Part shown: one piece after another, positions 1 to 57,122 of the stretch
Position numbering within the stretch: position 1 is the first letter of the stretch
Layout: each line of letters begins with the position of its first letter
Origin: Candidatus Odyssella sp.
GTDB taxonomy: Bacteria; Pseudomonadota; Alphaproteobacteria; Paracaedibacterales; Paracaedibacteraceae
DNA: 57,122 bases
NCBI GenBank assembly: GCA_020718185.1
Contig: DYSP01000006.1
Location: 1 to 57,122, forward strand
Direction of reading: 5' to 3'
Program-made: the position numbers and the translations under genes
Notes under the pieces: model-generated
Database searches by the model: none
What the model saw: the letters and a program-made list of their open reading frames with translations, nothing else
What the model was told of the DNA's origin: nothing

Positions 1-217
1 AATCAATCGCCACCACATGCGCACCTGTCTTAAGGACATGAATCGCATCAGTCCCATAAGCAGAGCCAATATCGGCATATCTACCCGGATGGATTTTAGC
101 TTGATGATAAAACTCTTTTGTGGCTTTTAAAGGAGTTAGATGAGCAAATCCCATATGGTTTTGAGTTTTAAGACGATTTCGCTCATCAATAATTAATGCT
201 TCCCGATTCAAAAACAT
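1..217 (-). CDS. Class I SAM-dependent methyltransferase, N-terminal part (cut by window edge)
   Basis: Read on the minus strand from ATG at 217. The 72 visible codons contain a glycine-rich SAM-binding motif I (ADIGSAYGTDAIHVL, then VVAID about ten residues later), typical of Rossmann-fold methyltransferases. The rest of the gene lies outside the window, so the substrate cannot be inferred. It is followed upstream by the dnaQ-coaE-aroE operon on the same strand, about 22 nt from the dnaQ stop, so it could be the last gene of that transcript. The family call is inferred from motif I only. Confidence 0.7.
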   Translation of the reverse strand, partial: MFLNREALIIDERNRLKTQNHMGFAHLTPLKATKEFYHQAKIHPGRYADIGSAYGTDAIHVLKTGAHVVAID

Positions 218-239
218 TCACCATTATCCTTTAATAAAA

Positions 240-944
240 TTAAGCGCCCCACAAGGAATTTTTCAGACTTTTGATAAATTCTTGATGATTTTCTTTTTCG
301 GCATCCGTCAATTTATACTGACGCGAAGGGCGAAAGGATTTTTGTAAATTCAAGATATCGCTTACCTCAGCAATGCCTACATCAACATTTTCATCTTCTT
401 GAAATTGAAAACTAACTTGACGGCCACCAATGAGTTCTAAATAAACTTTAGCAAGGAGTTCTGCATCAACCCAAGCACTATGTTTTTCGCGAATGCTTAA
501 ATCAATATTGAAGCGACGACATAAGGCATCCAAGCTTGCAGGAGAGCCTGGAAATTTTTTACGCGCGATTTTAAGGGTGTCTATGGCTCGCGCCGCCGGT
601 AGCAACGGTCGGCACAGTCGATCAAGTTCCGCGTTTAAAAATCCCATATCAAAACTTGCATTATGAATAATCATGGGCGAATCTTGGATAAAGTCTAAAA
701 ACTCTTCCACAACATGAACAAATAAAGGTGCGTCTTTCACCATTTCGGCTGTAATGCCATGAACACGTGTAGATTCTTCAGGAATATCGCGTTGTGGGTT
801 AATGTATTTATGATAAATTTTTCCGGTAGGTAAATGATTAATTAATTCCACAATTCCTATTTCAATAATACGATCCCCATCCCTTGGTCGAAGACCAGTG
901 GTTTCTGTATCTAAAACAACTTCGCGAATTCCTATTTTGGTCAT
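240..944 (-). CDS. dnaQ: DNA polymerase III epsilon subunit (3'-5' proofreading exonuclease)
   Basis: The 234-residue product matches DnaQ. Exo I is DTETTG with its acidic pair near residues 12-14. Exo II is HNASFDMGFLNAEL near residue 94. Exo III carries HSAWVDAELLAKVY near residue 156, giving the DEDDh set of metal-binding acids and the catalytic His. It proofreads replication errors as part of the Pol III core. Its ATG overlaps the coaE stop by one base (TAATG), so translation is probably coupled. Length is normal for alphaproteobacteria. Confidence 0.96.
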   Translation of the reverse strand: MTKIGIREVVLDTETTGLRPRDGDRIIEIGIVELINHLPTGKIYHKYINPQRDIPEESTRVHGITAEMVKDAPLFVHVVEEFLDFIQDSPMIIHNASFDMGFLNAELDRLCRPLLPAARAIDTLKIARKKFPGSPASLDALCRRFNIDLSIREKHSAWVDAELLAKVYLELIGGRQVSFQFQEDENVDVGIAEVSDILNLQKSFRPSRQYKLTDAEKENHQEFIKSLKNSLWGA

Positions 945-1531
945 TACTCATTTATCTTTCTTAAGATTGTTTGTAATTGCTGTACAATATATCGCTTATT
1001 CAAACCTGTTTGCACAACAAAATCTGCTTGTTTCATTTTTTGAAGTGAGGGCATTTGCTGTTGCATTAACAATTCTCGTAGCTTTTGCGATTTTTGATCA
1101 CGCTCTTCAAGTCGTTTTTGCTGTAACCACTGCGGGCAATTGACAACGATGATATAATCACAAAGATGCTGCATCTGCTTTTCAATGAGCAACGGAATAT
1201 CTAAAAAAACAAGCTTCATTTGTAAAGTTTGACATTTTTGAAGAAATTTTTGCCTAACTTTTGCAAGCTCCGGATATAAAATACTTTCTAAGTGTAAAAG
1301 ATGATATGGGTTTTCTAAAATAAAACTCATCAAATTTCCACGTTGAACTATCTGATCTTTTACTAAATTAGGCCTTAGTAATATTAATTGTTGTTGGACA
1401 TGCGGCATCGCATACAGCCTTTTAATTTCCGCATCCGCTTCCATAACAGGGAAATTTCCTTGTTTTTTTAATAACTGAACCAATGTGCTTTTCCCCATTG
1501 CCATTGATCCCGTAATACCAATGATAATCAT
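944..1531 (-). CDS. coaE: Dephospho-CoA kinase
   Basis: The 195-residue protein begins with a P-loop (GITGSMAMGKST) followed by the EADAEIKRLY segment, and has an LVFLDIPLLIE motif mid-protein. These are hallmarks of CoaE, which phosphorylates the ribose 3'-hydroxyl of dephospho-CoA in the last step of CoA synthesis. It overlaps aroE by 4 nt (ATGA) and dnaQ by 1 nt, forming a tight minus-strand operon. The order aroE-coaE-dnaQ next to the replication origin is widespread in alphaproteobacteria. Confidence 0.95.
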   Translation of the reverse strand: MIIIGITGSMAMGKSTLVQLLKKQGNFPVMEADAEIKRLYAMPHVQQQLILLRPNLVKDQIVQRGNLMSFILENPYHLLHLESILYPELAKVRQKFLQKCQTLQMKLVFLDIPLLIEKQMQHLCDYIIVVNCPQWLQQKRLEERDQKSQKLRELLMQQQMPSLQKMKQADFVVQTGLNKRYIVQQLQTILRKINE

Positions 1532-2301
1532 CTAGAAATCAACATTCTTAACTCATCCGTTATTTCAGGAAAAATAGAAAACCAACTCTTAAAGCTATGT
1601 TGAGCTTGTCTTAATAAAAATTCAACCCCTGGAATGATTAAGCACCCAGATTGGTGCGCCTGTTGAACAATTGCTGACGGTACTCCACCGTAAGTGTAAT
1701 CACACACCACTGTTTTTGTGCAAAGAGGAGGGATATCAACATTTAAATGAGGAACTGTATTAATAATGATCGATGCCTCATTCATTAAAGAATACACATT
1801 ATTCCAATCATGAAAATGAAGAAGAGGGGCGTAATCTGAATGCCAATGCTTTTGTTGACGCTGTACCAAATGCACTTGCTCCATCTGCAAAAGATAAAAT
1901 GCTTCCACCAATGCCCGAGCCGTACCTCCATTGCCAAGAATTACTATTTTTTGCTGTAGATCACAATTTTTAAAAACGTCTAAAGCGGCTAAAACATCAG
2001 TATTTGTGGCTTGATATATACCATTAGATTGTCGTGCTAGTGTATTTACTGCTGTTAATCTTGCTGTTGGTTGTCCAAATCTTTGGAATACAGCTTCTTT
2101 GTACGGGATGGTGATATTTAAGCCATCAATATCCGTATTTAAAAGTTTTTCAAATCCTTCTTTTTCATTAGAATGAGAAATATCATAAAGACGATACTCA
2201 GCATTGATTTTATACAATGAGAACCAATAAGAATGGATTTTAGGCGATAAAGAATATTGAATTTGATGTCCCCATAAACCTAGTCGATAAGTCTGCGTCA
2301 T
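1528..2301 (-). CDS. aroE: Shikimate 5-dehydrogenase
   Basis: Contains the substrate-binding YSLSPKIHSYW and NITIPYKEAV segments (catalytic Lys) and the NADP-binding GNGGTARAL motif. AroE reduces 3-dehydroshikimate to shikimate in the cytosol. I chose the ATG at 2301 because it places the SLSP motif at the usual distance from the N terminus. An in-frame GTG at 2313 is possible but would run towards a DnaA box at 2316-2324. It is first in the minus-strand aroE-coaE-dnaQ operon, transcribed away from the candidate origin. Confidence 0.94.
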   Translation of the reverse strand: MTQTYRLGLWGHQIQYSLSPKIHSYWFSLYKINAEYRLYDISHSNEKEGFEKLLNTDIDGLNITIPYKEAVFQRFGQPTARLTAVNTLARQSNGIYQATNTDVLAALDVFKNCDLQQKIVILGNGGTARALVEAFYLLQMEQVHLVQRQQKHWHSDYAPLLHFHDWNNVYSLMNEASIIINTVPHLNVDIPPLCTKTVVCDYTYGGVPSAIVQQAHQSGCLIIPGVEFLLRQAQHSFKSWFSIFPEITDELRMLISR

Positions 2302-2689
2302 CTGTGTCAACACCCTGTGGATAACTATGTGTATAATTGTAAGTAAGAAATGTTGCCCGCATGTGGATAGTTAGTGGACAAAAGAGTCTATTTCGAAAAA
2401 TGTTAGTAAAACCCTTGTTTAGCGATAATCATCCCTGGCTTTATCCACAAGACAAAATAATAATCACAGTTGTGGATAAGGTGCAATAGATGATTTCAAT
2501 TTTCACAGGGTTTTCCACAAAAAAATAAATAATAACTGTTTGAAATAAGATATTTTTTAAAGTTATCCACAGTTTTTATTTCGACAATTTATGGAAAACT
2601 CTGGTATGTGGATGAATTTTGAATAAGAATGTATCCACGGCTTTCACAGGCATCCACTACTACAACTACTTTAATTAATAGATATTATT
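2302..2689. other. Candidate chromosomal replication origin (oriC)
   Basis: This gap between divergent aroE and hemE holds four perfect DnaA boxes (TTATCCACA or complement) at 2316-2324, 2441-2449, 2471-2479 and 2563-2571. There is one TTTTCCACA at 2511-2519, and near matches at 2362-2370, 2607-2615 and 2631-2639. A very AT-rich stretch at about 2520-2562 could be the unwinding element. In Caulobacter and relatives the origin lies next to hemE, which matches this context. I see no clear CtrA site of the TTAA-N7-TTAA type. The box positions are read directly; origin function is inferred. Confidence 0.88.
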
Positions 2690-3721
2690 ATGATTGTTGA
2701 TAATAAACTTCTTCACGTTTTATCAGGGGGGAAACCCGCTAAACCTCCTATTTGGTTCATGCGCCAAGCAGGTCGGTATTTATCTGAATATCGTCAACTA
2801 AGAGAACAAGCAGGATCTTTTTGGAATTTATGTTTCACACCAGAGCTTGCAGCAGAAGTAACTCTACAACCACTTCGTCGATTTGATTTTGATGCAGCGA
2901 TTATTTTTAGTGATATCTTAATCATTCCTCATGCGCTGGGACAACACGTTGAGTTTTTACCAAACCATGGACCATGGCTAGAAGAACTTGATTTCTTAGC
3001 AATCTTTAAAATCTGGCAAGATCAAACATATTTATCAAAATTACAGTCAACCTTACAAGCTTTGCAAATCGTCAAACAAAATCTTCACCTACATCAGGCA
3101 TTAATTGGCTTTTCAGGAGCACCGTGGACACTTGCCACCTACATGCTTAATCTCAGAAAAGCGCATCAATTTGAATCTGTTTTATCTCTTTTGACAACCA
3201 AACCCCAAGAAGTTTCACAACTTTTAGAACTTTTAACAGATGTGGTTGCTATTTATTTGATTGAACAACTAAAAAATGGCGCAGATGTGGTGAAAATCTT
3301 TGATTCTTGGGCTGGAGTTGTGCCAATTGAAGCGCGAGATGAATTGCTTTTAAAACCTTTGATGAAGATTGTTTCTCAAATACGTGAAACTTTTCCAAAA
3401 GCCCCTATTATTTATTTTGGCCGAGAAATCTCTGATTATTATCCAACAATTATTAAAAACATTTCTAATTTAACTTTAGCATTTGATCAATTTGTTGAAC
3501 CAATTCAAATTCGTGATCAATTTCAAACTGTTATTCCTGTTCAAGGAAATTTAGACCCTGCATTATTGCTTCAGGGGGGGGATGAATTAACACGAGCCAC
3601 GCAAAACCTCCTTGATGTTTTAGGGAAAGGCTCGTATGTTTTTAATCTAGGACATGGAATTTTACCACAAACACCTGTAAACCATGTACAACACGTAATC
3701 GACCTGGTTCGCCAAACCTAA
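2690..3721 (+). CDS. hemE: Uroporphyrinogen decarboxylase
   Basis: The 343-residue protein carries the HemE signature PIWFMRQAGRYLSEYR near residue 20 and GFSGAPWTLATYM near residue 143, plus a C-terminal QGNLDP motif. It decarboxylates the four acetate side chains of uroporphyrinogen III to give coproporphyrinogen III in heme synthesis. It is first of a hemE-hemH-hemJ-rho run reading away from the candidate origin. The stop codon overlaps the ribosome-binding site (AGGA) of hemH. Confidence 0.97.
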   Translation: MIVDNKLLHVLSGGKPAKPPIWFMRQAGRYLSEYRQLREQAGSFWNLCFTPELAAEVTLQPLRRFDFDAAIIFSDILIIPHALGQHVEFLPNHGPWLEELDFLAIFKIWQDQTYLSKLQSTLQALQIVKQNLHLHQALIGFSGAPWTLATYMLNLRKAHQFESVLSLLTTKPQEVSQLLELLTDVVAIYLIEQLKNGADVVKIFDSWAGVVPIEARDELLLKPLMKIVSQIRETFPKAPIIYFGREISDYYPTIIKNISNLTLAFDQFVEPIQIRDQFQTVIPVQGNLDPALLLQGGDELTRATQNLLDVLGKGSYVFNLGHGILPQTPVNHVQHVIDLVRQT

Positions 3722-3729
3722 GGATTTTG

Positions 3730-4761
3730 ATGTCGAAAAAAATTGCCGTTTTACTAATGAATTTAGGGGGGCCTGATTCTCTTGAGGCTGTACGCCCTTT
3801 TTTGTATAATTTGTTTTCAGATCCGGCAATTCTTCGTTACCCCTCCCCCTTTCGCCAAATTCTTGCGTGGCTAATTTCAAAATTACGATATAAGAAAGCG
3901 CGCCAGATTTATGCTAAAATTGGTGGAAAATCACCTATTTTAGAAAACACACAAGCTCAAGCCGCGGCGTTAAAGCAAAAACTTATACAAATGCTACCTG
4001 ACAAAACTTTAGATATTTTTGTGGCGATGCGGTACTTTCATCCCCTGACAGAAAAAGCCGTTCTTGATGTGCAAAACTTTCAGCCAGATCATGTGATTTT
4101 GTTACCAATGTATCCCCAATTTTCAACGACTACGACAGCATCTAGTTTGAAGCGGTGGCGAGACTTATTTAAGGAAAACGTGATGATGACAGAAATCTGT
4201 TGTTATCCCACTAACCCTGGCTTTATAGCAGCATATGTTGATTTAATTTATCAATCATTGAAAGAAGTTCCTGAAAAATGCGGGGTTCGTTTGTTATTTT
4301 CAGCTCATGGATTGCCGCAAAAAATTGTTGATGAAGGAGATCCGTACGCTATTCAGATTTCTCAATCTGTCATGGCTATTATGGGTGATCCAACCTTAAA
4401 AGATGTTGATTATCAGATTTGTTATCAAAGCCGTGTTGGGCCTTTAAAGTGGTTGGGCCCATCCCTTGATTCAGCCATGCAAAAAGCCTCCGCTGATCAA
4501 AAAGGTGTTATCATCGTCCCCATTTCATTTGTTTGTGAACATTCCGAGACGTTAGTTGAACTTGATATGGATTTTCGCAAAGTTGCCAAATCTCTTAATT
4601 TGCCTTATTATGGACGGGTGCCGACGGTTTCTTGTCATCCAAAATTTATTGACGGGCTTGCACATTTAGTGAAGGAAGGCCTGCAAAGTATTAGGCAGGA
4701 TATTCCTAAAATGTGCCCGGTAAATACTGTTCAATGTTGGTGTCAAACTGCTCATGGCTGA
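3730..4761 (+). CDS. hemH: Ferrochelatase
   Basis: The MNLGGPDS motif near the N terminus, the FSAHGLPQ segment with the catalytic His, and CEHSETLVELD with the catalytic Glu identify ferrochelatase, which inserts ferrous iron into protoporphyrin IX. The start is the ATG at 3730, with AGGA at 3721-3724; an in-frame TTG at 3727 is less likely. It overlaps hemJ by 8 nt. Length (343 residues) is normal. Confidence 0.96.
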   Translation: MSKKIAVLLMNLGGPDSLEAVRPFLYNLFSDPAILRYPSPFRQILAWLISKLRYKKARQIYAKIGGKSPILENTQAQAAALKQKLIQMLPDKTLDIFVAMRYFHPLTEKAVLDVQNFQPDHVILLPMYPQFSTTTTASSLKRWRDLFKENVMMTEICCYPTNPGFIAAYVDLIYQSLKEVPEKCGVRLLFSAHGLPQKIVDEGDPYAIQISQSVMAIMGDPTLKDVDYQICYQSRVGPLKWLGPSLDSAMQKASADQKGVIIVPISFVCEHSETLVELDMDFRKVAKSLNLPYYGRVPTVSCHPKFIDGLAHLVKEGLQSIRQDIPKMCPVNTVQCWCQTAHG

Positions 4762-5197
4762 TTTTCTTCTATCTCATATTCTTGGACTCAAGGCTTTTCA
4801 TGTTATTTGCATTATTGCTTGGATGGCAGGGCTCTTTTATTTTCCAAGATTGCTTGTTTACCATACGAAAAACAAACATAATCCAGAGATTTGCACATTG
4901 TTCCAAGTTATGGAAGTACGCCTTTATAAAATTATTATGATACCTGCCATGATTTTGTCATTGATTTCTGGTGTTATTATTGCTAGTGTCACACTTACTT
5001 GGTCTTTTGGTTGGATGCATCTTAAACTATTGGCTGTTGTTTTTCTAATCGTATTTCAATTTATGCTCGGTCACTGGAGTCAGCGTTTAGCAACCAACAA
5101 TTGCGACCATAGCGAAAAATTCTTTCGGATAATCAACGAAATTCCAACAATTTTGCTCATTATCATCATCGTTAGCGTAATCATCAAACCCTTCTAA
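4754..5197 (+). CDS. hemJ: Protoporphyrinogen IX oxidase HemJ
   Basis: The 147-residue membrane protein has four predicted hydrophobic segments. It shows the family pattern AFHVICIIAWMAGLFYFPRL with a conserved His, WMHLKLLAV in the middle, and the C-terminal NEIPT followed by a membrane segment ending in KPF. HemJ oxidises protoporphyrinogen IX in bacteria lacking HemG or HemY. Placement between hemH and rho supports the call, since this step precedes ferrochelatase. Confidence 0.94.
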   Translation: MADFLLSHILGLKAFHVICIIAWMAGLFYFPRLLVYHTKNKHNPEICTLFQVMEVRLYKIIMIPAMILSLISGVIIASVTLTWSFGWMHLKLLAVVFLIVFQFMLGHWSQRLATNNCDHSEKFFRIINEIPTILLIIIIVSVIIKPF

Positions 5198-5215
5198 TTT
5201 ATTCCGGGAAATAGA

Positions 5216-6481
5216 ATGCATCTTCAAGAATTGAAACGAAAAAGTCCTGCCGATCTCCTTACTTATGCTGAAGAACTCGAAATCGAAAATGCGAGTGCTA
5301 TGCGCAAACAAGATTTATTGTTTGCCATTTTAAAGAAACTTGCTGAAAAAGAAATTGCTATTTATGGTGATGGTGTTATTGAGATATTACAGGATGGTTT
5401 TGGATTTTTAAGAGCTCCTGAAGCAAACTATCTTCCTGGACCTGATGATATTTATGTTTCACCAAGTCAAGTTCGTCGCTTTGGCCTTAGAACGGGCGAT
5501 ACTGTTGAGGGACAAATTAGATCGCCCAAAGATGGTGAACGTTATTTTGCTTTGCTTAAAGTCAATAAAATCAACTTTGAAGAACCTGATAATATAAAAT
5601 ATCGAATCAATTTTGATAACCTAACACCCCTCTATCCGGATGAAAAAATGAGTCTTGAGGTAGAACATGAACAAGCTTCTGGACGAGATGTAACCCAGCG
5701 TGTGATCGACCTTGTTTCTCCTCTAGGTAAAGGTCAGCGTGCTTTGATTGTTGCTCCGCCACGCACGGGGAAAACGGTGATGTTACAAAATGTTGCCCAT
5801 GCGATTGCCGCAAATCATCCTGAAATTTATTTAATTGTTTTGTTGATTGACGAGCGCCCTGAAGAAGTAACCGATATGGCTCGTTCTGTTAAGGGTGAAG
5901 TTGTTTCTTCAACATTCGATGAACCAGCATCCCGCCACGTTCAAGTCGCAGAAATGGTTATTGAAAAAGCAAAACGTCTTGTTGAACAAAAACGAGATGT
6001 GGTTATTTTACTTGACTCTATCACTCGTCTTGCACGTGCGTATAACACGGTTGTTCCTTCTTCTGGTAAGGTTTTAACAGGTGGTGTTGATGCTAATGCC
6101 CTTCAACGCCCCAAGCGTTTCTTTGGTGCAGCGCGAAATATTGAAGATGGTGGTTCCTTAACAATTATTGCGACTGCTCTTATCGATACGGGATCACGTA
6201 TGGATGAAGTCATTTTCGAAGAATTCAAGGGAACAGGAAATGCGGAAATCGTTCTTGATCGTAAACTCTCAGATAAGCGTGTCTTCCCAGCTATTGACAT
6301 TAATAAATCTGGTACGCGCAAAGAAGAATTGTTAATGCGTGATAAGCTAGAGTTGTCAAAAATGTGGGTACTACGTCGTATTTTAAATCCGATGGGTACT
6401 GTAGAAGCCATGGAATTCCTTGTTGATAAGCTAAAATATAGCAAAACAAATAGTGATTTCTTTCAGTCAATGAATTCTTAG
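5216..6481 (+). CDS. rho: Transcription termination factor Rho
   Basis: The 421-residue protein has the N-terminal helix bundle, then the RNA-binding cold-shock-like domain ([16 protein letters not shown], about residues 45-120). The ATPase domain follows, with Walker [11 protein letters not shown] near residue 178 and a [11 protein letters not shown] segment (Walker B and Q/R-loop region). It is a hexameric RNA-dependent helicase that ends transcription. A GGGA ribosome-binding site precedes the ATG by about 8 nt. The hem-rho link near the origin is typical of alphaproteobacteria. Confidence 0.97.
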
Positions 6482-6527
6482 GTTCATTTAGGGGCAGCCT
6501 CTTAGAGTTCAGAAAGCAAATATTTAA

Positions 6528-7243
6528 TTATGGCTGAGTGGTTGCTTTTTTAATTTTGATTTGTTCGTCCCGCGCCTTTATAAAAGCGTTATTTCTTTCA
6601 ACAGCAGCTTTTTTAAGTACTTGTGAAAAATGAAATAGCTCTTGCTCTTTTGCATTGGCAATATCTTCAAACGATTGTTTTTCTTCAGCTGAAGCTTGAG
6701 GTGATGTTGCAACAAATTTGGCTCTAATATATGAAAAAGCTGTTTCCAAAAACGCTTTTCCGTGACCTAACTCTGCCCTTGTTTTATATTCTAGAACATC
6801 TAATGCATTTATCCATTTTGCAAAATCTGGCTTTGTGTCAAATTTTTCTTTTGCAGATTGTATTCCTAATATTGCTGAATAGATTGTGTGAGTATATCTT
6901 TTATAGTGTTTACAAATTCCTTGAGGCTATTCTTTGCCTCATTGAAGCCTGGAGTTCCCAAATTGATTCCCAAAAATTTTGATTCTATATTCAACACTTC
7001 ATTTAATTCTTCTAGAACAGCTATTAATTTCTGTCTATCAGTACTTTGTTCTACAGTTGTGATAGCAACTGTAATACTATTTAAAGTACTATCTATTATA
7101 TGATTTAGTTGTTGATAATCTTCTTCCAGAACAGCCGATTTTAAAGCTTTTTTAGTGTGATCTTGTGTTGAAACTATACTGTTAGCTTCGTTTGTTTTGA
7201 TGATAATAAGACATAAACTCAAAAAAATGTAACTTTTCAACAT
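6528..7243 (-). pseudogene. Frameshifted small exported protein of unknown function
   Basis: One minus-strand coding region is split into two frames. The first part starts at ATG 7243 after AGGAA and encodes a signal peptide (MLKSYIFLSLCLIIIK) and a helical region up to a stop at about 6866. The second frame stays open from upstream of that stop to TAA at 6528 and continues with charged helical sequence (KFDTKPDFAKWINAL and on). Joined by a -1 shift, the product would be about 240 residues. I recognise no family. A sequencing error or a programmed shift cannot be excluded, but decay is the simplest reading. Confidence 0.6.
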
Positions 7244-7386
7244 AGAAGTTCCTTTTTTTTCTAGATTCATTATTGTAAATATAACATAAAAATAGAGATA
7301 AAAAATATATCTTTCAGGCGTTTATGAGGTTTTATCGAGGATTAATATTACATTACTTTAATGAAAAAGATAAAGTAGAATAGATA

Positions 7387-7602
7387 TTAAAATTTATATC
7401 TGCTTTTTGAGAGTGGGCTCTTAATAGTAAAATTGGTGAGGTAAAATTTGAGGTTACAACAACAAAACCAGCAATTTATTCCCCACCATAATATGAGCGG
7501 TAATATTAAAACCAATAAGGTTATTTTCAGCCTGTTTCTATTTTTTTTTCTCAAAAGAACCTTATCAAGGCCTTTTGTAACGTAAACAGTATCTCTTTTC
7601 AA
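7387..7602 (-). CDS. Doubtful small membrane ORF in a 500-nt AT-rich gap
   Basis: The gap 7244-7747 has no other gene. This 71-codon frame would start at TTG without a clear ribosome-binding site. It has a basic N terminus, one membrane segment (KITLLVLILPLILWW) and a Cys-rich stretch. Nothing identifies it, and it may be a remnant or chance. Confidence 0.2.
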   Translation of the reverse strand: MKRDTVYVTKGLDKVLLRKKNRNRLKITLLVLILPLILWWGINCWFCCCNLKFYLTNFTIKSPLSKSRYKF

Positions 7603-7747
7603 CTATTAATTTAAAATTTTAAAAAAATAAAACTAAAAGTAGCGTTTTTCTGGGTAGGCATAATGTTTTCTAGCTATTAAAATTTTTTTGATATTCATTA
7701 TATTTTTTCTCGCAAAAAAAATAAAATTCGTCTAGCATGCAGAGGAT

Positions 7748-7824
7748 GGGCCTGTAGCTCAGTTGGTTAGAGCCCTCCGCTCATAACGGAGTTGTCGCAG
7801 GTTCAAGTCCTGCCGGGCCCACCA
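7748..7824 (+). tRNA. tRNA with CAU anticodon, probably tRNA-Ile2
   Basis: A full cloverleaf is visible: acceptor GGGCCTG pairs with CGGGCCC, followed by discriminator A and an encoded CCA. D-arm AGCTCAGTTGGTTAGAGC, anticodon loop CTCATAA, and T-arm GTTCAAGTC are present. The CAU anticodon allows elongator Met or the lysidine-modified minor Ile tRNA. The acceptor and D-arm closely resemble alphaproteobacterial tRNA-Ile(GAU), so I favour Ile2 read through TilS. A TAAAAT at 7722-7727 could be its -10 box. Confidence 0.95.
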
Positions 7825-8054
7825 CCATTAAATGGTTAATGAATACTTTTTTGGTGGGGGCAATTTAGATTATGATAGACAATATCTTTATTTCTAAGAG
7901 CTAATCCTTGTTATTTATTTCTCCTTTTTCAAAGCATTTCTCTAAAAGACCTTAATCATTACCTTTTTCTGTTTAAAGATGAAAAATCGATAGCATCTAG
8001 GGGTAGAGTTTCGTATAACTAAGTCAATAACCTCTCTAACCTAATAGGTTGATT

Positions 8055-8537
8055 ATGGCTGGATCTGTAAATAAAGTAATTCTCGTTGGTAACCTTGGGC
8101 GTGACCCTGAAGTACGCTTTGGCCCTGACGGATCAAAAATTGTTAGCTTGTCTGTTGCGACAAGTGAATCTTGGAAAGATAAAAACAGCGGTGAACGTAA
8201 AGACCGCACTGAATGGCATCGTGTTGTTGTGTTCAACGACCGTTTAGCTGATATTGCTGAAAAATATTTGCGTAAAGGATCAAAAGTTTACCTTGAAGGT
8301 CAATTACAAACACGTAAATGGACTGATCAGCAAGGTCAAGAACGTTACACAACAGAAGTTGCTCTTGCTCGCTATCGTGGTGAAATGACACTTCTTGATG
8401 GAAAAGGGGATGCTGGTGGTGCCAATGACTTTGATACTGGCTCTCTTGGTGGATCGATGAGTGGTTCCAATAATGATTCATTTTCTTCTGCCTCAGGGCC
8501 AAAATTTGATGATTTGAACGATGAAATTCCATTTTGA
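8055..8537 (+). CDS. ssb: Single-stranded DNA-binding protein
   Basis: The 160-residue protein has the OB-fold pattern ([18 protein letters not shown] at the N terminus, [22 protein letters not shown] in the middle), a Gly/Ser/Asn-rich linker and the acidic tip DLNDEIPF that recruits partner proteins. Start is ATG 8055 with AGG seven bases upstream; the in-frame TTG at 8049 is rejected. It lies 22 nt before gyrA on the same strand, a pairing seen in other alphaproteobacteria. Confidence 0.97.
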
Positions 8538-8559
8538 TTTATAGTTAGGTGCTTTTGCA

Positions 8560-11319
8560 ATGACCACATCTCTGCAGTCCTCTGATGTTAAGCCTATCGC
8601 TATTGAAGAGGAAATGAAGCGCTCATACCTCGCTTATGCGATGAGTGTCATCGTTTCTCGTGCTCTTCCTGATGTTCGTGATGGTTTAAAACCTGTGCAT
8701 CGACGCATTTTATATGCAATGAAAGAAGCGGGAAATGAATATAATCGAGCGTATCGTAAGTCTGCGCGTACGGTTGGTGATGTGATGGGTAAATACCATC
8801 CCCACGGAAACGCTGCTATTTATGATGCTCTTGTTAGAATGGCTCAGGATTTTTCCCTAAGACTGCCGTTGATTGATGGTCAAGGAAACTTTGGTTCTAT
8901 GGATGGTGACCCTGCAGCGGCCGAACGTTATACCGAAGCGCGTCTCAGTCGCTCAGCGCATGATTTATTAGAAGATATTGATCGTGACACGGTTGATTTT
9001 CAAGCAAACTATGATGATTCAACGCAAGAGCCAAAGGTATTACCGGCAAAATATCCTAATATTTTGGTCAATGGTGGTAATGGGATTGCTGTGGGAATGG
9101 CCACGAATATTCCAACACATAACTTATCAGAAGTTATTGATGCGTGTTGCGCCTTGATTGATAATCCCAATTTATCAACAGAAGAATTGATGCAATTTGT
9201 TCCTGGCCCAGACTTTCCTACAGGGGGAAGCATTATTGGTCGTGCGGGCATTTTAGAAGCCTATCGCGGAGGGCGAGGATCTATTGTGATCCGGGGGAAA
9301 ACACACATCGAAACGCTGCGCGGTGATCGTGAAGCTATTATCGTTGATGAAATTCCGTTTCAAGTAAATAAATCGCGTATGATTGAGCGAATTGCTGAAA
9401 TTGTGAAAGATAAAACGATTGAAGGCATTTCTGATTTACGCGATGAATCAGACCGTGATGGTGTGCGGGTGGTGATTGAATTAAAACGAGATGCGAATTC
9501 AGACGTTGTTTTGAATCAGCTTTATCGTTATACGTCTCTTCAAACATCCTTTGGTATTAATATGTTGGCGTTGCATCAAGGTCGCCCAGAACAGTTATCA
9601 CTTCACCGTATTTTGACAGCATTTTTGGAATTTCGTGAAGAAGTTATTTTACGTCGGACACGCTATGAATTGCGAAAAGCGCGTGAAAAAGCCCATCTTT
9701 TTGTAGGTCTTGCCATTGCGGTTGCAAATATTGATCCGATTATAGCTTTGATTCGAGCAGCGTCTGACCGTCAACTTGCAAAAGAACAATTGCTAAGTCA
9801 ACGTTGGCCTGCTGCCTCAGTTGCGTCTTTATTGGCAATTGTTGATGAGCCAGGTAACGAAGTTTCGGCTGATGGTACTTACCAGTTGACTGAAGGTCAA
9901 GTTCAGGGAATTTTAGATTTAAGACTTCATCGCTTGACAGGGTTGGAACGAGATAAAATTGCTAATGACTTGAGTGAACTTGCACAAAAAATTAGTGATC
10001 TTTTAAGTATTTTAGGATCTCGTGTCCGGATGCTTGATGAATTGCGTCAAGAGTTAATTCAGGTTAAAGAACAACATGGAACGCCGCGTCGTACAGAAAT
10101 CGAAGAAGGTGATTCTTCGGTTGATGTTGAAGATTTGATTCAACGTGAAGACATGGTTATCACAGTCAGTATGGAAGGGTACATCAAACGTGTACCACTT
10201 TATACCTACCGTGCGCAAAGGCGTGGTGGTAAGGGTCGTTCGGGAATGTCGACAAAACAAGAAGATATTGTTCAAGATGTTTTTGTTGCCAGTACCCATA
10301 GTCCAGTCTTATTCTTTACTAATTTTGGTCGTGTTTATCAGTTGAAAGTTTACCGTTTACCTATCGGAAGTCCACAATCGAAAGGGCGACCGATGATTAA
10401 CTTGTTACCTCTTTCAAAGGGTGAAGTTATTTCTACGGTTTTGGTGTTGCCAGAAGATACGTCTGAATGGGATGCTATGAACATCATGTTTGCCACTTCT
10501 TTTGGACATGTACGTCGTAATAAATTAAGTGACTTCTTAAACATTAAATCCAATGGTAAAATTGCCATGAAATTGGATGATAATGAAAAACTTATTGCCG
10601 TGCGTGCCTGTAGTGAAGCAAATGACGTCATGCTATCAACTCGAATTGGTAAGTGTATTCGTTTTAATGTTGATGATGTAAGGGTATTCGTTGGCCGTGA
10701 TTCAACAGGTGTTCGGGGAATAAAACTTGCTGAAGAAGATGCTGTGATTTCTATGACGATTCTTGATAGATCTCTTATGACAATGGACGAACGTAACCAA
10801 TATTTACGTCAAGCTTCTAAATTGCGTGCTGTCTTTGATGAAGAATCAACTGAGAATGAGGAAATAGAAGAAACGCCTATTTCTGACGTTCAATTACCTG
10901 CAGAACGATTCGAAGAATTGTTTGAAGCAGAGCAATTTATTTTAACTGTCACAGAAAATGGGTTTGGTAAACGTAGTTCTGCCTATGAATATCGCACAAC
11001 AGGTCGCGGTGGCGTTGGTATTGACAGTATTATTGTAAATGCAAGGAATGGCGGCGTTGTTGCTTCTTTCCCGATTCAACCTAATGATCAAATTATGCTT
11101 GTTACCGATGGTGGAAAATTGATTCGTTGCCCAATTCATGATGTTCGAATCGCTGGTCGTCGAACTCAAGGTGTGACAATTTTCCGAATTTCAGATGATG
11201 AAAAAGTTGTGGCTGTCAGCCATATTTCTGGAGATCAACTGGGAGAAGATAATTTAGAAGAAGACATGATTGTCGATGATGTCGCCTTAGTTGAAGAAGG
11301 TATTATTGAGATCGAATAA
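8560..11319 (+). CDS. gyrA: DNA gyrase subunit A
   Basis: The 919-residue protein has the breakage-reunion domain with active-site Tyr124 in AERYTEARL, followed by the C-terminal beta-pinwheel with the GyrA box QRRGGKG. An acidic insert (about residues 757-775) lies within the C-terminal domain. In the quinolone-determining region the sequence is HGNAAIYD: Asn84 and Ala85 stand where E. coli has Asp82 and Ser83, while Asp89 (E. coli Asp87) is kept. Gyrase introduces negative supercoils. A strong terminator follows at 11341. Confidence 0.97.
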
Positions 11320-11340
11320 TCGTTGTTATTGATCAAATAA

Positions 11341-11384
11341 AAAATGCTGAAACTTGGCGTTAATCTATTTTTCAGCATTTTTTT
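11341..11384 (+). terminator. Rho-independent terminator after gyrA
   Basis: A perfect 12-bp inverted repeat (AAAATGCTGAAA at 11341-11352 with its complement at 11370-11381) surrounds a 17-nt loop and ends in a T run, 21 nt after the gyrA stop. Confidence 0.9.
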
Positions 11385-11400
11385 ACGTTAAAATAAGTAT

Positions 11401-11945
11401 CTATTTTGTTTTCATAAGACTAGCGTTATATTCAGATGTTATTTGGTTTAAATCACCAATTTCAATATAATCTGAACACAAGATAGTTGGGTTATTTTCT
11501 ACGTTTAATGATTGGTTTTTTTACAGGCGGTGTATGAGGATTCACATTTTCAATTTCTTTAAGTTTAAAAAGCATATCTTCAGCATAATCAACGATATTG
11601 GTATAATTATTCGATGAAATCATACACCAATAAAACTCTCTAAGATTGAAAAAGGTAAATCCTTTATCTTCCAGAAGTTTAGTATACCATAGATATGAAG
11701 CTTCTAAATATTGATTGAAATATTTTAAACGCCATACATTATTTTCAAAATTTTCTGGCTGACAGGAAGAACAGAAATCGGTGTAATTTCATCATTTTCA
11801 GAAAAATAAGGTACATTTAAAGTTGTTTCAAACTTATAAGAAACTTTTTTTAAAACTCATCTCTTAGGTCTTTTAAGGTAATAGAATCATCCGTAGCTAG
11901 GCAATTTTGACTTAAACATAAAATAAAAATAAAAAAATACTTCAT
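11401..11945 (-). pseudogene. Decayed exported protein gene with three frame lesions
   Basis: Starts at ATG 11945 after AGGT. It encodes a signal peptide (MKYFFIFILCLSQNCLA) and then DDSITLKDLRDEF before a stop. Coding sense continues in a second frame (SYKFETTLNVPYFSENDE), a third (ENFENNVWRLKYFNQYLEA and on), and a last one (ENNPTILCSDYIEIGDLN, ending SLMKTK-TAG at 11401). Two of the three shifts sit in A-rich homopolymers. The rebuilt protein would be about 180 residues with no family I recognise. It is not a continuous gene now. Confidence 0.72.
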
Positions 11946-11987
11946 GAATTTTACCTAATGTTGCTTAAGATTAAACTATAACATTGA

Positions 11988-12428
11988 TTATTGAATCTGT
12001 CCATTAACAGTTAATGAAATAGGTACACTTGCTAATGCTTTGGAAACAGGGCAATTTTTTGCGGCACGTACAGCAATTTCTGATAGATTTTCTGGGCTAA
12101 TTTCATCGGCACTTGCGTGTGTTTCAAGATGAATTTGAGTAATGCTAAATCCATCTCCTGTTTTGGCCATATGTACTTTTGCAATTGTTTCAACGTGGAT
12201 ATTTTTGAAATTTTCTTTACTAAGTTCAGCAGAAAATGACATAGAAAAGCAACTTGCATGAGCCGCTGCAATAAGTTCTTCTGGATTCGTGAAGGGTGAT
12301 GATGTTTCAGCAAATCTGTCTTTAAAACTATAGGCGCCTGCAAAAGAGCCACTTCCAAATTCAAGGTGGCCATTTCCTGATAATAAATCACCTGTCCATC
12401 GGGCATCTGAATGTCGAACGATTGTCAT
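11988..12428 (-). CDS. OsmC/Ohr family peroxidase-like protein
   Basis: The 146-residue protein begins MTIVRHSDARWTG after a strong GGAGG site. It carries the two OsmC cysteines, one in AAAHASCFSMSF and one in AAKNCPVSKAL, plus a substrate-pocket Glu in NPEELIAAAH. OsmC proteins reduce organic hydroperoxides. The pattern (long GSGSFAGAYSF loop) is closer to OsmC than to Ohr. It is convergent with the decayed gene's far side and divergent from ccmF. Start 12428 is chosen because an upstream TTG lies inside the ribosome-binding site. Confidence 0.9.
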   Translation of the reverse strand: MTIVRHSDARWTGDLLSGNGHLEFGSGSFAGAYSFKDRFAETSSPFTNPEELIAAAHASCFSMSFSAELSKENFKNIHVETIAKVHMAKTGDGFSITQIHLETHASADEISPENLSEIAVRAAKNCPVSKALASVPISLTVNGQIQ

Positions 12429-12535
12429 GAAAATTTCCTCCAAACTAAAACTGACTAAGAATGATTTATATTATGTTGGTAAATAGATTGAAAAACAGTT
12501 AAGCTTCCTCAATAACTTCCTCAATTTTTTCTGTA

Positions 12536-14773
12536 ATGACACCTTATCTTGGTCAACTTTTTTTAAATATTGCAGGTTTTTCTGCTTTTATTTCTCTTTT
12601 AATATCCTTTAAAACGTCAACGCTTAAAAAATTATACATTGCTCAAGTCGTCTTTATCACAGCTGCTTTTATCGTCTTGATTTATGCACATGTAATGTCG
12701 GATTTTTCTCTTATGAATGTTATTTCTCATTCACATACTCAAAAACCCTGGCTCTATAAAATAGCAGGAACCTGGGGGAATCATGAAGGGTCAATGCTGC
12801 TATGGGTCTTGCTATTAGTATGGTTTGGTCTAAGTGCGTTAAAAGATATTAAAATTCAATCTGTAGAGCAGACACGTATAATTCTTCATAGTGCTTTAAA
12901 CTTACTGTTTATTTCATTTTTATTGTTAGTGTGTGACCCTTTTGAGGTGACTGCCATAATTCCAGCCGAGGGTAATGATTTAAACCCTTTGTTGCAAGAT
13001 CCATTACTTGCCATCCATCCACCATTTTTATATGCAGGATATGTTGGTTTTGTGGTTCCTTTTATTTACGTGATCAGCAACGTTTTTCATAAAAATTCCC
13101 CCCTTAATTGGTTGTCATCACTTCGATTAATGGTTTTAATTCCCTGGACACTGCTGTCTGTTGGTCTTGGTCTTGGAAGTTTTTGGGCTTACTATGAACT
13201 TGGCTGGGGCGGATGGTGGTTTTGGGATCCTGTGGAAAATACAGCTCTTATTCCGTGGATTTTAAGCCTACTTCTTCTGCATAGTTTGTTTCAAAATGGT
13301 CATCAGCTGCAAACCATAAGACTTATTATTGTTTTATCAATGCTAACGTTTATGTCAAGTTTAGTGGGAACACTACTTGTTCGTTCGGGATTACTTGTAT
13401 CAGTTCATAGTTTTGCCGTTGATCCAGCACGTGGTGTTTTATTATTGGGTTTGAGTTGCGCTGTTTTGTGTGGATCTATTTGGCTTGTTTACAACAAATT
13501 CCCCCATCCTTCGCCAAATCATGAAGGATATATGACGCGGTCAGGATTTATTCGAGCCGCTATTTTGTTGATGTTTGCTGCTCTTTTTACTCTTGTTTTT
13601 GGTACTCTTTACCCACTTTTAAGTTCGTATTTGGGATATCCTGTAACAGTGGGTGCTCCCTATTTTCAAATGACTTTTGTGCCGATGATGCTACCCATTC
13701 TTTGTTTTCTTCCTTTTATTCCTTGGCTTGGATGGCAGCAAATATCCTTGTATACGGTTATTAATAAAGTTTTACCAAGTTTAATATTAAGTGGTTTTAT
13801 CGTTGTCTTTTTGTGGTATGAGAGCGAAATTAAAACAATCAAAGACATAAGTTTTTCGTGGATGGCTTTATGGATTATGGCTAGCACATTGTTATCCATA
13901 AAACGCTGCCAATTAAGTTTTCGGTTTATTGGTATGTCATTGGCGCATTTCGGCATTGGTCTTGCTATTTTAGGAATGATTTTATCATCTGCTACCGAGC
14001 AAGAATACGTAAAAGCATTGCGCGAAGGTGAAGGAATGAACATTGCAGGGTATCAGCTAAAACTTACGCAAGTTACCTCCATTGATGGCTCTAATTATAT
14101 TGCTCAACAAGCCCACATAGCTATAGAAAAAAATGGGCACGCTATTACCACTTTATCACCTGAAAAGCGATTTTATTGGACAAAAGGGATTATTCACGGA
14201 GAAACAGCAATTTATCCAAGTGGTCTCAGTCACCTTTACGTCGCCTTGGGTGAACAATATGAAGGCAATATTTGGAGTTTTAGATTTTATTATAAGCCCA
14301 ATATTAACTTATTATGGCTTGGCATGATTTGTATTGCTTTGGCGGGATTCATACTTATTGTCACCCGTCATAAAAAGGCTATTGTTGCTGTTGCTTTGTT
14401 TTGTTCAACCGCGAGCTTCTCAATGGAAGCTCATGAGACATTATTCGATCAGCTATTAGAACAACGAGCCATGCATGTGGGTCGCATGATTTTATGTCCG
14501 ACTTGTGCTGGGCAAAACATTAATGATTCGGTGGCCGAGGAAGCACAAGACATGCGCACACATGTCCGTCAATTAATCAGTCAAGGATTAGGAGATACAG
14601 AAATACTCGATTATTTTAGTGAAAAATACGGCGAAAAGATCCTCTATCAACCTGCTTTAACTTATGCCAATATTCTTTTATGGGGGCTTCCTTGGGCTAT
14701 CTTTTTATTGTGTAGTGTATGGGGGTGGCGGCGTTACTATCTAAATGTCGTTGACGATAAAAAAATATTTTGA
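12536..14773 (+). CDS. ccmF: Fused CcmF-CcmH cytochrome c maturation heme lyase
   Basis: Residues 1 to about 620 are CcmF: many membrane helices, WGNHEGSMLLWVL near residue 80, and the tryptophan-rich heme-handling WGGWWFWDPVENTALIPW near residue 223. After the last CcmF helix come a second hydrophobic segment resembling a CcmH signal peptide and then a CcmH domain, with the redox motif ILCPTCAGQ (Cys654 and Cys657) and a closing membrane helix. CcmF and CcmH attach heme to apocytochrome c at the periplasmic face, and here both are one 745-residue chain. CcmG, usually between them, is absent. The end overlaps convergent lipB by 37 nt. Confidence 0.93.
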   Translation: MTPYLGQLFLNIAGFSAFISLLISFKTSTLKKLYIAQVVFITAAFIVLIYAHVMSDFSLMNVISHSHTQKPWLYKIAGTWGNHEGSMLLWVLLLVWFGLSALKDIKIQSVEQTRIILHSALNLLFISFLLLVCDPFEVTAIIPAEGNDLNPLLQDPLLAIHPPFLYAGYVGFVVPFIYVISNVFHKNSPLNWLSSLRLMVLIPWTLLSVGLGLGSFWAYYELGWGGWWFWDPVENTALIPWILSLLLLHSLFQNGHQLQTIRLIIVLSMLTFMSSLVGTLLVRSGLLVSVHSFAVDPARGVLLLGLSCAVLCGSIWLVYNKFPHPSPNHEGYMTRSGFIRAAILLMFAALFTLVFGTLYPLLSSYLGYPVTVGAPYFQMTFVPMMLPILCFLPFIPWLGWQQISLYTVINKVLPSLILSGFIVVFLWYESEIKTIKDISFSWMALWIMASTLLSIKRCQLSFRFIGMSLAHFGIGLAILGMILSSATEQEYVKALREGEGMNIAGYQLKLTQVTSIDGSNYIAQQAHIAIEKNGHAITTLSPEKRFYWTKGIIHGETAIYPSGLSHLYVALGEQYEGNIWSFRFYYKPNINLLWLGMICIALAGFILIVTRHKKAIVAVALFCSTASFSMEAHETLFDQLLEQRAMHVGRMILCPTCAGQNINDSVAEEAQDMRTHVRQLISQGLGDTEILDYFSEKYGEKILYQPALTYANILLWGLPWAIFLLCSVWGWRRYYLNVVDDKKIF

Positions 14774-15384
14774 TGCCACATTTGTTGCAGCAAAATATCT
14801 AGTTCCTGTAAAGATATTTTTATGCCTAGTTTTTCAAGTGAGGTAACACCAAATTCTGGTAGCCCGCAGGGCACAATACCAGAATAATGATCAAGATTAG
14901 GAGTCACATTAATCGCAATTCCGTGAAATGTAACCCATTTACTAATTCTCACACCAATGGCGGCAATTTTTTCCTCTCCAATATCCGTTTTCACCCAAAT
15001 CCCTACGCGTCCGGGGCGGCGTTCACCTTGTACATGTAACAAACTTAATGTATCAATAATCCATTGCTCTAATGCATAAACAAATGCTCGCAGATCTTTT
15101 TGGCGCTGGTCTAGATCAATCATCACATACGCAATGCGTTGGCCAGGACCATGATAGGTAAATTGTCCACCTCGACCTGTTTGGTAGATAGGAAGAATGC
15201 CTGCATCAATTAGGTCGTGTTCTTTAGCACTAGTCCCAGCTGTGTACATGGGCGGATGTTCTAATAACCAAACAAGTTCGTTAGCGTGTTTTATTTGGAT
15301 GTCTGTAACGCGTGCCTGCATCATTTCCAATGCATCTGGGTAAGATACAAAATCAGTTGATTGAAGCCACTCTAAAGAAGACAT
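14737..15384 (-). CDS. lipB: Octanoyl-[ACP]:protein N-octanoyltransferase
   Basis: Contains the LipB segments LLEHPPMYTAG, TGRGGQFTYHGPGQ (with conserved His), GRVGIWV, EEKIAAIGVRISKWVTFHGIAINV (catalytic Lys region) and the catalytic Cys in IVPCGL. LipB moves octanoate from acyl carrier protein to lipoyl domains. Start at 15384 is supported by AGGA about 6 nt upstream; an upstream in-frame start would overlap the preceding gene more deeply. The 3' end overlaps the ccmF-ccmH gene on the opposite strand. Confidence 0.94.
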   Translation of the reverse strand: MSSLEWLQSTDFVSYPDALEMMQARVTDIQIKHANELVWLLEHPPMYTAGTSAKEHDLIDAGILPIYQTGRGGQFTYHGPGQRIAYVMIDLDQRQKDLRAFVYALEQWIIDTLSLLHVQGERRPGRVGIWVKTDIGEEKIAAIGVRISKWVTFHGIAINVTPNLDHYSGIVPCGLPEFGVTSLEKLGIKISLQELDILLQQMWHQNIFLSSTTFR

Positions 15385-15722
15385 GAAAGATCCTGTTGAT
15401 CGTAAAGAAGAATGCCAGACTGATGACATAATGAATCAATTTTAGGCCAATATGGGCTGTTTTTGAAAAAATAAACGCGGCTAACTTTAGCAGCAATAAC
15501 TTCTAAAGCAAAGCTAGCAGAATCATGGCATGCTATACCCAAAGTTATTTTACAAGAAGGTAATAATTTTTGTAATTTTTGCTGCGCTATTAAATAATAA
15601 CGAACCCCATAGTTTGACGCAAAATCAGGGTGAGCAACAAGGCAAATTTGTGGCCTTTCTATAAGGTTAGTCATAGATAAAAGATCTTGAAATTCCTTGA
15701 TAATAATTATTTCTATTGCCAT
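15372..15722 (-). CDS. Conserved-looking protein of unknown function upstream of lipB
   Basis: The 116-residue frame overlaps the lipB start by 13 nt on the same strand, suggesting co-transcription. It has alternating strands and helices (ICLVAHPDF, ITLGIACHDSASFALEVIA, VSRVYFF) like a small alpha/beta domain, with no signal peptide. I recognise no family. The true start may be the internal Met at 15674, as neither candidate has a strong ribosome-binding site. Confidence 0.55.
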   Translation of the reverse strand: MAIEIIIIKEFQDLLSMTNLIERPQICLVAHPDFASNYGVRYYLIAQQKLQKLLPSCKITLGIACHDSASFALEVIAAKVSRVYFFKNSPYWPKIDSLCHQSGILLYDQQDLSCLL

Positions 15723-15861
15723 GTAGCGGGAAGTATTAAAGGTTAAAGTTGATTTTAAAGTAACCGGAAAGGGACAAAATGGTCAACCACCAATCCTTAA
15801 TATAACAAATATGTGTCATCACTCATTGTTGATTTATAACAAAAGGCTATTATATATAAAA

Positions 15862-15885
15862 TGAGATCATTATGCAATGACCTCA
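15862..15885. repeat. Possible solo terminal repeat of the MITE-like element
   Basis: This 24-nt near-palindrome has arms TGAGATCATT and AATGACCTCA around ATGC. It closely resembles the terminal inverted repeats of the elements at 23861-24001 and 35731-35875. It may be a deletion remnant with the two ends abutted. It lies just upstream of the beta-lactamase gene. Confidence 0.45.
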
Positions 15886-15917
15886 AAATAGATTTCCTAT
15901 TCAGAAGAGAGAGTTTA

Positions 15918-16733
15918 ATGTTATTAAAAAAAATAGTAATATTTCTATGTTTTGGCTTGTTTTCTAGCCATATTGTTGTTGGTGCACAAGTAGATGAGCA
16001 AATTACAGAAGATGTAGATATTGCCCAAATTTTAGAAGAAAATGGGGTTCAAGGAACTGTCATTATTTCATCACTAGATAACAACACGACATATGTACAT
16101 AATCATCAACGTGCTTTGGAAAGATTATCTCCTGCGTCTACTTTTAAAATTATGAATTCTATTATTGCGCTTGAAACGGGTGTGATTGCCGACCAGCATG
16201 AAATCATTAAATGGGATGGGCAAAAGCGCGACTTAGAGGCTTGGAATCAAGACCAAAACCTAAAGTTTGCCTTTAAATTTTCATGCATCTGGTTTTATCA
16301 AGAACTTGCCAAAAAAATTGGCAAAGCAACGTACCTCGACTATTTTAATCGGTTGAATTACGGCAATAAACTTGTTGGCGCGGACGTAACAACGTTTTGG
16401 TTAAAAGATGGGGGCGATTTAAGAATATCACCTTATGAACAAATTGAATTCTTACGTCAGATTTATCAACATCAATTACCAATAGCCGAAAGAACATATG
16501 AAATCTTAAAAGATATCATGCTTGAAGAAGACACTGATAATTATAAAATATATTCAAAAACAGGCGCAGCAACAAAGGATTGGATTGGTCATGGTTGGTA
16601 TGTTGGATATGTCACAACAAATGATCAAGTATGGATTTTTGCGACAAATATTTTAATTGATGGATTGAAAGATTTACCTAAAAGAAAAGCCATCACGATG
16701 GCAGTTTTGAAGAAAAAGGGCATTATATCTTAA
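15918..16733 (+). CDS. Class D (OXA-type) beta-lactamase
   Basis: Starts at ATG 15918 with a signal peptide (MLLKKIVIFLCFGLFSS), giving 271 residues. Class D landmarks are in order: Ser74-Thr-Phe-Lys77 (catalytic Ser and carboxylated Lys), Ser122-Cys-Ile in place of the usual Ser-x-Val, YGN at 148-150, and KTG at 214-216. A KWDG segment matches the OXA KWDG motif. It should act in the periplasm on penicillin-type substrates. A BlaR-type sensor domain is unlikely, as no membrane part precedes it beyond the signal peptide. No mobile element adjoins it except a short repeat upstream, so it looks chromosomal. Confidence 0.92.
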   Translation: MLLKKIVIFLCFGLFSSHIVVGAQVDEQITEDVDIAQILEENGVQGTVIISSLDNNTTYVHNHQRALERLSPASTFKIMNSIIALETGVIADQHEIIKWDGQKRDLEAWNQDQNLKFAFKFSCIWFYQELAKKIGKATYLDYFNRLNYGNKLVGADVTTFWLKDGGDLRISPYEQIEFLRQIYQHQLPIAERTYEILKDIMLEEDTDNYKIYSKTGAATKDWIGHGWYVGYVTTNDQVWIFATNILIDGLKDLPKRKAITMAVLKKKGIIS

Positions 16734-17053
16734 ATAACCTCAATAATGGATAAGAAAACTTGAAACTCTTCGGATTAACGGCTCTTTTCCTGAAATCAGC
16801 ACCCTAAAAATACTCAAATAGACTAACTATTCTGCGCTTTTTATGAACCTGATATCAAGAAATCGCTCGTTACTCCTTGTGTTTAAAGCATCTTTATCCA
16901 ATACTGGGGTTAAATAAAAATATTGGCTTGGTTTTCACTAATCAAGTCAATTAAGGATAAAGCTTTATTTTCCTTAATAAAGTATTAATTTTTCTGTACT
17001 TTCTTAAGAGATTCGTTAGGATTGTGGAAGAATCTTTTTAAAATGATGAAGCT
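16734..17053. other. 320-nt intergenic gap with one AT-rich inverted repeat
   Basis: No coding frame is credible here. The only structure I see is an imperfect hairpin at 16951-16977 (TTAAGGA paired with TCCTTAA around TAAAGCTTTA), which could be a weak terminator or the 5' region of cckA. No clear promoter is visible. Confidence 0.4.
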
Positions 17054-19393
17054 ATGCGATTCTTTCCTTCGATTTTAGTGTTGGTGGTGGCGTTCATTTG
17101 GGCGGCAGCATTTATTTACTTAAGTCTTGATGTCAATGAACTCCTAGAAGGATTTGCATTGCTTGTACTTGGGACAATTTCTTCGTTTGTTTTAGCTTAT
17201 TGGGCACATCTCTTACGTCGTAATCAACGGTTATTCGACCGCTTTCATTTTTTACAACAAGGAATTGCTTCGTTAGCCCCGACGATTGAATCGGTTATTT
17301 TTGATAATAAAGGAAAGGTTGTTTGGACAACTCACCCCAATGCATATCCAACATTAGCAGAATTCAGCCGTAAATTATTTTTAAGGATAAAATCTCCCGC
17401 AAAAACAGCTGAAATCCGGCAGGTTATTGATCAGAGAGAACGATGTGAGGTTTTATTTTGTGGTGGCGGTAACGGATTAGGGCAAGATCAGAAATGGTGG
17501 ACTTTTACGCAAGCGGCATTTGACAAAAACAGCTCAATCATGTTTATCAAAGATGTAACGCCGCACTTTGATGCCTATCATAAATTAAAACAGAACTATC
17601 AACAACTTGAACAGTTTTTAGATAGTGCCCCCTTTGCTATTTTTTATACCAGCGGCCAAGGAAAAATACTTGGTGTCAATCAAACTTTTTGTAACTGGCT
17701 TGAATTAACTCAAGAACAATTTATTGGGCGCAATATCAGTGAATTTTTAACACAATCTGATGGCTATAAAGGGTTGGTCAAAGTTATCAATAAAAATGGA
17801 TCGAGTTTTAAGGCATTACTGTTTAAACCTAATATTGATCCACAAACCAGATTACGCCCCACAATTCTTTGCAAATTTGATAGTCCTGTAGCATTAGTTC
17901 ATGAAGAAATTGTACAAGAATCAGCTTTTTTAGACGCCGCAATTCCGGCGTTAACATTAACACATGTGGGAATGATTTCTTCATCTAACTCAGCATTGAA
18001 CGCTATTTTAGGGGAAAATAGCGTTAAAGGTGAATTTACCCAATTGGTTCATCCAGCTCAACGTGACGAAGTTTCAAAAAAACTGCAAAAAGCTTTTGAA
18101 CAACGATCCCCTATTTTGCCATTTGAAATTCGTTTGGATGATAACAAACTACAAGCAACAATGTATGCATCTCGCCCTTATCAAAAAGGTCAACATCAAG
18201 AAGTGATGTTGCAGTTTATTGATATTTCTGAACAAAAACGTCTTGAAGATCAGTTTATTCAATCTCAAAAAATGCAAGCGGTAGGACAACTAGCAGGTGG
18301 TATCGCGCATGACTTTAACAATTTGCTGACAGCGATGATTGGTTATTCAGATTTATTACTACAGCGTTATTTACCAAATGATCCTTCTTATACTGACGTG
18401 ATGCAAATTAAACAAAATGCGAATCGAGCCGCAAATTTAGTACGACAATTACTGGCGTTTTCTCGCAGACAAACTTTGCAGCCTAAGGTGGTTAATATTA
18501 CAGATCATCTGGTAGAAATCTCAACGTTGTTAAGACGATTGATTGGTGCAGGTATTGACTTAAAAATGGCTCATGCGCGAGATCTTTGGCCAGTGAAGGT
18601 GGATGTCGGTCAATTTGAGCAGGTGATCATTAATTTGGTAGTTAATGCGCGCGATGCAATGAAAGGTGGGGGAAGCCTCACTATTAAAACATCCAATAGT
18701 CATCTACTTCGACAACAACGCTATGGTCATGATATTATTCCCAAAGGTGAGTATATTTCCATTGAAGTGATCGATACAGGGTCAGGTATTACGCCTGAAA
18801 ATTTAACTTATATTTTTGAACCATTCTTTTCCACTAAAGAAGTAGGCGAAGGAACGGGGCTGGGGCTTTCCACCGTTTATGGAATTGTGAAACAAACAGG
18901 TGGCTTTGTATTGGTTGATAGCAAAATTGATTATGGGACTACCTTTAATATTTTACTACCTAGATATACAGGGCCTATGGAAGGAGAACCTGTAAAAATT
19001 GAACAACAAATCCATGATTTGACAGGTGGTGGAAAGGTGTTACTTGTTGAAGATGAAGATGCTGTGAGAATGTTTAGTGCACGGGCTTTGCGTGAAAAAG
19101 GATATGAAGTTATTGAAGCAGCCAGTGGTGATGCAGCGCTGGAACTTGTAAAAGGTGGGCAAGAATTTGATATTCTTGTGACAGATGTGGTTATGCCTAA
19201 AATGGATGGCCCTACTTTGTGTAAAAAGATTCGTGATATCTATCCTAATGCACGCACAATTTTTATTTCTGGATATACCGAAGATACGTTTCGTAAGAAT
19301 TTAGATGCTGATGCAAATATTCATTTTTTGCCTAAGCCATTTACTTTAAAAGATCTAGCATTGAAGGTCAAAGAAGTGCTAGATTCTGAATAA
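17054..19393 (+). CDS. cckA: Hybrid sensor histidine kinase CckA
   Basis: The 779-residue protein has two N-terminal membrane helices (about residues 5-25 and 32-52), PAS-like regions (about 185-280 and 290-390), and a HisKA domain with His419 in LAGGIAHDFNNLL. An HATPase domain follows (Asn531 N-box, DTGSGI, GTGLGLS), then a receiver domain with phosphoacceptor Asp711. The HisKA sequence and domain order match CckA, which through ChpT controls CtrA and the cell cycle in alphaproteobacteria. recA follows after 28 nt and alaS after that, the usual neighbourhood. Confidence 0.93.
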   Translation: MRFFPSILVLVVAFIWAAAFIYLSLDVNELLEGFALLVLGTISSFVLAYWAHLLRRNQRLFDRFHFLQQGIASLAPTIESVIFDNKGKVVWTTHPNAYPTLAEFSRKLFLRIKSPAKTAEIRQVIDQRERCEVLFCGGGNGLGQDQKWWTFTQAAFDKNSSIMFIKDVTPHFDAYHKLKQNYQQLEQFLDSAPFAIFYTSGQGKILGVNQTFCNWLELTQEQFIGRNISEFLTQSDGYKGLVKVINKNGSSFKALLFKPNIDPQTRLRPTILCKFDSPVALVHEEIVQESAFLDAAIPALTLTHVGMISSSNSALNAILGENSVKGEFTQLVHPAQRDEVSKKLQKAFEQRSPILPFEIRLDDNKLQATMYASRPYQKGQHQEVMLQFIDISEQKRLEDQFIQSQKMQAVGQLAGGIAHDFNNLLTAMIGYSDLLLQRYLPNDPSYTDVMQIKQNANRAANLVRQLLAFSRRQTLQPKVVNITDHLVEISTLLRRLIGAGIDLKMAHARDLWPVKVDVGQFEQVIINLVVNARDAMKGGGSLTIKTSNSHLLRQQRYGHDIIPKGEYISIEVIDTGSGITPENLTYIFEPFFSTKEVGEGTGLGLSTVYGIVKQTGGFVLVDSKIDYGTTFNILLPRYTGPMEGEPVKIEQQIHDLTGGGKVLLVEDEDAVRMFSARALREKGYEVIEAASGDAALELVKGGQEFDILVTDVVMPKMDGPTLCKKIRDIYPNARTIFISGYTEDTFRKNLDADANIHFLPKPFTLKDLALKVKEVLDSE

Positions 19394-19421
19394 AATAAAG
19401 AACGAATAATGAGGTGATAAA

Positions 19422-20483
19422 ATGGCTTATGGAGAAGCAGGAAACAAAGGAAATGATCGCGGTAAAGCATTAGATGCTGCTCTCGCGCAAATCGAACGAG
19501 CCTTTGGTAAAGGGTCTGTGATGCGGTTAGGTCAAAGAGAAACTGTTGAGGCAGAAATTATTTCTTCAGGTTCGCTTGGTCTTGATATTGCCCTTGGTAT
19601 TGGTGGCTTGCCCAAGGGACGCATTGTTGAAATATATGGTCCTGAATCATCAGGAAAAACCACATTAACATTACATGTAGCAGCTGAGGCTCAAAAAGTG
19701 GGGGGCACTTGTGCGTTTATTGACGCTGAACACGCGCTTGATCCTTCTTATGCACGCAAACTGGGTGTCAATATTGATGAATTAATTATTTCTCAACCTG
19801 ACACTGGTGAACAAGCACTTGAAATTGCTGATACGTTAGTACGTAGTGGTGGTATTGATGTGTTGATTATTGACAGCGTTGCCGCTTTGGTTCCAAAAGC
19901 CGAATTAGAAGGCGATATGGGTGATTCTCATATGGGATTGCAAGCTCGCCTAATGAGCCAAGCTTTACGTAAATTAGCCGGATCCATTTCAAAAACCAAT
20001 TGTATGGTTATTTTCATTAACCAGATTCGTCAAAAAATTGGAGTCATGTTTGGGAATCCAGAAACAACAACCGGTGGAAATGCGTTAAAGTTTTATGCGT
20101 CTATTCGTTTGGATATTCGCCGCATTGGTGCCATTAAAGATAAAGACTTGGTCACAGGAAACCAAACGCGCGTTAAGGTTGTGAAGAATAAAATGGCGCC
20201 TCCCTTCAGAGTTGTTGATTTCGACATTATGTATGGAGAAGGCATTTCTAAAAGAGGTGAGCTCATTGACCTTGGCGTACAGGCAGGCGTGATTGAAAAA
20301 GCAGGATCGTGGTATTCGTATGGAACCCAACGAATTGGTCAGGGTCGTGAATCAACTAAAAATTTCTTGAAAGAAAATCCAGAAATTGCTGATCAAATAG
20401 AAAAAGCGATTCGTGATAATGCTGATCCGGTTGTTGAACAAATGATTGGTGCAAATGAAATAGCAAGTGGTGAAGCCGCCTAA
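19422..20483 (+). CDS. recA: Recombinase A
   Basis: The 353-residue protein has the RecA core: Walker [10 protein letters not shown] near residue 72, the Walker B region [26 protein letters not shown], and [28 protein letters not shown] with loop L2. It forms filaments on single-stranded DNA for strand exchange and SOS signalling. A GAGGTGATAAA site precedes the ATG. I found no clear alphaproteobacterial SOS box (GTTC-N7-GTTC) in the short gap after cckA. Confidence 0.98.
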
Positions 20484-20494
20484 AGTATCAAGAA

Positions 20495-20533
20495 TCAGTC
20501 CTCGGAGCATTCTTTGAGGGCTGACACTGTTTT
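20495..20533 (+). terminator. Probable terminator after recA
   Basis: TCAGTCCTC at 20495-20503 pairs with GAGGGCTGA at 20516-20524 (nine pairs with one G-U) around a 12-nt loop. A short T run follows at about 20530. Confidence 0.7.
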
Positions 20534-20605
20534 ACTGTTCTGGCTCTGCACGTTTAAAGAGCACATCCAATAGATTGTTATCAATTTTATTAATTCAGGT
20601 AGGCT

Positions 20606-23254
20606 ATGCGTACGTTAACTGATATCCGTTCCAACTTTATCGATTTCTTTAAAAAACAAGGGCATGAACCAGTAAGTTCAAGCTCTCTTGTACCAAAAAA
20701 TGACCCAACTTTATTATTTACCAATGCGGGAATGGTACAATTTAAAGATGTTTTTACAGGTCAAGATCAGCGACCATATAGCCGAGCGGCGACAGCCCAA
20801 AAATGTGTGCGAGCGGGTGGAAAACATAATGATTTGGAAAATGTGGGTTACACTGCGCGGCATCATACTTTTTTTGAAATGCTCGGCAACTTTTCCTTTG
20901 GCGACTACTTTAAAGAAGACGCTATTGCTTATGCATGGACCTTAGTTCATAAGGAATTTGGTTTATCTAAAGAAAAATTACTTGTCACTGTGTATTCAGA
21001 AGATGAAGAAGCAGCGGGAATTTGGAAAAAAGTAGCGGGATTAAGTGATGACAAAATCATTCGCATCCCTACGTCTGATAATTTTTGGTCAATGGGTGAT
21101 ACTGGCCCTTGTGGCTCATGCACTGAAATTTTTTATGATCATGGAGATCATATTCAAGGCGGCCCACCCGGTAGCCCTGATGAAGATGGAGATCGCTTTA
21201 TAGAGATCTGGAATCTTGTCTTTATGCAATTTGAACAATTTGCGGATGGATCAAGAGTCAAATTACCTAAACCGTCAGTAGATACGGGGATGGGAATTGA
21301 AAGAATTACTGCAGTTATGCAAGGTGTTCATAATAATTATGATATCGATTTATTCAAGACGTTAATTCATGTCTCAATGGATCTAACAAATAAAACTGAT
21401 CCAGCATCGCGTCATTCTCATAATGTTATCGCTGATCATTTACGCTCTACATCTTTCTTGTTAGCAGAGGGTGTGATGCCAAGTAATGAAGGGCGAGGTT
21501 ATGTATTGCGTCGTATCATGCGTCGTGCTATGCGTCATGCCCATTTATTGGGTGCACGTGAACCTCTTATGTATCGTTTAGTGCCGACGTTAGTTGATTT
21601 AATGGGACAAGCATATCCAGAACTTGTTCGGGCTCAACCATTAATTGTTGAAAATCTAAAGTTAGAAGAAGAACGTTTTCGCCAAACGCTGGAACGTGGC
21701 CTGAGACTGCTTGAGGATGAAACTCATAAGCTAGGTGCGTCACAACCCTTGCCAGGGGATGTTGCTTTTAAACTATATGATACCTATGGATTTCCTCTCG
21801 ATCTAACACAAGATGTACTTAAAGGGCAAGGGCGAGATGTAGATACTGAAGGTTTTGAGGCAGCGATGAATACTCAAAAAGCAGCTGCGCGTGCTGCTTG
21901 GGTTGGTAGTGGTGATATTAAGGGTGAACAAATTTGGTATGATTTAAAACAAGAGCATGGTGCCACCGAGTTTCTGGGATACGACACCATACAAGCAGAA
22001 GGGGTGGTTTTAGCATTGATTGATTTTACTGGTGCGAATATAACAACGGCTGCAGTAGGAGACCATGTGCAGGTTCTCCTAAATCAAACACCATTTTATG
22101 CAGAGTCAGGCGGTCAAGAAGGCGATCGCGGCTTGTTGGTTGGATATAATACAAAATTACAAGTACTGGAAACAGCCAAACATTTGGGCGCATTACACAT
22201 ACATGTGGCACAAGTTTTGGAAGGAACGATTCAGATAGGCGATGCTCTTAAACTGAGTGTAGATCAAGAGCGTCGGTTGCAAGTTCAGGCCAATCATTCA
22301 GCAACGCATTTACTTCATGCCACATTACGCCGCGTTTTGGGTGAACATGTGACTCAAAAAGGTTCTCTTGTCGCTCAAGATCGATTGCGGTTTGACTTTA
22401 CACATATGAAGCCTTTAACGCAGGCAGAATTGCAAACGATTGAACGTGATGTGAATCGCGAAATCATTGCTAATCACCCTGTTGAAACACATTTGATGGA
22501 TGTTGATACCGCCATTGCCAAAGGAGCAATGGCACTTTTTGGCGAACGTTATGGTGATGAAGTACGTGTTTTAAGTATGGGGGCAACCCATGAAAACCCT
22601 TATTCGGTGGAACTTTGTGGTGGAACACATGTTTTGCGAACAGGGGATATTGGTCTCTTTAAAATTCTTTCCGAAGTAGGTGTATCTGCAGGGGTTCGCC
22701 GTATCGAAGCGGTAACAGGCTTAGCAGCTTGGCAACATATGTATGATATGAGTCAACTGATGCAACAAGCAACCACCCTCTTAAAGGCAACACCATTCGA
22801 TCTTATGGAGAAATTGACTCAAGTCACAAATGAACGCCGCATACTTGAAAAGCAGGTGACAGAGTTGCGTCAAAAAACAGCACTCCATGGCAATATGACG
22901 ATGGAATCAGGGAGGGGCGCCAAGCAAGTGGGAGCCTATAAAGTAATGGTGCGGCAATTTGATAATATGCCCATTAAAGATTTAAAGCCTCTAGCAGATC
23001 AATTAAAGCAAGAAATTGAAAGCGGCGTTGTTATTTTAATGAGTCGTGAAAATGAAAAAGTATCGCTTGTTGTTGGGGTAACAGATAATTTAGTAACTCT
23101 TATTAATGCCGTGGATCTCGTTCGATTAGGAGCGGATGCACTTGGTGGTAAGGGTGGTGGTGGTCGACCTGATATGGCACAAGCAGGCGGAGTAAAACCT
23201 GAACAAATTCCGATTGCGATTGAGAAAATGGAAGCTCACATTTTAACGTGTTAA
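20606..23254 (+). CDS. alaS: Alanyl-tRNA synthetase
   Basis: The 882-residue protein begins [20 protein letters not shown], has class II synthetase motifs ([48 protein letters not shown]), the editing-site [12 protein letters not shown] and CGGTHV, and the Gly-rich C-terminal [16 protein letters not shown]. It charges tRNA-Ala. It stands downstream of recA as in many alphaproteobacteria, after a probable terminator. Confidence 0.98.
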
Positions 23255-23310
23255 TAAGCGAAAAAGATCTTTGATATCTCAATTTTCTAGAAAAGCTGAA
23301 GATCAAATAC

Positions 23311-23339
23311 TTGACAAGTGGAATGTTATCGCTTACAAG
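23311..23339 (+). promoter_or_regulatory. Candidate promoter for rpmJ
   Basis: A perfect -35 box TTGACA at 23311-23316 is followed after 17 nt by TACAAG at 23334-23339, a four-of-six match to the -10 box. The rpmJ start lies 36 nt downstream. Confidence 0.6.
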
Positions 23340-23374
23340 GAAGTTAATGAACTAATTTTTTTGAGTATTTTGTC

Positions 23375-23500
23375 ATGAAAATCGCAAATTCGATAAAAAC
23401 ACTAAAGTCTCGCCACAAGGGTTGTAAAGTTGTTCGCCGTCGTGGCAGAACTTATGTTATTAACAAACAAAACCCACGTTTTAAAGCACGGCAAGGCTAA
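23375..23500 (+). CDS. rpmJ: 50S ribosomal protein L36
   Basis: A 41-residue protein beginning [16 protein letters not shown] and ending [12 protein letters not shown] matches the short alphaproteobacterial L36. It keeps the [13 protein letters not shown] core. It has a single Cys, so the zinc-binding set of the other L36 form is missing, as expected for this subtype. It has its own promoter and terminator. Confidence 0.95.
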
Positions 23501-23506
23501 AAGTTT

Positions 23507-23530
23507 AGGGGGAAACCCCTTCATTTTTTT
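23507..23530 (+). terminator. Terminator after rpmJ
   Basis: AGGGG (23507-23511), GAAA tetraloop and CCCCT (23516-23520) form a compact hairpin followed by TCATTTTTTT. Confidence 0.85.
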
Positions 23531-23630
23531 CTGTATTTTTTCCTAAATATTTGTCCTTCCAAAATTTTATTTCAAAATTATACTCTTCATGATTGGAAAT
23601 GTGGATTTATAGCATTGAGATTTGAGGCGA

Positions 23631-23694
23631 TTTTTTTGGTTGACCGACAATGCGAGTAGGCTCTCCCTGCGGGGGTCAACCGAAAAAAAGAGCC
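23631..23694. repeat. Long hairpin with possible pseudoknot, function unknown
   Basis: Seven T then GGTTGACC (23631-23645) pair with GGTCAACC, G, seven A (23674-23689) around a 28-nt loop. Inside the loop GGCTCT (23659-23664) is complementary to AGAGCC at 23689-23694, so an H-type pseudoknot is possible. It sits in a noncoding gap between the rpmJ terminator and the TPP riboswitch. It could be a bidirectional terminator, a REP-like palindrome or a small structured RNA. Confidence 0.6.
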
Positions 23695-23810
23695 CAAAGA
23701 TTGATTGATAGAAATTTGTATTTTCATTCATGATGAGTATATATCCTTTTTTAAAAAAACTTCTTGTTGTTATGTATAATTAACGTTATACACAAGCTGA
23801 TCTATATATA

Positions 23811-24043
23811 AAACACCAGGGGCGCTACCACGACATAAGGTAGCTGAGAGATGTCCCTTAAAAGAGATCATTGCATAATGGCTCTTTTGAGTTCTTAACA
23901 GTGTCAATGTGATCCTCAAATCCTCATTTACATAAAGTAAACTCCGGTTTTGCGGTTCTCTCGACACGTTAATTATCTCAAAATATTTCATTTGCAATGA
24001 CCCCTTACAACCTGATCTGGGTTATGCCAGCGGAGGAAGAGTG
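23811..24043 (+). promoter_or_regulatory. TPP riboswitch (THI element) interrupted by an insertion
   Basis: The 5' part has AGGGGCGC (23818-23825), a P3 hairpin TACC/GGTA and the conserved GCTGAGA (23843-23849). The 3' part has ACCCC, AACCTGATCTGGG and TTATGCCAGCGGAGGAAG (to 24039), the thiamine-pyrophosphate-sensing core. The Shine-Dalgarno GGAGGAAG lies within the conserved 3' segment, 6 nt before the ATG of the downstream transporter, so ligand binding should block translation. Between the two halves sits a 141-nt inverted-repeat element instead of the usual few bases. Confidence 0.92.
23861..24001 (+). mobile_element. MITE-like inverted-repeat element, copy 1, inside the TPP riboswitch
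   Basis: The ends are imperfect inverted repeats: GATCATTGCATAATG at 23865-23879, and CATTTGCAATGAC at 23989-24001. The element is flanked on both sides by CCCTTA (23855-23860 and 24002-24007), like a target-site duplication. It is about 90% identical to the copy at 35731-35875, with an identical 43-nt centre (23911-23953). It encodes no transposase, so mobility would depend on an enzyme elsewhere. Confidence 0.75.
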
Positions 24044-24044
24044 A

Positions 24045-25310
24045 ATGAAAAAAATTACATCAAAACGAACAGCCTATTTTAGTTTTCCCAAAACCAATGC
24101 CTTTTGGATGCCGCTTTTAGGAACGCTTGTTGAATATTATGATTATGCTCTTTACGGCTTTACAGCCGTTCTTATTAGCCAGCTATATTTTCCAGCAGTA
24201 GATCCAACCGCCTCATTATTAAAAACCTATGTTGTTTTTGCTTTAGGATCGATTGCTAAACCTATTGGTTCCTTAATTTTTGGATGGATTGGGGATCACA
24301 TGGGGCGAAAAATTGCCCTTCAATGGTCAATACTTGGTATTTTCATTCCAACAACATTGATTGGTCTTTTGCCCACTTATGAAGAATGGGGAATTAGTGC
24401 CACTATTATTTTGATTTTTTGTCGTCTATTTCAGGGGATTTTTTTATCTGGTGAAACAGAGGGTGCGCGCATTTATCTTTATGAAAGCTTTTTAAAAGAT
24501 CGACCTACTCTTGTTAATTGTATTGTAGGGATTAGCTGTTACCTTGGTATTTTTCTTGCATCTTATGCTGTATCTTTTGTTCCTTTAAATGCAGAAACAA
24601 ATACATGGCGAATCCCTTTTTTGATTGGGGGGGCGCTGGGTGGAATAATCTTTATCATTCGTCGTTTTTTAAATGAGTCGACGGATTATTTAGCTTATCA
24701 GCTTCAATCTAAAAATTCAAAAACATCAACTAAAATTTCTAAAAAAGCTTTTTTAGGTACAATATTGCTTTGTGGTGGCGTAGGGGGATTGTATCAACTA
24801 TTTTTTGTTTTTCTCGGTTCTTACTTAAGTAATGTAATGGGGTTTTTTACAGCTGTTCAAATTCAAGCTTTTACGCCCATTATGCTGCTTGTTCACATTA
24901 TTTCCTTGCTGGGTGCGGCATGGCTGGCTGACTATTTTTCACCAAAAAAAGTAATTTCCTGGGGGCTTATTCTAACAATCCCATTAATTTGTTTGCTTGG
25001 GTATCAGCTGTTTTTCAACTGTGTTCGTTTAGAGTTATTTTTAGCCATTTCTGTTTCTTATGCCATGATTACAACACCTGGATTTAATTTAATTATTGCA
25101 AGCGTAGGGGTAGGAAAACGATATCGATTTGTCTCACTTGGTCATGCCTTAGGATCTGTTCTTTTTTCTGGATGTGCGCCGGCAGTGAGTCTATTTTTAT
25201 GGCAACAGACTCATTTAAGTTTTGCGCCAGTTATCCACGCGTTGGCTTTATGTATCTGTGTTCACGGGGGTGTTATCTTACTATGTCAGCCACGTGAGAA
25301 AGACGTATAG
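24045..25310 (+). CDS. MFS transporter (MHS-like), probable thiamine or thiamine-precursor uptake
   Basis: The 421-residue protein has about 12 membrane segments, the MFS loop motif GWIGDHMGRKIAL near residue 80, and the MHS-like opening LGTLVEYYDYALYGF. The TPP riboswitch immediately upstream links it to thiamine economy, so import of thiamine or a precursor is the likely job. The substrate is inferred from the riboswitch alone. No thiamine biosynthesis gene is adjacent. Its 3' end overlaps the convergent tssG gene by 38 nt. Confidence 0.85.
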   Translation: MKKITSKRTAYFSFPKTNAFWMPLLGTLVEYYDYALYGFTAVLISQLYFPAVDPTASLLKTYVVFALGSIAKPIGSLIFGWIGDHMGRKIALQWSILGIFIPTTLIGLLPTYEEWGISATIILIFCRLFQGIFLSGETEGARIYLYESFLKDRPTLVNCIVGISCYLGIFLASYAVSFVPLNAETNTWRIPFLIGGALGGIIFIIRRFLNESTDYLAYQLQSKNSKTSTKISKKAFLGTILLCGGVGGLYQLFFVFLGSYLSNVMGFFTAVQIQAFTPIMLLVHIISLLGAAWLADYFSPKKVISWGLILTIPLICLLGYQLFFNCVRLELFLAISVSYAMITTPGFNLIIASVGVGKRYRFVSLGHALGSVLFSGCAPAVSLFLWQQTHLSFAPVIHALALCICVHGGVILLCQPREKDV

Positions 25311-26310
25311 TTGGATCATTGTCAAGACCTTGACCATCACCACGTGTAAGCCAAGTAGTTTGCCCTAGAAGGGCGTGTTTTCCGATAGTTGTTGGGGGAA
25401 TTTCTTGTCGTTGAATTTTAGCATAAAATTCAAACCGCTGTTGAACTCCCCCGTAAAATTTTGTCAAACTAGCGAGCGCTGCATGCCCATGTTGTCCTGG
25501 TAAATGAGTCAAATATTTTTTCCAACTAAGTTTTTTTAAAAAAATATTGACTCCAGCTGCTTGATCCCAAGATCGTCTGCCTAAAATAGTGCTTTGCCCC
25601 AGAATATTATATTGCCCTTTAATATGACCAATTAATGTGAGATCTTCTGGAATAGCTTCACGCCAATTACCCTGCATTTCTTGAAGATGAATATCTGTTT
25701 TAAAATAACTTTTTAAAAGTTGCTGCAGCCCTGCGGTTGACTTTGTTCGTTGCCAAAATAAGGGAGTAAAAGCCAATAAAGAACGATCTGGGATGCGTAG
25801 TCTGTGTCTAAGATAAGAACTATTAAGACCAAGCAAATCTAGAAAAATTTTCCCAACCATTGTTGATTCGGGGGAAACTTGATCCATCCCCAACATATTT
25901 TTTTTGCGAATTCGATGCCAAAAAGCGGCTAAGCGATGATTGAAAATATCTAGAAAATCGCGACTCGCATAATCTTTTTGACGAATGCGATCAATAATTA
26001 ATTCAGTATAAGGCGTGGGTAATGGGCCTTGAATCCCCGCCAATCCTAAAAAATTTACAGTTAATATTGGCCGTTTATCTTCATTTTGAGGAGGAGATAA
26101 ACTATAGACATCACTTGCAGGTGCAGACAAAGTTAATCGCGATTTAATTTGCAAAGCCTCAGCGCGTGGGTCTTCACCTTCACCAAATGAATCTGACTTT
26201 GGGGCTAAACCTTCCAGAATACGAATGGCTTGTAAAAACTCAAATTCGTAAGCTTTATGATAAAGCTGAGATTCTAAAGAATAATCTGATCGCCGCGCAA
26301 TGGTTGCCAT
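25273..26310 (-). CDS. tssG: Type VI secretion baseplate protein TssG
   Basis: The 345-residue protein matches the TssG/ImpH/VasB family: an N-terminal EFEFLQAIRILE segment, FLGLAGIQGPLPTPYTELI near residue 90, DFLDIFNHRLAAFWHR, and a C-terminal GRRSWDQAAGV and LGQTTWLTRGDG region. TssG with TssF forms the baseplate wedge. Start ATG 26310 is preferred over the GTG at 26319; it overlaps tssF by 37 nt. Only these two T6SS genes are visible here. Confidence 0.93.
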   Translation of the reverse strand: MATIARRSDYSLESQLYHKAYEFEFLQAIRILEGLAPKSDSFGEGEDPRAEALQIKSRLTLSAPASDVYSLSPPQNEDKRPILTVNFLGLAGIQGPLPTPYTELIIDRIRQKDYASRDFLDIFNHRLAAFWHRIRKKNMLGMDQVSPESTMVGKIFLDLLGLNSSYLRHRLRIPDRSLLAFTPLFWQRTKSTAGLQQLLKSYFKTDIHLQEMQGNWREAIPEDLTLIGHIKGQYNILGQSTILGRRSWDQAAGVNIFLKKLSWKKYLTHLPGQHGHAALASLTKFYGGVQQRFEFYAKIQRQEIPPTTIGKHALLGQTTWLTRGDGQGLDNDPTIRLSHVADIVR

Positions 26311-28085
26311 TTCATCCACTCACCATTTCGTTGAATACTATTAAGCTGAAGTTCAATAAATGAGTTTATTGAAACTTGTAGCGTGAAAAATTGCCGCAAT
26401 ACAGATGCTAATAAAAGGACGCTCACCCCTGTATATGCGCGTTCATTAACCGTCATTGTTACATGCAATCCATTGACAAATCCTCGCCAGGGTTCGTTTC
26501 CTATTCGTCTTGTGACTTGAGACGCTACCAAAGTCAAAATACTATCAATTTCTGCGTGGTCGTAGTTTTGGGTGGTGCGTGAATAAAGTCGCAAAATTTC
26601 TTTCAAAGCTTTAACAGAGGCAGCACCAGTTGTTATAGAAAGATGGTTGACTGAAAGTTGAGAGATTAATCGCCACAAGGTTTCGCCATCTGTTGGAGAA
26701 TAAATTTGCGTGGTTGGTTTGTTCAAACAAAAAATACCACTTATGGGCGCCCGATCTTCTAATTGAAGAGTTCCTCCTGCTGGAATTTGTTCTGCTAAAA
26801 ACCGATTTGTACATAATGTGTGAGCAAAAACTGTATGTTGAGGTGGAAGCTTTGGATTAAATTCTAAATCAATAAATGATAACATAACATCTGTACCAGG
26901 TATATCACGCTTTTCTGAACTTACGCGTCGAGATTGCCAATAAGTAGAGCTGCTATGAAATTGTTCTTCATGACTAAATGAAAAATAAGGTGTAAAGACA
27001 ACTGTATTCACGTTATCGTCAATAGTGGACGCTACGCGCTGAATTGCATATACTTCTGTTGTGCGCTCACGTCGTTGGTCTGGAACGAGACGATATTCAA
27101 AATGCCGGTGATCTAAGCGTAAAGGATCAGTTATTTTACTGAACAAATTAACAATCGGCGTGCATCCAAGCCTGAAATAACTAGGCTTTAAATCAATTCT
27201 TCCAACAATCTCAGCATCATCTATTCCAATTAAAATGTCTGCTGTGTCGCCGTCTTGGAAATGAAGATTATTGATGTCAAAAAATAAAAACTTTTCAGGA
27301 AAATGGAAATATTCGTGAAGTAATTGATATGATGGATGTGAATGACTTGGAGATGGTAGAATCATTTCATCAAGCCCAAATCCTACTTGCGTTAAAGATT
27401 CAGCAGGTAGAATATCGGCTATATGACCATTACTACTTTGTAGAATTTGATGTTTGCTTTGGGCAAAAAGACATTCATAGATAGTAAAAGCTAAAGCAGT
27501 ATCACATGAAATGTGAAATCTTAATTTCTTAAGTTCTAAATCTGAAAAATTAAGACCCTGAGATTTAAGACGCAGGCGTAAATACCATTTTTTTGTTTTA
27601 ATTCCATTTCGTATGACATATTCGTCCCCATGAATAAAATTGACATCCACAACATCAATCGGCCACAAAGTTACAGGATAACTTGTTCGAAAGCGACAAG
27701 CTACCCCTTCTTCTGCATAAGAAAAAACAGGTGTATGAGGTGTGATTTCAAAACCGCTTGTTAGTTTTCCTTTTGTTGGGTCGACGACAAATTGTGCCAC
27801 TGCCATAGAGGGAATGGGATTAATTAAATGTGGGTAAAGGACACCAAGCAAAGCTGCTGCAATTTGTGGAAGACGGTCATCGATTTCTTGGCTGAGTTGA
27901 GCCGTTAAAAATGCAAATGATTCTAATAATCTTTCAACATGTGGATCAGCTGATTCATTGTTAGCGAGTTGAAGTCGTCGGGCAATTTTTGGATGCTGGC
28001 TTGCAAAAATTTGCCCAGCATTCCGCAGATAGGAAAGTTCCCGATGATAGTAATTTAAAAATTTTTCGGAAACAGGTGTTTTCAC
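26274..28085 (-). CDS. tssF: Type VI secretion baseplate protein TssF
   Basis: About 603 residues, matching TssF/ImpG/VasA. The N terminus reads FLNYYHRELSYLRNAG and HPKIARRLQL, followed by DPHVERLLESFAFLTAQL and LYPHLINPIPSMAVAQF, and the C-terminal part has GEPWRGFVNG-type features. I chose the GTG at 28085 because it puts the YYHREL motif at the family's usual distance. An upstream GTG at 28118 would add an unlikely Cys/Trp-containing leader. Near 28097-28120 a short tandem repeat (ACTTACATAC units) precedes the gene. Confidence 0.93.
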   Translation of the reverse strand: MKTPVSEKFLNYYHRELSYLRNAGQIFASQHPKIARRLQLANNESADPHVERLLESFAFLTAQLSQEIDDRLPQIAAALLGVLYPHLINPIPSMAVAQFVVDPTKGKLTSGFEITPHTPVFSYAEEGVACRFRTSYPVTLWPIDVVDVNFIHGDEYVIRNGIKTKKWYLRLRLKSQGLNFSDLELKKLRFHISCDTALAFTIYECLFAQSKHQILQSSNGHIADILPAESLTQVGFGLDEMILPSPSHSHPSYQLLHEYFHFPEKFLFFDINNLHFQDGDTADILIGIDDAEIVGRIDLKPSYFRLGCTPIVNLFSKITDPLRLDHRHFEYRLVPDQRRERTTEVYAIQRVASTIDDNVNTVVFTPYFSFSHEEQFHSSSTYWQSRRVSSEKRDIPGTDVMLSFIDLEFNPKLPPQHTVFAHTLCTNRFLAEQIPAGGTLQLEDRAPISGIFCLNKPTTQIYSPTDGETLWRLISQLSVNHLSITTGAASVKALKEILRLYSRTTQNYDHAEIDSILTLVASQVTRRIGNEPWRGFVNGLHVTMTVNERAYTGVSVLLLASVLRQFFTLQVSINSFIELQLNSIQRNGEWMKWQPLRGDQIIL

Positions 28086-28223
28086 AAAGGCGCCCCACTT
28101 ACATACACTTACATACACTTATATTTAAATTATACTAATTTGAACGAATTTGGAAAATGTTCTTTCTTTAAAATGAAAAAATTATGATAATATCAGTAAA
28201 ATTAATTCAAAATATTGGAAAAA

Positions 28224-28808
28224 ATGATGATTGATACTAATTCTTTGGATATGATATTTCGAAATGCTCGCACATATTCTACGTGGACGGATAAAACTGT
28301 AACTGCTGAATTGTTAAAAAAGGTCTATGATTTAGCTAAAATGGGTGCAACAAGTGCTAATTGTTCACCAATGCGCGTTGTTTTTGTACAGTCCGCCGTA
28401 GCAAAAGAAAAATTAAAACCTTGTTTAGCAGAAGGCAATGTGGAAAAAACCATGACAGCACCGGTAACGGCGTTAATTGCAGCAGATGATGAATTTTATA
28501 ATAAGTTGCCAGCTCTTTTTCCTCATGCAGATGCAAAATCCTGGTTTGTCGGAAATGACGAGTTGATTAAAGCAACGGCTTTTCGTAATTCAACATTACA
28601 AGGGGCTTATCTAATGCTTGCAGCGCGTGCGTGCGGTCTGGATTGTGGGCCAATGTCTGGTTTTAATAATCAATTATTGGATGATACTTTTTTCAAAGGA
28701 ACGACATATAAATCTAATTTTATTTGTAATCTTGGTTATGGTGATGAAAAAGGCCTTTTCCCGCGTGGTCCGCGTCCGGATTTTGATGAAGTTTGCAAAA
28801 TTATTTAA
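28224..28808 (+). CDS. Nitroreductase-family oxidoreductase (RutE/HadB-like)
   Basis: The 194-residue protein shows the RutE-like pattern: RNARTYSTWTDKTV near the start, ATSANCSPMRVVFV (flavin contact region), NSTLQGAYLMLAARACGLDCGPMSGF, and FICNLGYGDEKGLFPRGPR at the end. RutE-type enzymes use FMN and NAD(P)H; the pyrimidine-degradation role (malonic semialdehyde reduction) belongs to enzymes within a rut operon, which is absent here. The substrate is therefore unknown. Start is ATG 28224 with GGA upstream. Confidence 0.88.
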   Translation: MMIDTNSLDMIFRNARTYSTWTDKTVTAELLKKVYDLAKMGATSANCSPMRVVFVQSAVAKEKLKPCLAEGNVEKTMTAPVTALIAADDEFYNKLPALFPHADAKSWFVGNDELIKATAFRNSTLQGAYLMLAARACGLDCGPMSGFNNQLLDDTFFKGTTYKSNFICNLGYGDEKGLFPRGPRPDFDEVCKII

Positions 28809-28845
28809 GTAAACTGATGAGGTTATCATGCTTAATTCATGAAAA

Positions 28846-28945
28846 AGTCGCCATCACGAAGGGCATCAACTCTGTGGTGATCCAGAATAAAGTGTAAAAG
28901 ACACTTAAGCACTGGATTGCCACGCTTCGCTTGTAATGACGAAGT
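28846..28945. repeat. REP-like imperfect palindrome
   Basis: GTGGTGATCCAG (about 28875-28886) and CTGGATTGCCAC (about 28911-28922) form a 10-of-12 inverted repeat around a loop, with further partial pairing outward (ATCACGAAG against CTTCGCTTG...GACGAAG). The phrase GGATTGCCACGCTTCGC resembles palindromes dispersed in rickettsial and other bacterial genomes. I found no second full copy in this window. Confidence 0.6.
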
Positions 28946-29086
28946 TTCCCATTTTTCATGCATATACACCATTTTTATGTCGAACTCACCTGCAAAAAAT
29001 TATTTAATTCTCTCCTCTTGAAATCATCCATCTCAATCCCTACTTTCAAGGTACACATTATTTTTATCAGCCAAGAGTGTTTTTTA

Positions 29087-30034
29087 GTGAGAAAATATTT
29101 AGCCAGTACCGTGCTGTTCTTGTCAATAAGTTTGCTGACAATAACACATGCGAACGATGACAGACAACAGGATGCCCCCTTACAAAGGCTTCATCAAGAT
29201 GCAAAAATACTGTGTTTGATATGATATCAGAAGAAGATCTGCAAAATCTGTGGGTGACTTTCCCTCAAATAACAGAAACCATAGATCTCTATCAACACCA
29301 TCACGTTTTACCCCGTTTGATTGAAAGAGCTGTAAGTTCACGCACTCATCGAATTGTTGCTTATGATATTGCGATTATTGAGATGGGCAGAACGAAGGCG
29401 CAAACCGAAGCCACTATTCATGACGGGGTAACAAAACACCTTAAAGCAAATCCTTTTATTTGCGTGGAAATGGGCTGTCCTTCCAGAAGAAGCAACAGCG
29501 TAACGTCATGTATTCGATGCTTTTGCGGCAGTTTTCTCGGTAAAAGATGTTTACTTTTCTAAAGAAAATTTAGAACAAAATATCTTTTGTTATTTAAAGA
29601 CACTTTTACCCTTTAAAGAAACTTACCGTACTTTATTAACGAATACACCCTTTGATCAAACATCGCATATCATTGTTAGTGATACGCAAATACAAGACCA
29701 ACAGATCAAAACGAAACTTAAGAGTATTCTTGCAACAAACTCTGAACACACGGTGATTTTAACTTTGGGAAATTCTGTGGGCACTATCGATGAACAAGGG
29801 AAATTAAACCAGAGCGTGACGTATTTTGTGAAGGGAATGGGAGTTAAATACTTACAATTAGTGAATCCTAGAGGCAATGTTAAAGCGATTGGGAACTTCT
29901 TCCTCTACCAATGTACAGCATTAATCAGCATTGGCATTCGAGGTCTCACAAGTCTTCAATCGATTGGGGATTTTCCCCCCTACCGCTTAGCCAGCGTTAA
30001 CATTCAATGTTTTGAACAAATTGACCATAAATAA
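29087..30034 (+). pseudogene. Broken exported protein with LRR-like C-terminal repeats
   Basis: Starts at GTG 29087 with a signal peptide (LASTVLFLSISLLTITHA). Coding sense shifts frame near 29205-29215, continues FDMISEEDLQNLWVTFPQ and on, then shifts again near 29455. The downstream frame also carries TAA at 29501. After that it runs to 30034 and includes GNVKAIGNFFLYQCTALISIGI and GLTSLQSIGDF, typical of BspA/LRR_5 repeats. Intact versions are secreted or surface proteins used by host-associated bacteria. Domain identity is by eye and only the C-terminal repeats support it. Confidence 0.72.
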
Positions 30035-30126
30035 TCACTATAATCATCTAAATATATTTTAAAAACTTGCGTTATATAAGACAAGTAGGTAATTTTACTT
30101 AGATTATAAAAAAATTTGTTGGAACT

Positions 30127-31392
30127 ATGAGAAAATCGCTAGTAAAAACCGTTGCAGTAAGTATGATTGGTAACCTATTTGAATGGTTTGATTTTGCTTT
30201 ATTTGGTTATTTTGCCCCTATTATTGGCAAGCTTTTTTTCCCTTCTGAAGATCACACAACTGAAGTTATTTCAGCATTTGGTGTTTTTGCTGCCGGCTTT
30301 CTGGCAAGACCCCTAGGTGGAATCATTTTTGGTCATATTGGTGATAGACTTGGACGTAAAAAAGCGCTGGTAATGACAATTATCTTGATGGCTGTACCAA
30401 CGGCGATTATTGGGTGTTTACCAACCTATACACAAATTGGCATTGCCTCCCCTATTTTATTGATCTTAATGCGAATGCTGCAAGGATTATCTATGGGTGG
30501 TAATTATAGCGGATCTATCACTTTTACCAGTGAACACACAAATCCAAAATCTCGAGGATTAATTGGTAGTTTTGCTGTAGCTAGTTGTTTGCTTGGTATT
30601 TTACTTGGTTCTGCAACGGCTGCTATTCTTTCCTTTTCCTTATTAGAAGATCAACTATACAGTTGGGGGTGGCGTGTACCTTTTATCATCGGCATTTTAA
30701 TTTGCTTAATTGGGTATTATATGCGTCGCAATATTCCGGAATCCCCTGAATATGTATTAACTCAAGAAACAGGAAAGATTCAGCAACACCCTGTTATCGA
30801 AGTCTTTCGTGAACATGGTAGTACCTTAACAAAAGTTATTTTCGCAGTAATGCTGCACGACTTAAGTTTTTATATTTTGTTTGTTTATATGGCAAGTTAT
30901 TTGAGCGAAAATATTGGTATTTCCAAAAATGCAGCTTTAACAATTAATACAATTAATCTTTTAGTTGTTAGTTTTGTGACGGTGGCATCGGCTTGGCTAT
31001 CTGATCATATTGGTCGAAAGCCAGTGTTGATTGTGTCTGCCATCATGTTTATTGTTGGCACTATTCCTTTACTAACCATTGTTACACATACTACAGACAC
31101 GACCACTATTTTGATTGTTCAGATGATTTTGGCAATCGCTGTTGGGGGATATTTTGGCCCTTTACCTGCATTGATGGTGGAATCTTATCCAACATCTGTT
31201 CGTTTTTCAGCGATTGCTGTTACCACGAATGTGAGCGGCCCTTTATTTGGGGGGACTGCACCTATGCTTGTTGCGTATTTAGTGAATTGTACAGGATCAA
31301 ATCTTGTTCCAGCCTATTATCTTACGGCCGGTGCCGTTTTTGCATTGATGTCCTTAATTATGATTAAGCCACCTAAGACCACAGAGATATAA
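30127..31392 (+). CDS. MFS transporter, metabolite:H+ symporter (ProP-like) family
   Basis: The 421-residue protein begins VAVSMIGNLFEWFDFALFGY, the MHS-family opening, and has HIGDRLGRKKAL after the second segment, LLILMRMLQGLSMGG, and RRNIPESPEYVL after the sixth. About 12 membrane helices are visible. ProP-like members import osmolytes, dicarboxylates or sugars with protons, and nothing here fixes the substrate. The DUF1653 gene follows after 2 nt, implying one transcript. Confidence 0.92.
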   Translation: MRKSLVKTVAVSMIGNLFEWFDFALFGYFAPIIGKLFFPSEDHTTEVISAFGVFAAGFLARPLGGIIFGHIGDRLGRKKALVMTIILMAVPTAIIGCLPTYTQIGIASPILLILMRMLQGLSMGGNYSGSITFTSEHTNPKSRGLIGSFAVASCLLGILLGSATAAILSFSLLEDQLYSWGWRVPFIIGILICLIGYYMRRNIPESPEYVLTQETGKIQQHPVIEVFREHGSTLTKVIFAVMLHDLSFYILFVYMASYLSENIGISKNAALTINTINLLVVSFVTVASAWLSDHIGRKPVLIVSAIMFIVGTIPLLTIVTHTTDTTTILIVQMILAIAVGGYFGPLPALMVESYPTSVRFSAIAVTTNVSGPLFGGTAPMLVAYLVNCTGSNLVPAYYLTAGAVFALMSLIMIKPPKTTEI

Positions 31393-31394
31393 AA

Positions 31395-31628
31395 ATGAAA
31401 CAAGGGCTTTATCAACATTACCGGGGAAATTTTTATCAAGTATTAGGAATTTCCCGTCATTCTGAAACGCTGGAAGAGATGGTTGTCTATCAAGCATTTT
31501 ATGGTGACTATGGCCTGTGGGTTAGACCTAAAAATATGTTTGAAGGAACAGTCATTCATGAAGGGCAAGAATGTCCTCGATTTCGCTATCTTAAGAGTAT
31601 TGGAGAAGATGCACCAAAATTAAGATAA
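31395..31628 (+). CDS. DUF1653 family small protein
   Basis: The 77-residue protein matches DUF1653: GLYQHYRGNFYQVLGISRHSETLEEMVVYQA, then YGLWVRPKNMFEGTV and PRFRYL. This cytosolic beta-rich family has no firm biochemical role. It directly follows the transporter with a 2-nt gap and is likely co-transcribed. Confidence 0.9.
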   Translation: MKQGLYQHYRGNFYQVLGISRHSETLEEMVVYQAFYGDYGLWVRPKNMFEGTVIHEGQECPRFRYLKSIGEDAPKLR

Positions 31629-31647
31629 GAGGTCATTGAGGATGTTA

Positions 31648-32957
31648 TTATTTTTGGTCTCCAAATTTATCTATCCAGATTTTATCTGAAAACTCATGAG
31701 TTTCAGGATTGTATTTAAGGTCTAAACCTTTGAAATTTTTTCCATTTAAATTTTCTATCCCTTTAATTATGCTGCTTTTAGTATAAGGTGGAGAACTATT
31801 TTCTAAAACATAAGCCAATAAACTTACATTAATATAACCGTCTAAAGAATCCACATCATACTTCATTCCTGGATACCAGCGATTAAATTCAATCTGATAG
31901 TCATTCACAATTTCAATCTCTTGTTGTAAGGGATTTGGAACAATGCGAGATATCAAAAAATTCAGACCCTTATCCGACGACAAGAAAGTGCCAAAATTAT
32001 CCGTCAAAAACGAAATGCCAGTAAGATTGATGTTTGATAAAAAAGGAACTCCCAATCGATTAACAAGAGTTTGAGAAGGGGCAATCGTTGAAAAGAAAAA
32101 TAAGATATCGGGGTTACATTTTTTTATAATATCTGCTGCTTTATTAATATCAACCACATAATTGAGAAGGGGAAAATTTATAATCATTGATTAACATTTC
32201 TTTCGCTGCTGAAAGTGAAGAATGTCCATAAGAATCATCTTGATAAAAGAAAGCAAATCTTTGCTTAAATAGTTTTTCTTTAGCATATTTAATAAGAGCT
32301 TTAGTTTCATCGGCATACGATGGTCTAAAATGATAAATATTTTTCAAGTGGGGTTGACGTAAATCCATAGAACCAGTGTAGGGGAACAACATTAAATATT
32401 CTTTATCTTTTAGATAAGAAATAAGAGCATTCGTGGTAGGAGTCCCTAAGGGAGATAAAAAAAGTGTAAATAAATTTTTTTCTATAAACGGAGAAACCTT
32501 TTTTACTGTCGTTGAGGGGATATATTCATCGTCAATAAAATTAACACGAAGTAATTTCCCATGTATTCCGCCATTGCGGTTAATCTGACGTATTTTAAGA
32601 TCTATTCCTTTTAAAAGGCGAGTTCCTAAAACTTTAGCAGATTCCGTTAAATCTAACGTGCAAATAATAGGAATATCAATCCACTGCGCCCCATAATCTT
32701 CATTTTCTTGCAAAATACGGGCTGACATTAAATTTTTCAAAATTTTCGACAACAAAACCAACTTCAACGGGCGTTGATTGTGTGCCTAATTGTTGTCCAT
32801 TTATTGGCAGATTAAATAAAAGATCATCTCTTTTTTCACAAACATGAAAGTGATTAAGACTATAATATAAGATAAAAATTATGATTATTCCCGTAAGAGC
32901 TAAAGAATAAATCATATAGCTATTTTTCAGGTGGAAGAGATCAAAAAATTTACTCAT
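31648..32957 (-). pseudogene. Broken membrane-anchored periplasmic binding protein (ABC-type, Peripla_BP_6-like)
   Basis: Three overlapping minus-strand frames form one protein. The first (from 32957) has a membrane anchor (IYSLALTGIIIIFILYY) and ends near 32700. The second carries the binding-protein core (IICTLDLTESAKVLGTRLLKG, QINRNGGIHGKLLRV, PLGTPTTNALISYLKD, QDDSYGHSSLSAAKEML) and ends near 32150. The third continues with the C-terminal lobe to 31648. Frame changes lie within 32700-32767 and 32150-32187. Intact relatives bind branched-chain amino acids or similar ligands. No permease or ATPase gene is nearby. Confidence 0.8.
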
Positions 32958-33023
32958 CTTGCATCCATCTTCTAGTGCAGTTAAATAGGGAAGACGGGCA
33001 TTTTCCCCTTTATTGCAAGCTCC

Positions 33024-35702
33024 TCAAGCAACGGCCAATAGTTTCAAAACATAAGGTAAAATACCATCACTTTTGAAATAATCCACTTCATCTTGAGTAG
33101 CAATTCGGCATTTTAAATCAACACTTATTTTTTCACCATTGCTACGGGTGATTTCACATTTCACCATCATTCCAGGTGTAATACCTTTATCTAACCCTAA
33201 AAGACTTATCGATTCAAATCCTGTAAGACATAAAGTTTTTCTATTAGTTCCTTCTTGAAAAACTAATGGCAAAATTCCCATTCCTAATAAATTAGAACGG
33301 TGGATCCGTTCAAAGCTTTCTGCAATAACAGCTTTAACACCCAATAATTTTGTACCTTTTGCAGCCCAGTCACGCGAAGAGCCTGTTCCGTATTCCTTGC
33401 CTGCAATGACGACAAGGGGTCTATTTTCTTCTATATACTGCATAGCTGCATCATAAATGGAAATAACGTCACCTTCTTTACCAAATCGCGTATATCCACC
33501 TGTTTTTTCAGGCACCATTTCATTAGATAAGCGAATGTTGGCAAAAGTACCACGCATCATAACCTCATGATTTCCACGACGTGAACCGTAAGAGTTAAAA
33601 TCAGATGTATGAATATGATGTTGAGCAAGGTACCGTCCTGCTGGCCCTTCTGTTTTAATGCTGCCTGCTGGTGAAATATGGTCAGTTGTAACGCTGTCTC
33701 CCAGCAATGCTAAAACACGTGCACTTTTAATATCACCTATATGTGATTTATGGCTGAGGCTTGTAAAGTAGGGCGGGTTTTTTACGTAAGTACTCATGTT
33801 ATCCCAAGGAAATGTTTCGCTTGGCAAGGCTTTTATATCTTGCCATTCTTTATCACCTGTAAAGACGTCAGCGTAACGGTTGCGAAACATTTCCGGCGTC
33901 ATAAATTGTTCTACGGTTTGCTGAATTTCATGAGAAGTTGGCCAAATATCTTTTAGATAAACAGGTTGACCATCTTTTGAGACGCCTAACGGTTCAGTAG
34001 TTAGGTCAATTGTCATTGTTCCAGCTAACGCATAAGCAATAACTAATAATGGGGAAGCTAGATAGTTAAGTTTTACATGCGGATTGATGCGACCTTCAAA
34101 ATTACGATTTCCAGATAACACTCCCGCTACGCTTAAATCATTTTTCTCGATAACATTAGAAAGTTCGGTGTTTAATGGGCCTGAATTACCAATACAAGTG
34201 GTACATCCATAACCGACTAAGTAAAATCCAAGGCTTTCCAAATCTGTCATTAATCCTGATTTTTCTAGGTAATCGCTGACAACTTGTGAACCAGGGGCAA
34301 GAGATGTTTTGACCCAGGGTTTTGGCTTGAGACCTAATTGATGTGCTTTGCGTGCTACAAGACCAGCTCCCAGCATGACTGATGGATTTGACGTGTTTGT
34401 ACAGCTGGTGATGGCGGCAATAACGACGTCACCGTGATGCAGTGAGTAATTTTTTCCGGCAATAGGAAAAGAGTCATTGACAGATTTTTTTTCCAAAGCC
34501 AAGCTGGCCACACAGGCTTGTTTTGCATCACTTAGATAGACTCTATCTTGGGGGCGTTTAGGGCCGGCTAGAGTTGGTAATACATCACCAAGATCAAGTT
34601 CTAAAAGTTCGTCATACATGGGATCTTGTGAGTGATGATCATGCCATAATCCTTGTTCTTTGGCATAAGCCTCAACCAACTTGACTCGTTCGTCATCTCG
34701 CCCAGTAAATTTTAAATATCTTATGGTTTCTTGGTCTGTTGGAAAGAAACCGCACGTTGCTCCATATTCGGGTGCCATGTTTGAGACTGTTGCGCGATCC
34801 GCAATGGTTAGATGATCAAGGCCAGTACCAAAAAATTCTACAAATTTACCAACAACGCCTTTTGTGCGTAGAATATTCGTGATAGTTAACACGAGGTCAG
34901 TCGCTGTAATGCCTTCTACTAATTTACCGGTGAGCTTAAAACCAACAACTTCAGGGATCAGCATGGATAGAGATTGACCTAGCATAGCAGCTTCTGCTTC
35001 AATGCCACCCACGCCCCAACCAAGAACAGCCAATGCATTCACCATGGTGGTGTGGCTATCTGTGCCAACAAGGGTATCGGGATAAGCAAGAATACTACCG
35101 TCACTTTCTTGAGATGTCCAAACAGATTGGGCTAGATATTCTAGATTAACCTGGTGACAAATGCCTGTTCCAGGCGGCACGACGCGGAAATTTTTAAATG
35201 CTTGTTGACCCCACTTTAAGAATGTATAACGTTCAAGATTGCGTTTGAATTCCATTGCGACATTAAGTTGAAAAGCATCCGCACGACCGTAATAGTCAAC
35301 CATAACAGAGTGATCAATCACTAAATCTACCGGAATAAGTGGATTAATTTTTTCAGGATTACCGCCTAAAATTTTCATTGCATCACGCATAGCGGCCAAG
35401 TCAACAACAGCTGGTACACCCGTAAAATCTTGCATTAAGACGCGTGCAGGATAAAAACCGATTTCAGAAAAAACTTTGTTTTTTCCAGGTAGTTGACAAA
35501 GTGCGTGGATGTCTTTTAATTGAACACTTTTGCCATTTTCAGTGCGAAGAAGATTTTCCAGTAAAACGCGCGTTGAGTAAGGAAGTTTGCTGATGGTAGG
35601 CAATCCAGCCGCTTCGGCTTTTTTGAGGCTATAATATGTGTACCTCTTATCACCAACATTAAGAGTAGACCTGGTTTTCAGGCTATCTAAAGAACGCATC
35701 AT
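33024..35702 (-). CDS. acnA: Aconitate hydratase A
   Basis: The 892-residue protein has the [4Fe-4S] cysteines in SCTNTSNPSVM and the CTTC pair of YGCTTCIGNSGP. The swivel domain includes GDSVTTDHISPAG and the active-site loop YGSRRGNHEVMMRG, and later GKEYGTGSSRDWAAKG. It interconverts citrate and isocitrate in the TCA cycle. ATG 35702 is preferred; adjacent GTG and ATG codons are alternatives. A MITE-like element copy begins about 28 nt upstream and may lie in the promoter region. Confidence 0.97.
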   Translation of the reverse strand: MMRSLDSLKTRSTLNVGDKRYTYYSLKKAEAAGLPTISKLPYSTRVLLENLLRTENGKSVQLKDIHALCQLPGKNKVFSEIGFYPARVLMQDFTGVPAVVDLAAMRDAMKILGGNPEKINPLIPVDLVIDHSVMVDYYGRADAFQLNVAMEFKRNLERYTFLKWGQQAFKNFRVVPPGTGICHQVNLEYLAQSVWTSQESDGSILAYPDTLVGTDSHTTMVNALAVLGWGVGGIEAEAAMLGQSLSMLIPEVVGFKLTGKLVEGITATDLVLTITNILRTKGVVGKFVEFFGTGLDHLTIADRATVSNMAPEYGATCGFFPTDQETIRYLKFTGRDDERVKLVEAYAKEQGLWHDHHSQDPMYDELLELDLGDVLPTLAGPKRPQDRVYLSDAKQACVASLALEKKSVNDSFPIAGKNYSLHHGDVVIAAITSCTNTSNPSVMLGAGLVARKAHQLGLKPKPWVKTSLAPGSQVVSDYLEKSGLMTDLESLGFYLVGYGCTTCIGNSGPLNTELSNVIEKNDLSVAGVLSGNRNFEGRINPHVKLNYLASPLLVIAYALAGTMTIDLTTEPLGVSKDGQPVYLKDIWPTSHEIQQTVEQFMTPEMFRNRYADVFTGDKEWQDIKALPSETFPWDNMSTYVKNPPYFTSLSHKSHIGDIKSARVLALLGDSVTTDHISPAGSIKTEGPAGRYLAQHHIHTSDFNSYGSRRGNHEVMMRGTFANIRLSNEMVPEKTGGYTRFGKEGDVISIYDAAMQYIEENRPLVVIAGKEYGTGSSRDWAAKGTKLLGVKAVIAESFERIHRSNLLGMGILPLVFQEGTNRKTLCLTGFESISLLGLDKGITPGMMVKCEITRSNGEKISVDLKCRIATQDEVDYFKSDGILPYVLKLLAVA

Positions 35703-35730
35703 CACAAACTCTCCGTGCTAAAAAATTAAA

Positions 35731-35875
35731 GAAGCCCTTGCCTAATGATTCTTTTGAGCCCTTAACAGTATCAATGCGATCCTCAAATCCTCATTTACAT
35801 AAAGTAAACTCCGGTTTTGCAGTTCTCTTGACATGTTAATTATCTCAAAATATCTCATTATGCAATGGCCTCTTA
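35731..35875 (-). mobile_element. MITE-like inverted-repeat element, copy 2, upstream of acnA
   Basis: Terminal inverted repeats of about 20 nt are visible at 35731-35750 and 35855-35874, matching at about 16 of 20 positions. The 43-nt block 35778-35820 is identical to 23911-23953, and the whole is about 90% identical to copy 1. The central block reads in the same + orientation in both copies, so relative to its neighbour (acnA, minus strand) this copy is opposite to copy 1. Confidence 0.75.
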
Positions 35876-35953
35876 AAACAGTTGTTAACAACTATAATAG
35901 CAATTTTATTAAAACTGTCCTAAGACTATCTTAATAAATGAAGAGTGTATGAG

Positions 35954-36433
35954 TTATTTATTCGCAGGGGAAAAGAAAAAATTCTTTAGGTAAACTTTTA
36001 TATTCGAGCTTTTAAGTTTCTGTTGAGTAATTTCATCGGTTGCATCTTGAACTATTTTAAGAATGCTTTCTGGGGGAAGGGGATTATCTGGAATCCAACG
36101 ATCACCAATCAAACCATAAAGTTTAGTGGTATATGCATCCATCAAAATTGGGTAGAGCGGTTTTAAATGCTCAATCGAATGACCGTCTTTTGTAGCGAGT
36201 TGTAATTCAAGTCGTAAATAACCATAAATTTTATCCACCTTGATTATAGAAATAATAAGCGGCGGTAAGGTTTTATAATTACTTTCATCCATAGATTCTG
36301 CCATGGCTTTACTAACATACGGCTCTGAAGAATCGTGTGCAGATTCTTCTTGATGAGATGACTCTTCAGCATGTAATGGGAATACCCATCCACAAACCAA
36401 AAACACTGTTAATAGCCGTAAATAAATTATCAT
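35954..36433 (-). CDS. Exported protein of unknown function in the nusB operon
   Basis: The 159-residue protein starts with a clear signal peptide (YLRLLTVFLVCGWVFPLHA), then an acidic/Ser/His-rich linker and a domain LPPLIISIIKVDKIYGYLRLELQLA...KPLYPILMDAYTTKLYGLI. The strand-helix pattern loosely resembles FliL-type periplasmic domains, but I would not assign it. It overlaps nusB by 4 nt (ATGA), so it is co-translated with housekeeping genes. Confidence 0.75.
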   Translation of the reverse strand: MIIYLRLLTVFLVCGWVFPLHAEESSHQEESAHDSSEPYVSKAMAESMDESNYKTLPPLIISIIKVDKIYGYLRLELQLATKDGHSIEHLKPLYPILMDAYTTKLYGLIGDRWIPDNPLPPESILKIVQDATDEITQQKLKSSNIKVYLKNFFFSPANK

Positions 36434-36885
36434 GGGATGCTCTGTTTAGATAAGTTATCAAGGGATGCATTAATAAATGCTGGTTCTGATCCCGAAAAAA
36501 ATGCTTTTGTAATATTCACATATTCATTGATAACAACTGGTTTTGGAACGTTTGTTTTTCCTATTAATTCAAAACTGGCAGCCCGTAAGATTGCCTTAAC
36601 CACAATCTCTAAACGATCCATCCGCCAGCCGTCTGCCAGTGTTTTTTCAATCATCAGATCAAGTTCTTCACGTTGTTCACAAACACCTAAAACGATTTGT
36701 TGAAAAAGCAATTCATTTACTTTTTCTGAAAAGATGTCCTCTTCTTTGAAACGATAAGCGATAAATTCGGCAATCACACTTGATGGGTTAGTAGGTTCAA
36801 TATCTAATTGATAAAGAGCTTGTACAGCGGCAAGTCGAGAAGCCGTTCGGGCTCCAAAGGCAAAAGTTTGTTTGGTAGTCATCAT
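36430..36885 (-). CDS. nusB: Transcription antitermination factor NusB
   Basis: The 151-residue helical protein has ARTASRLAAVQALYQLD near the start, DGWRMDRLEIVVKAILRAASFEL and PKPVVINEYVNITKAFF, standard NusB motifs. It binds boxA RNA with NusE for rRNA antitermination. It overlaps the acyltransferase stop (ATGATG) and the next gene, giving a compact minus-strand operon. Confidence 0.95.
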   Translation of the reverse strand: MMTTKQTFAFGARTASRLAAVQALYQLDIEPTNPSSVIAEFIAYRFKEEDIFSEKVNELLFQQIVLGVCEQREELDLMIEKTLADGWRMDRLEIVVKAILRAASFELIGKTNVPKPVVINEYVNITKAFFSGSEPAFINASLDNLSKQSIP

Positions 36886-37571
36886 TTTTCCAATGTTATT
36901 TTTTTCAATAATGTATCAGCAGAATACTGTAGTTCAGTTAATTTTTTCTCAAGTTCAAGACGATGTATTTCTAATTCTGCCTCATCACATTTAGGAATGT
37001 TAATGGGAGCGCCATAAACAAAAATACCGCGAGAAAAAGGAAGAGGAATATGTGTGTTGTCCCAAGTGTTCAATTGTTTGTAGCGAGAAATAGCGTATGT
37101 AAGGGGAATAATAGCCACGCCTGCCTTGCTTGCAAGGTGAACAAAGCCCATTTTGGCCTGCATCGCTGGCCCGCGTGGCCCATCTGGAATAATGGCAACA
37201 ACATTTTTCTTTTTAAGTTCTGTTAAAAGGTCGCGGTAACTGCTCACTGGATTGCGATTGGATGATCCGGCGATCGAATCAATATGCAGGCGTTTAAATG
37301 CTTTAATGGTAATTGTACCAATGGGGCTGGAAGAAATAAGGGCAAAGATTTTTTTAGGGCGCCAATGCCACATAAAGGGAATCATCATCATTCGATTATG
37401 CCAAAAACAAGCAATCACTGGTTTATCTTTGATATATTCACCTGTTTCTTCTTTGCCTACATATTGCCAGCGCGTGGTTTTATAGACAAATTTCAAGTAA
37501 CTACTAATGAGAAAACCAACGATACCTAAAAGCCTATCCCAGTGTCTTATTCTTTTAAGGAATCTTTTCAT
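36882..37571 (-). CDS. DUF374 lysophospholipid acyltransferase-family protein
   Basis: Contains the DUF374 pattern: VIACFWHNRMMMIPF with the acyltransferase HNRM box, SSSPIGTITIKAFKRL, AIIPDGPRGPAMQAKMGFVHLASKAGVAIIPLTYAISR. In alphaproteobacteria this gene commonly lies near lipid A and LPS genes. Start is ATG 37571 after GAGGAAG, overlapping the msbA stop by 4 nt. A role in lipid A or phospholipid acylation is inferred from the family and the adjacent msbA. Confidence 0.88.
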   Translation of the reverse strand: MKRFLKRIRHWDRLLGIVGFLISSYLKFVYKTTRWQYVGKEETGEYIKDKPVIACFWHNRMMMIPFMWHWRPKKIFALISSSPIGTITIKAFKRLHIDSIAGSSNRNPVSSYRDLLTELKKKNVVAIIPDGPRGPAMQAKMGFVHLASKAGVAIIPLTYAISRYKQLNTWDNTHIPLPFSRGIFVYGAPINIPKCDEAELEIHRLELEKKLTELQYSADTLLKKITLEK

Positions 37572-39349
37572 ACTTCTTCCTCGGATAAACGTAACTGTCG
37601 TTGCCATAATCTGTAATAATGTGTTTGTTGTTGCAAGAGTTGTTGATGCGTTCCAAATTCAATAATAGCACCATTTTCTAAAACATAAATAAGGTCAGCA
37701 TCAACAATTGTGGACAAACGATGTGCAACAACTAAGGATGTTTTATCTTGTTCTAAAATAGCAAAAGCATCTTGAATATGCTTTTCTGATTCACTATCTA
37801 AGGCCGAAGTTGCCTCATCCAATAATAGAATAGGTGCGTTTCTCAGGATAGCTCGAGCAATAGCGATACGTTGACGTTGGCCCCCCGATAGACGTGTGCC
37901 ATTTTCACCAACAAATGTTTCATAGCCATTTGCAAGGGTAATAATAAATTCATGAGCCCCTGCAGATTTAGCAGCTGTAATAATATCTTGTTCGGATGCC
38001 TGAATATCACCATACCGAATGTTATTGTAAATTGTATCGTCGAAGAGAGAAATTTCTTGGCTAACAAGTGAAATATTACGACGTAAATTTTGCAAATCAT
38101 AAGAAGTAAGCGAGTTTCCATCAATTAAAATGGTACCTTCTGTGGGGTCATAAAATCGGGGTACCAAGTTAATTAATGATGATTTCCCCGAACCACTACT
38201 GCCCACAAAGGCGATTTTTTGACCAGGATGAACCTTAATATTAATGTTTGATAATGCTTTTTTACCATTTGGATAATGAAACGATACGCCTTTAAATTCA
38301 AGATGACCTTCAAAGCGTGACATGTTGGCTGATTGAGGGGGAGACTGAATCACGGTTGGGGTATCAATAATGGTAAATACGCGCGTGGCTGCAGTGATAC
38401 CTTCTTGCAAGTTATGGTTAATATTGCTAAGGCGTTTTAGAGGTTCATAGGCTAAAAAAAGAGCTGTAATAAAGGAAACAAAATCACCCGTTGTGCGAGT
38501 GCCGTTCATCACTTGTAATCCGCCGTATACCAAGATAGACGTCACAATTAGCCCTGCCAAAATATCAATGATTGGGTTGCTAATGGCACGTGTTTGAGAG
38601 GATTTTGTGATAAGTGAAACAATAGCATCTGTTTGTGTTTGCATTCGAGTTACTTCATATGTTTCCATACAATATGCTTTTACCACCCGAATACCTTGGA
38701 AAATTTGCGATAAATAACTGGTGAGTGAGCCATGTTCGTCTTGCGTTTTGTGAACCACCCGTCTTAGCTTTTTATTTAGTTTTGATAAGACAAGAAATAC
38801 AGCGGGTACTAAAATAAGAGATGTGCACGCCAACAGTGGGTCGCGTACAAACAGTAAAGTCAGCAAGAAAAAAAGATTAAGGCTATCTTTTGCCAAAGAG
38901 ATAATCACATTACTTACAGTTCCACGCATCAAATTTATATCGTTGGTAAAGATAGAAATAAGACGCCCCGTTGCATTTTGTTGAAAAAAGGCATAGTCAG
39001 TGTTGATGAGATGTTTAAAGAGTCGATTTTGTACGTCAGAAACAATGCGTTGACCAAGATTAGTCATGGTGACAGCTTCGCCATATGCGGCGATGCCTCG
39101 ACAAATAAACACCACAAACACGGCTGAGCAAATATAGGCAAATGCTGTTTTATCTTGACTGACAAAAATATCATCAAAAATAGGTTTTAAAAAATAAGGA
39201 ATTGCTGCATTGGAAAGGGCCGCTAAGATTAAAAAGCCGACTGCCATAAAAAAATGAGATTTATAACATAAAATATGTTCACGTAACAATCGTTTAAATA
39301 AATGTCGTGTTTCAGGATGTAATAAAATATTTTTAATGCTTTTTTTCAT
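37568..39349 (-). CDS. msbA: Lipid A/phospholipid flippase MsbA-type ABC transporter (fused permease-ATPase)
   Basis: The 593-residue half-transporter has six membrane helices with the ABC_membrane segment (TGRLISIFTNDINLMRG). The ATPase has Walker A VGSSGSGKSSL near residue 385, signature LSGGQRQRIAIARA, Walker B LLLDEATSALD and the switch His in VVAHRLSTI. It probably flips lipid A or phospholipid across the inner membrane; other DUF374-linked export roles are possible. It is first of the msbA-acyltransferase-nusB-exported protein operon. Confidence 0.9.
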   Translation of the reverse strand: MKKSIKNILLHPETRHLFKRLLREHILCYKSHFFMAVGFLILAALSNAAIPYFLKPIFDDIFVSQDKTAFAYICSAVFVVFICRGIAAYGEAVTMTNLGQRIVSDVQNRLFKHLINTDYAFFQQNATGRLISIFTNDINLMRGTVSNVIISLAKDSLNLFFLLTLLFVRDPLLACTSLILVPAVFLVLSKLNKKLRRVVHKTQDEHGSLTSYLSQIFQGIRVVKAYCMETYEVTRMQTQTDAIVSLITKSSQTRAISNPIIDILAGLIVTSILVYGGLQVMNGTRTTGDFVSFITALFLAYEPLKRLSNINHNLQEGITAATRVFTIIDTPTVIQSPPQSANMSRFEGHLEFKGVSFHYPNGKKALSNINIKVHPGQKIAFVGSSGSGKSSLINLVPRFYDPTEGTILIDGNSLTSYDLQNLRRNISLVSQEISLFDDTIYNNIRYGDIQASEQDIITAAKSAGAHEFIITLANGYETFVGENGTRLSGGQRQRIAIARAILRNAPILLLDEATSALDSESEKHIQDAFAILEQDKTSLVVAHRLSTIVDADLIYVLENGAIIEFGTHQQLLQQQTHYYRLWQRQLRLSEEEV

Positions 39350-39441
39350 AAATTATTCTTTATCTTAATTTTTGACTGAATTACTAGTGAAAAGAGTGTA
39401 TGCTCAAAACAAATAAGATTCTGATAGATTGTAAAGGTTCC

Positions 39442-40356
39442 ATGGATCTAAAACAGCGTCTCTTTGAATGGATGAGTTGGTTGAAACTGACGAGGCGATT
39501 TTCTTCTCATACCATTGTTGCTTATGAGCATGATCTTCGACAATTTTTAACTTTCATGAAGAAGTATAAAGCGGAAAGCGTATCAGAACAAGCTCTGATT
39601 GAATTTAAAGTTACAGATTTTCGTAGTTGGTTAGCATTTCGTCATTCAAAAGGGTTGTCACCGCGTTCTTCGGCGCGGGCATTATCGGTTGTTCGTAATT
39701 TTTATGGATACCTAGGTCAAGAAATAGGGCAAACTTGTTTGCCACTTGCAGCTGTACAAACGCCAAGATTAAAAGTCAATTTGCCTCGTCCGCTTAGTGA
39801 AAATCAAGCAGTGGCTTTAATGGATGATATCGAAGGATTTTCAACGCAAATATGGCTGGGACTACGTGATAAAGCATTGTTTGTTTTGTTGTATGCGACG
39901 GGAATGCGCATTAGTGAAGCATTGAACTTAACAGGTAATTGCTTACCTCTGGCAGATCGTTTGACTGTTTTGGGAAAGGGGGAAAAACAGCGTATTGTGC
40001 CGATTATTCTCCAGGCTCAACAAGTAATCAATGACTATGTAAAATCTTGCCCTTTTCCTATCGAATCGGAGACACCTCTGTTTTTAGGGGTGAGAGGGGG
40101 GGCTCTTAATCCCTCGGTGGCTCAAAAAACGTTGCGTCTTTATCGTCAGATGATGGGGTTGCCTGAATATGTGACTCCTCATGCTTTACGTCATTCATGT
40201 GCTACCCATTTAATGGCTGAAACACATGATTTACGCGCAATTCAAGAATTATTGGGTCACGCATCGCTTGTGACGACCCAAGTTTATACGAATATTGACC
40301 AACAGCAATTAATGCAGGTATATATGAAAGCTCATCCGAGAGGAAAATCAGGCTAA
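39442..40356 (+). CDS. xerC: Tyrosine recombinase XerC
   Basis: The 304-residue protein has the N-terminal SAM-like DNA-binding domain and a catalytic domain with Arg in YATGMRISEAL, Lys in LGKGEKQR, His-x-x-Arg in HALRHSCATH, and LLGHASLVTTQVYTNID with the Tyr nucleophile. It resolves chromosome dimers with XerD at dif. Start at 39442 follows AAAGG; upstream ATG at 39400 would add a non-homologous leader. It stands alone and not next to phage genes, so it is chromosomal. Confidence 0.93.
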   Translation: MDLKQRLFEWMSWLKLTRRFSSHTIVAYEHDLRQFLTFMKKYKAESVSEQALIEFKVTDFRSWLAFRHSKGLSPRSSARALSVVRNFYGYLGQEIGQTCLPLAAVQTPRLKVNLPRPLSENQAVALMDDIEGFSTQIWLGLRDKALFVLLYATGMRISEALNLTGNCLPLADRLTVLGKGEKQRIVPIILQAQQVINDYVKSCPFPIESETPLFLGVRGGALNPSVAQKTLRLYRQMMGLPEYVTPHALRHSCATHLMAETHDLRAIQELLGHASLVTTQVYTNIDQQQLMQVYMKAHPRGKSG

Positions 40357-41048
40357 TCTTTTTTAGAGGCGCTTGCCCCAATTCCAAATTTAATTTTGAT
40401 GGGCTTTTTGGTAGATTTTTTTTCAAATAACGCCTTGTTTTCCACCATCTCTAGCGATTTTTTTGCGGAAATTTGGTGACTGCCTGGTGAATTTGTTTTT
40501 CTTTTCCGAATTTTAGCCCAAGCACCAAAGACGCGGTTTTTATAAGCCTCTCCTTTGTGGTAAGTACCTGAATGATACATCTTTACTGCTTTTTCTGCAG
40601 ATCCAGTGCGACGTATTAACTTGGCGAAAAGATTAGCAGCATAGCTGATGTTTTTTTTAGGATCGAGCATCGATTCAATAGAATTAAAATTGCGTCGATG
40701 GGATGGTAAGTGTAATTGCATCGGGCCAACACTAATATTACGGCAACCTTCACTTTGTTTTGTTTTGATGAATTGCACCGCTGCGTCAACAGTTTTGAAT
40801 GAATGACCATAACCGCTGGCATTCACTGTATACGGTGTTAATTTTGATTCGATTTGAGCAATTGCTTCAAGCAGTCCTGGTTCAATACCTTTTGATTTTT
40901 CTTCTGTATCAATATGTTGACGGCACACTTCTGGCGTTGCTTTTGTTGGGGCAGCAGGGCAAGTTTGCTGAGGCTTTGCTTCACAAATGGCAGTTGTGTG
41001 AAAAACACTTAATAATGCTACACTTAAAATGGTCAGGCTACTTTTCAT
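40353..41048 (-). CDS. Lytic transglycosylase (SLT domain), exported
   Basis: The 231-residue protein starts with a signal peptide (MKSSLTILSVALLSVF). The SLT domain is visible as GLLEAIAQIESKLTPYTVNASG (catalytic Glu in QIES), SVGPMQLHL and KNISYAANLFAKLIRRTG. The C-terminal tail is Lys/Ser-rich. It cleaves peptidoglycan in the periplasm. It is convergent with xerC (4-nt overlap). Some such enzymes serve secretion machines, which the context does not show. Confidence 0.88.
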   Translation of the reverse strand: MKSSLTILSVALLSVFHTTAICEAKPQQTCPAAPTKATPEVCRQHIDTEEKSKGIEPGLLEAIAQIESKLTPYTVNASGYGHSFKTVDAAVQFIKTKQSEGCRNISVGPMQLHLPSHRRNFNSIESMLDPKKNISYAANLFAKLIRRTGSAEKAVKMYHSGTYHKGEAYKNRVFGAWAKIRKRKTNSPGSHQISAKKSLEMVENKALFEKKSTKKPIKIKFGIGASASKKD

Positions 41049-41053
41049 ATAGT

Positions 41054-41608
41054 CTACTCTTCTATTGCGCGAACTTCTAAAACTTCGGGAACATAGTATT
41101 TTAACATGTTTTCTATCCCGGATTTTAACGTCGCTGATGAGCTTGGGCACCCTGAACAGGCACCCTGCATTTTGAGGTAAACGATACCATTTTCAAAGGA
41201 GTGAAATATAATATCTCCTCCATCTTGAGCCACAGCAGGGCGGACTCTGGTATCAATTAATTCTTGAATTTGCTGAACGAGTGGGTCGTCAGATTCAGTC
41301 ATTCGTGTAGGGATGGAGCCCCCTTCTACAATGGTCGGCAAATTTGCTACAAAATGTTCCATAATGTGGCCAAGAACTAAAGGCTTTAACGCATACCAAT
41401 CTGCTGATGATTCTTTTGTCACCGTAATAAAATCGTGCGCAAAAAAGACGCCTGCAATAAAAGGAACTTCCAGCAGCTTTTTAGCGAGCGGTGATGTTGT
41501 GCAATCCGAATTTTTTGTATAAGAGATAGTTCCTGTTTCTAGGACAATACGTCCAGGAAGAAATTTTAAACTATCGGGATTCGGGGTTGCTTCAGTCTGG
41601 ATAAACAC
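41054..41608 (-). CDS. nfuA: NfuA/NifU-type iron-sulfur carrier
   Basis: The 184-residue protein has an N-terminal Nfu_N domain (MFIQTEATPNPDSLKFLPG) and a C-terminal NifU domain with the cluster-binding GACSGCPSSSATLKSGIENML. It delivers iron-sulfur clusters to targets such as aconitase and lipoyl synthase. This two-domain architecture is typical of alphaproteobacteria and mitochondria. It precedes the transglycosylase gene by 5 nt. Confidence 0.94.
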   Translation of the reverse strand: MFIQTEATPNPDSLKFLPGRIVLETGTISYTKNSDCTTSPLAKKLLEVPFIAGVFFAHDFITVTKESSADWYALKPLVLGHIMEHFVANLPTIVEGGSIPTRMTESDDPLVQQIQELIDTRVRPAVAQDGGDIIFHSFENGIVYLKMQGACSGCPSSSATLKSGIENMLKYYVPEVLEVRAIEE

Positions 41609-41789
41609 GTAAATCCTATAACTCTATAATTAACTTTTTGTAAACAATTTGTATAAATATAAGCATTATAAATGGATAGTACAAGTCTTTTTTATTAAAA
41701 AACAATATTTAACAATAGGTTAACTTTGTTTTTAGTGTAAAGGAAAGAGAGTTTTAGTGCCTTTAAATCTTTATTTTATGAAAAATAAG

Positions 41790-41820
41790 GCACGAAAAAG
41801 AGGAGAAGGTACCTCTCCTT
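41790..41820 (-). terminator. Terminator of the small exported protein at 41820-42095
   Basis: AGGAGA (41801-41806) and TCTCCT (41814-41819) form a hairpin directly after the minus-strand stop. Read on the minus strand it is followed by CTTTTTCG. Confidence 0.75.
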
Positions 41821-42095
41821 CAATTACATTCTCTTAAGAAGAGGTCAGCTAATCCATCTGTCGCATTTTGATTATTTTTAAAATTTTGTCCTAAGCGTAA
41901 CTGCATATTTTCTTCGGATTGTCTGATAGGTAGAAGAATGGCTTCTTTAATATAAGTCCATTTTTCATTAATTGTATGGCTTAAACGAATATCTGCTTCT
42001 TTAACATGACTTGTTATTACTTGATCCGCAGGCTGAAATTTTGCACAAACAGTGACTGTATCTAATAAAAGTAAGCAAAAAAATAGTTTTTTCAT
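41820..42095 (-). CDS. Small exported protein of unknown function
   Basis: Start ATG 42095 has GGAG upstream. The 91-residue product has a signal peptide (MKKLFFCLLLLDTVTVCA) and a helical charged mature part (ADIRLSHTINEKWTYIKEAILLPIRQSEENMQ) with a C-terminal Cys. No family is recognised. A good start and terminator support a real gene. Confidence 0.65.
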   Translation of the reverse strand: MKKLFFCLLLLDTVTVCAKFQPADQVITSHVKEADIRLSHTINEKWTYIKEAILLPIRQSEENMQLRLGQNFKNNQNATDGLADLFLRECN

Positions 42096-42317
42096 AATAA
42101 AATCTCCATTCAGAAATATTTCAAAAAATATTTCCAATGTCTGTAATTTTGTAATTGGGTAATGACTGTTGTTAGTTTCCATCAATTTTTGTTAATGGAA
42201 CCAAGGGAAAAATGCGTACATTAACAACGTCTATGAATAATAGATTACTCTTATTATTCATAAAATTTTACGTTAAAAATGCACTTAAAATAACTTAATA
42301 AGGTAAAGAATGGAAAT

Positions 42318-43019
42318 TTAGAGTTGTCGAAATAGCAAACTGCCATTTTCTTTAAGCCATACTTTTGGTTGTTTATAGAGGGGGAAAAGGGTGCCGACAA
42401 TTTGCCAAAAGGCTGGACTATGATTCATTTGTATCAAATGAGCAACTTCATGCGCGCAAACATATTTAAGAACTTCGGGCGGTGCCATAATCAGACGCCA
42501 AGAAAAAGATAAAACACCATCTTGTCGGCAGCTACCCCAACGCCCTTTATAATCTTTGATTTGAATTTCTTTGAATGAAATTTTTAGTTTTTGAGCAAAT
42601 TCAATGCAATGTTGCTGGATTAATGTTAAGGCTTCTCGTTTAAATGCAGGTTTTAATCGCATTTTAATGAGGTCTGTAGAAGTGTTGTGCAAAATAGATT
42701 GTTGCAAATGATCGAAGCAAATCGTCAATCGCTTTTCAGGATTGAGTTGGGCGATAAGCTGATACGATTTACCTTTAAAGAGAACCTTATCTGTGTCGAT
42801 GGGAGGGGAGAAAAAAGCAAGTTGTTTAATGATCCACGCATGATGTCGATATAAAAAAGATTCAATGTGTTTGATAGCTAAAGATTTAGGTGCTGTCACA
42901 ATAGGATTTTGTGTTCGTGGATCAATACGTAAACGAACGGATTTAGCAAGAGCGTGACGCTGTAGGATAACAGCGATTTCATCAATCTTGACAATATTAG
43001 GGGAACTTGACAATGGCAT
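42318..43019 (-). CDS. YgjP-like (DUF45) zinc metallopeptidase
   Basis: The 233-residue protein has the family signature KGRWGSCRQDGVLSFSWRL followed by LKYVCAHEVAHLIQMNHSPAFW, where HEVAH is the zinc-binding HExxH and the later His in MNHSPAFW completes the site. The family is widely distributed and its cellular substrate is not settled. The gene is monocistronic, and the tRNA-Ser gene starts 98 nt beyond its 5' end on the opposite strand. Confidence 0.9.
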   Translation of the reverse strand: MPLSSSPNIVKIDEIAVILQRHALAKSVRLRIDPRTQNPIVTAPKSLAIKHIESFLYRHHAWIIKQLAFFSPPIDTDKVLFKGKSYQLIAQLNPEKRLTICFDHLQQSILHNTSTDLIKMRLKPAFKREALTLIQQHCIEFAQKLKISFKEIQIKDYKGRWGSCRQDGVLSFSWRLIMAPPEVLKYVCAHEVAHLIQMNHSPAFWQIVGTLFPLYKQPKVWLKENGSLLFRQL

Positions 43020-43075
43020 CCTGCATGCTCATTAATAGTGATATCAATTTTTATTCATACTACGAAATAAAACTA

Positions 43076-43104
43076 TTGTGAATTTTTATTTGTTTCGTTA
43101 TCTT
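43076..43104 (+). promoter_or_regulatory. Candidate promoter for tRNA-Ser
   Basis: TTGTGA (43076-43081), 17-nt spacer, TATCTT (43099-43104), each four of six to consensus. The tRNA begins 13 nt after the -10 box. Confidence 0.5.
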
Positions 43105-43117
43105 TGTCCTACATTTA

Positions 43118-43205
43118 GGAGAGGTGGCCGAGTGGTCGAAGGCGCACGATTGGAAATCGTGTATACGGCAACGTATCGAGGGTTCGAATCCCTCTCTCTC
43201 CGCCA
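43118..43205 (+). tRNA. tRNA-Ser(GGA)
   Basis: An 88-nt class II tRNA: acceptor GGAGAGG pairs with TCTCTCC (one G-U), discriminator G and encoded CCA. The anticodon loop carries GGA between CGATT and AATCG. The long variable arm (GTATACGGCAACGTATC) is typical of serine tRNAs, and the T-arm is GGGTTCGAATCCC. Confidence 0.97.
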
Positions 43206-43221
43206 AAAGAATAAATTTTAG

Positions 43222-43557
43222 ATGACATTACTTGCTTTTATGGGTGCAGCGATTGCGGAAATTGCGGGATGCTTTTCCTTTTGGGCTTGGCTTAAATTAA
43301 ATAAATCTATCATCTGGATAATTCCAGGAATACTTTCTCTAATGCTTTTTGCCTTTTTATTAACGTTTGTTGAATCGGATTTTGCTGGTAGAGCGTACGC
43401 CACATATGGAACCATTTACATTATTGCGTCGATTCTATGGATGTGGGGTATTGAAGGAAATAGTCCTGATCTCTTTGATGTTATCGGTAGTTTGATTTGC
43501 ATTATTGGGGCAGCAATTATTTTTCTTGCACCGCGCTCTTCCCTATACTCATCCTAA
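43222..43557 (+). CDS. ynfA: YnfA-type (UPF0060) small membrane protein
   Basis: The 111-residue protein has four membrane helices and the family landmarks EIAGCFSFWAWLKLN, GRAYATYGTIYIIASILWMW and DVIGSLICIIGAAIIFLA. UPF0060 members are small multidrug-resistance-like inner membrane proteins. It follows the tRNA by 16 nt; no strong ribosome-binding site is visible before the ATG. Confidence 0.9.
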   Translation: MTLLAFMGAAIAEIAGCFSFWAWLKLNKSIIWIIPGILSLMLFAFLLTFVESDFAGRAYATYGTIYIIASILWMWGIEGNSPDLFDVIGSLICIIGAAIIFLAPRSSLYSS

Positions 43558-43665
43558 TCCAGAACGTTGATTCATGATGAATGCATAAACTGAAGGCTTT
43601 ATAGTTTTGAAGAAATCTGCCATAATGCAGTATCTTGAACAGTCTTGAAATATAAAAAAATAACT

Positions 43666-46119
43666 ATGGTTCAAAAAAAAACATCTCCACTTAAAAACTC
43701 GTTTCTTGATGAAGCGGTCATTTTACAATTCCATCGTCGTCTTCGTCAAGTTGTAGGGCTATTTATCAGCCTGATGGCATTGATTTTTGCAATAACGCTC
43801 TTTAGTTATTCACCGAATGATCCCTCATGGAATACCGCAACCACATTTCCTGTGCATAATTTATTAGATTTTCCAGGTGCAATTGTTGCTGATTTTTTTC
43901 TTCAAAGTTTTGGATTATCTTCCATCCTATTAAGTGTTGTTATCCTTGTTTGGGGGGGATTTTTAGTTGCTGAATCAGTTATTAAGCGGTTAGGTTTGCG
44001 AATTATATCTTTAATAATTACCCTGTTAGCTGCTTCTACTTTCTTAGGGTTATTTGCAAATAGAACCATCTATTTGGCTACACCTACCTTAGGTGGTGCT
44101 TTTGGAACATTAGCCGTAACTACTTTATCCCGTTTGTTGGGATTAATGCCTGCTCTTATTGGGTTGTTAGCATTTAGTGTTTTTGGTTTGTTTTTAAGTT
44201 ATAGTCTTGTTATTCGCCCTCGTCAATGGCAGGGATTTTTGCAAAAAACATCAACTTTTTTTGCCATTCTTGGACGACGAATAAGTCCTTTGTTAATCAA
44301 GTCTATGAGTGATTTTGTTAAAAAAGTAATTGGACATAAGGATTCTATTTTACCTGCTTCTTTAAAATCTTCAGCTGTTAAAGAGACTATTTTTGACCGA
44401 AAATCTACCATTATTTTAAACACGGATGGAGAATTAACTGCAGGACACATTGTGATTTCAAAAGACTCTGAACGAGAAATTACTGAAGAAGTAGCTGATT
44501 TTTCACATCTTTCTCAAGAAAATTCGGAAAAAAAACATGAAGTTGCAGAGGTTTTTGTAGGTTCAAAAGTGTCTGTTAATCTGCCTAATAAGTCCTCTTT
44601 ATCTACTTCACCAGAATTTATTTACCTTCCTTCTCAAGAAGATTATCAACTCCCCTCCATTGATTTTCTGCAAAAAACAATTAAAAAAGAAGCGGCCGTT
44701 TTAGCGCCTGAAGTCTTGCAAAAATCGGCTCATCAATTGGAACAAGTTTTGCAAGAATTTGGTGTTCGTGGAGAAATCGTAGCTGTTTGTCCTGGCCCTG
44801 TCGTTACTTTATATGAACTAAAGCCAGCAGCTGGCATCAAAACGTCTCGTGTTATTGGTTTGGCCGATGATATTGCAAGATCCATGAGTGCCCATGCTGC
44901 TCGTATTGCGGTTATTTCTGGACGTAATGTGATTGGGATTGAGTTGCCCAATTTGGTTCGTGAAACAGTTTATTTACGGGAATTATTACAAACTGATGAA
45001 TATACAAAGTTCTCAGCACCTCTGGCACTTATTTTAGGAAAAGACATTGGTGGTAATCCGATCATCGCAGATTTGGCGCGCATGCCACATTTATTAGTTG
45101 CTGGTACCACCGGGTCGGGGAAATCTGTAGCCATTAATACAATGATTTTATCTATTTTATTTAGGCTATCACCTGACAAATGCAAATTTATTATGATTGA
45201 TCCTAAAATGTTGGAACTTTCTGTTTACGATGGCATTCCTCATTTATTATCACCTGTTGTAACAGATCCCAAAAAGGCTGTTGTTGCATTGAAATGGGCT
45301 GTACGAGAAATGGAAAATCGTTATCGCGCTATGTCAAAGCTGGGTGTTCGTAATATTGATGGATATAATGCACGTTTGGCAGAGGCACGGTTATCTGGTG
45401 AACTATTAATGCGTCGTGTTCAAACGGGATTTGACCCTGATACGGGTAAACCCATTTTTGAAAATCAATCTTTAGCTGTTGACCCACTTCCTTATATTGT
45501 GGTTGTTGTGGACGAAATGGCTGACTTAATGTTAGTAGCAGGTAAGGAAATTGAAGCCGCTGTTCAGCGTTTAGCCCAAATGGCACGTGCAGCTGGTATT
45601 CATCTTATTATGGCAACTCAACGTCCGTCGGTTGATGTGATCACTGGAACCATCAAAGCAAACTTTCCGACCAGAATCAGTTTTCAGGTCACAAGTAAAA
45701 TTGACAGTCGCACGATTTTAGGTGAACAGGGTGCTGAACAACTTTTGGGTCAAGGCGACATGTTATATATGATGGGTGGGGGACGAGTGAGCCGAGTTCA
45801 CGGACCTTTTGTTCGAGATGATGAAGTTGAAAAGATTGTACAATTCCTCAAAATGCAAGGGGAACCTGCCTATATTGAGAGTATTACTGAGGATGATGAA
45901 GAATCAACAATTGGTTCAAATGATGAGGAAAGTCGTGGTGGTGAACCTCTTTATCAACAAGCAATAGACGTGATTCGCCGTGAAGGAAAGGTATCAACAA
46001 GTTTCATTCAACGTCATTTACAAATTGGATACAATCGCGCAGCTAGAATTATAGAACAAATGGAAAAAGAAGGCGTGGTCGGGCCAGCAAATCATATTGG
46101 TAAACGCGAAATTCTTTAA
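43666..46119 (+). CDS. ftsK: DNA translocase FtsK
   Basis: The 817-residue protein has about four N-terminal membrane helices (residues 30-180), a linker, and the motor domain with Walker A GTTGSGKS near 480-487, YIVVVVDEMADLML and GIHLIMATQRPSVDVITG. The C-terminal gamma winged-helix domain ends SFIQRHLQIGYNRAARIIEQME and reads KOPS sites. FtsK coordinates chromosome dimer resolution with XerCD at the septum. Start ATG 43666 is chosen over an upstream TTG. lolA follows at once, as in many alphaproteobacteria. Confidence 0.96.
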   Translation: MVQKKTSPLKNSFLDEAVILQFHRRLRQVVGLFISLMALIFAITLFSYSPNDPSWNTATTFPVHNLLDFPGAIVADFFLQSFGLSSILLSVVILVWGGFLVAESVIKRLGLRIISLIITLLAASTFLGLFANRTIYLATPTLGGAFGTLAVTTLSRLLGLMPALIGLLAFSVFGLFLSYSLVIRPRQWQGFLQKTSTFFAILGRRISPLLIKSMSDFVKKVIGHKDSILPASLKSSAVKETIFDRKSTIILNTDGELTAGHIVISKDSEREITEEVADFSHLSQENSEKKHEVAEVFVGSKVSVNLPNKSSLSTSPEFIYLPSQEDYQLPSIDFLQKTIKKEAAVLAPEVLQKSAHQLEQVLQEFGVRGEIVAVCPGPVVTLYELKPAAGIKTSRVIGLADDIARSMSAHAARIAVISGRNVIGIELPNLVRETVYLRELLQTDEYTKFSAPLALILGKDIGGNPIIADLARMPHLLVAGTTGSGKSVAINTMILSILFRLSPDKCKFIMIDPKMLELSVYDGIPHLLSPVVTDPKKAVVALKWAVREMENRYRAMSKLGVRNIDGYNARLAEARLSGELLMRRVQTGFDPDTGKPIFENQSLAVDPLPYIVVVVDEMADLMLVAGKEIEAAVQRLAQMARAAGIHLIMATQRPSVDVITGTIKANFPTRISFQVTSKIDSRTILGEQGAEQLLGQGDMLYMMGGGRVSRVHGPFVRDDEVEKIVQFLKMQGEPAYIESITEDDEESTIGSNDEESRGGEPLYQQAIDVIRREGKVSTSFIQRHLQIGYNRAARIIEQMEKEGVVGPANHIGKREIL

Positions 46120-46135
46120 AAAGGCACTCAAAATA

Positions 46136-46789
46136 ATGAAAAAATGTATCTCCATCGTAAATCAAAAAATTATATTAAATCTGCTATTGGTGAGCTTTTG
46201 CTTGGATTTTTCATTAATTTCTAGTGCTATAGCTATCCCTTTAGCACCTGTTTCTGCTAGTCAAAAAATAACAGTTAAGCGTATTCAAGATTACCTGAAA
46301 GGTATTCAAACTTTTAAAGCGACTGTAAGTCAGTTAAATCCTGATCAACAACATTTAACCGGAACAGTCTATGTGAACCGGAATACTCAGACTGAGTATG
46401 GAAAACTTCGCATTGAATATGATCAAGCAGGCCAAGATCTTGTCATTGCCGATGGTATAAAATTTATCTTGCATAATCCGAAAACTAAAGAAAATACGGT
46501 CTATGAGATTGATCAAACGCCGGCTGCTTTTTTACTGCAAAAAAACCTTGATTTAGAAGGTGATTTTACAGTCAAATCTCTAAAAGAACACGATGGTGAA
46601 GTAGAGCTCACGATGACAAAATTTGGCGCCGGAGATGCTTTTGTCATTTTGAAATTTTCTACTGTCCCCATGCTAAAATTTAATGGTTGGGTAGTGATGG
46701 ATGCGCAAGGAAATCGAACCGATGTTACTTTAAAAGATGTGGTTATTGGAATCGATCTTGCACCATCTTTATTTAATTTGAAAAAATAA
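46136..46789 (+). CDS. lolA: LolA-family outer membrane lipoprotein carrier
   Basis: The 217-residue protein has a signal peptide (IILNLLLVSFCLDFSLIS) and the LolA-type fold pattern: IQDYLKGIQTFKATVSQ, TEYGKLRIEYDQAGQDLVIADG, then a long beta-strand region. LolA carries lipoproteins across the periplasm. Its position just after ftsK supports the call. Start ATG 46136 is 16 nt after ftsK. Confidence 0.9.
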   Translation: MKKCISIVNQKIILNLLLVSFCLDFSLISSAIAIPLAPVSASQKITVKRIQDYLKGIQTFKATVSQLNPDQQHLTGTVYVNRNTQTEYGKLRIEYDQAGQDLVIADGIKFILHNPKTKENTVYEIDQTPAAFLLQKNLDLEGDFTVKSLKEHDGEVELTMTKFGAGDAFVILKFSTVPMLKFNGWVVMDAQGNRTDVTLKDVVIGIDLAPSLFNLKK

Positions 46790-46920
46790 ACACGCTTATT
46801 TTTGGTAATAAAATATTAATTTTTATAACGAATAATAATTATTGAGTGTACTTTTCATAAAGTTTTGACATGATAAGTATGCACGTACCCAATATATTAT
46901 TTAATTGTAGGAGTATTATT

Positions 46921-47205
46921 ATGACCGAGAATGCACAGTCAAATCAAAAGAATTGGCAACAAGCAAATAAATGGGAATTTTATAAGAATGCTGAAGGGCT
47001 ATGGAGCTGGCGGGCAATTGTTCCAGAAGGCTGGGATTGGAAAAAAGGCGAATGGTCACAAAATGCTGCCGAACAAGCTAAAAAAGTTGAAAAATCTAAT
47101 TGGGAACGTGAAGGAATTAACTGGGTAGAAATTGCTCGTTCACAAGAATGGTATGCTTCCAAAAGTGATTGTGAAGCTAGTGCCAGAAAGCATGGATGGA
47201 AATAA
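46921..47205 (+). CDS. Small YegP/DUF1508-like protein
   Basis: Start ATG 46921 has AGGAG upstream. The 94-residue protein is Trp-rich, and NAEGLWSWRAIVPEGW and YASKSDCEASARKHGW resemble the DUF1508/YegP repeat that begins with a Trp-rich strand and ends with Lys-Cys and helix. The match is by eye. Function is unknown. It ends with a strong terminator. Confidence 0.75.
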   Translation: MTENAQSNQKNWQQANKWEFYKNAEGLWSWRAIVPEGWDWKKGEWSQNAAEQAKKVEKSNWEREGINWVEIARSQEWYASKSDCEASARKHGWK

Positions 47206-47213
47206 TCATTCAA

Positions 47214-47256
47214 TTGTAAAATCTTAGGCTCTTATCTAAAGAGCCTAAGATCTATT
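47214..47256. terminator. Bidirectional terminator between convergent genes
   Basis: A perfect 13-bp stem (ATCTTAGGCTCTT at 47221-47233 with its complement at 47239-47251) has a 5-nt loop. The minus side reads into TTTTAC and the plus side into CTATTTC, serving both convergent genes. Confidence 0.9.
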
Positions 47257-47258
47257 TC

Positions 47259-48362
47259 TCAGTCTTCCCCCTTCATCAGTTCTGCTTTAACACTAGGTTT
47301 TTTACTCAATGCATACAGAGCCATTTGTTCGGCCAAAATACTAAATACAGCCCAACCACGATTTAAGACTGTCAGCAAATGAGCTGTATCAATGTGTTTG
47401 CTGTTTTCTAAAAGCTTTAAGCCCATGCCAAAGTGATCTTCATCCAGTGTGCTATGTAAATCAAAGAAATCATATTCAAGAAATTGCCCTTTTGCGACTG
47501 TGTGAAATTGTGTTGAGGCACCTTCTAAAACCAAATGAATTAACACTGTTTTTTCTTCATCAGTTCCAGAGATCATTTGATGATGAAACCATGTAGCTGC
47601 AGAATCTAATAACGGATTCCAAAAGGAAACAGGGCAATTTTTACGAATTCCATACAGAATTTTATTATGCCCAATTTCTTCTTGCAAATGCTGTTCAGCA
47701 GCATCAAAATATTCTGATTTTCCACCCATCGACATGCGGGCAGTGATAATTTTTTGAAACCAATCAGACCAATAGTTTAAGGCTTCAAGAAGGCGTTTTT
47801 TGACGGTTGGATCTTTAAGTTTTGGAGACCTTGCTAGAATCATAAGTGGATTACTTTCAAACTTTTTTTCCCAGGCTTTGTGTTGGTTAAGAAGTTGAGT
47901 AACATTATCATGTTGAGATGTATCGCTCATAAATTCAACACGAGGAATAGCTGGATTTTCATATAAACCTAGCCCTTCAAACTGAATAGATAACGCCCAA
48001 AATCCTTTTTTCCCACCACCTATAAACCCATGGTTCGCATTGGAAGGAACAATGACGACATCGCCTGCTTTAAGATCTTGTTGACAATCACCAACTACTT
48101 TTCCTTCTCCTTCACAAATAATAATCATGCTAGAAGTTGGATGGCGATGCGTGTCAAGAACTTCTCCCGGCATCAAACTAACCCAGGAAATAGAGATTCT
48201 CGCTTGATCAGGAATAAAAGCGGACAAGGACGGATGTTTGCGAAAATCTAATAATTCTCCTAAATTATGTTCCCTACCTTCTACAATGACTTCTTTTAGA
48301 GAAGGGATTATCGCGCGTGACACCACTTGCATTTTTACTGCTTGTACCCCAGATTCTTGCAT
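47259..48362 (-). CDS. Cupin fused to a heme-oxygenase-like diiron (HDO) domain
   Basis: The 367-residue protein has an N-terminal cupin: DTHRHP with His72 and His74 and GDVVIVPSNANH with His111. The C-terminal all-helical part (about 160-360) has Glu228/229, His232, Glu280, then His303-x3-Asp307-x2-His310, the ligand pattern of heme-oxygenase-like diiron enzymes such as CADD. A GAGG site precedes the ATG. Such enzymes perform unusual oxidations of amino acids or amines, but substrate and product are unknown here. It is downstream of a HisC-like gene and a c-di-GMP protein on the same strand. Confidence 0.82.
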   Translation of the reverse strand: MQESGVQAVKMQVVSRAIIPSLKEVIVEGREHNLGELLDFRKHPSLSAFIPDQARISISWVSLMPGEVLDTHRHPTSSMIIICEGEGKVVGDCQQDLKAGDVVIVPSNANHGFIGGGKKGFWALSIQFEGLGLYENPAIPRVEFMSDTSQHDNVTQLLNQHKAWEKKFESNPLMILARSPKLKDPTVKKRLLEALNYWSDWFQKIITARMSMGGKSEYFDAAEQHLQEEIGHNKILYGIRKNCPVSFWNPLLDSAATWFHHQMISGTDEEKTVLIHLVLEGASTQFHTVAKGQFLEYDFFDLHSTLDEDHFGMGLKLLENSKHIDTAHLLTVLNRGWAVFSILAEQMALYALSKKPSVKAELMKGED

Positions 48363-48454
48363 CTTTATAACCTCTTTAACATTGATTGCTTCCTCACGAG
48401 TGTAGATGACTATGAGTTAAATAATAGTAAAAGATAAATAATGAATAACCTATT

Positions 48455-49540
48455 TTACGTGAGAGAATCAGAGATCAGCGACATTGCTTTTAAAAATTTT
48501 TGATTCTCTTTTTCCGTGCCAATAGAAACTCTGATGCTATTTGCAATCTCATTGTCACAAGAAACAACATGAATTTTATGCTGATTTAAAAAAGCCATAA
48601 CAGTTGAAAAGTGATTAAGTTCCATTAGAAAGAAATTAACATCGCTGGGAGTAATTTTCTTCACCACACTTAGATTTGATAGATTTTTGACGAGTTTAAC
48701 TCGTTCTTGTCTGATTTGTTCCCATGACGCTATCATTGTTTGTGGAAAAGCACAACGATTAGCCACAAGTTCTTGAGATGGCGTGGGGAACCCAAATGGT
48801 ATTTGAATATAACGTAAAGTATTAATAACCAAAGGATCTGCTGCGATAACGGCTCCACACCGAACACCGGCCAGCCCCCATGCTTTTGATAAAGTTCGCA
48901 AAACAATTAAATTATTAAAGCGAGACAAATCATAAATAGCTGAAGAAATACCAGAAAATTCTATATAAGCTTCGTCAACAATCACAAATCCATCAAGGGA
49001 TCTGCATAATTTATCAATAATTTCTGTGTCAAGAAGTGTCGCTGTTGGATTGTTTGGATTACATAAAAAAACAAGCTTGGGATTTTCTTTTATAATATCA
49101 TCCACATCCAGCTGGTTGTAATTTTCCTCTTTTAATTTGAATCTTTTGATTTGTAGATTGTGAAGTTTCCCCCAATGTTCATAAGCAGGAAAACTGGGCT
49201 CTGTTACGGCAATTGTATCTTTATTTGGTTCTGCAAATGATCTTAATAATAAATCTATTCCTTCACTAGAACCGACTGTAAAAAGAATATGTTGATCAAT
49301 TATTTCATCAATTTTTTGCGGTGTATAATCAGCCGGTTGATTAAGAGATGAGATAACTTGCCAATAATGTTTCTTTAAGGACTTTTGAGTCAAATCAGGA
49401 TAGTTTCCAAGGGTACCAAGAAATGGGTTTGTATTATTGCTCAAATCAACGTCAATATCCATCTCGGCAAAATGTTTTTTAAGGACACCGATCAGAGGAA
49501 TTTCAGAAAAAATTGGTCTAGATTTAGGGTGAACTTGCAT
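48455..49540 (-). CDS. Histidinol-phosphate aminotransferase-like PLP enzyme
   Basis: The 361-residue protein has the class I/II aminotransferase set: VGSSEGIDLLLRSFAEP, FLCNPNNPTA, IVDEAYIEF, LRTLSKAWGLAGVRCG with the PLP Lys, and a C-terminal SIRVSIGTEKENQ. It is HisC-like, but no histidine gene is near, so it could act on another amino acid phosphate or a special substrate. Start ATG 49540 is preferred over the GTG at 49603, which would overlap the upstream gene. It lies 22 nt after the GGDEF-EAL gene. Confidence 0.88.
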   Translation of the reverse strand: MQVHPKSRPIFSEIPLIGVLKKHFAEMDIDVDLSNNTNPFLGTLGNYPDLTQKSLKKHYWQVISSLNQPADYTPQKIDEIIDQHILFTVGSSEGIDLLLRSFAEPNKDTIAVTEPSFPAYEHWGKLHNLQIKRFKLKEENYNQLDVDDIIKENPKLVFLCNPNNPTATLLDTEIIDKLCRSLDGFVIVDEAYIEFSGISSAIYDLSRFNNLIVLRTLSKAWGLAGVRCGAVIAADPLVINTLRYIQIPFGFPTPSQELVANRCAFPQTMIASWEQIRQERVKLVKNLSNLSVVKKITPSDVNFFLMELNHFSTVMAFLNQHKIHVVSCDNEIANSIRVSIGTEKENQKFLKAMSLISDSLT

Positions 49541-49562
49541 TAGGGGTTCTTTCGTTAAAGCT

Positions 49563-51368
49563 TTAATCTTTTTCAACGTGCAATATATTGAACTCTGCTT
49601 CACTTAGAGGTTCAATAAAACTTTTATTTTTTTGATTTAATAACAGCTCCCCAAATTCTTCTGATTTTATCGGTGGGCTGAAATAATATCCTTGAACTTC
49701 ATCACAGTTATGAGTTTGTAAAAAATCTAGCTGTTCTTTGTTTTCTACACCTTCAGCTACAACACGTAATTTCAATTGTTGAGCCATAGCAATAATTGCT
49801 TGCACAATGGCTTTGTCATCTTCATCACGGCTTATATCGCGTACAAAAGATTTATCGATTTTAATTTTATTAACTGGGAACCGTTTTAAATAACCGAGGT
49901 TAGAATAACCTGTACCAAAATCATCAATAACTAACCCAACACCCATTTTTTTTAATTCGTTCATTGTTGCTATATAAATATGATTGTTTCCCATAATGCT
50001 ACTTTCTGTCAATTCGACATCTAAGTATTTGGCTTCTAATCCAGAATCTGATAAAGCTGAACTTACAATCTGAACAATATTATTTTGTTTAAATTGAATG
50101 CCACTAACGTTAACAGCTACTTTTATTGGACCAAGTCCTTTTTTTTGCCAAAGTTTGTTTTGTTCGCAGGCAGTTTTGAGAACCCATTCTCCAATAAATT
50201 GAATAATGCCTGTTTCTTCTGCAACATGAATAAAATCTAGAGGAGAGACCAGACCCCGTATCGGATGAGACCAACGTATTAAAGCTTCTGCAGAAACTAT
50301 TCGTTGCGTTTTTAAATCAATTAAGGGCTGGTAAAGTAAGAAAAATTCATTATCATCTAAGGCTTTACGTAAATCATTGGCAAATGATAAATGTTCAACG
50401 GCTTGATCATTCATGTGAGGTGTATAAAAACGGTAGTTATTACGCCCATCTGCTTTGGCGGTATACATTGCTGCGTCGGCATTTTTCAACAGCACTGTTG
50501 TGCTTTTTCCATCCATCGGATAAAAACTTACACCGACACTACTTGTCATCGTAATGCTATGATGATCAATATAAAATGATTCTGCCAGAATTTCTTGACA
50601 TTCTGTAATTAAGGGGATAATTTGCTCGCGATAATCAATATTACGCAGGACAATAATAAATTCATCGCCACCCCAACGTGCCAAAGTATCTTCTTCTCGG
50701 ATACATTTTTTTAAACGTTGAGATACTTCTTGCAGTAGTAAGTCACCTATATTATGTCCCAAACTATCATTGATTAATTTAAACCGATCCAAGTCAAAGA
50801 ATAAAACGGCCACTTTACTATGTTGGCGTTTTGCATGTTTGATTTCTTGATTAATACGATCTCTTAAAAGAATTCTATTGGGCAACCCCGTTAAAGGATC
50901 ACAAGTTGCTTGTAGGAATAGTTGCTCTTCCATTTGCTTACGGCGAGTAACATCTCGAAAACTAAAAACGCGTCCTATAATTTCATTGTTGATATATTGA
51001 GGAATAGAGTAACGTTCAAAAATACGACCATCTAGAAACTCAATTTCATCAAAACAATCCATTTCTGGATGTGCATATAATTGCCCTAATTTTTCAATAA
51101 AAACCTCAGGGTTTAATAATTGCTTTAACACGTGATTTATGGCTTTTTCATCATTACTACTTTTCATGTAACTTAGAGGAATACGCCACATTTTTCGAAA
51201 TCTTTGATTGCAAGTAACAATTTTTCCTTTGCCATTAACAACTAAGATACCATCCGCAGTTGACTCTAAGGTTGCTTGTAATAAAGATGCATCCAGATTT
51301 TTTACATTTTTTATAGATTCATTTTTTACCAAGTTTTTTTTTCTTGGGGGGCCTTTATCCGTTACCAT
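49563..51368 (-). CDS. PAS-GGDEF-EAL c-di-GMP signalling protein
   Basis: The 601-residue protein has an N-terminal PAS domain (LESTADGILVVNGKGKI and following), GGDEF at 233-237 with the REED product-feedback I-site five residues before, and EAL at 361-363 with DDFGTGYSNLGYL and EGVENKEQ. Both active sites look complete, so synthesis and breakdown of c-di-GMP are both possible. There is no membrane segment, so it is cytosolic. Start has GGAGAG upstream. It is divergent from the ATP-grasp gene. Confidence 0.94.
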   Translation of the reverse strand: MVTDKGPPRKKNLVKNESIKNVKNLDASLLQATLESTADGILVVNGKGKIVTCNQRFRKMWRIPLSYMKSSNDEKAINHVLKQLLNPEVFIEKLGQLYAHPEMDCFDEIEFLDGRIFERYSIPQYINNEIIGRVFSFRDVTRRKQMEEQLFLQATCDPLTGLPNRILLRDRINQEIKHAKRQHSKVAVLFFDLDRFKLINDSLGHNIGDLLLQEVSQRLKKCIREEDTLARWGGDEFIIVLRNIDYREQIIPLITECQEILAESFYIDHHSITMTSSVGVSFYPMDGKSTTVLLKNADAAMYTAKADGRNNYRFYTPHMNDQAVEHLSFANDLRKALDDNEFFLLYQPLIDLKTQRIVSAEALIRWSHPIRGLVSPLDFIHVAEETGIIQFIGEWVLKTACEQNKLWQKKGLGPIKVAVNVSGIQFKQNNIVQIVSSALSDSGLEAKYLDVELTESSIMGNNHIYIATMNELKKMGVGLVIDDFGTGYSNLGYLKRFPVNKIKIDKSFVRDISRDEDDKAIVQAIIAMAQQLKLRVVAEGVENKEQLDFLQTHNCDEVQGYYFSPPIKSEEFGELLLNQKNKSFIEPLSEAEFNILHVEKD

Positions 51369-51521
51369 TGGCTTATCTCTCCTCAGACTTTAGCCGAATT
51401 ACGCTGCTTTTGAATCATAATGAACATAGCTTTTAAATTACCCCTTCCTTTTATTAAAGTAGAATATAGTTAAATATTAGTTTAATCTTTAAAAGAAAAA
51501 ACATATTTTCAAAGAATTTTA

Positions 51522-52778
51522 ATGATTTATTATAACTACAAATATCTTGCTTTAGTATATGACACACATTCATTGCAAGATATTTTAGGCTCTTCAATGG
51601 ATCTTAAGCAGACTATTGTGATTCTGCCTTTTTCATTATATAAAGAACATTCTTTAAAACTTGCATCCGTTGGTAAAGCTATTAAGGTTAAAAATTATTT
51701 AAACTCTGGCGATGTAGAAACCATTGCGTATAAAGAATTTCATAAAAATCCCTACCAATATATTATTGCAACTCATGAAATCGATATTTTAAGAGCCGCT
51801 CGATTGCGAGAATTACTACAATTGCCTGGTCAATCTTATAAGAGCGCAACTGCTTTTCGACAAAAAACGGTGATGAAAGAAATTTTGAAACAAAAGAGAA
51901 TTCAAGGCATCCCATTGTTTCAATCCATAAAATCACCAGCGGATGTTATTGATTTTATGAACAAGAATACATTTCCTGTGGTTATCAAACCTGATCTTGG
52001 TACTGGTTCAGAAGGCATCAAAATTTTGAAAAATAAAGACGATGTGTTTTCATATTTAAAACAATCATCTATTTTTCAAGTCAATCAACCAGTTGATATG
52101 CAGATTGAAAAATTTATCAACGGAAAGATGTATCACATTAATGGGTTTGTAATGAATGGCGAACTCATCAGCTGTTGGCCTAGTGTTTATCCACATCAGT
52201 CAATTGGAATGGTGGATGGAAAATTTGCATCTAGCTATCTTCTTCATTCAACAAATCCTTTAGTTCTACGACTCAATACGTATACGCAGCAAATTTTAAA
52301 GATTTTACCCACACCTCTTCATACGCCTTTTCATTTAGAGGTCTTTATTAACGAAGCGGATGAAATTATTTTTTGTGAAATTGCTTCTCGTATTGGTGGA
52401 AAAGGCGTGCGCCAATCTTGGCTAGAATCTTTCAATCTTTCGTTAAGTAACCTATTTGTTCAGGCACAAATAGGAAGAATAGATAGTGTTACCCTTGCTG
52501 ATTTTTCTGATCAGCCTCAGTGTTTAACCGGCGAAATTTGGTTTCCAACCCAACCGGGTCAGCTAAAAAATATCGAATTGGAATGTCCTTTTCCGTGGGT
52601 CAAAGATTATAAAACGTTTTATAAAAGGGGCGACATTATACATCAAAAAGCTAAAAATATAAATGATTGTCTTTGTGGTATTTCTTTATTAACGGCTGAT
52701 ACCGAAGAAGAAATGCAACATCATTTAGAAGATTTAGTGAAATGGATTCAGGAAACTATAAAATGGGATCTTAATTAA
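51522..52778 (+). CDS. ATP-grasp ligase, substrate unknown
   Basis: The 418-residue protein has a Rossmann-like N-terminal half, then ATP-grasp signs: FPVVIKPDLGTGSEGIKIL, MQIEKFINGKMYHINGFVMNG, and metal-binding FHLEVFINEADEIIFCEIASRIGG. It resembles carboxylate-amine ligases of the carbamoyl-phosphate-synthase or dipeptide-ligase type. It probably joins a carboxylate to an amine. It stands divergent from the GGDEF-EAL operon with a 153-nt intergenic region and precedes an outer-membrane protein gene. Confidence 0.88.
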   Translation: MIYYNYKYLALVYDTHSLQDILGSSMDLKQTIVILPFSLYKEHSLKLASVGKAIKVKNYLNSGDVETIAYKEFHKNPYQYIIATHEIDILRAARLRELLQLPGQSYKSATAFRQKTVMKEILKQKRIQGIPLFQSIKSPADVIDFMNKNTFPVVIKPDLGTGSEGIKILKNKDDVFSYLKQSSIFQVNQPVDMQIEKFINGKMYHINGFVMNGELISCWPSVYPHQSIGMVDGKFASSYLLHSTNPLVLRLNTYTQQILKILPTPLHTPFHLEVFINEADEIIFCEIASRIGGKGVRQSWLESFNLSLSNLFVQAQIGRIDSVTLADFSDQPQCLTGEIWFPTQPGQLKNIELECPFPWVKDYKTFYKRGDIIHQKAKNINDCLCGISLLTADTEEEMQHHLEDLVKWIQETIKWDLN

Positions 52779-52814
52779 CTTAGTATGAAATGGTATTGTG
52801 TTATAATAAAATTA

Positions 52815-52853
52815 CACATAAACTTTAAATAATATTTACTTAATGTTTATGTG
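52815..52853 (+). promoter_or_regulatory. Inverted repeat in the leader of the OmpP1/FadL gene
   Basis: CACATAAAC (52815-52823) and GTTTATGTG (52845-52853) are perfect complements 21 nt apart, ending 5 nt before the ATG at 52859. A TATAAT at 52802-52807 could be the -10 box. The hairpin could hide the ribosome-binding region or be an operator. Confidence 0.5.
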
Positions 52854-52858
52854 AGATC

Positions 52859-54085
52859 ATGTTTTACAATTCTTTAGAAATTAAGATTAGACGTTCTTTA
52901 TTAACTTCTCTCTTGCTGGGCGGGATAGTGGCACATGTGCCAACTATGAGTCACGCACGTAATGGATTTATACCACATTATGTGGGAGCTGAAGGAATGG
53001 TCGGTGGTGCTGGAACAGCTTGTCCTTTAGATGCGACAAGTACAATTGCAAACCCGGCTGCATTAGGAAAATTGAATTCACATTTTATTTTTAATATTGG
53101 GTTAATTTATCAAGATCAACATTTAAATACTAGTCGATCAGTCATTGGGAATCCTATTGGACAACAAAAAAACCAAATTCGATTTATTTTTCCCTTAACA
53201 CTAGGTGCGAATGTTCGGTTCAATGAAAAATGGGCACTTGGATTTATGGCAACAGGCGGTGGTGGTGCGATTAGGTACAATGATTCTGTCACCAACCCTG
53301 GGGGCTTAGTGCCGCCAAATGGTGGGTTTAACAAGCAAACAGTTAACACGGTTACTTTAACGGCAACCACACTTTCTTATAGCCCGACACCATCACAATC
53401 ATATGGTATTAGCCTTCTTGTGGCGACTTCTATCTTTAAGTCTGACATGGCAATGCCTAATGGAACACAAGTAACTGGGCGATTAAGTTCGGATATGGTT
53501 TATGGGGCAGGAACGCGCATCGGTGGTATATGGGATCTTAATCGATGCATAACGCTTGGTGCTTCGGTTGCAACACCTGTTTATTCTCAAACACATAAAA
53601 AATATGACCAATTGTTTGGTGCACATAGTTTTCAAATTCCGGCGACTGCACGTTTGGGGATCACCTGGCATATTTCACCAGCTACCGATTTCAGTTTTGA
53701 CTTAAAAGAACTATTTTATGGTTATTCTAAATGGGTGCATAGAGGGCAAGGTTGGAAAAATCAATTTATTATCCTTACAGGCGTTATGCATCGCTTTAAT
53801 GAAAATTTCACGGCTGGTATTGGGTATAATTATGGAAAAACGCCAATCAGAAATGATAAAGTGATTTATAATGCATTAAGTATTCCTTTAGATGAACATC
53901 ATCTCAGTGGGGGAATACGTTACACATTCGACAATAAGAAAACAGAATTATTCTTAATGGGTTATTATATTCCTCATAAAAAAATGACAGATAATGGTCA
54001 AGGATTCCCCTTTGGTCTAAGTAAAGGAATAGAAATTGATAATACGTCTTCTGGCCTTGAAGTTGGTGTAAAATATAACTTTTAA
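52859..54085 (+). CDS. FadL/OmpP1-family outer-membrane protein
   Basis: The 408-residue protein has a signal peptide (about residues 10-33, ending SHA) and the family opening GAEGMVGGAGTACPLDATSTIANPAAL. Alternating beta strands end in the outer-membrane-type C-terminal VGVKYNF. FadL-like channels import hydrophobic molecules such as fatty acids or aromatics. Its position after the ATP-grasp gene may be incidental. A terminator follows. Confidence 0.9.
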   Translation: MFYNSLEIKIRRSLLTSLLLGGIVAHVPTMSHARNGFIPHYVGAEGMVGGAGTACPLDATSTIANPAALGKLNSHFIFNIGLIYQDQHLNTSRSVIGNPIGQQKNQIRFIFPLTLGANVRFNEKWALGFMATGGGGAIRYNDSVTNPGGLVPPNGGFNKQTVNTVTLTATTLSYSPTPSQSYGISLLVATSIFKSDMAMPNGTQVTGRLSSDMVYGAGTRIGGIWDLNRCITLGASVATPVYSQTHKKYDQLFGAHSFQIPATARLGITWHISPATDFSFDLKELFYGYSKWVHRGQGWKNQFIILTGVMHRFNENFTAGIGYNYGKTPIRNDKVIYNALSIPLDEHHLSGGIRYTFDNKKTELFLMGYYIPHKKMTDNGQGFPFGLSKGIEIDNTSSGLEVGVKYNF

Positions 54086-54092
54086 TGTTTTT

Positions 54093-54124
54093 ATGCTATC
54101 GTTTTATAAGGCGATAGCATTTTC
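54093..54124 (+). terminator. Terminator after the FadL/OmpP1 gene
   Basis: ATGCTATCG (54093-54101) pairs perfectly with CGATAGCAT (54112-54120), followed by TTTC. Confidence 0.85.
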
Positions 54125-54374
54125 ATTTCTTACTGTTTTTGATATCTCCCTTCTTAAATTTCTATTTTTCAAAAAAGACAATTAAATAAAAAAAATATAA
54201 ATTATTTTTATAATTAATATTAATTGCTTTTTGAAATATGTATGAAAAAATTTTAACTTTAGAATTTCAAAATAATAATCAATAAATTCAGTAAGTTAGG
54301 TGAGTTTTAGTGTGGATTTATTTTGAAAAAATACTTAGATTTACTTTAACTTAAAACCAATCTAGGTGTTTTTC

Positions 54375-57073
54375 ATGATTATCAATTTTTATAAACGAAT
54401 TTTTACGTGGTTTCTTGTTTTTCAATACACATTTTTAAGCGTGGTTCAGGCAACCGGTGATCAATGAATTTTTGAATTAAAAGATGCAAGCTATAATTTG
54501 GGTCATGAAAAAAATCAATATACGTTGCATGTTCGTAAAAAAGAAAAAGATGGCATTGTAAGAGATATTTTAAAATCTCGTATTCAGCATGATGGTTCTG
54601 TCGTGAGAGCCTTAGATGTATCTACAAATGGGTCAGTGCAAATTACAACATCACACCAAAGTAAACGAGTCCATATTCAATATATATCTGACAGTGTTAA
54701 GGAAAAACTTGGATTTGATATCACAAGTGAGGGAAACTTCACTCTCACATCAATGAAGGCAAAAGGAAACTTTCATTTTTCTACTTTTGGTCTTTTGACA
54801 CTTGATGCAAAAATTCTTCAATCTACCTCTTTAAGTTTAACAGGAAAGCGAATTCGCAACAATTCTCATCTAACAGTAGATAGCCTTATATTGAAGACAA
54901 CAGATGATAATCAAAATGATGCACCCATTCTTAATACAGTTTTAGGCGTTATTAACGTTAAAACGCAAATGAATGTGCTTAAAGGAAACGTTCATAATGA
55001 AGGGGGGATTCGCACTCAAGGAAAAACCATTATTGACTTTCATCATAATGACCTCATCAATCAAGATTGCCAGGCACCCGTTAAAGGGATTGAGTCGACA
55101 GGTAAACTTGAAATTTTAAATGTCGGTGTGTTGGAAAATTCAACAACTCTTAAAGCCCAAGATCTTGTTGTTGAGGGACAGATATTAACAAATACAGCAG
55201 AAATAAACGCAGACAGATTGGATATTAAAACAAAATCTCTCCAAAATCATCATTTGATGGAAGGGAATTCTTTACTAAAAATATCAGGAAAAGAGCTTCA
55301 CAATACAGGATCGTTGATTGGAAATAAGTTAACTGATGTATCAAATTTCAAACAGATAGATAACCAAGGTATTATTCGCGCTGGCACAGATAGTAACTTT
55401 CAACATTTGGGTGATTTTATCAATTACGGTACGATTGATTCGAAAGAGGGAGTTTTAAAAATTGATGCCCAAAACCTAACAACTTATGGTTTTATTGAAG
55501 CAAAAACTGCAATCTTATCCATAAATCATACTCTTTTGGCTCATGAAATAATCAGAATACATGATTTACTTGATATAACCGCAGCGCGTTTCATTAATAA
55601 AACAACTCTTTTAGGCGGTGAAATACATTTAACAACCAACACTCGTTTTGAAAACCACAAATCTATTTTGGCAAAAAGCAAGCTGATCATGAATCTAATA
55701 GGAACGTCACTCAATAATGGTCTTTTATCTCAAGAAGGTGATATTAAAATTACGAGTCATGGAGCTTTTATTAATAAACACGATATCACACCTCAACAGA
55801 ATTTGGTTATTGATGGAACAGGTTCTTTTGACAATCAAGCAGATTTAAAAGCAACCACCATTTGCATTCAAGGTTTTGATCATCTGTTGAATCAGGGAAC
55901 CATTTTAGGGACGGATCATTACAATCTTTCTTTTACACGTGAATTTATTAACAAGGGATTCATTCAAGGAGATCAGGGAAATATTATATCTGAAGATGGT
56001 GTAATGATTAACCGAGGCGAAATTCATCAAGCCACTATCGCAATAAAAAGCCTTCAAAATAAAACCACCGGACTTATTAAAAAAGCAAACGTTACAGTTT
56101 CAACTGGATGGAATGAGGAGATAATAAAGGCAGACGATTTTACTGTAAATGATGCTTTGGGTTTTTATAATAAAGGTGACATATCTCTTCTCTGCAGAGA
56201 TTGCTTGGAATGGGTTATTTTCACAACCGCTCTATTCTTGATTTTATTCGAAAAAATCAAATGCCCAGTGTTATCGCTATTCATAGTTTTTTAAATCAGG
56301 CCAAATCAATATCAAAACAACCAGCAGTGGTGACTGGCTCTACTATTGAAGTTACATCAAATGCACATTCTTTTATTGTCGGTAACAAAGGGCGGTTTCT
56401 TGTTGGGACTCTGATTTTGAATGATGGAAAAGGCGTTTATAAAAATGAAGGTGAATTTAATGCTGACTTTTTTACCCTGAATCAAAATACATTCACGAAC
56501 TCAGGTCAAATGGATGTGGCTCAATTTAAAGGCGATAAAGGCACACTCGTTAATCACGGCATCTTATCTACTTTAGAAAAATCCAGCTTTAATCAATTTG
56601 AAAATCGTGGAACGGCTGTTTTAGAAGAATTAGATATTTCAGAACATGGTGGTAACCAAGGAACATTGACGTTAAAATCTCTTTCTGGAAGTGGTATTTT
56701 TACGAATCAAGGACTTTTAATATTTGAGGCACTTGTGGATAATCCTGCGACAATTAACATTCGTAAATTCATTAATCAATCTGAACAAGGAAAACAAGCC
56801 GAAGTTAAAGGAGAAAATATTGTTGTTTCGAAAAAAGTTACTGAATTTCTTTTGAATAGCGGCACTTTCATTGCGCACTCATTAAGTTTTAAAAGTGGCG
56901 ATGGCTATTATGAAAATAGAGGCGATTTAATATTGATGTCTCTGTTACTTGATGGATTTACAATAAGTTTCCTGAATAAAGGCAATTTACAAGTTAAGAC
57001 TATTGCTGGAAAAGGAACTTTCATCAATTATCATCTTCTAACATTAAAATACCTTGGGCAACAATCTGTGTAA
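54375..57073 (+). pseudogene. Large FHA/hemagglutinin-like exoprotein with in-frame TGA and a later frameshift
   Basis: ATG 54375 opens a signal-like peptide (FYKRIFTWFLVFQYTFLS) ending at TGA 54465-54467. The same frame then continues without break for about 1.8 kb, with repeats of filamentous-hemagglutinin style (LQNKTTGLIKK, NNGLLSQEGDIKITSHGAF, NQGIIRAGTDSNF). Near 56200-56290 the coding sense passes to another frame, which continues similar repeats (GTLVNHGILSTLEKSSFNQF) to TAA at 57073. No TPS/haemagglutinin export domain or toxin end is visible, and the gene may have run on past the window. It is probably a decaying secreted beta-helix protein. Confidence 0.75.
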
Positions 57074-57122
57074 TGCCCCCAGTTTAGCAAGCATATTTTA
57101 AAGGAGTCTGTTGTTGTTTATT

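Follow-up and report, generated by a model that had tools for sequence, protein, structure and literature searches.

The stretch of DNA analysed here (the window; 57,122 nt of contig DYSP01000006.1 from a Candidatus Odyssella sp.) carries a thiamine pyrophosphate (TPP) riboswitch aptamer at 23811-24043, whose two halves are collinear and are parted by a 141-nt element (23864-24004). All the features of this locus are on the forward strand. Downstream lies a gene (24045-25310) for a 421-aa MFS transporter of the metabolite:H+ symporter type, which matches TIGR00883 (209.7 bits, under that model's own cut-off of 443) as well as Pfam Sugar_tr and MFS_1; its product is a candidate importer of thiamine or of a precursor. 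The gene upstream of the riboswitch is rpmJ, both here and in a congener (genome G001). A sigma-70-like promoter candidate, TTAAAA-18-TATAAT (23751-23780), agrees with the consensus at 10 of 12 positions; it is a weak candidate, the count of such sites being barely above chance. Between rpmJ and the riboswitch there is also a different repeat of about 160 bp (23561-23720), built on a strong inverted repeat (GGTTGACC...GGTCAACC) and sharing 91% identity with part of contig C50, where the start of the copy adjoins an end of the riboswitch element's family.

An interrupted TPP aptamer

The 5' half of the aptamer (23811-23863), in which AAAACACCAGGGG is identical in the congener, contains the P2 5' strand AGGGG (23818-23822), P3 (23824-23829 with 23839-23844; pairing probability 0.99-1.00), the conserved CTGAGA (23844-23849) and the ancestral, left-hand P2 3' strand GTCCC (23853-23857). 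The 3' half (24005-24043), in which GCGGAGGAAGAGTGAATGA is identical in the congener, contains P4 and P5 (CCTGATCTGG...CCAGCGGAGG, 24011-24036), with pairing probabilities of about 0.94 and of 0.98-0.99, and the Shine-Dalgarno sequence GGAGG (24032-24036) within the conserved 3' strand of the aptamer. The core of the Rfam family RF00059 (GGGG, CTGAGA, AACCTGAT and CGKAGG, with helices P2 to P5) is thus all there in the correct order: GGGG, a 6-bp P3 and CTGAGA end at 23849, and AACCTGAT...CGGAGG occupies 24009-24036. In the interrupted aptamer as a whole, P3, P4 and P5 are computed to pair at 0.93-1.00. One conserved base is gone: 29 aligned relatives all have an A immediately ahead of CCC that the left P2 strand of the window has lost.

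Searched with cmscan, the locus gave two partial matches to RF00059, 36.5 bits for the 3' half and 18.0 bits for the 5' half, both below the gathering cut-off of 54.3 bits. That the 3' half might belong to another RNA class is ruled out by its partial match to the TPP family. We also used a covariance model, R2, trained on 26 TPP riboswitches from within the order, among them one relative with an insert at the place of the optional stem P3a. R2 matched the interrupted region as a single hit (23808-24056, 53.5 bits, E = 6e-14), compared with 79.4 bits for the intact aptamer of the congener; the default search joins the halves, and a search with the filters off splits them in two, probably because of the length limit of the model. 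These results bear out the earlier note, which had read the locus as two halves of one TPP aptamer 141 nt apart.

The empty site in relatives and the duplicated target

The congener has an uninterrupted TPP aptamer (70.5 bits) before the orthologous transporter gene (67% identity), and it reads AAAACACCAGGGG...CTGAGAAATACCCTTATAACCTGATCTGG...GCGGAGGAAGAGTGAATGA. Five further genomes of the same family (G002-G006) likewise have an uninterrupted TPP riboswitch (63-77 bits) directly before a transporter homologue with 40-42% identity. The insert is absent from all of these relatives, so that an insert of the same length common to the group is ruled out. The empty site of the congener, CCC-TTATAA-CC, corresponds in the window to CCC-TTAAAA, then the element, then TTACAACCTG, and this comparison defines the target as TTAMAA, the strand between P2 and P4. 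Its left copy (TTAAAA, 23858-23863) matches the right copy (TTACAA, 24005-24010, which is J2/4; compare TTATAA in the empty site) at five of six positions, with probably one slip in the A-run in addition. The copies being imperfect, later mutation is implied.

The earlier note had also proposed that the insertion duplicated the 3' strand of P2. CCC does occur on both sides of the element, but the duplicated target is TTAMAA and the boundary of the element falls after the right-hand CCC, which rules out target duplication as its source; the right-hand CCC is the end of the element itself.

The inserted element

The element (ends GAGATCATTGCATAATG and CATTTGCAATGACCCC) runs in the riboswitch from GAGATC at 23864 to GACCCC at 24004, the usual right end being GGYCTC. 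About 20 near-full copies, with 86-93% identity, are present in the 1.56-Mb genome, and inverted ends of about 17 bp (GAGRCCATTGCATAATG and CATTATGCAATGGYCTC) are common to them. A perfect 5-bp target duplication flanks 12 of the 19 copies counted (a set that takes in the riboswitch copy and omits one decayed copy), against 0.6% in a control in which left and right flanks were mixed between copies. End-like 17-mers number 66 in the genome and 0 for the control, several of them being single ends or shorter versions; the shorter forms comprise single ends and versions of 22 bp and about 78 bp. The element is predicted to fold as one long hairpin (fold z -5.6); covariation within it says little either way, a two-sided change being seen in only 1 of 44 pairs. 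No copy was detected in the congener, and abundance is confined to the genome of the window; distant relatives occur as one or two copies each in six genomes of the order. The insert is short and multi-copy, with terminal inverted repeats, target duplication and an empty site, and is therefore MITE-like. The dispersed, mobile-like nature that had been suggested for it from the window alone is thereby substantiated. The source assembly is a draft of 52 contigs, 88% complete, and it is the one available genome with this insertion.

Two other members lie in the window. One is a second full copy (35731-35872; 163.3 bits with the element model) flanked by the duplication TTAAA. The other is a 22-bp miniature (15863-15884) made of little beyond the two ends (GAGATCATTATGCAATGACCTC), with a perfect AAAAT duplication; it lies just ahead of a gene for a class D beta-lactamase, and the open frame at 15861-16733 scores above the NCBIfam cut-off for that class (277 vs 250 bits).

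Two predicted alternatives for P2

The right end of the element provides an alternative 3' strand for P2, CCCC-T (24001-24005). Among the 20 copies compared, the riboswitch copy has a 1-nt deletion and a single private base substitution, T to C at 24003, which adjoins the last base of the element and makes its end CCCC. For the observed sequence, ViennaRNA gave the left P2 strand a probability of 0.50 and the right strand 0.49, with ensemble energies of -69.18 and -69.13 kcal/mol. Restoring at 24003 the T found in the other copies with intact ends brought the left strand to 0.99 and the right strand to 0.00, about 7.6 kcal/mol apart. The idea of a mutually exclusive fold, raised from the sequence alone, thus has computational support in the form of two P2 helices of equal energy. 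The GACCTC ends of two other elements in the genome are one step from GACCCC. The argument from 24003, which carries odds of about 1 in 139 by position, was framed post hoc on a single genome.

The two pairings place the element differently. With the left strand paired, which the minimum free energy slightly favours, the hairpin lies in J2/4, an arrangement for which we know of no precedent. With the right strand paired, the hairpin continues P2 without a break in the place of P3a, which supports the helical extension suggested in the earlier note; in this register the base before CCC is C and not the conserved A. Of 907 TPP sequences, 552 have the optional P3a stem, which is predicted to stack on P2 (PMC2258182). 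The R2 alignment likewise reads the insert as P3a and picks the right P2 strand, a preference favoured by the P3a-inserted relative among its training sequences. We infer that the end of the element is being taken over as a P2 strand.

Repeats at the P3a position of other TPP riboswitches

In G015, from another family of the same order, the P3a of a TPP riboswitch holds a different dispersed repeat with 14 matches in its genome. A scan of 84,980 genomes then looked for TPP cores in which the place of P3a is taken up by 135-165 nt; it used an exact pattern and is not a census. Most of the 48 matches were false, a chance GCTGAGA lying upstream and the genuine motif falling within the span. After these had been removed by eye, there were further cases with inserts that are repeats in their own genomes. 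In Serratia, the P3a insert has 29 genome matches and the same insert is found in three species; it seems to resemble ERIC, a resemblance offered as a lead, and the gene behind this riboswitch reads as thiB-like from its translated sequence. P3a inserts with 8 and 5 genome matches were found in Paramesorhizobium and a Mesorhizobium, respectively, and one with 58 matches, mostly partial, in an alphaproteobacterial MAG. An insert in Modicisalibacter (L138) is similar in its core sequence; it was left out of the count, since the only further copy of it was a partial one. The repeats of Serratia and G015 occupy the inside of a P3a stem that already existed, whereas the one in the window creates its stem, P3a being absent from the congener.

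When nine long-insert loci were scanned against Rfam, only that of G015 passed the cut-off. Loci L131, L133, L138, L141, L163, L166 and L167 are long-insert TPP riboswitches below it, with repeats in most of them. A similar hairpin tip, roughly GGAG..AGTTTACTNNNNGTAAATGAGCACC, recurs in L160/L082 (G015), L131, L167, L138 and the element of the window, hinting at one wide superfamily of palindromic repeats.

Discussion

A MITE-like hairpin element, amplified in this lineage, has struck a TPP riboswitch at CCC|TTANAA, between P2 and P4. In the RNA the element is predicted to form one long helix with its ends side by side, which would keep the aptamer halves close. Target duplication left the J2/4 strand in two copies, and the 3' end of the element supplies another 3' strand for P2; if that strand is the one paired, the element would sit in the P3a place, stacked on P2. 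Judging from the family and from the conservation of the core, TPP binding would still stabilise the interrupted aptamer, hide the Shine-Dalgarno sequence at 24032-24036 and lower translation of the transporter. P3 has another sequence than in the congener but remains paired; P4 and P5 are intact; and the segment that holds the Shine-Dalgarno sequence and the start codon is the same as in the congener. Switching has likely been retained. We put the probability of this whole account (insertion of the element, a P3a-like hairpin, a second P2 strand and an aptamer that still responds to TPP) at about two in three. A broader proposal, that P3a domains of TPP riboswitches arise recurrently from mobile palindromic elements and that here a transposon end was co-opted as a new P2 strand by one selected substitution, leaving two balanced and mutually exclusive P2 helices, is offered tentatively, as somewhat less than an even chance.

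The insertion could instead have killed the riboswitch, leaving two recent relics and an unregulated transporter. The sub-threshold Rfam score and the loss of the invariant A from the left P2 strand are what one would see, and the copies, still 86-93% alike, leave room for an insertion so recent that the halves have not had time to decay. Against this, P3 has changed while keeping its pairing; P4/P5 and CTGAGA are intact, as are the Shine-Dalgarno region and the start; and analogous inserts have been kept with an intact core in three Serratia species and two rhizobial genera, which makes a dead riboswitch unlikely. More doubtful still is the proposal that the two P2 helices constitute the switch itself, the left one non-binding, the right one binding, and TPP selecting between them. 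It would account for the equal computed energies and for a balance created by the private substitution at 24003, but such energies are good to 1-2 kcal/mol at best and ignore the ligand and tertiary contacts, and the equality, seen in one genome only, may be a coincidence or a stage towards use of the right strand.

An assembly artefact, in which a repeat-driven misjoin put a copy of the element into an intact riboswitch, is conceivable for an element occurring about 20 times in a draft of 52 contigs that is 88% complete. We consider it very improbable: a misjoin would not join the halves of one aptamer in order and at the correct distance from the start codon, nor would it leave a near-duplicate target at both ends, the riboswitch copy has variants of its own, and the same arrangement is found in other assemblies, isolates among them.

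The riboswitch of the window shares with RF00059 members that have the optional P3a their core sequence, P2 to P5, a Shine-Dalgarno sequence in the 3' strand, a transporter downstream and an additional stem placed after CTGAGA and before the 3' strand of P2. It differs in that its stem is a 141-nt dispersed, mobile-like repeat absent from the congener, in having the CCC strand for P2 twice, and in scoring under the Rfam cut-off. With MITEs and palindromic repeats such as ERIC, Correia elements and Rickettsia palindromic elements (PMC10969869) the element shares a size below 500 bp, inverted ends, an AT-rich target, a short duplication, an RNA hairpin and tens of copies; those elements are mostly intergenic, at transcript ends or in reading frames, whereas this one is inside a structured sensor RNA. 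As for riboswitches, the same review goes no further than speculating that MITEs could form them, and it notes T-box-like motifs in BOX elements. Riboswitches are described as having variable insertions, long non-conserved stem-loops at fixed places that leave the core undisturbed (Barrick and Breaker 2007, PMC2258182); the passages of that paper on such insertions do not name mobile repeats as their source, whereas here the source, its copies and the empty site are visible. Searches of the open-access literature turned up no riboswitch aptamer reported to contain a mobile repeat. The parts, a TPP riboswitch and a MITE, are of known kinds, and their combination with a visible donor, empty site and duplicated target was not found described there.

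To our knowledge, the origin of optional riboswitch stems is mostly unknown. At this locus one can see the donor element along with its other copies, the empty site and the molecular steps of insertion, so the origin of a riboswitch domain becomes directly testable. Similar insertions that arose independently in Serratia, in rhizobia and in other alphaproteobacteria suggest that this is a general route by which riboswitches gain parts. Most of the long-insert TPP riboswitches scanned fall below the Rfam cut-off, and their genes may lack a riboswitch annotation. With interrupted riboswitches passing unnoticed in standard annotation, thiamine regulation may be more widespread in repeat-rich genomes than their annotations show.
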